Below, in pieces: positions 1 to 35,432 of a DNA stretch of 35,432 nucleotides (the stretch's first letter is position 1; the number at the start of each line of letters is the position of its first letter). Under the pieces are notes generated by a model. The model did not search any database. It was not told the origin of the DNA and saw only the letters and a list, made by a program, of their open reading frames with translations. Both the position numbers and the translations under genes were made by a program. Location: the NCBI GenBank assembly GCA_947175425.1, contig CAMWMR010000025.1, positions 1 to 35,432 of the forward strand, in the 5' to 3' direction. This DNA comes from an uncultured Porphyromonadaceae bacterium. Its GTDB lineage: Bacteria; Bacteroidota; Bacteroidia; Bacteroidales; Muribaculaceae.

Positions 1-1845
1 GAGCAGATGAAGAAATTCATCGTCAAGAGCTACGGCAAGAAAGGCCAGGACATCGTTGACAAGAACAACATGGCTGTTGACCGCGGCGGCGAATACCACA
101 CTCTCACCATCGACCCCGCATGGGCTCAACTTGAAGACGCTCCCAAGGCTGCCAACAACGACCCCGCTTTCATCAACGACATTGTCCGCCCCATCAACGC
201 TCAGGACGGCGACCTCCTCAAAGTTTCCGACTTCGAGGCTATCGCCGACGGCACATGGCAACAGGGTACTGCCGCTTACGAAAAACGCGGCGTAGCAGCA
301 TTCGTTCCCGAGTGGCTCGAAGAAAACTGTATCCAGTGTAACAAGTGCGCATATGTATGCCCTCACGCTGCAATCCGTCCCTTCGTTCTCACAGCCGAAG
401 AAACCGCAGCATCTCCCATGGGCGAAGCCGGAACAATTCCCGCTCTCGGCCCGTCCTTCAAGGGTATGCGCTTTATCCAGGCCGTTGACGTTCTCGACTG
501 CCTCGGCTGCAGCAACTGTGTTGACGTATGCCCCGGCAAGAAGGGCGTGAAAGCTCTCCAGATGAAACCTCTGGAAACACAGCTCGCCGTTCAGCAGGAC
601 TGGGACTACTGCGTAAAAGAAGTAAGCTCCAAGCAGAACCTCGTAGACGTTAAGGCTAACGTGAAGAACAGCCAGTTCGCAACACCTCTGTTCGAATTCT
701 CCGGCGCTTGCTCGGGCTGTGGCGAAACTCCTTACGTAAAACTCATCAGCCAGCTCTTCGGCGACCACGAAATGGTTGCCAACGCCACCGGCTGCTCGTC
801 CATCTACTCCGGTTCCGTACCCTCCACTCCTTATACCACCAATGCCGCCGGCCATGGTCCCGCATGGGCAAACTCGCTCTTCGAGGACTTCGCCGAATTC
901 GGCCTCGGTATGAAGATTGCTACTAAAAAGATGCGCGAACGTGTTGCCGACATCATGACACGCATGACCGAATGCAGCAACTGCTCCGACGAAATCAAGG
1001 AACTTGCAAAACAGTGGCTCGCCGCTCCTCACAGCGCAGGTGTTACCCGCGAAGTTGCCGACAAGCTCGTGCCTCTGTGCGAAGCATGCAACTGCGACAA
1101 CTGCAAGGCACTCCTCGAACTCAAGGGATTCATCGTTGCCCGCAGCCAGTGGATTATTGCAGGTGACGGCGCTGCCTACGACATCGGTTTCGGTGGTCTC
1201 GACCACGTTCTCGCTTCCGGCGAAAATGTAAACGTGCTCGTTGTAGACACCGAAGTTTACTCCAACACCGGCGGTCAGTCGTCCAAGGCAACTCCTCTGG
1301 GCGCCATTGCAAAATTTGCCTCTGCCGGCAAACGTATCCGCAAAAAGGACCTCGGCCTCATCGCCTCAACCTACGGTTATGTATACGTTGCTCAGATAGC
1401 CATGGGCGCCGACCAGGCTCAGACCCTCAAAGCTATCCGCGAAGCCGAAGCATACGACGGTCCCTCGCTCATCATTGCCTACTCGCCCTGTATCAACCAT
1501 GGTATCAAAGCCGGTATGGGACGCAGCCAGGAAGAAGAGACTCGTGCCGTTGAATGCGGTTACTGGCAGCTCTGGCGCTACAACCCCGCATTGGAAAGCA
1601 CCGGCGCAAACCCCTTCACCCTCGACAGCAAAACTCCCGACTGGGACAAGTTCGAGGACTTCCTCAAGGGCGAAGTTCGTTACGCTTCCGTACTCAAGCA
1701 GTACCCCGCCGAAGCAGCCGAACTCTTTGCAGCCGCCAAGTCCAACGCTCAGTGGCGCTACAACAACTACCTGCGTCTTGCACAGCAGCAGTGGGGTGTA
1801 GATCCCGAAGTTGCATCGGTAGAAAAAAAGAACGAGCAGCTCTAA
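1..1845 (+). CDS. nifJ: Pyruvate:ferredoxin (flavodoxin) oxidoreductase, C-terminal part (5' truncated by window edge)
   Basis: PFOR oxidatively decarboxylates pyruvate to acetyl-CoA and CO2 and reduces ferredoxin, a central cytoplasmic reaction of anaerobes. The frame is open to base 1. The family is usually about 1180 residues, so the ATG at 7 is internal and roughly half the protein lies upstream. Two ferredoxin-type [4Fe-4S] motifs are visible, CxxCxxCxxxCP at about nt 328-360 and again at about 499-531. Further cysteines around nt 709-723, 799 and 1078-1100 fit the third cluster. The thiamine diphosphate site runs from GDGAAYDIG at about nt 1162 to NTGG at about 1264. The last codons precede a strong terminator, so this is the end of its transcript. 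No frameshift is seen. Confidence 0.96.
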   Translation, partial: EQMKKFIVKSYGKKGQDIVDKNNMAVDRGGEYHTLTIDPAWAQLEDAPKAANNDPAFINDIVRPINAQDGDLLKVSDFEAIADGTWQQGTAAYEKRGVAAFVPEWLEENCIQCNKCAYVCPHAAIRPFVLTAEETAASPMGEAGTIPALGPSFKGMRFIQAVDVLDCLGCSNCVDVCPGKKGVKALQMKPLETQLAVQQDWDYCVKEVSSKQNLVDVKANVKNSQFATPLFEFSGACSGCGETPYVKLISQLFGDHEMVANATGCSSIYSGSVPSTPYTTNAAGHGPAWANSLFEDFAEFGLGMKIATKKMRERVADIMTRMTECSNCSDEIKELAKQWLAAPHSAGVTREVADKLVPLCEACNCDNCKALLELKGFIVARSQWIIAGDGAAYDIGFGGLDHVLASGENVNVLVVDTEVYSNTGGQSSKATPLGAIAKFASAGKRIRKKDLGLIASTYGYVYVAQIAMGADQAQTLKAIREAEAYDGPSLIIAYSPCINHGIKAGMGRSQEEETRAVECGYWQLWRYNPALESTGANPFTLDSKTPDWDKFEDFLKGEVRYASVLKQYPAEAAELFAAAKSNAQWRYNNYLRLAQQQWGVDPEVASVEKKNEQL

Positions 1846-1870
1846 ACCCTGTTTAGAAACTTAACTATAA

Positions 1871-1904
1871 AAACGCCTCTGCAATAGCGCAGGGGCGTTT
1901 TTTT
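1871..1904 (+). terminator. Rho-independent terminator after PFOR
   Basis: A 12-bp stem (1871-1882 with 1889-1900, one G-T wobble) closes a 6-nt loop and runs into seven T residues at 1898-1904. It starts 25 bases after the PFOR stop codon. Confidence 0.93.
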
Positions 1905-1981
1905 GCGTGTATACATATTCCTGTATCCCATATGTAAAACCGGCTTCAACTATTAAAACATGTTAAATATTGAATTTTATT

Positions 1982-2004
1982 AGTACTATGTATTGCATAG
2001 TACT
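1982..2004. promoter_or_regulatory. Perfect 9-bp inverted repeat, probable PadR operator
   Basis: AGTACTATG (1982-1990) is repeated in inverted form as CATAGTACT (1996-2004) around a 5-bp spacer. Each arm contains the self-complementary hexamer AGTACT. The spacer holds the TTG of the putative -33 element, so a bound dimer would block RNA polymerase. PadR-family repressors commonly bind inverted repeats in their own promoters. That this PadR binds here is inferred from the position alone. Confidence 0.7.
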
Positions 2005-2023
2005 GTTAGAATATATACCTTTG
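1993..2023 (+). promoter_or_regulatory. Bacteroidota-type promoter of padR-pspC
   Basis: TTG (1993-1995), a 20-bp spacer and TACCTTTG (2016-2023) match the -33/-7 pattern TTG-N19-21-TAnnTTTG. Transcription should start near 2030, giving a leader of about 145 nt before the padR start codon. Confidence 0.75.
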
Positions 2024-2175
2024 CATTGTAAAACAAAACAGCATTATTTTCATCTACAATCTCAAACAATCTACAATCTTATTCCCCACACCCCTCTACA
2101 GTAATCTACATCTCCGCAATTCATTCTCCTTAATCCTCCCCTACAGTAATCCACAATCAAAAAACACTCCACAAC
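2024..2175 (+). other. C-rich, almost G-free 5' leader with repeated CTACA motifs
   Basis: This fills most of the gene-free stretch between PFOR and padR. From 2041 to 2175 (135 nt) I count 48 C and only 4 G. Short repeats occur: CTACAATCT at 2054-2062 and 2071-2079, and CTACAGTAAT at 2096-2105 and 2141-2150. No stable hairpin or ORF is apparent. Such C-over-G, unstructured RNA resembles a Rho utilisation site. Rho-dependent control is an inference. Confidence 0.5.
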
Positions 2176-2532
2176 ATGAACGTCGACAATCTCAAATCAC
2201 AAATGCGAAAGGGCATGCTGGAGTTTTGCGTACTGCTCCTGCTTCGCCAAGGCGATGCCTACACTTCCGAGATAATCGAAAAAATGAAGGAGGCTCACCT
2301 CATAGTAATGGAAGGAACGCTCTACCCATTGCTCACTCGCCTTAAAAACGACGGGCTGCTTGCCTATCGCTGGGAAGAGTCGCCATCGGGACCTCCGCGC
2401 AAATACTACTCAATAACACCTTTGGGCGAACAATTCCTTATCCAGCTGCAAAATTCCTGGAACGAAATCAGCCATACGGTTCAACACTTATTAAAACAAT
2501 CTCCCACCCCTTCAAATTCTTCCGAACAATGA
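2176..2532 (+). CDS. PadR family transcriptional regulator
   Basis: A 118-residue winged-helix regulator of the PadR N-terminal family. The first 85 residues carry the typical helices and wing: MRKGMLEFCVLLLL, then EGTLYPLLTRLKNDGLL and a YYSIT strand. A short C-terminal helix (QNSWNEISHTVQHLL) probably mediates dimerisation. It lacks the long effector domain of large PadR proteins, so it belongs to the small subfamily. It overlaps the downstream PspC-domain gene by ATGA, so the two are translationally coupled. This two-gene arrangement is common in Bacteroidota. The palindrome at 1982-2004 suggests negative autoregulation. The inducing signal cannot be read from the sequence; envelope stress is a guess from the partner. 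Confidence 0.93.
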   Translation: MNVDNLKSQMRKGMLEFCVLLLLRQGDAYTSEIIEKMKEAHLIVMEGTLYPLLTRLKNDGLLAYRWEESPSGPPRKYYSITPLGEQFLIQLQNSWNEISHTVQHLLKQSPTPSNSSEQ

Positions 2533-3569
2533 AACGCACATTCACAGCAAACATAAACGGGCAGGTTTTCAACATCGACGAAGACGCATTCAACCTGCTC
2601 AACAACTATCTGGACCAGTTACGCCTCACATTCACCGGCGAAGAAGGCCGGGAGATTGTCGGCGACATGGAAAGCCGCATCCGCGAGCTCTTTGAAGCAC
2701 GGCTCTCGCAAGGAGTAAATGTCATTACCATTGCCGATGTAAACAGTGTTATAGCAACAATGGGACGGCCCGAGGAACTCAATCCCGACGCAGAAACAAG
2801 TGCAGCAGCTCCTGCCGCGGGCAGTGCAACTGCTCAGGAACATGACGATGCAAGCGAACATCCATGGTACACACTGCGCCTTCCGGCACACAAACGCCTG
2901 TTCCGCAATCTCAAGAACAAAGTTTTCGGCGGCGTTTTCGGCGGCCTCGCATGCTATCTCGGCTGGAACGCCAACGTAATGCGTCTCCTCTTCCTCATTC
3001 TTGTTCTGTGCACCCGTGTATACCCATTTGCAATAATATATCTCATTTTGTGGATGATTATTCCGCCGGCAAACACCCCCCGCCGCGTTCTGCAAATGCG
3101 CGGCGAACCGGTAACGCCGGGAACTCTCGGTGAGGCCATAATGGAATCGGGCAACACCCCTCCTCCGCTGGATGAACGCAGTGCCGACGGCAATTTCTGG
3201 ACAATGCTGTTCTCCTTCATCGGCAAATGCATAATGCTGCTTATGGGACTCTTCTGTGGTGTAATCGGTTTTGCAGCCCTTGTAGGCTTCCTCGTAATAA
3301 GCATAGGCGCTTTCATTGCCGCAATAACATCCAACGTAGCCATTCTCACAACCTTCGGCATTGAAATGCAGTGGCTGCTTGTAAGCGCCGTAATATGCGG
3401 CCTGCTGCTTGTCGCACTCATCAGCTTTGCCATTGTGTGGGGTGCCTGCTCGGTAATTTTCCACACACCAGGAGCGTCTCGCCGAACCACTCTCTTCATC
3501 ACAATCATCTGCATTATGTTACTCATCGCCGTATGTATTCTTGCTCCTCTTGCAGTAGCCGCTTTGTAA
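2529..3569 (+). CDS. PspC domain-containing membrane protein
   Basis: A 346-residue integral membrane protein. Residues 1-90 form a cytoplasmic region typical of Bacteroidota PspC proteins (IDEDAFNLLNNYLDQL, then GDMESRIRELF). A low-complexity Ala/Ser linker follows at about 95-110. The PspC domain lies at about 125-180 (GVFGGLACYLGWN, then a hydrophobic helix ending in WMIIPP). About four further transmembrane segments fill 225-346. PspC proteins act in phage-shock or envelope-stress responses at the inner membrane. Here there is no PspA or PspB, only the coupled PadR, so the role is probably a local membrane-stress module. The start is fixed by the ATGA overlap. Confidence 0.9.
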   Translation: MKRTFTANINGQVFNIDEDAFNLLNNYLDQLRLTFTGEEGREIVGDMESRIRELFEARLSQGVNVITIADVNSVIATMGRPEELNPDAETSAAAPAAGSATAQEHDDASEHPWYTLRLPAHKRLFRNLKNKVFGGVFGGLACYLGWNANVMRLLFLILVLCTRVYPFAIIYLILWMIIPPANTPRRVLQMRGEPVTPGTLGEAIMESGNTPPPLDERSADGNFWTMLFSFIGKCIMLLMGLFCGVIGFAALVGFLVISIGAFIAAITSNVAILTTFGIEMQWLLVSAVICGLLLVALISFAIVWGACSVIFHTPGASRRTTLFITIICIMLLIAVCILAPLAVAAL

Positions 3570-3616
3570 ACATGGCGGAGCAAGAATAAATTTACCTCGT
3601 GTTCCGGAATAATCCG

Positions 3617-3624
3617 TATATTTG
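3617..3624 (+). promoter_or_regulatory. -7 element of the lipoprotein gene
   Basis: TATATTTG matches TAnnTTTG exactly. The -33 element is weak. The predicted transcript start near 3631 lies at the ATG at 3632, which rules out the upstream ATG at 3599 as the start codon. Confidence 0.6.
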
Positions 3625-3640
3625 CAAAAAAATGAGCACT

Positions 3641-4090
3641 ATGATAAAAAAATTTTTCTCAATCGCCATTGCCTGCGCACTGCTCACGGCATGCAGCGGA
3701 AACAAGCAGCAGAATACGGACACAGCCGAAGTTCCCGAAACTATAGAAATAGAACAGGATGAAGAGGCTCTTGCCCACGGATTTTTCCAGAATCTGTACA
3801 ACAACTATGTTTTCGGAAACGAGGACTTTGCAAATATCAGCAAGAATTTTGCGCCCGACATAGTTCAAAAACTGAAAGACGACTACGATTTCGACGGCGA
3901 GGGCTATGCCGTCTGGGAACTGCGCAGCGGCAATCAGGACGGCGACTCCGACGTTTGCTCGGTCGACTCGGTTGTAAGCGAAGGCAACGGCTGGTACAAA
4001 GTATGGTTCACCGATATGGGAACCCCAGGCTCACATCGCTTCAAACTCTCCCGCGCAGGCGACGCAATATACGTTCAGTCGTTCGAGTAA
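3641..4090 (+). CDS. Small predicted lipoprotein, unknown function
   Basis: The product is 149 residues if started at 3641; the ATG at 3632 is an alternative adding three residues. The N-terminus MIKKFFSIAIACALLTAC is a lipoprotein signal with cysteine at residue 18, followed by SGNKQQ. An acidic linker of about 20 residues and a compact alpha+beta domain follow (HGFFQNLYNNYVFGNEDF, ending in a beta-rich IYVQSFE). The domain recalls NTF2-like/DUF3828-type lipoproteins of Bacteroidales, but I cannot assign it. The -7 element at 3617-3624 puts the RNA start at about 3631, so the leader is only 0-10 nt. It converges with ddl across a shared terminator. Confidence 0.8.
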   Translation: MIKKFFSIAIACALLTACSGNKQQNTDTAEVPETIEIEQDEEALAHGFFQNLYNNYVFGNEDFANISKNFAPDIVQKLKDDYDFDGEGYAVWELRSGNQDGDSDVCSVDSVVSEGNGWYKVWFTDMGTPGSHRFKLSRAGDAIYVQSFE

Positions 4091-4107
4091 CTTATCCCTC
4101 TCAAACA

Positions 4108-4136
4108 AAACGGCCGGAAATTGCTTCCGGCCGTTT
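4108..4136. terminator. Hairpin terminator between convergent lipoprotein and ddl genes
   Basis: A perfect 12-bp stem, AAACGGCCGGAA (4108-4119) with TTCCGGCCGTTT (4125-4136), has a 5-nt loop. A/T-rich flanks on both sides allow it to serve both strands. Confidence 0.85.
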
Positions 4137-4155
4137 CTGTTATATGGCAGGTAGT

Positions 4156-5352
4156 TTATTTTATTCCCTTTGCACCTTTTACTCCGCCTTTTACTCCTCC
4201 GCCCATGGCAAAGATATTGGCGTCGTAACTTACAGTCTTGGCCGATTGCTCGCGCTTGCGCTTGAGGGCAAGTTTTACAAGACGATCCATAAGGTCGGAG
4301 AATTTTATTCCGGCAGCTTCCCAAAGGTAGAACGACAGCGAGCCGGGAATGGTGTTAATCTCGTTCACATAAATATCGCGGGTCTTTCCGTCCACCATAA
4401 CGTCCACGCGGCTCACACCGTGACAACCGAGCACGCGGAAAGTTTCGCCGGCAAGAAAACGGATACGCTCGGTTTCGTCGGCGGGAAGGTCGGCAGGAAT
4501 ACGTTTTTTAGCGGCGTGCATACCGCGGTCGTCCTTAGTGCCGCCCATATATTTGTCCTGATACGACAGAATTTCGCCACTCTTTATAGGCTCTTCAAGT
4601 ACAGAGGTTACATACTCGTCGGCATCGCCGAGCACGGCACAGTTAATTTCCTGAAGATTTTCCACCATATCCTCCACAATAATGCGGGTTGAGTACAATC
4701 GCGCATCATCAATGCAGGCAATGAGCTGCTCACGGTTCTCAGCGCATCCTATACCCACGCTTGAGCCGAGGTTTGCCGGTTTTACAATAACAGGATAGCC
4801 CAATTTTTCCTCTATGCGTGCAATAAGCTCGTCGCGACGTGCGAACCATTGTTTGTCGGTAAACCACACATAGTCCACAACAGGAATTCCGTCGGCGGCA
4901 AGAATCATTTTCATTGTTATTTTGTCCATGCCGTTTGCAGAGGCAAGAGTGTTGCAACCTGCATATGGAATACCTATTGTTTCAAGGACACCTTCAAAAA
5001 TACCGTCCTCGCCGTTGGAACCGTGCAGAACAGGTATCACAACGTCAATTTCGGCAAGCGGTTTTGCACTGCCGAACAAACCTTTTGCTTTTGCCGGATA
5101 CAGTGCGTAATCGCCGTAAACGGGACGCATGTAAACCTCGGTGCATTCGGCAAGCAGTTTGTCGATATTACGGTAATTTTTCACATCGCGCAGTTTCTCG
5201 CCGGTATACCAGCGACCCTGCTTTGTTATATATACGGGAACAACATCATACAATTCGTCGTTAATCGCCGCCATGGCCTGATTGGCCGAAATTACGGATA
5301 TTTCATGTTCGGTGGAACGGCCGCCGAAAAAAACCGCTATGGTAGTTTTCAT
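4156..5352 (-). CDS. ddl: D-alanine--D-alanine ligase
   Basis: A cytoplasmic ATP-grasp ligase making D-Ala-D-Ala for peptidoglycan stem peptides. The length of 398 residues is somewhat longer than E. coli DdlB (about 306). FFGGRSTEHEIS at residues 8-19 is the Ddl N-terminal signature. KPANLGSSVGI (191-201) is the ATP-grasp core, and VNEINTIPGS near the C-terminus binds metal. In the omega loop, DKY (266-268) matches the Lys-Tyr pair of D-Ala-D-Ala ligases rather than the His of D-Ala-D-Lac enzymes. The last ~15 residues are a Gly/Lys tail with repeated VKGG/AKG units. It is the third gene of an operon, 8 bp after the MurF-like gene. Confidence 0.95.
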   Translation of the reverse strand: MKTTIAVFFGGRSTEHEISVISANQAMAAINDELYDVVPVYITKQGRWYTGEKLRDVKNYRNIDKLLAECTEVYMRPVYGDYALYPAKAKGLFGSAKPLAEIDVVIPVLHGSNGEDGIFEGVLETIGIPYAGCNTLASANGMDKITMKMILAADGIPVVDYVWFTDKQWFARRDELIARIEEKLGYPVIVKPANLGSSVGIGCAENREQLIACIDDARLYSTRIIVEDMVENLQEINCAVLGDADEYVTSVLEEPIKSGEILSYQDKYMGGTKDDRGMHAAKKRIPADLPADETERIRFLAGETFRVLGCHGVSRVDVMVDGKTRDIYVNEINTIPGSLSFYLWEAAGIKFSDLMDRLVKLALKRKREQSAKTVSYDANIFAMGGGVKGGVKGAKGIK

Positions 5353-5360
5353 TTTATATG

Positions 5361-6956
5361 CTATTTAAAAGTATCGGGAAGATCGTTTTCGTAAAGCACG
5401 GTATCGCCCTTGCCTGCAATTGTACGCAGCAGTTGCTGAGCCTGTGCAAATGTATCGGGAGTGTGAATATTCTGTTTGGGCATGCCTCCTTCGGCCAGTC
5501 CGCTGCAAATTGCTTCGCGGTTGTAAGCGCCAACGACTATTGCCACATCGCAGCTTGAAGCCGCCTTTCGCCCGAATTCCTTGTTGAGCTCAAATTCCTC
5601 GGTTCCAAGCTCAACCATTCCGGGAGTAACAAGTATTCGTTTTCCGTCCATGGCCGCCAGCACATCCAGCGCCATGGCAGAACCTACGGGATTGCTGTTA
5701 AATGCATCGTCGATAATAGTAAGGCCACCCGGAACACGCTTTATGCTCAAACGGTGCTCTACCTGCTCAAGCTGCTCGACGGCATATCTGATTTTTTCAT
5801 CGGGCACTCCCATGTGCTGCGCCATTACAACAGCACCGAGGATATTGGATATGTTGCATTCGCCCACAAGCCGTGTCCTCAGCTGCAGCGTGGCGCCGTC
5901 GCTGTTGCGGCGCACGGTAAAGTCGGTTCCTGCGTTGGAGTACTTTATATCGAATGCCACATAATCGGCATTTTCGGTATTCTTTACCGCATATCGCAGG
6001 CAGGGAACATTATCCACGGGGCGGTCGGCAATTTTTTCAAAATCATTATTCAGTACAATCAATCCGGTAGCCGGCAATGAGTCGGCAAGCTCGAATTTGG
6101 TGCGCTGAACATTATCGATAGTCTTGAACGATTCGAGGTGCTGTGGCCCCACAGCTGTTATAATACCGCGCTGAGGGTGTACAAGCCGGCATATCTCGGC
6201 AATGTCATCGGGTTGTTTGGCACCCATTTCAACCACAAACACCTCGTGGTAGGGCTTAAGATATTCGCGTATGGTACGCACAACACCCATTGTTGTATTG
6301 TAGCTGCCCGGGGTCATCAAGGTCTCGTAGTGCTCCGAGAGTATGCGGGTAAGATAATGCTTTGTGGTGGTTTTACCGTAGCTGCCTGTAATACCAATGA
6401 TTTTAAGATCGGGCATCTGTTCCAGTCGGCGACGCGCATCGTTAATATACTGCATGTTGATATTCTTCTCCCATGGCGACAGCAGCATTGCGGCAAGCAT
6501 AATGAGCAAATGCGATCCACAGTAGCATCCTATTAAAGTAACCGATGCAGTGAACAATGCACCCAAAATGCCGGGAGCGCTCATAAACGATACTGTGAGC
6601 GATGTTGCCAAGGCGGCGCACAGCAACGAGGCTGCAAAAATACGCATTGCCCTGTTTGTCATTACAAGCGGTTTCTTGTACTTTCGGCGAACAAGACTTA
6701 TTGTATTTATAATTGCGAACAATCCCATGAGAGGCATTGCAGCAACATGGGGCACCTTGGGAATAAGCGCCACAAAAAAGGTTGCGAAGCCCAGCATGCG
6801 GGCAACCGAAGTTGTGTCGCCGCTTTCCGAGAGCCACTTGCGGTAGCGGTCGATACGATAGGAATTCTGCTGGAACATCATCAGGTCGCGGCGCAGCTCC
6901 ATCACAAGATTCGCCGTTACCGTGAGCAGGGCTAAAATATATAAAGCTATTGTCAT
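5361..6956 (-). CDS. Membrane-anchored MurF-like Mur ligase
   Basis: This 531-residue protein couples a membrane N-terminus to a Mur ligase. Residues 1-165 hold about four hydrophobic segments (near 1-20, 52-90, 105-128 and 131-160) in place of the soluble UDP-substrate domain of MurF. The ATPase core follows: P-loop GITGSYGKTTT at 188-198 (Lys195), VVEMGA at 241-246 (Glu243), PQHLE with His273, and RTKFE with Lys287 where Mur ligases carry a carbamylated lysine. The later motif DDAFNSNPVGS matches the MurF DDxYNANP signature. The catalytic machinery looks intact, so it probably adds a dipeptide such as D-Ala-D-Ala, but to a membrane-associated acceptor. It lies 3 bp after the hydrolase gene and 8 bp before ddl. 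A role as the only cellular MurF is possible but less likely. Confidence 0.88.
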   Translation of the reverse strand: MTIALYILALLTVTANLVMELRRDLMMFQQNSYRIDRYRKWLSESGDTTSVARMLGFATFFVALIPKVPHVAAMPLMGLFAIINTISLVRRKYKKPLVMTNRAMRIFAASLLCAALATSLTVSFMSAPGILGALFTASVTLIGCYCGSHLLIMLAAMLLSPWEKNINMQYINDARRRLEQMPDLKIIGITGSYGKTTTKHYLTRILSEHYETLMTPGSYNTTMGVVRTIREYLKPYHEVFVVEMGAKQPDDIAEICRLVHPQRGIITAVGPQHLESFKTIDNVQRTKFELADSLPATGLIVLNNDFEKIADRPVDNVPCLRYAVKNTENADYVAFDIKYSNAGTDFTVRRNSDGATLQLRTRLVGECNISNILGAVVMAQHMGVPDEKIRYAVEQLEQVEHRLSIKRVPGGLTIIDDAFNSNPVGSAMALDVLAAMDGKRILVTPGMVELGTEEFELNKEFGRKAASSCDVAIVVGAYNREAICSGLAEGGMPKQNIHTPDTFAQAQQLLRTIAGKGDTVLYENDLPDTFK

Positions 6957-6959
6957 GTT

Positions 6960-7733
6960 CTACTTGTTAAAATTCAAAAAGCTTGCGAGCACTGCGGCCG
7001 TCTGAGCCGGGCGCTCCAAAAAAGAATAATGTCCTGCCTCGGGGTACGATACCAATCCTGCATCGGGAATAAGTTTTTGCATTGTTTTGGCATCGGAAAG
7101 CGGAGTTGCCGTATCCTTTTCACCCCAAATAAGCAGCACGGGCGCTTTTATGGAAGGCATTAAATGCTTGAGATCCTCGTTTACAACGCGGCTCATAATG
7201 GCGCGCATACGCGGCGACGCCGAAGCATAGTCCGACGAACCGGCCTTGCCACGCCACTTGTCAATCAAAGCTCCTCCACGCTTTTTGCCCAGCAACAGCG
7301 GCAGAATACGTTTTGCAAATTTAAAGCTGTACACTTTAAAATAATATTTGAGCGAGCGACGAGGTTTTATCCCTGCCGCATCCACAAGCACAAGGCTGTC
7401 GACATTGTTTCTCGAACCGTATACAATAGCAATACGTCCGCCGAACGAATGCCCCACAAGCACCGGCTTGACAAGATTCAGGCGCGAAGCAAATTCCTCA
7501 ATAAGGGCTGTATAATCCTCAACGCCCCACACCTCGGAAGGTTCATCCGATTCGCCGAAACCGGGCAAATCAATATTATACACCGTGGTGGACTCATGTG
7601 CAAGTGCATCGGCAAGCACCTGTACAGTCTCGGCGCGACAGCCCCAGCCATGCATCAGAATAACAGGTTTCGGTCCCGAACCGACAGTTATATAACGAAG
7701 CCGCAAACCGGCTATTTCTATAAATTTTTCCAT
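6960..7733 (-). CDS. Alpha/beta hydrolase fold protein
   Basis: A 257-residue cytoplasmic alpha/beta hydrolase with a complete triad. The nucleophile is Ser96 in GHSFGG (94-99), Asp207 is in GEKD (204-207), and His235 is in EAGHYSFLERP. The oxyanion motif HGWG lies at 28-31. A basic cap region at about 124-165 is rich in Lys/Arg and aromatic residues. There is no signal peptide. It is the first gene of a three-gene operon with the MurF-like ligase and Ddl, which suggests an ester, thioester or amide substrate linked to cell-wall precursors. The substrate cannot be named from the sequence. Confidence 0.9.
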   Translation of the reverse strand: MEKFIEIAGLRLRYITVGSGPKPVILMHGWGCRAETVQVLADALAHESTTVYNIDLPGFGESDEPSEVWGVEDYTALIEEFASRLNLVKPVLVGHSFGGRIAIVYGSRNNVDSLVLVDAAGIKPRRSLKYYFKVYSFKFAKRILPLLLGKKRGGALIDKWRGKAGSSDYASASPRMRAIMSRVVNEDLKHLMPSIKAPVLLIWGEKDTATPLSDAKTMQKLIPDAGLVSYPEAGHYSFLERPAQTAAVLASFLNFNK

Positions 7734-7748
7734 TATCTAAAAAACATG

Positions 7749-7781
7749 CAAATATACTAATAAGTCAAGAGTAATGCCAAA
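7749..7781 (-). promoter_or_regulatory. Promoter of the hydrolase/MurF-like/ddl operon
   Basis: Read on the minus strand, TTTG (7781-7778), a 21-bp spacer and TATATTTG (7756-7749) match the Bacteroidota consensus. The transcript would start near 7742, only about 10 nt before the hydrolase ATG at 7733. Confidence 0.7.
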
Positions 7782-7860
7782 TTTATTTCAAGCTTGCACA
7801 CGGCAGTTATGTTACTTGATGCCATAATTGCAAAAAAATCTGAAAAACACAGCCAAACAC

Positions 7861-7891
7861 TTGCATGCAATTGGAATTGTTACTAATTTTG
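7861..7891 (+). promoter_or_regulatory. Promoter of perR-rubrerythrin
   Basis: TTG (7861-7863), a 20-bp spacer and TAATTTTG (7884-7891) match the consensus. The expected start is near 7898, giving a leader of about 48 nt. Confidence 0.7.
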
Positions 7892-7912
7892 TAACGCTTA
7901 CAATTAAGTTAA
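7879..7912. promoter_or_regulatory. Candidate PerR operators over -7 and transcript start
   Basis: GTTAC-N7-GTAAC (7879-7895) is a perfect inverted repeat covering the -7 element. Just downstream, 7898-7912 (TTACAATTAAGTTAA) matches the Bacillus PerR box TTATAATTATTATAA at 11 of 15 positions. Either could be the autoregulatory site. The choice between them is open. Confidence 0.4.
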
Positions 7913-7945
7913 AAAATTAACAGCATACAATTTCATACTTTAATC

Positions 7946-8374
7946 ATGTCACAAACGCCAATATTTAGCGAAAACCAACTGTTAGAAATGATGCATCGCA
8001 ACGGTTTGCGTCCTTCGGCTCAAAGGATTGCAGTGCTGTCGTTTGTGGCAAACTGTCGTACACATCCGTCGGCCGATGAAATTTACAGCCGGCTGAGCGG
8101 CAAATTCCCCTCGCTTTCGCGCACAACTGTCTATAACTCCCTTCATGCGCTGACCGACGCCTCTCTCCTGCGGGAACTTGAAATTGAAAGCGGCAACATG
8201 CGTTACGATTTCAAGCCTCAACCCGCCCACGGGCATTTCGTATGCCGTAAATGTGGTAAAATTTTCGACACTCCACTACCCCGCAGTCTTGCCGACTCCC
8301 TTACCCCGGGTTTCTGCATCGACTGCGTGGAGATAGTGTACCGCGGACTATGCGACATCTGTAACAAACAATAA
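7946..8374 (+). CDS. perR: Fur family regulator, PerR type (peroxide sensor)
   Basis: A 142-residue Fur-family repressor. The winged-helix DNA-binding domain spans about 10-85 (SRTTVYNSLHAL as recognition helix). The dimerisation domain carries a structural zinc site of two CxxC pairs, Cys100/Cys103 and Cys136/Cys139. The regulatory metal ligands of PerR align: His40, Asp88, His95, His97 and Asp108, matching Bacillus PerR His37, Asp85, His91, His93 and Asp104. PerR senses H2O2 by oxidation of metal-binding histidines and derepresses defence genes. Rubrerythrin lies 24 bp downstream on the same strand, supporting PerR over Fur or Zur. Confidence 0.88.
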   Translation: MSQTPIFSENQLLEMMHRNGLRPSAQRIAVLSFVANCRTHPSADEIYSRLSGKFPSLSRTTVYNSLHALTDASLLRELEIESGNMRYDFKPQPAHGHFVCRKCGKIFDTPLPRSLADSLTPGFCIDCVEIVYRGLCDICNKQ

Positions 8375-8398
8375 CCGTAAACACTTAATTACAACTAA

Positions 8399-8941
8399 AT
8401 GAAAGATCTTAAAGGAACCAAAACCGAACGTAACCTGCAGGAAGCTTTTGCAGGCGAATCCCAGGCTCGAAACAAGTACACCTACTTTGCATCCAAAGCC
8501 CGCAAAGAAGGCTATGAGCAGATTGCCGCAATTTTTGAAGAAACTGCTCAAAACGAAAAAGAGCATGCTAAAATGTGGTTCAAACTGCTCCACGGAGGCG
8601 AAGTGCCCGACACAATGCAGAACCTCCGCGATGCCGCCGAGGGCGAAAACTACGAATGGACCGACATGTACGACCGTATGGCCGATGAAGCCGATGCCGA
8701 AGGATTCCCCGAAATAGCGGCAAAATTCCGTGCCGTAGCGGCTATCGAACGTCATCACGAAGAACGTTACCGTCGCCTGCTCGCAAACATCGAAGAAGGT
8801 ATTGTATTCTCACGCGAAGGCGACACCGTTTGGATTTGCCGCAACTGCGGACACATTGTAATTGGCAAAAAAGCTCCCGAAGTGTGTCCTGTGTGCCTCC
8901 ATGCAAAAGCTTACTTTGAAATCGAAGCTAAAAATTACTAA
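8399..8941 (+). CDS. rbr: Rubrerythrin
   Basis: A cytoplasmic di-iron peroxidase of anaerobes that reduces H2O2 to water with electrons from NAD(P)H via rubredoxin-type carriers. The 180-residue length is slightly under the usual ~190. The ferritin-like four-helix domain (1-135) shows Glu20 in [11 protein letters not shown], Glu53/His56 in NEKEH, Glu97 in the EADAEGF region, and Glu117/His120 in AIERHH. The C-terminal rubredoxin domain has Cys147/Cys150 (CRNCG) and Cys163/Cys166 (CPVC). It is cotranscribed with perR and ends at a strong terminator. All ligands appear intact. Confidence 0.96.
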
Positions 8942-8961
8942 TCCTGATATCCTGAAAAATG

Positions 8962-9000
8962 AAACACTCCCTGCGCAACAGTGCTCAGGGAGTGTTTTTT
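8962..9000. terminator. Terminator between convergent rubrerythrin and asdA genes
   Basis: AAACACTCCCTG (8962-8973) pairs perfectly with CAGGGAGTGTTT (8986-8997) around a 12-nt loop. The T run is at 8995-9000. It acts on the plus strand and possibly on both. Confidence 0.9.
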
Positions 9001-9014
9001 ACAATATTATTCTG

Positions 9015-10658
9015 TTATTTCTTTTGGGAGGACTGATATTCGGCATGGTAATCGTCCAGAATCTGTCGTATTTCCTTACCGATAACTACATAGTCGGCTG
9101 TTTTCAAATTGGCTTCCGAAACACGGATAGACCATTCCGGGCCGTCGAAACCCGAGCCGTTTAGTACCACAATACCTTTTTCGGCAGCAAGACGCATTAC
9201 AACATCCAGCGAATTGTGCGCTCCGGCAAGCCAGGCGGCAAAATCATCGCCGTAGAGCTTCTTGGCCCATACCATGAGGTCGATTTCGCTGTAGTATCCC
9301 ACGCGCAAGGGATCCTCGGGCATATGGAAGCCTGTAGAATCCCACAGCGCATCCAGACGCTGATGAATCAACTGATGCATCTTGCCCTTGTAATCGTTTT
9401 TGGTGTCGATAAGGCATTTGAGAGCAAACAGACTCATCTGCACTTGCTGCGGCGTGGAAAGACCGGCAGTATGGTTCAATGCCACATCGCGGGAATCGGC
9501 CACCATACGGTCGATAAATTTCATTGAGGGCACGTCGAGTGTAGTGGAGCCGTAACGGTCGGCAAGGTCTTTGCGTTCCTCCTCGGGCAGCTCGGCAATG
9601 AGCTTGTCCATAAGATTCTGCTGAGCTGCGGCCACAACGGCAAGACGCCAGCCTGTAGCTCCAAAATATTTGGAGAACGAGTATACACACAAGGTGTTGA
9701 AAGGCAAGGCATACATGAGCGAGCGGAAATTATCGGCAAAAGTTCCGTAAACGTCATCGGTAACCACAATCAGATTAGGATTGTCCTTTTTAACAATATC
9801 CACAATACGGTTCAGGTTATCCTCGCTAAGACGGTAGCTCGGCGGGTTGGAAGGATTAATCACACATACCAGTTTCACCGCCGGGTCGCGCAGTTTGTCG
9901 AGTTCTTCGTCGGGATACTGCCAATAGTGATATCCGTCGGCTTCCACAGGATTGGCACTCACGGTAACAACATCGAAGCTGTATCGGTCCAGCTGAGGAA
10001 TCTCAATGTAAGGAGTGAACAAAGGAGCCATAAGGGCAATTTTATCGCCTTTTTTCACAAGGTGGTTCACCTGGAGCGAATTGAATATATAGCACATTGC
10101 CGCAGTTCCGCCTTCGGTAGCGAAGAGGTCGTATTCCTTGCCTCCGCCGGCAGCGTTATCGCCCATTTCCTGAGCAAGATACGGACGTATTGCCATTTCG
10201 GCAAAATTGAGGATACGGGGAGGGGTGGGATAATGGTCGCCGGAAATTGCATCGGCCAGTTCGTATACCAGTGTATCGGGGTCGGCCTGCAATTTTTCAA
10301 CCATATAATGATAGCTCTTTGCAAGCAGCTCGCCGCCTTCGGAATCGCTGTTCTTTTCAAGGAAAGCCTCGAAACGTTGAGCTATGCCCTCGCAATGCGG
10401 AGTTGCGGCAATACCCGGCGAAGCCTGATACACACGCTTGCATTCCTCCATTGCAAACTTGCCAAGAGTAAAAAATGCCTCGCGTGCGTCGTAGGCAATC
10501 CAGTTGGGGTTACCTCGGCCCGCATTCAAAAATGCGGCACTCGATTTGCGCGCATCGGCCTGCGCAAGTGCAATAAGTTCGTTTTTAATTTCGAAAGGGC
10601 TCATTTGTGAAAGCTTGCTTTCGTAATTGGGATTAAGGGGATTTTTTGGAGTATCCAT
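9015..10658 (-). CDS. asdA: Aspartate 4-decarboxylase (bifunctional aspartate aminotransferase)
   Basis: A PLP enzyme of 547 residues, the normal size for AsdA/AspD. It converts L-aspartate to L-alanine and CO2 in the cytoplasm. The fold-type I domain contains NAGRGNPNW (45-53), TEGGTAAM (181-188), NPSNPPSYRLS (268-278), VVTDDVYG (298-305) and the Schiff-base Lys330 in SFSKYFGATGWRL. The N-terminal extension and the insertion at about 105-165 distinguish it from ordinary aspartate aminotransferases. It lies 31 bp after aspT in the same direction, the partner needed to feed in aspartate and remove alanine. Confidence 0.95.
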   Translation of the reverse strand: MDTPKNPLNPNYESKLSQMSPFEIKNELIALAQADARKSSAAFLNAGRGNPNWIAYDAREAFFTLGKFAMEECKRVYQASPGIAATPHCEGIAQRFEAFLEKNSDSEGGELLAKSYHYMVEKLQADPDTLVYELADAISGDHYPTPPRILNFAEMAIRPYLAQEMGDNAAGGGKEYDLFATEGGTAAMCYIFNSLQVNHLVKKGDKIALMAPLFTPYIEIPQLDRYSFDVVTVSANPVEADGYHYWQYPDEELDKLRDPAVKLVCVINPSNPPSYRLSEDNLNRIVDIVKKDNPNLIVVTDDVYGTFADNFRSLMYALPFNTLCVYSFSKYFGATGWRLAVVAAAQQNLMDKLIAELPEEERKDLADRYGSTTLDVPSMKFIDRMVADSRDVALNHTAGLSTPQQVQMSLFALKCLIDTKNDYKGKMHQLIHQRLDALWDSTGFHMPEDPLRVGYYSEIDLMVWAKKLYGDDFAAWLAGAHNSLDVVMRLAAEKGIVVLNGSGFDGPEWSIRVSEANLKTADYVVIGKEIRQILDDYHAEYQSSQKK

Positions 10659-10689
10659 TTCTTATAATCAGTTTATAGTTCGTTTATAT

Positions 10690-12393
10690 TCAAGCGCATA
10701 TCAATGTTATGGCAACGCCCATCAGAATAAGCAAGGTATTGGCAACGGCATAGGTTATGGTATAGCCCAACGCCGGTGTAGTGGAGCCGAGGGCGTCCTG
10801 TATGGCGCCGAGCGATGCTGTTGTTACACGGCTGCCGGCAACGCATCCAAGGTTTATGGCAGGGTGGAACTTAAAAATTTTGTCACCCATCCAAATTCCT
10901 ATTATAAGCGGCAATGTTGTTGCAATTACGCCGGCAACGAAAAGCATTGCGCCCACTTCCTTTATACCGCTTACAAAGGTTGGAGCGGCGGTAATACCTA
11001 TCACGGCAATAAACATGTTAAGTCCCAGATTGTTGAGCAGCCACACCGATGAATCGGGAATACGGCCGAAAGTGGGATGTTTGGAACGCAGCCATCCAAG
11101 CACAAGACCTGCGATAAGAGCACCGCCCGAAGTGCTCAGACTTACGGGAATACCGCCCAATCGAATTGTAATGGCGCCAATAAGAGCACCGATAAAAATA
11201 CCGAGGCCTACGAAAACCATATCGGTTACATTGGAGGGACGGTCGGCGTAACCTATCTCTTTGGCGGCGGCGTCCACCTCGCGTTTAAGTCCTGCAACGG
11301 TAATCATGTCGCCGCGATACAGTTTTGTTTTGGCAAGAACCGGCAAAGTCTGCCCTGCCCGCGACACCGAAACAATGGCCACGCCCTGCATTGCAGGCAC
11401 GGCACGCAGCTCGTCGATTGTTTTACCCTCCATAGCCTTGTTTGCTATCATCACCGGAATTTTTTCAACAGGGAATGAAAGCAGTTCCGCATCGGCAACT
11501 TCCGGGCCGAGCCACGATTCATCCTCTACAATAAACTCACGGCGGCCGCTAAGCACAATAACATCGCCTTTTGCAATGCTTTGACCGGGTGCGGGAGAAT
11601 CTATAATCTGTCCGTTTGAACGCACGCGCTCAACAAACATGCGTCGATCCATTTCGGATATATGTTTTTCCACATCGGCCACTGTAGACGCGTTATTGAA
11701 AAACTCACCCTCCACCGAGTAAGCTCGGAAAGCCACGGGGCGCAAGGCGTTCATCATGGAGGGGTCGGAAGATATGGAGCTGTCGTTCAATGTCTTTTCC
11801 AGCTCTATTGTCTGCTGACGCACTTTTTTAATACCGCCGAGCATCATCGGACCTATATAGCTGAGAATATATGCCGAACCGATTGTACCGAAAATATATG
11901 TAACCGCGTAGCATACCGGAATAATATCCATCCAGTTCTGTTTGTCGGCTGCCGATGCTCCGAGGGTTTTGATAGTATCGTCACCCACACCTATGACAGC
12001 CGAAATTGTCTGCGCACCGGCAAAAAGTCCGGCCGCCTCACCGGGATTATAGCCAAAGATTTTTGCAACGCCGACAGTCACCGCAAGAGTGAGCACACAC
12101 ATCACCACCGCAAAAATAACCTGCTTGATTCCGGTACCTTTGAGCGCACGGAAAAACTGCGGGCCTACGCTATAACCTATTGCAAAAAGGAAAAGCAGGA
12201 AGAACAGCGATTTTACAGGACCTGATATGGGAATATCAAGTTGTCCCACAAGAACGCCCACAAGCAGCACCGATGTTACGGTACCCAGCGAAAAAGTTTT
12301 ATATTTGAATTTTCCAATCCAGAATCCGAGTCCCAATGTCAGAAAAATGGGAATTGAAGGATTGTCGCGAAACGTTTGAACAAGCCAGTCCAT
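10690..12393 (-). CDS. aspT: Aspartate:alanine antiporter
   Basis: An inner-membrane exchanger of the AspT family (AAEx), 567 residues. An N-terminal block of about five transmembrane segments (residues 10-190) and a matching C-terminal block (about 385-565) flank a cytoplasmic region (about 205-370) with two TrkA-C-like domains. GLFAGAQTISAVIGVGDD in the N-half and GCVAGSRVTTASLGA in the C-half are the paired repeats of the family. With asdA, electrogenic aspartate-in/alanine-out exchange plus cytoplasmic decarboxylation consumes a proton and yields a proton motive force. No consensus promoter is obvious in the 55 bases just upstream, but a tandem repeat lies at 12448-12465. Confidence 0.94.
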   Translation of the reverse strand: MDWLVQTFRDNPSIPIFLTLGLGFWIGKFKYKTFSLGTVTSVLLVGVLVGQLDIPISGPVKSLFFLLFLFAIGYSVGPQFFRALKGTGIKQVIFAVVMCVLTLAVTVGVAKIFGYNPGEAAGLFAGAQTISAVIGVGDDTIKTLGASAADKQNWMDIIPVCYAVTYIFGTIGSAYILSYIGPMMLGGIKKVRQQTIELEKTLNDSSISSDPSMMNALRPVAFRAYSVEGEFFNNASTVADVEKHISEMDRRMFVERVRSNGQIIDSPAPGQSIAKGDVIVLSGRREFIVEDESWLGPEVADAELLSFPVEKIPVMIANKAMEGKTIDELRAVPAMQGVAIVSVSRAGQTLPVLAKTKLYRGDMITVAGLKREVDAAAKEIGYADRPSNVTDMVFVGLGIFIGALIGAITIRLGGIPVSLSTSGGALIAGLVLGWLRSKHPTFGRIPDSSVWLLNNLGLNMFIAVIGITAAPTFVSGIKEVGAMLFVAGVIATTLPLIIGIWMGDKIFKFHPAINLGCVAGSRVTTASLGAIQDALGSTTPALGYTITYAVANTLLILMGVAITLICA

Positions 12394-12447
12394 AAATAAA
12401 AATTCTGAAAGTTGTGTTATTTGATAGTTTTAATAATAACATCGGCC

Positions 12448-12465
12448 TGTTCCGATTTGTTCCGA
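12448..12465. repeat. Tandem 8-mer with helical-turn spacing upstream of aspT
   Basis: TGTTCCGA occurs at 12448-12455 and again at 12458-12465, a 10-bp period. It sits 55-72 bp upstream of the aspT start codon. Same-face spacing suits a regulator binding two direct half-sites. No known regulator is recognised. Confidence 0.4.
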
Positions 12466-12513
12466 AACCAACATATTTGTTGAATCGGCAATTTTCAGAA
12501 ATTATAATAAAAA

Positions 12514-12545
12514 TTTGCAAAAACAAAGTATTCTGGCTACCTTTG
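12514..12545 (+). promoter_or_regulatory. Promoter of the propeller-amidase operon
   Basis: TTTG (12514-12517), a 20-bp spacer and TACCTTTG (12538-12545) match the consensus. A start near 12552 gives a leader of about 88 nt to the ATG at 12640. Confidence 0.75.
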
Positions 12546-12639
12546 GGGAGTTATCAGCTGCAAGAGAGCGGCAATACCAAAACCAACCTTGAATCCACAA
12601 TTACCCTTTTATACTAACCTTTTAAAACAACTGACTACC

Positions 12640-13542
12640 ATGAAAAAAGCTCTTATCACAGCTTTGCTGCTGAGTGGCGGTTTACTGGCACAGGCGCAAC
12701 TGCTTGAGGTAGTTTCCACACAGCATGTGAAACTGCCGCAAGGCTACCGGGTGGAACAGGCTAATGTAAGTCCCGACGGAACTTATGCAATTGTTTCATC
12801 CATGAGTGGCGAAGGTCTTACCAAAATCGACCTTCAAAGCGGACAAACAAGCTTGCTAAGCGAAAAAGGAAGCAACTACGACCTGCGCTTCACTCCCGAC
12901 AGCCGCTACATTGTTTACCGCGAAGCGAGCACCGGTCCCGATCACAAACGTCTTGTAAGCGTAAAATCCACCGACGTACTCACAAAAAAGACTGTTACTG
13001 TTGCCGAACCCTCGCGTGAAATTCAGGCAATAGATGTTCAGGGCAGCCTTGCAACAGCCATTGACGGAGGCAAACGCAAAGCCCGCCAACTTGGAAATCT
13101 CAATGTTGAAGAACGTCCCGTTCTTTCCATCGACCACGCTCAGCTTTGCATAACACGCAAGGGCGAAACCAAAGTTTTGTCACCTTTGGGAACTCAGGGA
13201 AAGAGCTATATATGGCAGTCGCTCAGTCCCGACGCCTCTAAAATTGTATTCGTTGTTGTGGGCGAAGGCTGCTATACCTGCAATGTCGACGGCACCAACG
13301 TACAAAGCCTCGGAATTCTGCGTGCCCCCGTATGGTACGACAACAACACCATTGTAGGCATGGTTAACGAAAGCAACGGCTATGTGGTTACCCGCTCCGA
13401 AATTGTAGCCACAAATGTCGACGGCTCGGTGCGCCAGACACTCACCACACCCGACCTCGTTGCCACTTATCCCTCGGCCTCTACAGGAAAAATATCCTTC
13501 ACCACCACCGAGGGCGAAATGTATATACTTAACCTTAAATAA
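12640..13542 (+). CDS. Exported TolB/WD40-like beta-propeller protein
   Basis: Started at 12640 the product is 300 residues and begins with a clean signal peptide, MKKALITALLLSGGLLAQAQ. An upstream in-frame ATG at 12589 would bury this signal and is rejected. The mature part consists of propeller-type blades, with recurring motifs such as VSPDGTYAIVSS, FTPDSRYIVYRE, LSPDASKIVFVV and TNVDGS. Only five or so blades are clear. There are no catalytic residues I recognise, so it is probably a periplasmic or surface binding protein. It ends 9 bp before the amidase gene, so the two are cotranscribed and probably work together on the cell wall or envelope. Confidence 0.82.
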   Translation: MKKALITALLLSGGLLAQAQLLEVVSTQHVKLPQGYRVEQANVSPDGTYAIVSSMSGEGLTKIDLQSGQTSLLSEKGSNYDLRFTPDSRYIVYREASTGPDHKRLVSVKSTDVLTKKTVTVAEPSREIQAIDVQGSLATAIDGGKRKARQLGNLNVEERPVLSIDHAQLCITRKGETKVLSPLGTQGKSYIWQSLSPDASKIVFVVVGEGCYTCNVDGTNVQSLGILRAPVWYDNNTIVGMVNESNGYVVTRSEIVATNVDGSVRQTLTTPDLVATYPSASTGKISFTTTEGEMYILNLK

Positions 13543-13551
13543 GTTCCGGCC

Positions 13552-16500
13552 ATGAAAAAGAGCATACTACTCATCACTGCAATTGCATTGGCTTCGGGAG
13601 CCGGAGCCTATGCTTACGAGTTCCAGAAAAAGGACGCCTCCGACCTTCGTGTATACGTCGACCCCGGACACGGCGGCTTTGGTGCCGGCGACCGTCACAT
13701 GGGAACCATTAAACATGGACTGTCCGATGCTGTAAACCAGGTATATAACGATACTACCGGTTTTTTTGAATCAAACACAAATCTGTGGAAATGTTTCGGC
13801 CTTGTAGATAAACTGCACAGCTACGGCCTTAAGTTCGATGCCTCCAAAGGTGGACGCGATTTCACAAACAATATTGTTATGAGTCGCGTTAAAAATGTGT
13901 GGCAGAACGGAGGTCCCGACATCACAGAAATATCACGCGAAGTATACGACAACAACTTCGACTTTTTCATTTCCGTGCATTCCAACGCTCATGTCGACGG
14001 CAACAACACAAACTATCCCGCATTCTTCGTCAGAGGAGAGAATCGCACCGCAAGTGTAGAAGGCTCCGATGACGCTGCACGTATAGTATGGCCATATGCC
14101 TATAAAAACGAGCACAGCTGCTGGAGTTTTTATTCCCTGACAAATCCGGGGCTTTATTACGATATCGACTTCTGGAGCGGTGACTATGCCCTCACAACCC
14201 ATCACGACGGCAACGTTGTCAAAGGATACTATGCCGTTCTTCGCCACAACACACCGGGCTTCCTTGTAGAAGGTTACTTCCACACTTATCAGCCGGCCCG
14301 TCACCGCGCCATGAATCCCGATGTATGCCGTCACGAGGGCGAATCCTACGCTCGCGGTATTGCCGATATTTTCGGTATCGAAAAGGAAAAAACCGGCGAG
14401 ATTTACGGTATCGTGCGCGACAAACACGAAAAATTCATCCACAACTATTATCATTGCTCGGCAGTTTCGCCCGATGCACTCAAACCTCTGAACAACGTCA
14501 AAGTACAACTGCTTAAGGACAACCAAGTCATTAAAGAGTACACTACCGACGACGAATGGAACGGCGCTTTCCTTTTCAAAGATCTTGAAGAGGGCGACTA
14601 CTACCTCCGCGCCTCGGCCGAAGGGTACAAAGACCTTGAAGAAGAGTATTACGGTCCTTACACCGTACAGGCCGCCGCAGGAACATATCCGCGTATCTAT
14701 CTTGAGAACGAAGAGTATGTTCCGCCCACAGTCATCTATTTCGACTATCCCGACGAAGTGGACAGCAAGGCATTCAAAGTTGCTTCGGCCTATAACTTCA
14801 CTACCAAAGCCGCCGATGTTGAAATTCCGGCGCTGGAAGGCAAAAACGTTAAGCGATTCATCGCCCGCGGCGAAAATCTCTACGTACTTGCACACGATTC
14901 CAATCTCATGCCCACACTCCTTGTACTCGATGCAGCCACTCTCGCTGTAAAAGCAGAGGTTTCAACTGAAGGAACCGAAGGCTCGATGTCGCCGCTGAGC
15001 GATATTCAGGTTACTTCCGACGGTGTTCTCATCGGCTGTGCCAACGAACTTTGCCACATTGCGCAAGACTATGTGGAGGCCGGCGAAACATTTGGTGTCT
15101 GCAACATTTACAAGTGGGAAAACGATGACAAGGGCATACCTGCAGGCGCTCCCTCCGTATGGTTCACAACTTCGGTAACCGCCAATTTCTTCCGTGCACA
15201 CACAGGATACACAATGGCCTACACCGGAACTTCCGACGAAGGTGTAATGTATCTGCCCTCGGCATCTACATATTATGAACGCAAAGTGTGGCTGAATTAC
15301 ATTGATATAGCAAACGGCGAAAAAGTTTCGGAATCTTTCGTTAACGATACCCGCGATGGAATGAACATGGACGCTCTCGGCGAAGACTACACAATAACCG
15401 TTTCGCCCGTAAAAGCCGGTTCGTTTATTGTTAACAGCGCAAAAATGACTCCCATGCAGTTTGCCAAAACCGGATATGCCTACGAAGGCAAGATGGGCGA
15501 CGGACTCGTGCAGCCGGCAAGCGCTCGCGAAGCTTATTTTGTAATGGCCGGACAAGCCATTATGGCTGTTGCCGACATGGACGGTGAAAACCACGCCGGA
15601 ACAAGCATGCTCAACATTACCGACGGCCTGGAAAATGCCCGCCCAATTTCCACTGCCAACACCGCAATGGAAGCTTCTGCTGCCAAGGCCGCTACAGCAG
15701 CACGTCCCGTTATAAGCCGCGACAACGACGGTAACATGACTGCCGCCAACATCGAACTTTACGCTCTGCGCGGAAACAAAATAACTCACTTCACAACTGC
15801 AGGTGCCGAACAGCCTCTGGTTCGCGGCAACTGGGCTTACGGACTGAAATCGGAACTCGACGGAGAGGATTCATATACACTCACCTTCAGTCTCACCGAT
15901 GCAGCCGCTGCTCGTATAGAACTGCTTCCCGACGCCGATTCTTCCGATATTATAGTAGTTGCCTCCGGCGAATTTGAAAAAGGCGAGAACAGCGTGAGCC
16001 TCGACGCCAACTCCTTCTCAGGAAACCGCAAATGGCAGGTTGTTGTTGAAAATGGAGCTGTTCCCACCGTGCAGCCTGTATTCGTCAGCAAGATATCGTC
16101 CAACTGTGTGACTCTTGACCTCAATCCCGAATCGCAATACTTCGGCAACGCCTACGTAGGCGGATTTGAAGAACAACAGGGCGTATTCACGTTCTCGCCG
16201 GCTCTTGAGCAGGAGAATTCCGTAGCTTATCAGAAAGGCGAATGGCTCGCCGGTTCCAAGGTTTCGCCCTTCCGCATGAGTGTTCTTCCTTCCGGAACTG
16301 TTCTCCTGGCCGACTGGAGTGACCCCGAAGGCGGTATTTACAAATTCGACCCCGCAAATCCCGATGCAGAACGTGCATCCTTGTTCCAGGGTACTATCAA
16401 TCCCAATTCCGGAGAATGGACCTGCAACGGAAAAGTTATAGGCGGCTCAACATCCGGCCTCGCTGTATATGGTACCGGTGAAGACACCCGTCTGTTCTCG

Positions 16501-17238
16501 TTCCAGGAAGATTATCCTTCCGACTACTCGCTTTCGATGGTATGCTACAACATCGGCACAGAAGAAACCATAAGCACCGTGCCCGATGTAGTGTTCTCCA
16601 AAGTTTCGCCCCTCATGATTAACGGAATGGTAGACCTCGCCGTTAACAAGAATTATATTGTTGCAGGCCAATCCCGTTCCGACGGCAACAACTCCAAGGC
16701 TGTTCCCGTATTTGTTGTTTTCGATTTTGACGGTAACATTCTTCTCAATTCCGGCAATATCGAAAGTATAAAGGGCGGCATTGGCAACGTGGCCACTACC
16801 CCCGACGGCAAACTGTTCGCTTATCAGGACAACTCGGGTTATATCCACGTAGGTGAAATGACCTTTACCGAATCGACCGACGAGCCTTTGCAGTACAACG
16901 AGGTGTACAGCTTCAATCTTCTTGCTCCCGGCGGCTCGGTTGCAAACGGCTATCAGATTGCGTTCGACCCCTCGGGCAACCTGTACGTTGGAAACCGCTC
17001 AAGCTTCCGTGTATTCGCACTTCCGCAGGACGCTGTTGAAACAGCAACTCCGGCTCGTGCCGAATTTGTTCTAAACGGCAAACAGGAAAGCATTGAAAAC
17101 GTTGCTGTTGACCAGGCTCCTAAGGGTTCGGTTGAATACTTCAATCTCCAGGGCATCCGCGTTAACGCCGACAACATGCCTGCCGGTGTATACATCCGCC
17201 GTCAGGGAGGCGAAAGCACTAAAGTATTTGTAAAATAA
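13552..17238 (+). CDS. Large exported N-acetylmuramoyl-L-alanine amidase with C-terminal sorting-like tail
   Basis: A 1228-residue secreted protein with signal peptide MKKSILLITAIALASGAGAYA. Residues 30-275 form an Amidase_3-type domain. Zinc ligands are His40 (DPGHGG), Glu73 (FFESN) and His143 (SVHSNAH), with catalytic Glu240 in FLVEGYFHTY. It should cleave the MurNAc-L-Ala bond of peptidoglycan. Residues of about 283-392 are a carboxypeptidase-regulatory-like beta-sandwich (GEIYGIVRDKHEKF, then FLFKDLEEGDYYLRA). About 400-1185 looks like repeated propeller strands without a clear enzyme. The last ~37 residues (VEYFNLQGIRV, then PAGVYIRRQGG and KVFVK) resemble Bacteroidota type IX sorting tails. 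Most amidases of this family are 200-450 residues, so the long region is unusual. Confidence 0.9.
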   Translation: MKKSILLITAIALASGAGAYAYEFQKKDASDLRVYVDPGHGGFGAGDRHMGTIKHGLSDAVNQVYNDTTGFFESNTNLWKCFGLVDKLHSYGLKFDASKGGRDFTNNIVMSRVKNVWQNGGPDITEISREVYDNNFDFFISVHSNAHVDGNNTNYPAFFVRGENRTASVEGSDDAARIVWPYAYKNEHSCWSFYSLTNPGLYYDIDFWSGDYALTTHHDGNVVKGYYAVLRHNTPGFLVEGYFHTYQPARHRAMNPDVCRHEGESYARGIADIFGIEKEKTGEIYGIVRDKHEKFIHNYYHCSAVSPDALKPLNNVKVQLLKDNQVIKEYTTDDEWNGAFLFKDLEEGDYYLRASAEGYKDLEEEYYGPYTVQAAAGTYPRIYLENEEYVPPTVIYFDYPDEVDSKAFKVASAYNFTTKAADVEIPALEGKNVKRFIARGENLYVLAHDSNLMPTLLVLDAATLAVKAEVSTEGTEGSMSPLSDIQVTSDGVLIGCANELCHIAQDYVEAGETFGVCNIYKWENDDKGIPAGAPSVWFTTSVTANFFRAHTGYTMAYTGTSDEGVMYLPSASTYYERKVWLNYIDIANGEKVSESFVNDTRDGMNMDALGEDYTITVSPVKAGSFIVNSAKMTPMQFAKTGYAYEGKMGDGLVQPASAREAYFVMAGQAIMAVADMDGENHAGTSMLNITDGLENARPISTANTAMEASAAKAATAARPVISRDNDGNMTAANIELYALRGNKITHFTTAGAEQPLVRGNWAYGLKSELDGEDSYTLTFSLTDAAAARIELLPDADSSDIIVVASGEFEKGENSVSLDANSFSGNRKWQVVVENGAVPTVQPVFVSKISSNCVTLDLNPESQYFGNAYVGGFEEQQGVFTFSPALEQENSVAYQKGEWLAGSKVSPFRMSVLPSGTVLLADWSDPEGGIYKFDPANPDAERASLFQGTINPNSGEWTCNGKVIGGSTSGLAVYGTGEDTRLFSFQEDYPSDYSLSMVCYNIGTEETISTVPDVVFSKVSPLMINGMVDLAVNKNYIVAGQSRSDGNNSKAVPVFVVFDFDGNILLNSGNIESIKGGIGNVATTPDGKLFAYQDNSGYIHVGEMTFTESTDEPLQYNEVYSFNLLAPGGSVANGYQIAFDPSGNLYVGNRSSFRVFALPQDAVETATPARAEFVLNGKQESIENVAVDQAPKGSVEYFNLQGIRVNADNMPAGVYIRRQGGESTKVFVK

Positions 17239-17258
17239 TCCTCTATTCCATTAAACCA

Positions 17259-17286
17259 AAAAGCCGGGGATATCCCCGGCTTTTTT
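17259..17286 (+). terminator. Terminator after the amidase gene
   Basis: GCCGGGG (17263-17269) pairs with CCCCGGC (17274-17280) and is extended by A/T pairs. The loop is ATAT, followed by TTTTTT at 17281-17286. Confidence 0.93.
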
Positions 17287-17298
17287 CATATATGGGTT
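17273..17298. repeat. 26-bp direct repeat, copy 1 (terminator 3' half plus flank)
   Basis: Identical to 18057-18082 over all 26 bases. It includes the terminator descending arm, the T run and CATATATGGGTT, which has no structural role. Confidence 0.9.
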
Positions 17299-17346
17299 TA
17301 TATTATTTTTTAGCAATCGAAATAAATATCACTTTAGCATATTTAA

Positions 17347-17378
17347 TTGCTGATTTTTACTGTTTTTTTGTATTTTTG
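17347..17378 (+). promoter_or_regulatory. Promoter of the small barrel protein gene
   Basis: TTG (17347-17349), a 21-bp spacer and TATTTTTG (17371-17378). The expected start is near 17385, about 22 nt before the ATG at 17407, so the in-frame ATG at 17347 is rejected. Confidence 0.65.
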
Positions 17379-17406
17379 CAAAAATCCTCACCAAAAACAC
17401 AGTATC

Positions 17407-18009
17407 ATGAAATCATTAAAGTTATTTCTAATTGCATTGGCATTTTGCCTGACTATGCCGATGCATGCTCAAGAACAGGGGCTTGCGTTACGACTACTCG
17501 GTGGCATTTCTCCGGCAAGTTCCGGCACCGACGGTAATGCCTGGCACTTCGGTATATCGGAAGAATACAACTACAACTTCTGCAAATGGATTTCAATTAC
17601 CCCTTCGTTGGATATTCAGCATTTCTATTCAGGAGAAGGCAGTCCTACTGTAGGAGGAATAATAACTCCCGACTCTCATAATATGGATAAGTTCCGTGCC
17701 ATTGATTTCCGCCTTAATGCAATAGTAAACATTAATTTAGCCAAAGGCTGGAGAGTAGGAACAGGTCCGGCACCCGACCTTATTATCCCTTACGTGAACA
17801 AAAACTCCCGAGGATACAAAGTTACACCGCCCTCGTCTGCGCTACGTACTTCATGGGCTTTCCGGTTAAGCAAAAATTTCGGAAGAATCGGCCTGAGTGC
17901 AACCTGGTATCAGCATCTTTATAAAAGTAATTTAGGCAAGGATATGGGAATTCATTGCCCGGATAACGATTTCAGTTTTGCAGTATCGTACTCTTTTTGG
18001 TCCAAGTAA
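17407..18009 (+). CDS. Predicted small outer-membrane beta-barrel protein, unknown function
   Basis: A 200-residue protein with signal peptide MKSLKLFLIALAFCLTMPMHAQ. The mature part alternates polar and hydrophobic residues in amphipathic strands (WISITPSLDIQHFYSG, FRAIDFRLNAIVNINL, RIGLSATWYQHLYKS) and ends in an aromatic strand, SFAVSYSFWSK. This suits an eight-strand porin-like barrel. I recognise no family beyond that. The gene stands alone between two hairpin terminators that share a 26-bp direct repeat, and its codons look more A/T-rich than those of the amidase. Both hint at a separately acquired cassette. Confidence 0.7.
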   Translation: MKSLKLFLIALAFCLTMPMHAQEQGLALRLLGGISPASSGTDGNAWHFGISEEYNYNFCKWISITPSLDIQHFYSGEGSPTVGGIITPDSHNMDKFRAIDFRLNAIVNINLAKGWRVGTGPAPDLIIPYVNKNSRGYKVTPPSSALRTSWAFRLSKNFGRIGLSATWYQHLYKSNLGKDMGIHCPDNDFSFAVSYSFWSK

Positions 18010-18041
18010 GCAGGTAAACTAACTCAATACTATATTGGAAC

Positions 18042-18070
18042 AAAAAAGCCGGGTAATCCCCGGCTTTTTT
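18042..18070. terminator. Shared terminator between convergent barrel gene and radA
   Basis: AAAAAAGCCGGG (18042-18053) pairs with CCCGGCTTTTTT (18059-18070) with a 5-nt loop. A run on the left and T run on the right let it serve both strands. Confidence 0.92.
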
Positions 18071-18082
18071 CATATATGGGTT
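18057..18082. repeat. 26-bp direct repeat, copy 2
   Basis: Exact copy of 17273-17298. It ends 4 bases before the radA stop codon at 18087. Confidence 0.9.
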
Positions 18083-18086
18083 GGAA

Positions 18087-19466
18087 TTATCCGAAAAGTA
18101 TGCGGAAAGCATCGGCTACTTTAGCAGCCTCGTGAATACGGATGGAAACTCGCGATGTATCGAAGCCTTTGAGATTTCCGGCGGGAATAATTATATCGCT
18201 CATGCCTAATTTCTCGGCCTCGGTGATACGTTGCTCTATACGCGTTACGGGGCGAATTTCGCCGGTGAGACCTATTTCGCCGGCCATGCACCAGCCATGA
18301 GGAATGGCTATATCCACATTGCTGGAAAGTATGGCGGCAATAACTCCAAGATCCAATGCCGGGTCGTTAACCTTTAGCCCTCCCGCAATGTTGAGGAACA
18401 CGTCTTTGACTCCGAGCTTGAATCCCACACGTTTCTCGAGCACTGCCAGAAGCATATTCATTCGCTTGGCATCGAATCCTGTGACGGAGCGCTGCGGAGT
18501 CCCGTAGGCCGCAGAGCTTACAAGCGACTGCACCTCTATAATAAAGGGTCGTATACCCTCCAAGGTAACACCAACGGCCACTCCGGAAAGTTCTTCGCCG
18601 CCATGTCGGGAAACAAGCATTTCCGACGGGTTTGAAACCTCGCGCAATCCCCGCTGCTGCATTTCGTATATTCCAAGTTCCGAAGTACTGCCGAATCGGT
18701 TTTTAATTGCGCGCAGCAGGCGGTACATATACTGCCGGTCGCCTTCGAACTGCAACACGGCATCGACAATGTGCTCAAGCACTTTTGGGCCCGCAAGTGT
18801 ACCCTCTTTGTTTATATGTCCTATAAGAATAACGGGCACGGAACTTTCTTTGGCGAATTTCAACAATGCCGCGGCACATTCACGAACCTGCCCCACACTG
18901 CCGGCCGAGGAATCGAGGGTATCGGTGGCAATGGTCTGTATGGAATCCACCACAAGTATTTCGGGGGCAATGCTTTCTATGTGCTCGAAAATATTTTCCA
19001 GCGAGGTTTCGCACACAATAAAACAGTTGTCGCTGCCGCGGCCTATTCGGTCGGCACGGAGCTTGAGCTGTGTGGCACTCTCCTCGCCCGAAACATATAG
19101 AATGCGTTTGTTGCGGATTGCAAGCAGATTCTGCAGTACGAGCGTGGACTTTCCTATTCCCGGCTCGCCGCCAAGGAGTACGATAGAACCTTTTACCAGC
19201 CCTCCGCCAAGAACGCGGTTAAGTTCCTCGCTGGGCATATGCAGGCGAGGTTCGTCCACAGCGGCAATATCGTTTACGGCTTTGGGAGTTGCTTTTACGC
19301 GTGAACCTCCAAGCGGCTTGGAGCTTCCCGAAGCCGCTCCTGCACTCACTTTCTCCTCAACCATGGTGTTCCATTGGCCGCAGGCCGGACAACGTCCCGC
19401 CCATTTTGGAGAATCGGCTCCGCACGCGGTGCAAAACCACATTGTCCGTACTGCTTTCTTTGCCAT
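18087..19466 (-). CDS. radA: DNA repair protein RadA (Sms), branch-migration ATPase
   Basis: A 459-residue RecA-like helicase that extends D-loops during recombination. The N-terminal zinc finger uses Cys12, Cys15, Cys26 and Cys29. Walker A is GGEPGIGKST (99-108) and Walker B is around LVVDS (171-175). The RadA-specific KNRFGS motif is at 255-260. The C-terminal third (about 290-459) is the inactive Lon-protease-like domain. The length is typical. It is followed by the shared terminator at 18042. No consensus promoter is clear in the 164-bp gap upstream. Confidence 0.97.
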   Translation of the reverse strand: MAKKAVRTMWFCTACGADSPKWAGRCPACGQWNTMVEEKVSAGAASGSSKPLGGSRVKATPKAVNDIAAVDEPRLHMPSEELNRVLGGGLVKGSIVLLGGEPGIGKSTLVLQNLLAIRNKRILYVSGEESATQLKLRADRIGRGSDNCFIVCETSLENIFEHIESIAPEILVVDSIQTIATDTLDSSAGSVGQVRECAAALLKFAKESSVPVILIGHINKEGTLAGPKVLEHIVDAVLQFEGDRQYMYRLLRAIKNRFGSTSELGIYEMQQRGLREVSNPSEMLVSRHGGEELSGVAVGVTLEGIRPFIIEVQSLVSSAAYGTPQRSVTGFDAKRMNMLLAVLEKRVGFKLGVKDVFLNIAGGLKVNDPALDLGVIAAILSSNVDIAIPHGWCMAGEIGLTGEIRPVTRIEQRITEAEKLGMSDIIIPAGNLKGFDTSRVSIRIHEAAKVADAFRILFG

Positions 19467-19515
19467 ATGAGTAGTGTTGTAAATTAGTTTATATTATAGT
19501 TCGGTTGAATGTTGG

Positions 19516-19620
19516 ATGAGTTTCGGCCTTGCGCGAAAGGAGCATAGCAGTAGCTCTGTGACCGACAAGCAAGGTTGAAAACCGCCTGCAGGCTTCCGGT
19601 GGTCTAAACTGATTTTCAAC
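19516..19620 (+). other. Structured intergenic element, possible RNA or dispersed repeat
   Basis: This lies in the gap between radA and the amylase gene. The segment at 19521-19532 pairs with 19569-19580 (12 bp, two G-U), and GTTGAAAA (19574-19581) pairs perfectly with TTTTCAAC (19613-19620). The two pairings share bases and exclude each other. CCGCC (19582-19586) also pairs with GGTGG (19598-19602) with one G-U. The G-U pairs work only in plus-strand RNA. A 20-codon ORF (19516-19578, beginning MSFGLARKEHS) overlaps it. Confidence 0.4.
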
Positions 19621-19630
19621 ACTTACTTAA

Positions 19631-21064
19631 TTATTTTATTACAATAAATTCGGGAACAAAAGCCTCTATGTTCCTGTCGAGAACTGTTACCGGAGCATCG
19701 GCAAATATAACGGCAACAGTATTGTCGCTTTTGGTATCGCGTTTCACAACCATAAGAACATCAGCACCGTCGCGTTCAAAACGCTGGAAACCGGCAGTTC
19801 CGCGCCACAACGCAGGATTGTCCGAGCGAATTTTAAATACTTTGGAAATATACTCTGCAAGTTCACGCTCGCCGTCGTTATTCGGTTCAAGATGTCCTGA
19901 AGTGCGGGCGATGTTGTCCTTTTGGCCTCCTGCGGTCTCACGCGAACGGTCGGCGAACTCATCGCCATAGTACAATGTCACCGGTCCGGAATAGGCTGCC
20001 AGAATGGCATTGCGCAGCATGAGCTGACGGTAGTACATATCGTCGGAGGGGTCGAAGCGGTCGGCCACGCGATAGCCGTCGTGATTGGAAAGGAACAGGT
20101 TAGGAATTACCTTGTTGTTGAGATATCCGCGTTTTTCGGGCAGCGAGAGCACTTTCTGCACATCGTCCCAGCCGTTGTGCATTCCGGGGTCGTCGGGATT
20201 TTGCATTTCACCGCTTATAAATTCTTTTCCGTCGAAATCGAAAGCGCTGAGCAAACCTCCGTCACGGTAAACGCCTTTGTTTATAACAGCGGCGTCGCCC
20301 CAGTCTTCACCTACCATATAACCGAGCGTTCCCCATTTTTCGCCACGGGCGGCACGGGCGGCAGTAAGTTCCTCAACGGCATTGCGAATCTCGAGCCAGT
20401 AATTGTGTCCTCCCTGAGTTGCCTGATATGCCTGGTCGAGACGCCAGCCGTCAACATCGAATTTGTCTATCCAGTATGTCGCCACTTCGGTAATATAATC
20501 GAGCGAGCCGGGATAAGCAATATTTCCTGTTCCGCCCTGCTTTCCACGGTCACTAAAAGAGCGTGTGCTGTCGAGAACATGTCCCGAGGGCGAAGGGGTA
20601 TCCACTCCGCCGTGATGTCCGAAAACGCCGTCGAGAATTACGTAAAGGCCGCGTTTGTGCGCCTCATCAACAAACTCTCTGAAATCGGCTTCGGTGCCGA
20701 AATGCGGGTCGATAGAGAAAAAATCGTTGGTAAAATAGCCTGTCGCCTGCAGCTTTTCGCCTCCCGAGGCTCGTGAGCTGTCGAAAACAGGAGTAAGCCA
20801 CACGGCATTGACTCCCAAACTGCTGATATGGTCGAGAGCTTCGGTAACTCCTTTGATATTACCGTTTTTGGTGTGATTGTCGGGTCCCCACATCTGTGTA
20901 TAACCCGGCGCGCCGTCGGGAGAATGACGGAAGGAGGCAACCATTACCTGATATATGGCAAGATTGCGGTGAGAATCGGGCGCTACAGGACTTGCGCCAT
21001 AACTTGTGCAGCAAAAAAACGCGGCTACACCGGTGAATATTTTTCGTAATAATCGGGTTTTCAT
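19631..21064 (-). CDS. Exported GH13 alpha-amylase family glycoside hydrolase
   Basis: A 477-residue secreted enzyme with signal peptide ending near SYGA (residues 1-24). The (beta/alpha)8 barrel carries all GH13 motifs: LDGVFGH (144-150), DVDGWRLD with nucleophile Asp210, VGEDWG with acid/base Glu253, and FLSNHD with Asp329. A short beta-sheet C-domain closes the protein. It should hydrolyse alpha-1,4-glucans such as starch or maltodextrins in the periplasm. No SusCD-type genes lie nearby. It is the third gene of a transcript with bioB and the SpoU methyltransferase, 18 bp after the latter, an odd functional mix. Confidence 0.93.
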   Translation of the reverse strand: MKTRLLRKIFTGVAAFFCCTSYGASPVAPDSHRNLAIYQVMVASFRHSPDGAPGYTQMWGPDNHTKNGNIKGVTEALDHISSLGVNAVWLTPVFDSSRASGGEKLQATGYFTNDFFSIDPHFGTEADFREFVDEAHKRGLYVILDGVFGHHGGVDTPSPSGHVLDSTRSFSDRGKQGGTGNIAYPGSLDYITEVATYWIDKFDVDGWRLDQAYQATQGGHNYWLEIRNAVEELTAARAARGEKWGTLGYMVGEDWGDAAVINKGVYRDGGLLSAFDFDGKEFISGEMQNPDDPGMHNGWDDVQKVLSLPEKRGYLNNKVIPNLFLSNHDGYRVADRFDPSDDMYYRQLMLRNAILAAYSGPVTLYYGDEFADRSRETAGGQKDNIARTSGHLEPNNDGERELAEYISKVFKIRSDNPALWRGTAGFQRFERDGADVLMVVKRDTKSDNTVAVIFADAPVTVLDRNIEAFVPEFIVIK

Positions 21065-21082
21065 GGTATATATAATCTCTGA

Positions 21083-21883
21083 TTAAAAAATGCGTGCACG
21101 AAACTGCGACAAAGCTATCGCAGTGGCAACTCCGACATTAAGACTCTCCACGGCTTCAGCCTCGGGAGGCCAGGACGGAATGAGAAGGCGGCGGCTCACG
21201 TAGCGGGCGACTTCGGAAGATATTCCCTGCCCCTCGTTACCCATTACAAGCAGGCCGCCGCGCGAAAGGGAGGCTGTGTAAATATTTTCGCCTCCAAGGA
21301 AAGTACCGTATACCTCAACTTCGCCAAGCGAGGCAAGATACTCGGGAAGAGACACATAGCTCACATCAACTCTGGCAAGAGCGCCCATAGAGGCCTGCAC
21401 AGCCTTGGGATTGAAAGCATCCACACAATCGTGCGAAGCTACAACCCGGCGCACTCCCATCCAGTCGCAGCAACGCAGGATAGTCCCCATATTTCCCGGG
21501 TCCTGCACACGGTCGAGAGCAAGTGTAAGATTTTCGGCTATATATGAAGTGCCGGGAGCGTCTGCAGTCTCGGGAAGCCTGAAAAACGCCACAACAGGAG
21601 GCGTGGCCTGCAGGCGGGTGAGCTCGCGCAGTACCGCTTTGGGAACCACGGCAATATTATTTGCAACGATTTTTCCGGCGTGTTCCTCGCTCCACTCTTT
21701 GGTGCAATAAATATACTCGCATTCAAAACGCACAAGCAGTTCGCTTATACATTTGGTACCTTCGGCGACGAACATGCCGGTGCGCCGGCGTCCTTTGGAG
21801 TCGTCGAGCGAGGCAAATTCCTTGAGCAGCCGTTTGCTCGGCAAATTGGGAATATCAGAATTCAAAACCGGCTTCCTTAACAA
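21083..21883 (-). CDS. SpoU (TrmH) family RNA 2'-O-methyltransferase
   Basis: A 266-residue SPOUT methyltransferase that methylates ribose 2'-OH in rRNA or tRNA using SAM. The three SpoU motifs are present: DPGNMGTILR (motif 1), VMGNEGQGIS (motif 2, forming the trefoil knot) and ESLNVGVATAIALSQF (motif 3). An N-terminal substrate-binding domain (about 15-100, with FVAEGTK) places it in the TrmH/RlmB-like group. The ATG at 21883 overlaps the end of bioB by 29 bases. No later in-frame ATG precedes the conserved start region, so this start is kept. The exact RNA target cannot be told. Confidence 0.92.
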   Translation of the reverse strand: MLRKPVLNSDIPNLPSKRLLKEFASLDDSKGRRRTGMFVAEGTKCISELLVRFECEYIYCTKEWSEEHAGKIVANNIAVVPKAVLRELTRLQATPPVVAFFRLPETADAPGTSYIAENLTLALDRVQDPGNMGTILRCCDWMGVRRVVASHDCVDAFNPKAVQASMGALARVDVSYVSLPEYLASLGEVEVYGTFLGGENIYTASLSRGGLLVMGNEGQGISSEVARYVSRRLLIPSWPPEAEAVESLNVGVATAIALSQFRARIF

Positions 21884-22835
21884 GTTTGATATCTTCGTCT
21901 ATAGTAGAGCCTACGGTTGTGAGCAAATCTCCCACAACACCACCGTTAATACCAACGCGCATAGCCTCAAGCTGCATTTCACGCGAAAGGCGTTTGCGTC
22001 CGCCGGCAAAACGAAGTTCTGTAGCGGGGTGTGCAAAACGGAAAAGAGCTATGGCATCCAGAATTTCTTCCTCGGAAATAAGCGGAGTTTTTTCGAGGGG
22101 GGTCCCGGGGATAGGGCTCAGAATGTTGATAGGAATGGATACCGGTTCAACTTCCATAAGCTTGATTGCCAGCTCCATTCGCTGGCGACGCGTTTCGCCC
22201 ATTCCTATAATTCCTCCCGAGCATACCTTAAGGCCGTGTTTTTTAGCGGCGGCAATAGTGGCAAGTTTGTCCTCCTGAGTGTGCGATGTACACAGTTTGT
22301 GGAAAAACGAGGGCGCCGTTTCAAGATTGCAGTGATAACGGCTTATACCGGAAGCTGCAAGCTGCTCCATTTCTTCATCGTTGAGCAGGCCGAGCGAGGC
22401 GCAGGTGTGTATTCCCTCTTTGCGCGCATCGGCAAGAATGCGGCACATGGATTCAAGCGCACGGCCTCGCACGGCACGTCCGCTTGCCACAAGCGAGAAA
22501 CGTCCCACACCTTTTTCGGCATTATATCGCGCCATTTCCAGCGCACGTTCGGCATCGACAAGCTCGTAACTCTCGCAGGAAGTTTTGAAGTGTGCCGACT
22601 GTGCACACCATTTGCAGTTTTCGGAGCAATGTCCGGAACGGGCATTAACAATGGAACAACTGTCGAATTTACGCGGACAAAAACGTTTTGTTATTTCGGC
22701 GGCTCCGTCGAGCAGCGCCTTGCGGCCTTCGGCAGTTTCTGTCTCGGCCAATGCATATAATGTTTCAGAGTCAAGACGCTCGCCGGCAAGTACGCGGTTA
22801 AGAGCGTTCTTTATCAAATCCAATTCACTGTTCAT
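21855..22835 (-). CDS. bioB: Biotin synthase
   Basis: A radical SAM enzyme that inserts sulfur into dethiobiotin. The product is 326 residues from the ATG at 22835. The in-frame ATG at 22859 is rejected because it lies inside the -7 promoter element. The SAM cluster motif is CSENCKWC, after NARSGH. Later cysteines (SYHC, CSGGIIGMGE) and Arg in FAGGRKRLS fit the [2Fe-2S] ligands. The C-terminus has GINGGVVGDLLTT, typical of BioB. No other biotin genes are in the window, so dethiobiotin may come from elsewhere on the chromosome or outside the cell. Confidence 0.95.
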   Translation of the reverse strand: MNSELDLIKNALNRVLAGERLDSETLYALAETETAEGRKALLDGAAEITKRFCPRKFDSCSIVNARSGHCSENCKWCAQSAHFKTSCESYELVDAERALEMARYNAEKGVGRFSLVASGRAVRGRALESMCRILADARKEGIHTCASLGLLNDEEMEQLAASGISRYHCNLETAPSFFHKLCTSHTQEDKLATIAAAKKHGLKVCSGGIIGMGETRRQRMELAIKLMEVEPVSIPINILSPIPGTPLEKTPLISEEEILDAIALFRFAHPATELRFAGGRKRLSREMQLEAMRVGINGGVVGDLLTTVGSTIDEDIKLVKEAGFEF

Positions 22836-22856
22836 AATAAAAATGCTTTTACGGTG

Positions 22857-22888
22857 CAAAATTAAGTAAGTGACACCGCAAAAGCAAA
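22857..22888 (-). promoter_or_regulatory. Promoter of bioB-spoU-amylase
   Basis: On the minus strand, TTTG (22888-22885), a 20-bp spacer and TAATTTTG (22864-22857). The start should be near 22850, about 15 nt before the ATG at 22835, and this decides the bioB start. Confidence 0.75.
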
Positions 22889-22936
22889 TTTAATTTTCTG
22901 ACTGTACGCCCGGTTAACAACTCTTTGGTTTAGCCG

Positions 22937-23446
22937 CTAATCGTAGCGCAGATCGGACAGCGCCGACTGCAGCCTTTTACGCGCCTGGAAAATGCGGCTT
23001 TTTACCGTTCCGAGAGGAAGTTCCATTTCCTTGGCAATTTCGGCATAATGATAACCGCGCACATACATTGTGAAAGGTTCGCCGAGTTCGGGCGGCAACT
23101 GTGCCAGCATATGACGTATTTCTTTGGCGTTCACCGCACCTTCGGGCGTTTCCAATCCCGAGTCCTGCGAGAGATTGAGCTGATACAGGTCATCGCTTTG
23201 GTCAATTACAACTACCGAGCGCACCTGCCGCCTGTACTTGTTTATAAACAGATTGCGCATTATAGTGAAAACCCAACCTTTGAAATTCACGTTATCCACA
23301 TACTTGTCCTCGCTGTCGAGAGCTTTAAGAGTGGTGTCCTGCAAAAGGTCGTAAGCATCATCGCGGTTGGAAGTGAGGGTATAGGCAAAACTAAGCAGAT
23401 TGCGCTGTACCTCCATAAGTTTTGTCTGAAATATTTTTGAACTCAT
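22937..23446 (-). CDS. ECF-type RNA polymerase sigma-70 factor
   Basis: A 169-residue sigma factor with only regions 2 and 4. Region 2 spans about 12-78 (LLSFAYTLTSNRDDAYDLLQDT, shown in part, and NFKGWVFTIMRNLFINKYRR). Region 4 spans about 110-162 (LPPELGEPFTMYVRGYHYAEIAKEM, with LGTVKSRIFQARKRL as the helix-turn-helix). No anti-sigma gene is adjacent. The flanking genes are bioB and the NagB-LmbE gene, and neither is obviously a target. Stand-alone ECF factors of this type are common in Bacteroidales. The signal is unknown. Confidence 0.93.
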   Translation of the reverse strand: MSSKIFQTKLMEVQRNLLSFAYTLTSNRDDAYDLLQDTTLKALDSEDKYVDNVNFKGWVFTIMRNLFINKYRRQVRSVVVIDQSDDLYQLNLSQDSGLETPEGAVNAKEIRHMLAQLPPELGEPFTMYVRGYHYAEIAKEMELPLGTVKSRIFQARKRLQSALSDLRYD

Positions 23447-23542
23447 AGGTTAATAGTTTTTGGCGTGAATCAATAGTAAATGTATAACGTCAGCATCCCT
23501 CGCGGGGTTACGGGGAATAACATCTTTTCACTCAAAAAAGCA

Positions 23543-23588
23543 TAAAAACAATGTGCTGCAAAGCCGTTGTGAGGGCATTGCAGCACAT
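23543..23588 (-). terminator. Hairpin terminator after the NagB-LmbE gene
   Basis: ATGTGCTGCA (23551-23560) pairs perfectly with TGCAGCACAT (23579-23588) around an 18-nt loop. On the minus strand the stem is followed by TGTTTTTATG. The rest of the 23447-23618 gap shows nothing else that I can support. Confidence 0.65.
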
Positions 23589-23618
23589 ATATCAAAGAAA
23601 AGTATTAAAAAGTATCGG

Positions 23619-25598
23619 TCAGCGGATGGGGTGGTATTCCACAAAAGCTTCTATAGCTTCGTAAGAAGCAAGGCCGAGGCCTTCGTAGAGTTGCGCGGTG
23701 CCACGGTTACGTTCTTCGGCACGCTGCCAGAACAGACGGTCGTCGTCGCCGAGGAAGGGAGCGTTTTCCATCTGGCTCTGGTGTTTGAGAATAGAGTTGC
23801 GTTTGAAGCGCAGTTCTTCGGGGCTGATGGGCACTGCCATTTCGATGTGGTCGATTTCCCATTCTGCCCAAGCACCGCGATACATCCATATGCGGCAGTC
23901 TTTCATCCAGGGTTCGTCGATTAGTTCATCGATAGCGGCAAGAACGGCATCGGTACAAACCTTGTGAGTTCCGTGGGGGTCGGCAAGGTCGCCGGCAACG
24001 AAAATCTGCTGGGGTTTCACATCCTGGAGGAGTTTCTTTACAATATCGACGTCGCGCTGCTCGAGCTCGCCTTTCTTGATAGTACCGGTTTCGTAGAACG
24101 GCAGACGGAGGAAATGGATGTTTCCGGGTTTTACGCCAATGTAGTTGCAGGCGATAGTTGCTTCGGCCTGACGAATCATTGTTTTAATTTCGCGGATATC
24201 GGCGCTGTCCATATCGCCGGGTTTCTTGTCGGCTACAAATTCGTGTACTTCTTTGGAAAGTTTGTCGTAGCCGGCAGCAGCGAAACCGAACTGGGGCGCG
24301 ATTTTGTCCATCATGAGGAAATAGCGCATCATGTCCTCGTCGCCAACGGCAATGTTACCGCTGGTTTCGTAGGCAACATGTACATCGTGGTGCTGGTCGA
24401 CAAGGCGTTTGAGAGTTCCTCCCATGGAGATAACATCGTCATCGGGGTGGGGAGAGAACACAATCACGCGCTTGGGATAGGGATTTGCACGTTCGGGACG
24501 GTAGGTATCGTCGGCATTGGGTTTTCCGCCGGGCCAGCCTGTGATAGTGTGCTGAAGTTCGTTGAAAACCTTTATGTTCACGTTATATGCCGAGCCGTAG
24601 AGTGCGAGGAGTTCGCCAAGGCCCCAGTCGTTGTAATCTTTGTCGGTGAGCTTGAGAATGGGTTTGCCTGTCATGTTGCAAAGCCATACGATTGCGCGAC
24701 GGATGAGTTTGTCGGTCCACTCGCAGGAAGTCACTTTCCAGGGGTGGCTTATACGTGTGAGGTCTTCGGCACCGCCAAGGTCGGTAACAACCTTAACGTG
24801 GGGATGCCCCTGCAGGAAGGAGGCGGGAACAGCCGGTGAAGGTTCGCCTTCAACGGTTTTGTATATTATGTTGGCGCTGTTCTCACCCCATGCCATTGCA
24901 AGCACACGGTGTGCAGCTGTAACATTTGCAATACCAAGAGTTACAGCTGTTGTGGGAGCTTCCTCAATTTTATAATCCTTTGCTACATTGTGACGAGCCT
25001 GATTGCCCAACAGGACAAGACGGCAGTAGCTTGAAGCGGGTGTACCGGGTTCGTTGAACGCAATATTTCCGTTTGCTCCGATTTCGCACAAAGCAACATC
25101 AATGCCACCCTGGTCGGCAATCTGCTGTTCGTATGCCTGGCAGTATTCGAACATGGTGTCCTTTGTAACCTCGGGGTTGATGGTGAAAATATTTTCGGGC
25201 TTGATGTTCACATGGTCGAGGAAAATAGTGCGCAGACGTGCAAGTGTGGAGGGTCCTTCGGGATTGAGAGGGAAGAACTCGCTGATGTTGAAGAATACAA
25301 CATCATTGAAGTCAACTTCACCGTTTTTGTGCATCTTGATAAGTTCGGCGTATACCGAGTGAGTGCTGTTTCCGGCACCTCCGGCTATAACGCATTTACC
25401 TTTTCTCTCAACGTAACGTTTAATGTACTTCACCACCTGAGAAGCGATGTACGCTGCACCTTCGGGAGCTGTCTCGAAAATGTAGGTGTTGATTTTCTCC
25501 TCGCGACGCAATGCAGTCAGCTCTATTTCGCTGTCGGGATTGTAGTAGCGGCGGGGAATCCGGTCCAGCTTAATCTGGGAACTCAAATCCTTTTTCAT
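23619..25598 (-). CDS. NagB-like / LmbE (PIG-L) fusion protein, annotated in the family as glucosamine-6-phosphate deaminase
   Basis: 659 residues from the ATG at 25598; the longer frame to 25703 crosses the promoter and is rejected. Residues 1-300 resemble glucosamine-6-phosphate deaminase (VIAGGAGNSTHSVYAEL, then GNIAFNEPG). Residues 375-659 are a PIG-L/LmbE deacetylase domain with zinc motif HPDDD at 384-388 and DPHGTHK further on. The E. coli NagB residues Asp72, Asp141 and His143 appear replaced (NISEF; Asn176 and Asn178 in ANGNIAFNE), while Glu148 is kept as Glu183. The deaminase activity is therefore doubtful, whereas the deacetylase site looks intact. This long two-domain form is typical of Bacteroidales. 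It is transcribed alone. Confidence 0.88.
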   Translation of the reverse strand: MKKDLSSQIKLDRIPRRYYNPDSEIELTALRREEKINTYIFETAPEGAAYIASQVVKYIKRYVERKGKCVIAGGAGNSTHSVYAELIKMHKNGEVDFNDVVFFNISEFFPLNPEGPSTLARLRTIFLDHVNIKPENIFTINPEVTKDTMFEYCQAYEQQIADQGGIDVALCEIGANGNIAFNEPGTPASSYCRLVLLGNQARHNVAKDYKIEEAPTTAVTLGIANVTAAHRVLAMAWGENSANIIYKTVEGEPSPAVPASFLQGHPHVKVVTDLGGAEDLTRISHPWKVTSCEWTDKLIRRAIVWLCNMTGKPILKLTDKDYNDWGLGELLALYGSAYNVNIKVFNELQHTITGWPGGKPNADDTYRPERANPYPKRVIVFSPHPDDDVISMGGTLKRLVDQHHDVHVAYETSGNIAVGDEDMMRYFLMMDKIAPQFGFAAAGYDKLSKEVHEFVADKKPGDMDSADIREIKTMIRQAEATIACNYIGVKPGNIHFLRLPFYETGTIKKGELEQRDVDIVKKLLQDVKPQQIFVAGDLADPHGTHKVCTDAVLAAIDELIDEPWMKDCRIWMYRGAWAEWEIDHIEMAVPISPEELRFKRNSILKHQSQMENAPFLGDDDRLFWQRAEERNRGTAQLYEGLGLASYEAIEAFVEYHPIR

Positions 25599-25666
25599 TA
25601 TATAGTTGTGTTTCGGGCGATTTAACGCCTCTGTTGAATATATTTTTTTGCAACGGTTTAATTCAA

Positions 25667-25689
25667 GGTGCGGTATAGTATTCCGCACC
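25667..25689. promoter_or_regulatory. Inverted repeat at the transcript start of the NagB-LmbE gene
   Basis: GGTGCGG (25667-25673) and CCGCACC (25683-25689) are perfect 7-bp arms around 9 bases. The repeat covers the predicted start site near 25684, so it could be an operator or a 5'-end mRNA hairpin. Confidence 0.5.
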
Positions 25690-25690
25690 A

Positions 25691-25720
25691 CAAATTTAAC
25701 CAATGTTTCTTAAGCTGCAA
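25691..25720 (-). promoter_or_regulatory. Promoter of the NagB-LmbE gene
   Basis: Minus strand: TTG (25720-25718), a 19-bp spacer and TAAATTTG (25698-25691). A leader of about 86 nt precedes the ATG at 25598. Confidence 0.7.
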
Positions 25721-25795
25721 TAAGAATATTAATTAAAATGGGTGTTATTTAGATTTCATTAATATTTATATACATATTTTGGGCTTAGCTGCCAC

Positions 25796-25822
25796 ATAAA
25801 AAAGGCCGCACGCGGCGGCCTT
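25796..25822 (-). terminator. Terminator of the dxs-to-carbonic-anhydrase operon
   Basis: AAGGCCGC (25802-25809) pairs with GCGGCCTT (25815-25822), loop ACGCG. The A run to the left becomes a T run on the minus strand. Confidence 0.9.
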
Positions 25823-25849
25823 GGAGGAATTGTTTGCATTATTACCGGT

Positions 25850-26365
25850 CTATTCCTGATACCACTTGGAGTACATGAGGTAGTTCCGGGCAATTTTCAC
25901 GTTTATTTCGCGGGCTTGTTCGGGATCGACCATTTTTATGAATTTGGCGGGCGCCCCACCCCACAATTCATTGGGGCCTATCTTTGTGCGGGAAAGCACT
26001 ACAGCACCTGCAGCAACAATTGCGCCTTCGCCTACTTCGGCGTCGTCCATTACAACAGAGCCCATGCCTATCAGAGCGAAATCACGAATCTTGGCTCCGT
26101 GTATGGTCACGTTGTGGCCAATGGACACATCGTTGCCTATTTCGATTGTGGATTTCTGATAGAGGGTGTGAAGCACCGAGCCGTCCTGAATATTCACACG
26201 GTCGCCGATTGTGATTGTGTTGACATCGCCTCGCAGCACGGTGTTGAACCAAATGCTGCAGCCGTCGCCCATTGTTACGTCACCTATTACAGTAGCATTC
26301 TCGGCAAGGAAGCAGTCGCTTCCCATTTTTGGGGTAAATCCCCGCAGAGGTATTATGAGAGCCAT
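25850..26365 (-). CDS. Gamma-carbonic anhydrase family protein (left-handed beta-helix)
   Basis: A 171-residue hexapeptide-repeat protein. Repeats of the form [IV]-G-[DN]-x-x-[VI] run from residue 20 to 130 and build a left-handed beta-helix trimer. Three histidines in the positions of gamma-carbonic anhydrase zinc ligands are present: His66, His84 and His89 (SIGHNVTIHGA). The family includes YrdA, PaaY and CaiE relatives, and carbonic anhydrase activity is not always shown. Its ATG shares one base with the pepP stop codon (TAATG), so translation is coupled. It is the last gene of the operon. Confidence 0.92.
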   Translation of the reverse strand: MALIIPLRGFTPKMGSDCFLAENATVIGDVTMGDGCSIWFNTVLRGDVNTITIGDRVNIQDGSVLHTLYQKSTIEIGNDVSIGHNVTIHGAKIRDFALIGMGSVVMDDAEVGEGAIVAAGAVVLSRTKIGPNELWGGAPAKFIKMVDPEQAREINVKIARNYLMYSKWYQE

Positions 26366-28155
26366 TATTCCAAGGGTTTAGTGTGTTCTTTAAGCCATGC
26401 GCGTTCGGCATCGTCAGCAAGATGCGGCATAAGCCGTTCGGCCACCATGGAGTGATAGTTGTTTACCCACTCTATTTCTTCGGCGGTCATTAAGGACAGG
26501 TCGAAAAGCGAGCGGTCGAAGGGGAAGAGTGTCAGCGTTTCAAAACCGAGGAATTTGCCGAATTCGGTTTCCATTTTTTCGCAGCACAGCACAAGGTTTT
26601 CGCAACGGATTCCATGTACACCCTCGCGGTAAACACCGGGTTCGTTGGATGTTATTGAACCGGGGAGCAATGGAGCCTCAACATTGTTGAGACGTATGCT
26701 GTGGGGGCCTTCGTGTACGCCGAGGAAATGTCCCACGCCATGACCGGTGCCATGCAGATAGCTCAGGCCGTGTTTCCACAGGAACTGACGGGCAAGGGCA
26801 TCGAGCTGCGCGCCTCGTGTACCGGCGGGGAATATTGCAGTTGCAAGGGCTATATGGCCTTTCATGACCAAGGTGAAGTCGGTACGTTCTTGAGCCGTAG
26901 GAATGCCGAGTGCTATAGTACGGGTTATATCGGTAGTGCCGTCGTAATACTGTGCTCCGGAATCAATAAGCAGCAGTCCTTCGGGTTTCAGTGTCGATGA
27001 GCTTTCTTCGGTAGCCTCGTAGTGCACAATAGCTCCGTGAGGGCCGTATCCGGCAATAGTTCCAAAGCTTTCATCGGTCCAATATTCGCCTTGTGAACGA
27101 TAGCGGCGTAAAATTTCGGCGATATCGGTTTCTTCGGTGTGGACACCTGAAGCAAGACGTTGTTCAATTTCCATAAACGCACGCACAAGGGCAACACCAT
27201 CGCGTTCCATTGCATTGCGCACGCCTTTGAGCTGCACTTCATTTTTAACCGACTTGAGACGTGCTGCCGTGGAAATTCCGCTTTCCACCACACGTGTGCC
27301 GAGAATTGCAACGATAGCGCCGGCTGTACGGGCGCTTTCCACCATTACCTTTTCATCGGCGGGAAGAGCAGCGAGAAATTCTTTCACTTCGCTGTAGCCG
27401 CGAGTTGTTACGCCTTGCGATGCGAGATATGCAACAACCGAATCGGTAAGTTTTGCGGGATCGATAAACAGGATGTTGCAACCATTGGAAAGATAAAGGA
27501 ATGCAGTGGCAACGGGAGTGTGCTTTACATCGCTGCAACGGATATTGAGCGTCCATGCAATTTCATCCAATGCCGATACAAAGATACTGCGGGCACCGGC
27601 TTCGGAGGCTGCCGCCACAATTTTTTCGATTTTGGAACGAGCACTCTCGCCTGCGAATTTTTCGTCGTGAACAAATATTTTTGCATCGGGAAGCGCGGGG
27701 CGGTCGGCCCACACTTTGTCAACGACATCGAAATCCACCTTTACCTCAAAGCCTTTGGACTCAAGAGTGTTGCATAAAGCTGTGAGTGCAGTATGAGGGA
27801 AGAGCATGCCGTCCAGCGCAACTGTGGCTCCTTTCTCGAGCACTGAAACGAGGTACTGTTCTATGGACGGAGTTTCGGCAAGCCCGTCTTTCATAAGTTC
27901 AATTCCTGTTCCCTGAAGCTGCTCGGCAGCCTGCAGGAAATAGCGCGAGTCGGTCCATAGCGCCGCACTGTTGTTTGTTATTACCAGGTCGCCGGCCGAA
28001 CCGGTGAAACCGCTGAGCATGCGACGCACCTGCCAGTGCGCTGCCAGATACTCACTCATGTGAGGATCGGCCTGCGGAATTATAACCGCATCCACTCCGG
28101 CCTGCTGCATGAGCTGCCGGAAAGCGTCGAGCCGTTGTGAAACTGTTGTTGACAT
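26365..28155 (-). CDS. pepP: Aminopeptidase P (Xaa-Pro aminopeptidase), M24B
   Basis: A cytoplasmic dimetal peptidase that removes N-terminal residues preceding proline. At 596 residues it is the long three-domain form. Two creatinase-like N-terminal domains (about 1-300) precede the pita-bread catalytic domain. The metal ligands are visible in order: Asp in LLIDSGAQY, Asp in GTTDITRT, His in HGTGHGVGHFLGVHEGP, Glu in NEPGVY and Glu in RCENLVL. It lies 19 bp after yraN and overlaps the next gene by one base. There is no signal peptide, so it probably scavenges proline from peptides taken up as amino-acid source. Confidence 0.95.
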   Translation of the reverse strand: MSTTVSQRLDAFRQLMQQAGVDAVIIPQADPHMSEYLAAHWQVRRMLSGFTGSAGDLVITNNSAALWTDSRYFLQAAEQLQGTGIELMKDGLAETPSIEQYLVSVLEKGATVALDGMLFPHTALTALCNTLESKGFEVKVDFDVVDKVWADRPALPDAKIFVHDEKFAGESARSKIEKIVAAASEAGARSIFVSALDEIAWTLNIRCSDVKHTPVATAFLYLSNGCNILFIDPAKLTDSVVAYLASQGVTTRGYSEVKEFLAALPADEKVMVESARTAGAIVAILGTRVVESGISTAARLKSVKNEVQLKGVRNAMERDGVALVRAFMEIEQRLASGVHTEETDIAEILRRYRSQGEYWTDESFGTIAGYGPHGAIVHYEATEESSSTLKPEGLLLIDSGAQYYDGTTDITRTIALGIPTAQERTDFTLVMKGHIALATAIFPAGTRGAQLDALARQFLWKHGLSYLHGTGHGVGHFLGVHEGPHSIRLNNVEAPLLPGSITSNEPGVYREGVHGIRCENLVLCCEKMETEFGKFLGFETLTLFPFDRSLFDLSLMTAEEIEWVNNYHSMVAERLMPHLADDAERAWLKEHTKPLE

Positions 28156-28174
28156 ATTTGTTTGTTTTTGTTTG

Positions 28175-28546
28175 TTATCTATACGTTTTAAGAGGAGGGA
28201 AAAAGGCGTCGGGGATGTGCTCTATTGCGTAATCTTCGGGAGTCCCGGAAATTCCGAATACATCGAATCTCACTCCATGCGGAAGATTTTTGAAATTCAT
28301 ATATGCCTCGGCTGCTCGTACCATATGTGCAATTTTGCGTTTGTCAATTGCCTCGAGTGGGTCTTCATCACGATTGGAACGGCTTTTTACCTCGGCAAAA
28401 ACAACTATATCGTCGCGCATGGCTATGAGGTCGATTTCAAGACGTCCCATGCGCCAGTTGCGTTCGACAATGGCAAAGCCTTCGGAAATAAGAATTTCCT
28501 CGGCAAGCTTCTCGCCCCATTTGCCTAATTCGTTATGCCGTGCCAT
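28175..28546 (-). CDS. yraN: YraN family (UPF0102) endonuclease-fold protein
   Basis: A 123-residue cytoplasmic protein of the UPF0102/YraN family, distantly related to Holliday-junction resolvases. It shows the nuclease-type motif GRLEIDLIA (34-42; Glu37, Asp39) followed by FAEVKSRS (Glu52, Lys54). GKWGEKLAEEIL near the start is the other family signature. The biochemical function remains unclear in the family. It sits between trkH and pepP with gaps of 6 and 19 bp. Confidence 0.92.
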   Translation of the reverse strand: MARHNELGKWGEKLAEEILISEGFAIVERNWRMGRLEIDLIAMRDDIVVFAEVKSRSNRDEDPLEAIDKRKIAHMVRAAEAYMNFKNLPHGVRFDVFGISGTPEDYAIEHIPDAFFPPLKTYR

Positions 28547-28552
28547 AGAGAA

Positions 28553-30040
28553 CTACCTGTGCCAGAACGATGGCGTTAAAAGAACGAGGACTGTGAATAT
28601 TTCCAGACGGCCTATCAGCATAAGAGCCGACAGAATCCATTTGGCAATATCGGGCAAGATATCGTAGTTGCTGCCATAGCCGGTTATGCCCGCTCCGAGA
28701 CCCGTATTGGACAGGCAGGAGAACGACGAGAAGAACGCATCCACCAACGGTACTCCGAAAACCGTTAGTGACATACCGCCGGCAACCATAAGGAGCATGT
28801 ATATGCACAAAAATGCGATAACCTTGCCGACAAGCTCGGGATTTACAACCTTGCCGTTGATTTTTACCGACTTTATTGAATTGGGGTACAGACAGCGATA
28901 AAGCTCGTTATCGGCATTCTTGAACAGATAGAGAATACGGTCGATTTTTGCGCCGCCGCTGGTACTTCCGGCACAAGCGCCGAAAAACATCATTACAAAT
29001 GTGAGCGAAAGCACAAAGGGTCCCCAGTTTTCGAAGTTGCTCACAGTGAATCCGGTTGAGGTTATTGTTGAAACTATCTGGAAAAGAGGGTCTATGGTAA
29101 CACTCTGCCAGTCGTTTGCCTGTCCGAGCAAGACTATTGAAATGGCAAAAAGGACAAGCATTCCCAAAATCACACCTATGTAAGTGTGAAGGACGTCGTT
29201 GCGCTTGAGAACCGAAAATTCGCCTCGTAATGTTTTGTAAATCAAGCCGAAGTTAACGCCTCCAAGGAACATGAACACAATTAGCACACATTTGGTATAC
29301 AAGGAATCGTGCCATTGGATGATACCGTTGTCGCTGGAGGAATATCCGCCGGTGGAAATGGCTCCGAAGGCGTGGCACACACTCTCGAAAAAATCCATGG
29401 GGCCTGCCCACAGCAACATTATAAGTAAAAATGTAAGACCGAGATATATAAGCCACAAACTCTTGGCCGTCTGGCTTATGCGCGGACGAATTTTATCGTG
29501 GGTAATTCCGGTAACTTCGGCATTGAACATTTGCATGCCCCCAGAGTGATTGAGCATGGGTATTACCGCAAGAGTAAACAGAATTATACCCATTCCGCCA
29601 ATCCACTGCATCATTGCGCGCCAAAGATGTATGCCGTGGCTCATTGTGCCCACATTGTTTATTACAGTTGCTCCTGTGGTTGTAAAACCTGACATAGCCT
29701 CGAAAAAGGCATCGGTGTAGCTTAACTTGTGCGAGCAGAACAAAAACGGTACAAGTCCGAAAAACGAAAAAACAACCCAAACAAGAGCTGTGAGCAAAAA
29801 GCCGTCGCGCTTACCCATGTGATGAGAAACCGGCCGGGAATATACCGCAAGCAACAATCCGGTAACTGCAGTGACGGCCGATGTGGCGCAAAAGGGCAAC
29901 CAGTCGGATTCTCCGAGCCAAAGGCTTGTCATTCCGGGCACAAGCATGAAAACTGCTTCAATCATAAGCAGCCAACCCACAATGCGCAGGAGCATGCGGA
30001 AGTTTATGAGGTGAGTATTTGTCAAACCGGACAGATGCAT
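28553..30040 (-). CDS. trkH: TrkH family potassium uptake protein
   Basis: An inner-membrane K+ channel-like transporter subunit. The product is 495 residues from the ATG at 30040; the frame runs upstream to 30190 but only by overlapping trkA, so that start is rejected. The four pore-loop filter sequences are visible in order: TTTGATV, STGGYSS, STGFTVSN and NTGLGAG. About ten hydrophobic helices fit the 4x(M1-P-M2) fold. It starts 10 bp after the trkA stop codon, which encodes its cytoplasmic regulator. Confidence 0.94.
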   Translation of the reverse strand: MHLSGLTNTHLINFRMLLRIVGWLLMIEAVFMLVPGMTSLWLGESDWLPFCATSAVTAVTGLLLAVYSRPVSHHMGKRDGFLLTALVWVVFSFFGLVPFLFCSHKLSYTDAFFEAMSGFTTTGATVINNVGTMSHGIHLWRAMMQWIGGMGIILFTLAVIPMLNHSGGMQMFNAEVTGITHDKIRPRISQTAKSLWLIYLGLTFLLIMLLWAGPMDFFESVCHAFGAISTGGYSSSDNGIIQWHDSLYTKCVLIVFMFLGGVNFGLIYKTLRGEFSVLKRNDVLHTYIGVILGMLVLFAISIVLLGQANDWQSVTIDPLFQIVSTITSTGFTVSNFENWGPFVLSLTFVMMFFGACAGSTSGGAKIDRILYLFKNADNELYRCLYPNSIKSVKINGKVVNPELVGKVIAFLCIYMLLMVAGGMSLTVFGVPLVDAFFSSFSCLSNTGLGAGITGYGSNYDILPDIAKWILSALMLIGRLEIFTVLVLLTPSFWHR

Positions 30041-30050
30041 GGTTTTGTTT

Positions 30051-31385
30051 TTATGAGAACAGTTTCTCCACTTTATGCAGCGCGCCTGCAAGACAGAAAA
30101 CAAGAACATGGTCGCCGGGCAGAATTGTAGTGTTACCCGTAATGAGCATGCTTTCATCGCCGCGAATAAGTGCTGCGAGCGTGAGCTCACGTGGCAAAGA
30201 AAGGTCTTTTACCGCTTTCCTTGTTATCTTTGAATCGGGTCGGGCTTCAAGCTCGGCAACCTCGGCATCGGCAAGCGCAAGACACTTGGCAGTACTGGAG
30301 TCGGCATCGAGCAAAAGCTGGAATATAGTGCTTGAAGCAAGCAGTTTTTTATTTACAATCTTGCCTATATTAAGGTTTTCGGCCTGGGATATAAACTGGA
30401 TTGTTTCCACATCGGCCACAGTTTTTTTAACGCCGAATTCCTTTGCGGTGAGGCATGAAAAAATATTGGTTTCGCTGCTGTCGGTAAGAGCGACAAATGC
30501 GTCCATGTCGCTTATGCCTATGTCGTTTAGCAGTTCAACATCGCGAGCATCGCCATGAATAATTTCACAGTCGGGACACTTTTGCGGCAATTTGCGACAG
30601 CGTTCGAGATTGCTTTCAACAATCTTGAACTTGAATTCGCCCAAACCGAGATTCACAAGACGAATCGCAATTTTTGAACCGCCCATAATGAGGACTCGCT
30701 TTATTTTATGCTCCTTTTTTCCTGTGAGAGCAATGAGTTCGTCAATATGGTCGCGGGTAGTGGTAAAGTAGAGAATATCGCCGGCTTCGATGTGGTCGTC
30801 GCCTCGGGGAATAATGGTTTCGTGATGACGCTTGATTGCCGACACATGGAAATGCCGGTTAGTGAAGGCGAAATCTTTGAGTTTCATCCCGACGATTTTG
30901 GCATCCTGGCGCAATTTAATTCCGGCGAGTATGATTCGGCCGTCATGAAGCTCGAACCAATATCTTACCCAAGTACGCTTGAGTGCTGTTATAATTTCTT
31001 CGGCAGCCAGATACTCGGGATAAATCACCCTGTCGACACCCATGTGGCGCACATGGGCAGTATTCTCGGGATTCATGAAACCGTAGTTGTCGATTCTCGC
31101 CACAGTACGCTGGGCACCGAGATTCTTGGCTATGGAACACGCTACAATATTGTTTGTTTCATAGGGTGTTACGGCAATGAACAGGTCGCATTGCCCGGCA
31201 CCGGCTTCCCGCAGGGTGGCGAAGGATGTTGGGTTTCCGACTACCGTCATCAGATTATAGTTTGCGTCTAACACCGCCAGACGTTCGGCATCGGCATCTA
31301 CAAGCATAATATCCTGCTCTTCGTTGGAGAGTAGCTTGGCAAGATGCGAACCAACTTCGCCTGCACCGACAATAACGATTCTCAT
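30051..31385 (-). CDS. trkA: Trk potassium uptake regulator TrkA
   Basis: A 444-residue cytoplasmic ring protein that gates TrkH in response to nucleotide binding. It has two RCK units. The first begins with the Rossmann motif VGAGEVGSHLAKLL (6-19) and acidic Asp at the end of strand 2 (LVDADAERL). The second begins near residue 229 with RVLIMGGSKIAIRL and ends strand 2 with Glu (VES). RCK_C domains follow each, the last at about 365-444. It lies 9 bp after dxs and 10 bp before trkH, so the pair is coexpressed. Confidence 0.95.
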   Translation of the reverse strand: MRIVIVGAGEVGSHLAKLLSNEEQDIMLVDADAERLAVLDANYNLMTVVGNPTSFATLREAGAGQCDLFIAVTPYETNNIVACSIAKNLGAQRTVARIDNYGFMNPENTAHVRHMGVDRVIYPEYLAAEEIITALKRTWVRYWFELHDGRIILAGIKLRQDAKIVGMKLKDFAFTNRHFHVSAIKRHHETIIPRGDDHIEAGDILYFTTTRDHIDELIALTGKKEHKIKRVLIMGGSKIAIRLVNLGLGEFKFKIVESNLERCRKLPQKCPDCEIIHGDARDVELLNDIGISDMDAFVALTDSSETNIFSCLTAKEFGVKKTVADVETIQFISQAENLNIGKIVNKKLLASSTIFQLLLDADSSTAKCLALADAEVAELEARPDSKITRKAVKDLSLPRELTLAALIRGDESMLITGNTTILPGDHVLVFCLAGALHKVEKLFS

Positions 31386-31394
31386 TGTATTGAG

Positions 31395-33314
31395 TTATTT
31401 TGTTGTTTGAACGGCCTCTTCAATTGCCTTGAGAATTGAACCGGAATCGATTCCGCACATTTCGCGTTGCTGAGCCGGAGTTGCCTGCGGAATGAAGCGG
31501 TCGGGAATTCCAAGACGTGTCACACTGCGCTTATAGCCGTTGTCTGCAAGCCAGTCGGTTACGGTACTTCCAAGGCCGCCTTCAACAGTACCGTCCTCTA
31601 TAGTAACAATCGGACAAGCAAGTTCGGCAATTTCACGCAGCATTTCGGTATCGACAGGCTTGAGGAATATCATATCGTAATGGGCGGCATCGATACCTTT
31701 TTCACGAGCCATCGACACGGCTTTGGCAGCTTCCGAGGCTATAGTTCCTATGGTTACAACCGCAACCGCAGAACCTTCGGTTAGCCTTTCGCCTTTTCCC
31801 ACAGGCATTGCGCGGAAAGGCTTGCGCCAGTCGATAGAAGAACCTGCTCCGCGGGGATAACGGATTGCAAACGGCCCGAAGTTGTCGGTCTGTGAGGTAT
31901 ACATGAGGTTGCGCAAAGCTTCTTCATTGCGTCCTGCGGCCACTATAATTCCGGGAATTGTACGCAGATATGCCAAATCGTAGGCTCCGTGATGTGTTGC
32001 GCCATCTTCGCCAACCAGGCCGGCTCTGTCGATACAGAAAGTTACCGGAAGGCGTTGCAAAGCCACATCGTGGATAATGTGGTCGTAGGCTCGTTGAAGG
32101 AAACTTGAATATATGGCGACAAAAGGACGCATGCCGTCTTTAGCCAGTCCTCCGGCAAATGTCACCGCATGACCTTCGGAAATACCTACATCAAACACCC
32201 GCTCGGGAATTTTTGCCTGCATGGTAGATACCGAAGTCCCCGAAGACATTGCAGCGGTTATGGCAACAATTTTGGGATTGTTTTCGGCGAGTTCGAGCAA
32301 TGTATCACCAAATACATCCTGATATTTGGAAGGTTGCGGACCCGGTTTTTCGGAAGTGATTTTTTTGCCGCTTTCGGGGTCGAAGCGACCGGGAGCATGC
32401 CAGGCGGCGGGATTGGCTTCGGCAGGTGCAAAACCTTTGCCTTTAACTGTGCGCAGATGTAGAATGCGGGGACCCTCCATGTCGCGGATATCGTTTAATA
32501 CGCGAACAATGGTGGGCAAATCATGACCGTCGAAAGGCCCGAAATAGCGGATGTTGAGGCCCTCGAAAAGATTCTGCTGTTTGCTGAGCAGCGATTTTAT
32601 GCTGTTGTTGAAACGCAGCAACGCCCCTTTTCGACGATCGGATACAAGATGATGACGTTTGAAAAACTTGAAAAGCTTGTATCGGATATCATTGTATAAG
32701 CGCGATGTTGTGAGGTGTGCGAGGTAGGAGTTCAGTGCGCCGACGTTCTCGTCAATGGACATATCATTGTCGTTGAGGACTATCAGCAGATTGTTCGGTG
32801 TGATTGATGCATTATTGAGACCCTCGAAAGCCAAGCCGCCGCTTATGGAAGCATCGCCAACAACAGCCACAACATTGCGGCGGGGTGTTTCTCCTTTCAG
32901 TTTGGAGGCAACAGCCATACCTAGAGCGGCCGATATTGAATTGGAGGCGTGTCCGGCCGAGAAGGTATCGTACTCACTTTCGTCGGGATTAGGGAATCCG
33001 CTTATACCTCCCAACTTGCGGTTGCCGGCAAAAGCTTCGCGACGTCCGGTAAGCAGTTTATGTCCGTATGCCTGATGACCGACATCCCACACGATACGGT
33101 CGTAAGGAGTGTTGAAAACGTAATGAAGAGCTACGGTTATCTCCACGGCTCCCATGCTTGATGCAAAGTGTCCGGGATTGTCCGACAGGCTTGCAATGAG
33201 GAACCGGCGTATGTCGGCACACAGTTCCGGCAATTTGTCGGGACTGAGACGTCTGAGATCTTCAGGCGAATTTATGGTGGATAAAACATTGCCACTTACA
33301 GCAATATCACTCAT
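31395..33314 (-). CDS. dxs: 1-deoxy-D-xylulose-5-phosphate synthase
   Basis: A thiamine diphosphate enzyme joining pyruvate and glyceraldehyde-3-phosphate, the first step of the MEP isoprenoid pathway. The length of 639 residues is normal. The ThDP motif runs from GDASISGGLAFEGLNNA to NDNDMSID. HHLVSDRRKG lies in the variable linker, GPFDGHDLP in the middle, and the transketolase pyrimidine domain contains RAGLVGEDGATHHGAYD. Its ATG overlaps the stop of the upstream 55-codon gene by ATGA. It heads the run trkA, trkH, yraN, pepP and gamma-carbonic anhydrase. Confidence 0.97.
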   Translation of the reverse strand: MSDIAVSGNVLSTINSPEDLRRLSPDKLPELCADIRRFLIASLSDNPGHFASSMGAVEITVALHYVFNTPYDRIVWDVGHQAYGHKLLTGRREAFAGNRKLGGISGFPNPDESEYDTFSAGHASNSISAALGMAVASKLKGETPRRNVVAVVGDASISGGLAFEGLNNASITPNNLLIVLNDNDMSIDENVGALNSYLAHLTTSRLYNDIRYKLFKFFKRHHLVSDRRKGALLRFNNSIKSLLSKQQNLFEGLNIRYFGPFDGHDLPTIVRVLNDIRDMEGPRILHLRTVKGKGFAPAEANPAAWHAPGRFDPESGKKITSEKPGPQPSKYQDVFGDTLLELAENNPKIVAITAAMSSGTSVSTMQAKIPERVFDVGISEGHAVTFAGGLAKDGMRPFVAIYSSFLQRAYDHIIHDVALQRLPVTFCIDRAGLVGEDGATHHGAYDLAYLRTIPGIIVAAGRNEEALRNLMYTSQTDNFGPFAIRYPRGAGSSIDWRKPFRAMPVGKGERLTEGSAVAVVTIGTIASEAAKAVSMAREKGIDAAHYDMIFLKPVDTEMLREIAELACPIVTIEDGTVEGGLGSTVTDWLADNGYKRSVTRLGIPDRFIPQATPAQQREMCGIDSGSILKAIEEAVQTTK

Positions 33315-33478
33315 TTGCGTACATATTTTTTATACATCGGCACAAATACGATTATAGCCGATGCCACAAGCACAAAAACAGTGTATAGAGTCACCCGGGC
33401 ATGGGTTAGTATATAGCCTGCCAGAAGAAGCCATAGAAAACCCAAAATGATAAATCGCAGAATTACCGATGTTTTCAT
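33311..33478 (-). CDS. 55-residue two-helix membrane protein, coupled to dxs
   Basis: A short frame starting at 33478 (MKTSVILRF) encodes two hydrophobic helices, about residues 4-24 and 30-49, ending in KKYVRK. It has no known family that I recognise. The stop overlaps the dxs ATG (ATGA at 33314-33311), so dxs translation is probably coupled. A consensus promoter at 33526-33557 gives a leader of about 40 nt. The frame extends further upstream in theory, but that would cross this promoter. Confidence 0.75.
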   Translation of the reverse strand: MKTSVILRFIILGFLWLLLAGYILTHARVTLYTVFVLVASAIIVFVPMYKKYVRK

Positions 33479-33525
33479 AACATTGTATACCAATGCCGCA
33501 GTGTTTTTCGGCAGAGGTTCAAATG

Positions 33526-33557
33526 CAAAGTTAGCAAAATTTTGGCAGTCGCACAAA
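33526..33557 (-). promoter_or_regulatory. Promoter of the 55-aa gene/dxs operon
   Basis: Minus strand: TTTG (33557-33554), a 20-bp spacer and TAACTTTG (33533-33526). It overlaps the plus-strand promoter at 33541-33572. Confidence 0.75.
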
Positions 33558-33572
33558 ATATGCGTATATTTG
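33541..33572 (+). promoter_or_regulatory. Promoter of the histidine phosphatase gene
   Basis: TTTG (33541-33544), a 20-bp spacer and TATATTTG (33565-33572). The expected start is near 33579, so the ATG at 33542 cannot be used. Confidence 0.8.
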
Positions 33573-33637
33573 CGATTGATGTACGCCTGCCGTTTGATTT
33601 CAACAAACAGTATGGCATGTCCAAACGTTCTATTACT

Positions 33638-34912
33638 ATGAAACGACATTTTATATTTGCCTGCTTCGTTGCATTGTGCATGTCGACGGGTATAAAAGCG
33701 GCCGATACCGGTTCTACCGACTACAGTTTTACTGACTGCGAAGGCTCGCTGACGCCTTACCGCGTACCGACACAGCAATACGAGTATCCCGACTCTCTCG
33801 TCCCCGTATTTATAAATCATGTAGGTAGACACGGCGCACGCTACCCTGCCTCATCGGCCAACTGTCTTAAATTACAGAAAGCTCTGAAACGAGCATCTGA
33901 AGCCGGAACAATAACAGCCTTAGGAAAAAAATTGAACGAGCTTAACGATGAAGTAATTCGTCAAAGCGAAAACCGGTGGGGTGCATTAGACTCGCTCGGA
34001 ATGGCCGAACATGCAGGAATTGCTTCGCGAATGTTCTTCAATTTTACCAGTGTATTCAGTCATGAGGGTACAGTGAAAGCCATTTCATCCTACTCTCCGC
34101 GTGCCATGATGAGCATGTTCTCGTTTACGCACCAGCTTGACAGGCTCAACAACAGGCTGACTTTTACAACCAGCACAGGCCGCATTAATTCCAAACTGAT
34201 GCGCCCGTTCGATGTTGACGAAGACTATGTGTCTTTTATGAAGAAAAAGGAATGGCAACCGGCTTACGACACATATTTCAATTCGTATTGCCCGACAACG
34301 GCAGTACGACGTGTTCTCGGCGAGAACTTCCCGTTTGAATCGGCTGCCGAAGAACGCGACCTTGCAATTACTGAATATTATGTTGTTGCAGGTTTGCAGG
34401 CAATGAGCTTGCCGTCGGCCATGGATAAATACTTTAACCGTGAGGAAGCAAATGCTCTGTGGAGCTGCTTCAATTTACGCCAGTATTTGCAGAGAACTCA
34501 AACGACTGTAAGTTCTGTTCCCGCTGATATAGCCGCCGATCTCACACTCGATATTATAGAGACAACCGACGCCTTTATCACCGGCGAGAATGATTCGACT
34601 TGTGCAGTGCTTCGTTTCGGACATGCAGAAACTCTAATGCCGCTGCTTTCACTGCTCCATATACCGGGCTGTAACTACCTTACGAATTACTTCGACACGG
34701 TTGCCAATCATTGGAAAGATTTTTATGTTGTTCCAATGGCATCGAACATTCAATTCATTGTGTTCAAAGCAAAACAAAGCGGACACTACTATGTACGCGT
34801 CGACCTTAACGAAGTACCTGTGGCTCTTCGCAAGGGCGATGATTCACTATATTATCCTTGGGGAGAACTCCGGCGCTATCTTATGAACTGCGTTCCTCTT
34901 TACGCTCAATAG
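33638..34912 (+). CDS. Exported histidine acid phosphatase, MINPP-like (inositol polyphosphate phosphatase)
   Basis: 424 residues from the ATG at 33638, which opens with a signal peptide (MKRHFIFACFVALC, cleavage near IKA). The ATG at 33617 is a possible alternative. The catalytic motif RHGARYP is at 64-70 (nucleophile His65), SPRA has Arg155, and the proton-donor motif HAE is at 329-331. RHGxRxP with HAE rather than HD is the mark of MINPP-type phytases, including those of gut Bacteroides. It should strip phosphate from inositol phosphates outside the cytoplasm. It is a single-gene transcript ending at the hairpin at 34938. Confidence 0.9.
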   Translation: MKRHFIFACFVALCMSTGIKAADTGSTDYSFTDCEGSLTPYRVPTQQYEYPDSLVPVFINHVGRHGARYPASSANCLKLQKALKRASEAGTITALGKKLNELNDEVIRQSENRWGALDSLGMAEHAGIASRMFFNFTSVFSHEGTVKAISSYSPRAMMSMFSFTHQLDRLNNRLTFTTSTGRINSKLMRPFDVDEDYVSFMKKKEWQPAYDTYFNSYCPTTAVRRVLGENFPFESAAEERDLAITEYYVVAGLQAMSLPSAMDKYFNREEANALWSCFNLRQYLQRTQTTVSSVPADIAADLTLDIIETTDAFITGENDSTCAVLRFGHAETLMPLLSLLHIPGCNYLTNYFDTVANHWKDFYVVPMASNIQFIVFKAKQSGHYYVRVDLNEVPVALRKGDDSLYYPWGELRRYLMNCVPLYAQ

Positions 34913-34937
34913 TTTAATTCTTATTTTAATATTGTTA

Positions 34938-34972
34938 AACGCCTGTGTGCACATTTCCTGCACACAGGCGTT
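34938..34972. terminator. Long hairpin after the phosphatase gene
   Basis: A perfect 14-bp stem, AACGCCTGTGTGCA (34938-34951) with TGCACACAGGCGTT (34959-34972), loop CATTTCC. The following ACTAATTTT is a weak T tract and forms part of the next promoter. Confidence 0.75.
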
Positions 34973-34974
34973 AC

Positions 34975-34982
34975 TAATTTTG
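34975..34982 (+). promoter_or_regulatory. -7 element for the 81-aa gene
   Basis: TAATTTTG matches TAnnTTTG and begins 3 bp after the terminator stem. The -33 position falls inside the hairpin and is a poor match. Confidence 0.5.
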
Positions 34983-35008
34983 TGCCATAGAACTAAACAT
35001 TACTCTCC

Positions 35009-35254
35009 ATGGCAACAATAACTACCGAAGATTTAGTACAAGTATCTGCCAGCTATCACGGTAAGATAGTGGCTACAATATCATCCACCGGTTTTGCTTC
35101 CCTGGCTGAAGTTCTTAAAGCAGTACGCAGCTCTATTGGTACTATAGTAGGAATCATAGAACTCAGCGTACGTAATGCATCTCAGGGCTGGCGCGAAAAC
35201 CGCACCATGCTAATTTCTCCGTTGAAACCGGGAACCCAGTTAAGCTTATTCTAA
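35009..35254 (+). CDS. Small protein of unknown function (81 aa)
   Basis: An 81-residue soluble protein with no signal peptide or membrane helix. It begins MATITTEDLVQVSASYHGK, has a central helix (FASLAEVLKAVRSSIG) between beta-like segments (IVATIS; GIIELSVRN) and ends PLKPGTQLSLF. It resembles small conserved Bacteroidales proteins in style, but I cannot name a family. It has its own -7 element and a terminator at 35298-35324, so it is an independent transcript rather than a chance frame. Confidence 0.7.
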   Translation: MATITTEDLVQVSASYHGKIVATISSTGFASLAEVLKAVRSSIGTIVGIIELSVRNASQGWRENRTMLISPLKPGTQLSLF

Positions 35255-35270
35255 CCATTATATCTATTCA

Positions 35271-35286
35271 TGTCACCGACGTGACA
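35271..35286. repeat. Inverted repeat with a 4-codon ORF
   Basis: TGTCAC (35271-35276) and GTGACA (35281-35286) form a perfect 6-bp repeat. ATG at 35270 with TGA at 35282-35284 gives MSPT. It may be incidental or part of the 3' UTR structure of the 81-aa gene. Confidence 0.3.
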
Positions 35287-35297
35287 TTCTCATTATA

Positions 35298-35324
35298 TCC
35301 TCGCCTGCGGGCGGGGATTTTTTT
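35298..35324 (+). terminator. Terminator after the 81-aa gene
   Basis: TCCTCGCC (35298-35305) pairs with GGCGGGGA (35310-35317) with one G-T wobble and a TGCG tetraloop, followed by seven T residues. Confidence 0.9.
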
Positions 35325-35377
35325 ATGCTTTAGCGATTATTGAGAGTGCGGGGTTTTATTTCGATAGGGAGGTATAT

Positions 35378-35409
35378 AAAAAAAGCCCTCCGGGATGTCC
35401 GGAGGGCTT
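35378..35409 (-). terminator. Minus-strand terminator at the right edge
   Basis: AAGCCCTCCGG (35383-35393) pairs perfectly with CCGGAGGGCTT (35399-35409). Seven A residues at 35378-35384 become the T run on the minus strand, so it ends a transcript arriving from beyond the window. Confidence 0.92.
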
Positions 35410-35410
35410 A

Positions 35411-35432
35411 GAGGGGGCGGTTACCTACTTTT
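35411..35432 (-). rRNA. rrf: Probable 3' end of 5S rRNA (partial)
   Basis: Read on the minus strand the last bases are AAAAGTAGGTAACCGCCCCC, which matches the usual 3' end of bacterial 5S rRNA (the AGTAGGT segment followed by the closing helix strand). A strong terminator follows directly. Only about 20 bases are visible, so this is a pattern match. A CDS end (TAA in minus frame) is the alternative. Confidence 0.5.

Follow-up and report, generated by a model that had tools for sequence, protein, structure and literature searches.

A membrane-anchored MurF-type ligase in an operon with a D-Ala-D-Ala ligase and an alpha/beta hydrolase as the likely sole MurF of a gut Bacteroidales bacterium

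We describe a three-gene operon in which a MurF-type ligase carried on a membrane domain (TM-MurF) is, with high confidence, the sole MurF of its host and a member of an obligate triad with an alpha/beta hydrolase (ABH) and a D-Ala-D-Ala ligase (Ddl). Its position as sole MurF, its co-occurrence with ABH and Ddl and the adjacency of the three genes therefore indicate that the three genes act as a replacement module at the MurF/Ddl step. In textbooks, MurF is a soluble cytoplasmic enzyme that finishes UDP-MurNAc-pentapeptide. The sequence evidence leads us to favor, with modest confidence, a reading of the operon as a membrane-bound form of the D-Ala-D-Ala branch of peptidoglycan precursor synthesis. 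Ddl would make D-Ala-D-Ala, and TM-MurF, ATP-dependent and fixed in the membrane through its N-terminal helical domain, would join it to the stem tripeptide, substituting for soluble MurF as the only intact MurF-type enzyme. The acceptor would be a lipid-linked MurNAc-tripeptide (lipid I or II), with MraY acting before MurF and not after it, and ABH, a predicted active serine hydrolase, would be needed by the membrane form of the pathway.

Organization of the operon and its catalytic core

The window analyzed here is the whole stretch of 35,432 nucleotides at positions 1 to 35,432 of the forward strand of contig CAMWMR010000025.1 (assembly GCA_947175425.1). On its reverse strand, genes for a 257-aa ABH (7733..6960; triad Ser96-Asp207-His235), a 531-aa TM-MurF (6956..5361) and a 398-aa Ddl (5352..4156) follow one another in this order with intergenic gaps of 3 and 8 bases, confirming the tight packing (3-8 bp) reported in an earlier note on this DNA. 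The span given there, 4156..7756, captures the three-gene operon, with an end that lies slightly past the ABH start at 7733. A promoter-like site 5′ of the operon (7751..7780, reverse strand) is a consensus match only, from a scan that returned 9 such sites in the whole stretch versus 5.6 expected. Ddl and the gene after it converge, and a stem-loop of 12 pairs between their ends (4108..4136) scored as terminator-like on the forward strand only, with 8 such sites versus 5.9 expected. Scanning the window for Rfam families and tRNA genes gave no hits.

Pfam matches on TM-MurF comprise only Mur_ligase_M (residues 189-379; 127.8 bits, cut-off 24) and Mur_ligase_C (residues 401-521; 48.4 bits, cut-off 28.4), the domains by which we recognize a MurF, and both fall within the central and C-terminal portion of the protein (residues 183-531; 5364..6410, reverse strand). 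The core motifs that the earlier note had listed are all present in the window protein (K195 within GSYGKT, E243, H273, K287 and DDAFNSNP), and seven key residues (K195, E243, H273, K287, D416, D417 and N420) are invariant across 57 relatives. The catalytic motifs of a MurF, namely the P-loop lysine, glutamate, histidine, carbamylated-type lysine and DDxxN, were found in 70/70 TM-MurFs, and the exact string DDA[FY]N[SA]N in 69/76 of a separate set. At the C-terminus, the KGS of soluble MurF, present in 15/15 soluble enzymes, is replaced by ENDLPD (residues 523-528; 5373..5390, reverse strand), present in 76/76 TM-MurFs. The protein scores 223.7 bits against the curated murF model TIGR01143, below its cut-off of 288.6, and a mere 25.6 bits against the MurT model (cut-off 800), which places it outside MurT. 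It also differs from the MurT/GatD system (lipid II isoglutaminyl synthase) in its neighbor, which is ABH and not the glutaminase GatD.

The window Ddl lies above the cut-offs of D-Ala-D-Ala ligase models (342.8 over 262; 286 over 245.65), a feature shared with Ddl of the DdlA type, and below those of every model for Van D-Ala-D-X ligases among the best 25 of 50 families, within which it classifies as a D-alanine--D-alanine ligase. It carries the Tyr motif that we take as a marker of D-Ala-D-Ala ligases. A search of the host genome recovered this one Ddl and three weak other matches, corresponding to PurT and to two segments of one carbamoyl-phosphate synthase reading frame.

Distribution of the module and MurF complement of its hosts

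TM-MurF occurs in 15 of 247 genomes of the host's order and in 61 of 296 genomes of its phylum (window's genome included in both), and phylum genomes without the membrane form carry soluble MurF in its place. Among 121 TM-MurF genomes from Bacteroidota, Clostridia, Bacilli and other groups, a single one (G659) also encodes soluble MurF; with this one exception, TM-MurF is present where the soluble form is absent and counts as the MurF of the gene complement. Within one family of Bacilli, 7 genomes have only the membrane form and 26 only the soluble one; a cultured carrier of the module is Pseudalkalibacillus decolorationis. The earlier note had allowed that the protein might be just the housekeeping MurF, with no other MurF in the genome and a membrane form universal in the phylum. 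The first part stands, in that no other intact MurF is found, and the second does not; the counts above lead us to reject a universal housekeeping MurF of the phylum.

ABH was found in 31/31 genomes with TM-MurF and in 0/13 without it (44 genomes), and the type of Ddl is swapped together with TM-MurF (16/16 versus 0/15). Within the host's family (the window's locus included), ABH adjoins TM-MurF in 29/30 loci and Ddl does so in 30/30, and the three genes are all adjacent in 67/80 loci of named genomes. This conservation, which the earlier note had proposed as a check, excludes a chance arrangement of the operon, and the co-occurrence supports its picture of an intact Mur ligase core that sits on a membrane domain and is linked to Ddl and a hydrolase. 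Unlike soluble MurF, TM-MurF came with ABH and one particular type of Ddl in every genome in which these two were looked for. By eye, the genes neighboring the loci in Clostridia and Bacilli looked miscellaneous.

The distribution across phyla is patchy while the whole module is conserved, a pattern that would also suit a tolerance module in which the MurF/Ddl pair evades some natural compound that inhibits the soluble enzymes, and the hydrolase destroys this compound. We know of no natural inhibitor of this kind, and we consider the idea very improbable, since ABH, TM-MurF and Ddl co-occur even where their genes are scattered and soluble MurF is absent, unlike what an accessory resistance module would show.

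A search of the host genome for soluble MurF found none, and its fusion of MurF with alanine racemase (MurF-Alr) has a decayed MurF half; TM-MurF is therefore the only intact MurF of the host. MurF-Alr of Bacteroidota (NF008897) resembles TM-MurF in being a MurF-type protein of the same genomes, and differs from it in its fusion to alanine racemase, its N-terminal Mur domain region and the decay of its MurF half in the host's family. In an aligned table, the MurF-Alr motif is lost in 21/21 examined TM-MurF genomes of that family (23 in all; the fusions of G032 and G052 were unmatched at E 1e-32 and left out), and on this count MurF-Alr is rejected as the family's housekeeping MurF; a loose text pattern had returned the motif in 1/21, with which the aligned table disagrees. 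The motif is kept in 8/8 examined TM-MurF Bacteroidales outside the family (11 in all; the fusions of G421, G569 and G401 were unmatched at E 1e-32 and left out), where MurF-Alr could share the work with TM-MurF. No fusion-sized match was seen, at the thresholds used, in TM-MurF genomes outside Bacteroidales.

The proposal of a second, membrane-located cell-wall peptide pathway, put forward in the earlier note, is hence abandoned: neither a soluble or other intact MurF nor a second Ddl was found in the host, and the MurF half of MurF-Alr is decayed. A reading close to it would have TM-MurF act on another membrane acceptor, with MurF-Alr or an unrecognized enzyme adding D-Ala-D-Ala to peptidoglycan. 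The motif-intact fusions outside the host's family speak for this arrangement, which we nonetheless judge improbable given the decay of MurF-Alr within the family, the MurE-, MurD- or fusion-like nature of all further murF matches checked in TM-MurF genomes of other phyla and classes, and the coincidence of soluble MurF absence with TM-MurF presence, Ddl being swapped along.

The membrane domain and the candidate acceptor

Soluble MurF binds UDP through its N-terminal domain. In TM-MurF, the place of this UDP-MurNAc-binding domain is occupied by a membrane domain (residues 1-182; 6411..6956, reverse strand) in which no N-terminal Mur domain matches above the Pfam cut-off, a clear difference from soluble UDP-MurNAc-tripeptide:D-Ala-D-Ala ligases (PDB 3zl8, 1gg4, 4cvm). 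Searched alone, the domain matched no Pfam family over cut-off (best E 0.48), and at E 1 none of the PDB sequences matched it. The AlphaFold2 model of TM-MurF (mean pLDDT 93.9) predicts helices at residues 2-30, 35-45, 51-64, 70-90, 101-125, 130-146 and 148-179, ahead of the catalytic domains, which we read as roughly five helices in the membrane plus a short one; the assignment comes from models only, hydropathy counts having been set aside as too crude. The domain swap noticed earlier is thus upheld, and its estimate of about four transmembrane segments is revised.

Invariant residues of the membrane domain are Q29, Y33, K94, T100, R102, R105, P161, E163 and A174, and most of the basic and polar ones lie in segments with a predicted cytosolic location. 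From the exchange of the UDP-binding domain for a membrane domain carrying such residues, we infer that the acceptor is probably lipid-linked, a finely balanced judgment drawn from sequence and model; a lipid-linked acceptor would in turn place MraY ahead of MurF. The lipid-linked or membrane-held acceptor proposed in the earlier note is plausible on this evidence. Membrane anchoring by itself is no proof of such an acceptor. TM-MurF might instead be a sole MurF that still uses soluble UDP-MurNAc-tripeptide, its membrane domain only docking it near MraY and the pathway order being kept. The match of catalytic core and fold to MurF bound to UDP-MurNAc-tripeptide (4cvm, 4cvk) makes this a possible reading, as does the ease with which forms yielding an identical product could be swapped, but the N-terminal UDP-binding domain is not found and the invariant membrane-domain residues exceed the needs of an anchor, and we hold it to be less than probable. 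Counting against the membrane-bound D-Ala-D-Ala branch that we favor are the genome with both MurF forms (G659), the score of TM-MurF under the murF cut-off and the presence of the Tyr motif in 59/71 module Ddls.

The hydrolase and the wider role of the module

Fold-family match and Ser-Asp-His triad place ABH in the alpha/beta hydrolase superfamily, and the triad, correctly recognized as intact in the earlier note, is invariant (Ser96, Asp207, His235) in 40/40 sequences. Against curated equivalogs, the best 25 of 28 families all fell under their cut-offs, and the neighbors of unlinked ABH genes in other classes (by eye, a response regulator and a helix-hairpin-helix protein) hint at no function. 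The earlier note had suggested that the hydrolase may edit or remove D-Ala-D-Ala; hydrolytic proofreading or recycling of a stalled precursor may be offered as a guess, and an unlikely one. With its exact co-occurrence pattern in the 44 genomes tested and no known role, ABH is an obvious place to start experimental work.

No description of a membrane MurF was found in mainly freely accessible papers. Passages of PMC8871954 and PMC11915815 were consulted, those of the latter naming twelve Mur-family groups, none called membrane-bound. For a broad set of bacteria, we tentatively suggest from sequence comparison that MraY would load UDP-MurNAc-tripeptide onto undecaprenyl phosphate, that membrane MurF would finish the pentapeptide on lipid I/II under the policing of an obligate serine hydrolase, and that this transferable module may have repeatedly replaced the soluble MurF/Ddl pair.

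Among common gut Bacteroidales, and also in certain Clostridia and Bacilli, soluble MurF appears to be replaced by a membrane enzyme. NCBI curated models hold no name for TM-MurF, so metabolic reconstructions may list murF as missing in these organisms. Were the acceptor lipid-linked, wall synthesis in bacteria with TM-MurF would have overlapping cytoplasmic and membrane stages, and MurF inhibitors directed at the UDP site would miss these bacteria.

The operon and the Mur ligases of the host genome

Three minus-strand genes, encoding an alpha/beta hydrolase (ABH; 7733..6960), a MurF-type ligase with a helical membrane domain in place of the UDP-MurNAc-binding domain (TM-MurF; 6956..5361) and a D-Ala-D-Ala ligase (Ddl; 5352..4156), are separated by gaps of only 3 and 8 bases, in agreement with the tight packing described in the earlier note. 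Consensus matching places a promoter-like site at 7780-7751 and, between the convergent ends of the Ddl gene and the next gene, a 12-pair stem-loop at 4108-4136 that is terminator-like on the plus strand only, in a window where sites of these types are little more numerous than in shuffled sequence. Ser-Asp-His is invariant in all 40 ABH sequences compared, and ABH is therefore expected to hydrolyse its substrate; it exceeds no curated hydrolase model's cut-off among the best 25 families listed, and its relatives in the PDB are diverse esterases and C-C hydrolases. The Ddl of the window contains the YxxKY string, which we take to be typical of D-Ala-D-Ala ligases, as do 59 of 71 Ddls of the three-gene module. 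Elsewhere in the window, inspection by eye identified an aspartate 4-decarboxylase-like aminotransferase adjoining an AspT-like antiporter (9015-12393), likely an aspartate-alanine pair near the D-Ala operon, a 1228 aa exported protein whose start resembles N-acetylmuramoyl-L-alanine amidase (13552-17238), and a 694 aa protein resembling glucosamine-6-phosphate deaminase fused to an LmbE-type deacetylase (23619-25703).

The host genome (2.5 Mb, rated 99.99% complete, with the window as contig C25) yielded six Mur-ligase matches: MurE, MurD, MurC (slightly below its model cut-off), FolC, a fusion of MurF-type and alanine racemase halves (MurF-Alr) and TM-MurF. The fusion (L041:1266-3683, contig C1) has an intact racemase half that passes its model (311 bits, cut-off 168) and a MurF half that lacks catalytic residues and fails (91.6, cut-off 288.6); as a whole it falls below the bifunctional model (659.8, cut-off 804). 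The idea of a second cell-wall pathway had raised the prospect of another, canonical MurF and another Ddl, and neither was found: with the MurF half of the fusion decayed, TM-MurF is the sole intact MurF found among the six matches, and the operon's Ddl is the single Ddl found in the genome: of three further matches (38-40 bits), one is PurT and the other two fall in a single carbamoyl-phosphate synthase frame.

Distribution of membrane and soluble MurF

Sequence comparison across genomes indicates that TM-MurF takes the place of soluble MurF, the ordinary UDP-MurNAc-tripeptide enzyme. Within the host's family, 57 of 59 genomes have TM-MurF; it is also present in 15/247 genomes of the order, where most other best matches among those listed are frames of ~420-490 aa aligned only from about residue 170, and in 61/296 genomes of a phylum sample, host genome counted. 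The two family genomes without it both belong to genus g17 and carry soluble MurF, showing that the family can carry this form too.

A murF model was searched in five genome sets, at E thresholds that differ between them. Soluble MurF was detected in 0/34 TM-MurF genomes of a Bacteroidales set (1e-32), 0/37 of a phylum set (1e-25; the 296-genome sample has 60 TM-MurF genomes besides the host, and these are 37 of them), 0/34 of a third set (1e-40), 1/8 of a Bacilli family around Pseudalkalibacillus (1e-52) and 0/11 of an order around a Lachnospiraceae MAG (1e-54). Pooled, and with three recurring genomes removed (G595, G601, and G370, which is also G628), these amount to 121 TM-MurF genomes, with no further matches sharing coordinates, among which the same species may still occur twice. 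Eleven weaker extra murF matches in TM-MurF genomes, strongest included, were assigned to MurE (nine), MurD (one) and a MurF-Alr fragment (one, in G620).

Among genomes without TM-MurF, 15 of 16 in the Bacteroidales set carry a full soluble MurF, with G437 showing two partial matches on two contigs, and of five in the phylum set three carry soluble MurF and two neither form. The Bacilli family comprises 26 genomes with the soluble form only, seven with the membrane form only and one with both, and of the 127 genomes of the Lachnospiraceae-MAG order 112 carry the soluble form and 11 the membrane form alone, two yield cut pieces of soluble MurF and two yield neither; except for fetched loci, the membrane form was recognized in these two sets by profile start and frame length. 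The one genome found with both the membrane triad and soluble MurF (G659; loci L322 and L323), in which the soluble gene adjoins a second Ddl, possibly represents a transitional state or a mixed assembly. In two relatives with soluble MurF its gene lies among other Mur ligases, an arrangement we read as resembling the dcw cluster.

The DxYN motif was compared in 45 MurF-Alr fusions, leaving out five TM-MurF genomes (two of the family, three others) with no fusion match at E 1e-32. Its catalytic Asn is gone in all 21 fusions from TM-MurF genomes of the host's family and also in both fusions of g17, the genus with soluble MurF; it is retained in 8/8 fusions of TM-MurF Bacteroidales outside the family and in 13/14 of soluble-MurF Bacteroidales. 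Mean identity within the family is 42.7% for the MurF half versus 62.4% for the racemase half, and among soluble-MurF Bacteroidales 47.3% versus 54.2%.

Linkage and phylogeny of the module

Conservation of the operon across relatives, on which the earlier proposal partly hinged, is borne out in Bacteroidales and beyond: 67 of 80 named loci have the three genes side by side on one strand, no more than 300 bases apart, some incomplete loci reaching a contig end, with ABH and TM-MurF adjacent in 75 and TM-MurF and Ddl in 70. Represented among these loci are Bacteroidales, Clostridia, Bacilli (Pseudalkalibacillus, Aquibacillus, Sinobaca) and a Poribacteria MAG, the titles of MAG contigs being open to error; a Synergistaceae locus, starting near TM-MurF, keeps TM-MurF and Ddl. 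Of 29 loci from other Bacteroidota classes, 10 have a full ABH immediately upstream and two a partial match at a greater distance, and none has a Ddl within the fetched flank. At eight of eight loci from these classes that hold an unlinked ABH (L347-L354), the ABH gene is divergent from those for a PorX-like response regulator and a helix-hairpin-helix protein (named by eye).

Unlinked cases included, an ABH profile (E 1e-30, 44 genomes) matched 31/31 genomes with TM-MurF and 0/13 without. In 16/16 TM-MurF genomes there is a Ddl that shares 40-76% identity with that of the window, in pieces in two; at E 1e-20, nine of 15 genomes without TM-MurF have only a 28-32% identical Ddl and six have no match. 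By sequence identity, Ddl is thus swapped along with TM-MurF. Tree distances of the three proteins over 49 loci correlate at 0.91-0.93, a value reached in 0/999 permutations and to which common species history contributes.

The nearest named relatives of TM-MurF come mainly from MAGs titled Muribaculaceae or other Bacteroidales and reach 65% identity at most, which makes the host probably a Muribaculaceae member. In a 119-sequence tree, one clade (support 0.98) unites the 48 TM-MurFs of Bacteroidales; it adjoins a group made up of Firmicutes, Bacilli, Poribacteria and other taxa, and the 29 from other Bacteroidota classes are placed apart. The root lies on the long branch that leads to soluble MurF and lacks support (0.25), so the tree fixes neither the direction nor the number of transfers. 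A 'Bacteriophage sp.' record (MT835658.1) encodes a full-length TM-MurF at 4452-6044 (54.5% identity); the record is probably a contig of bacterial origin under a phage label. A contig titled Muribaculaceae (L221), whose TM-MurF and neighbours resemble Lachnospiraceae, is probably misbinned.

A putative membrane step in stem-peptide assembly

The comparison shows TM-MurF where soluble MurF is absent, with a matching Ddl type and with ABH in every TM-MurF genome checked for it. TM-MurF would join D-Ala-D-Ala and the stem tripeptide at the membrane, and ABH may, as a guess, remove stalled intermediates or recycle them. MraY is able to use a tripeptide substrate. Since TM-MurF lacks the UDP-binding domain, and the domain in its place carries invariant residues close to the membrane on what is predicted to be the catalytic side, we favour a lipid-linked tripeptide as acceptor, a reading whose chances we consider evenly poised, over the main rival, possible and rather doubtful, that TM-MurF uses the usual soluble substrate while docked beside MraY.

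Our literature search found no description of a membrane-bound MurF, and passages of a Mur-domain family study (PMC11915815) name twelve groups, none of them membrane-bound; as far as the literature was searched, we rate the membrane MurF module as not previously described. If a lipid-linked acceptor were proved, the module would represent a new order of steps in a textbook pathway.
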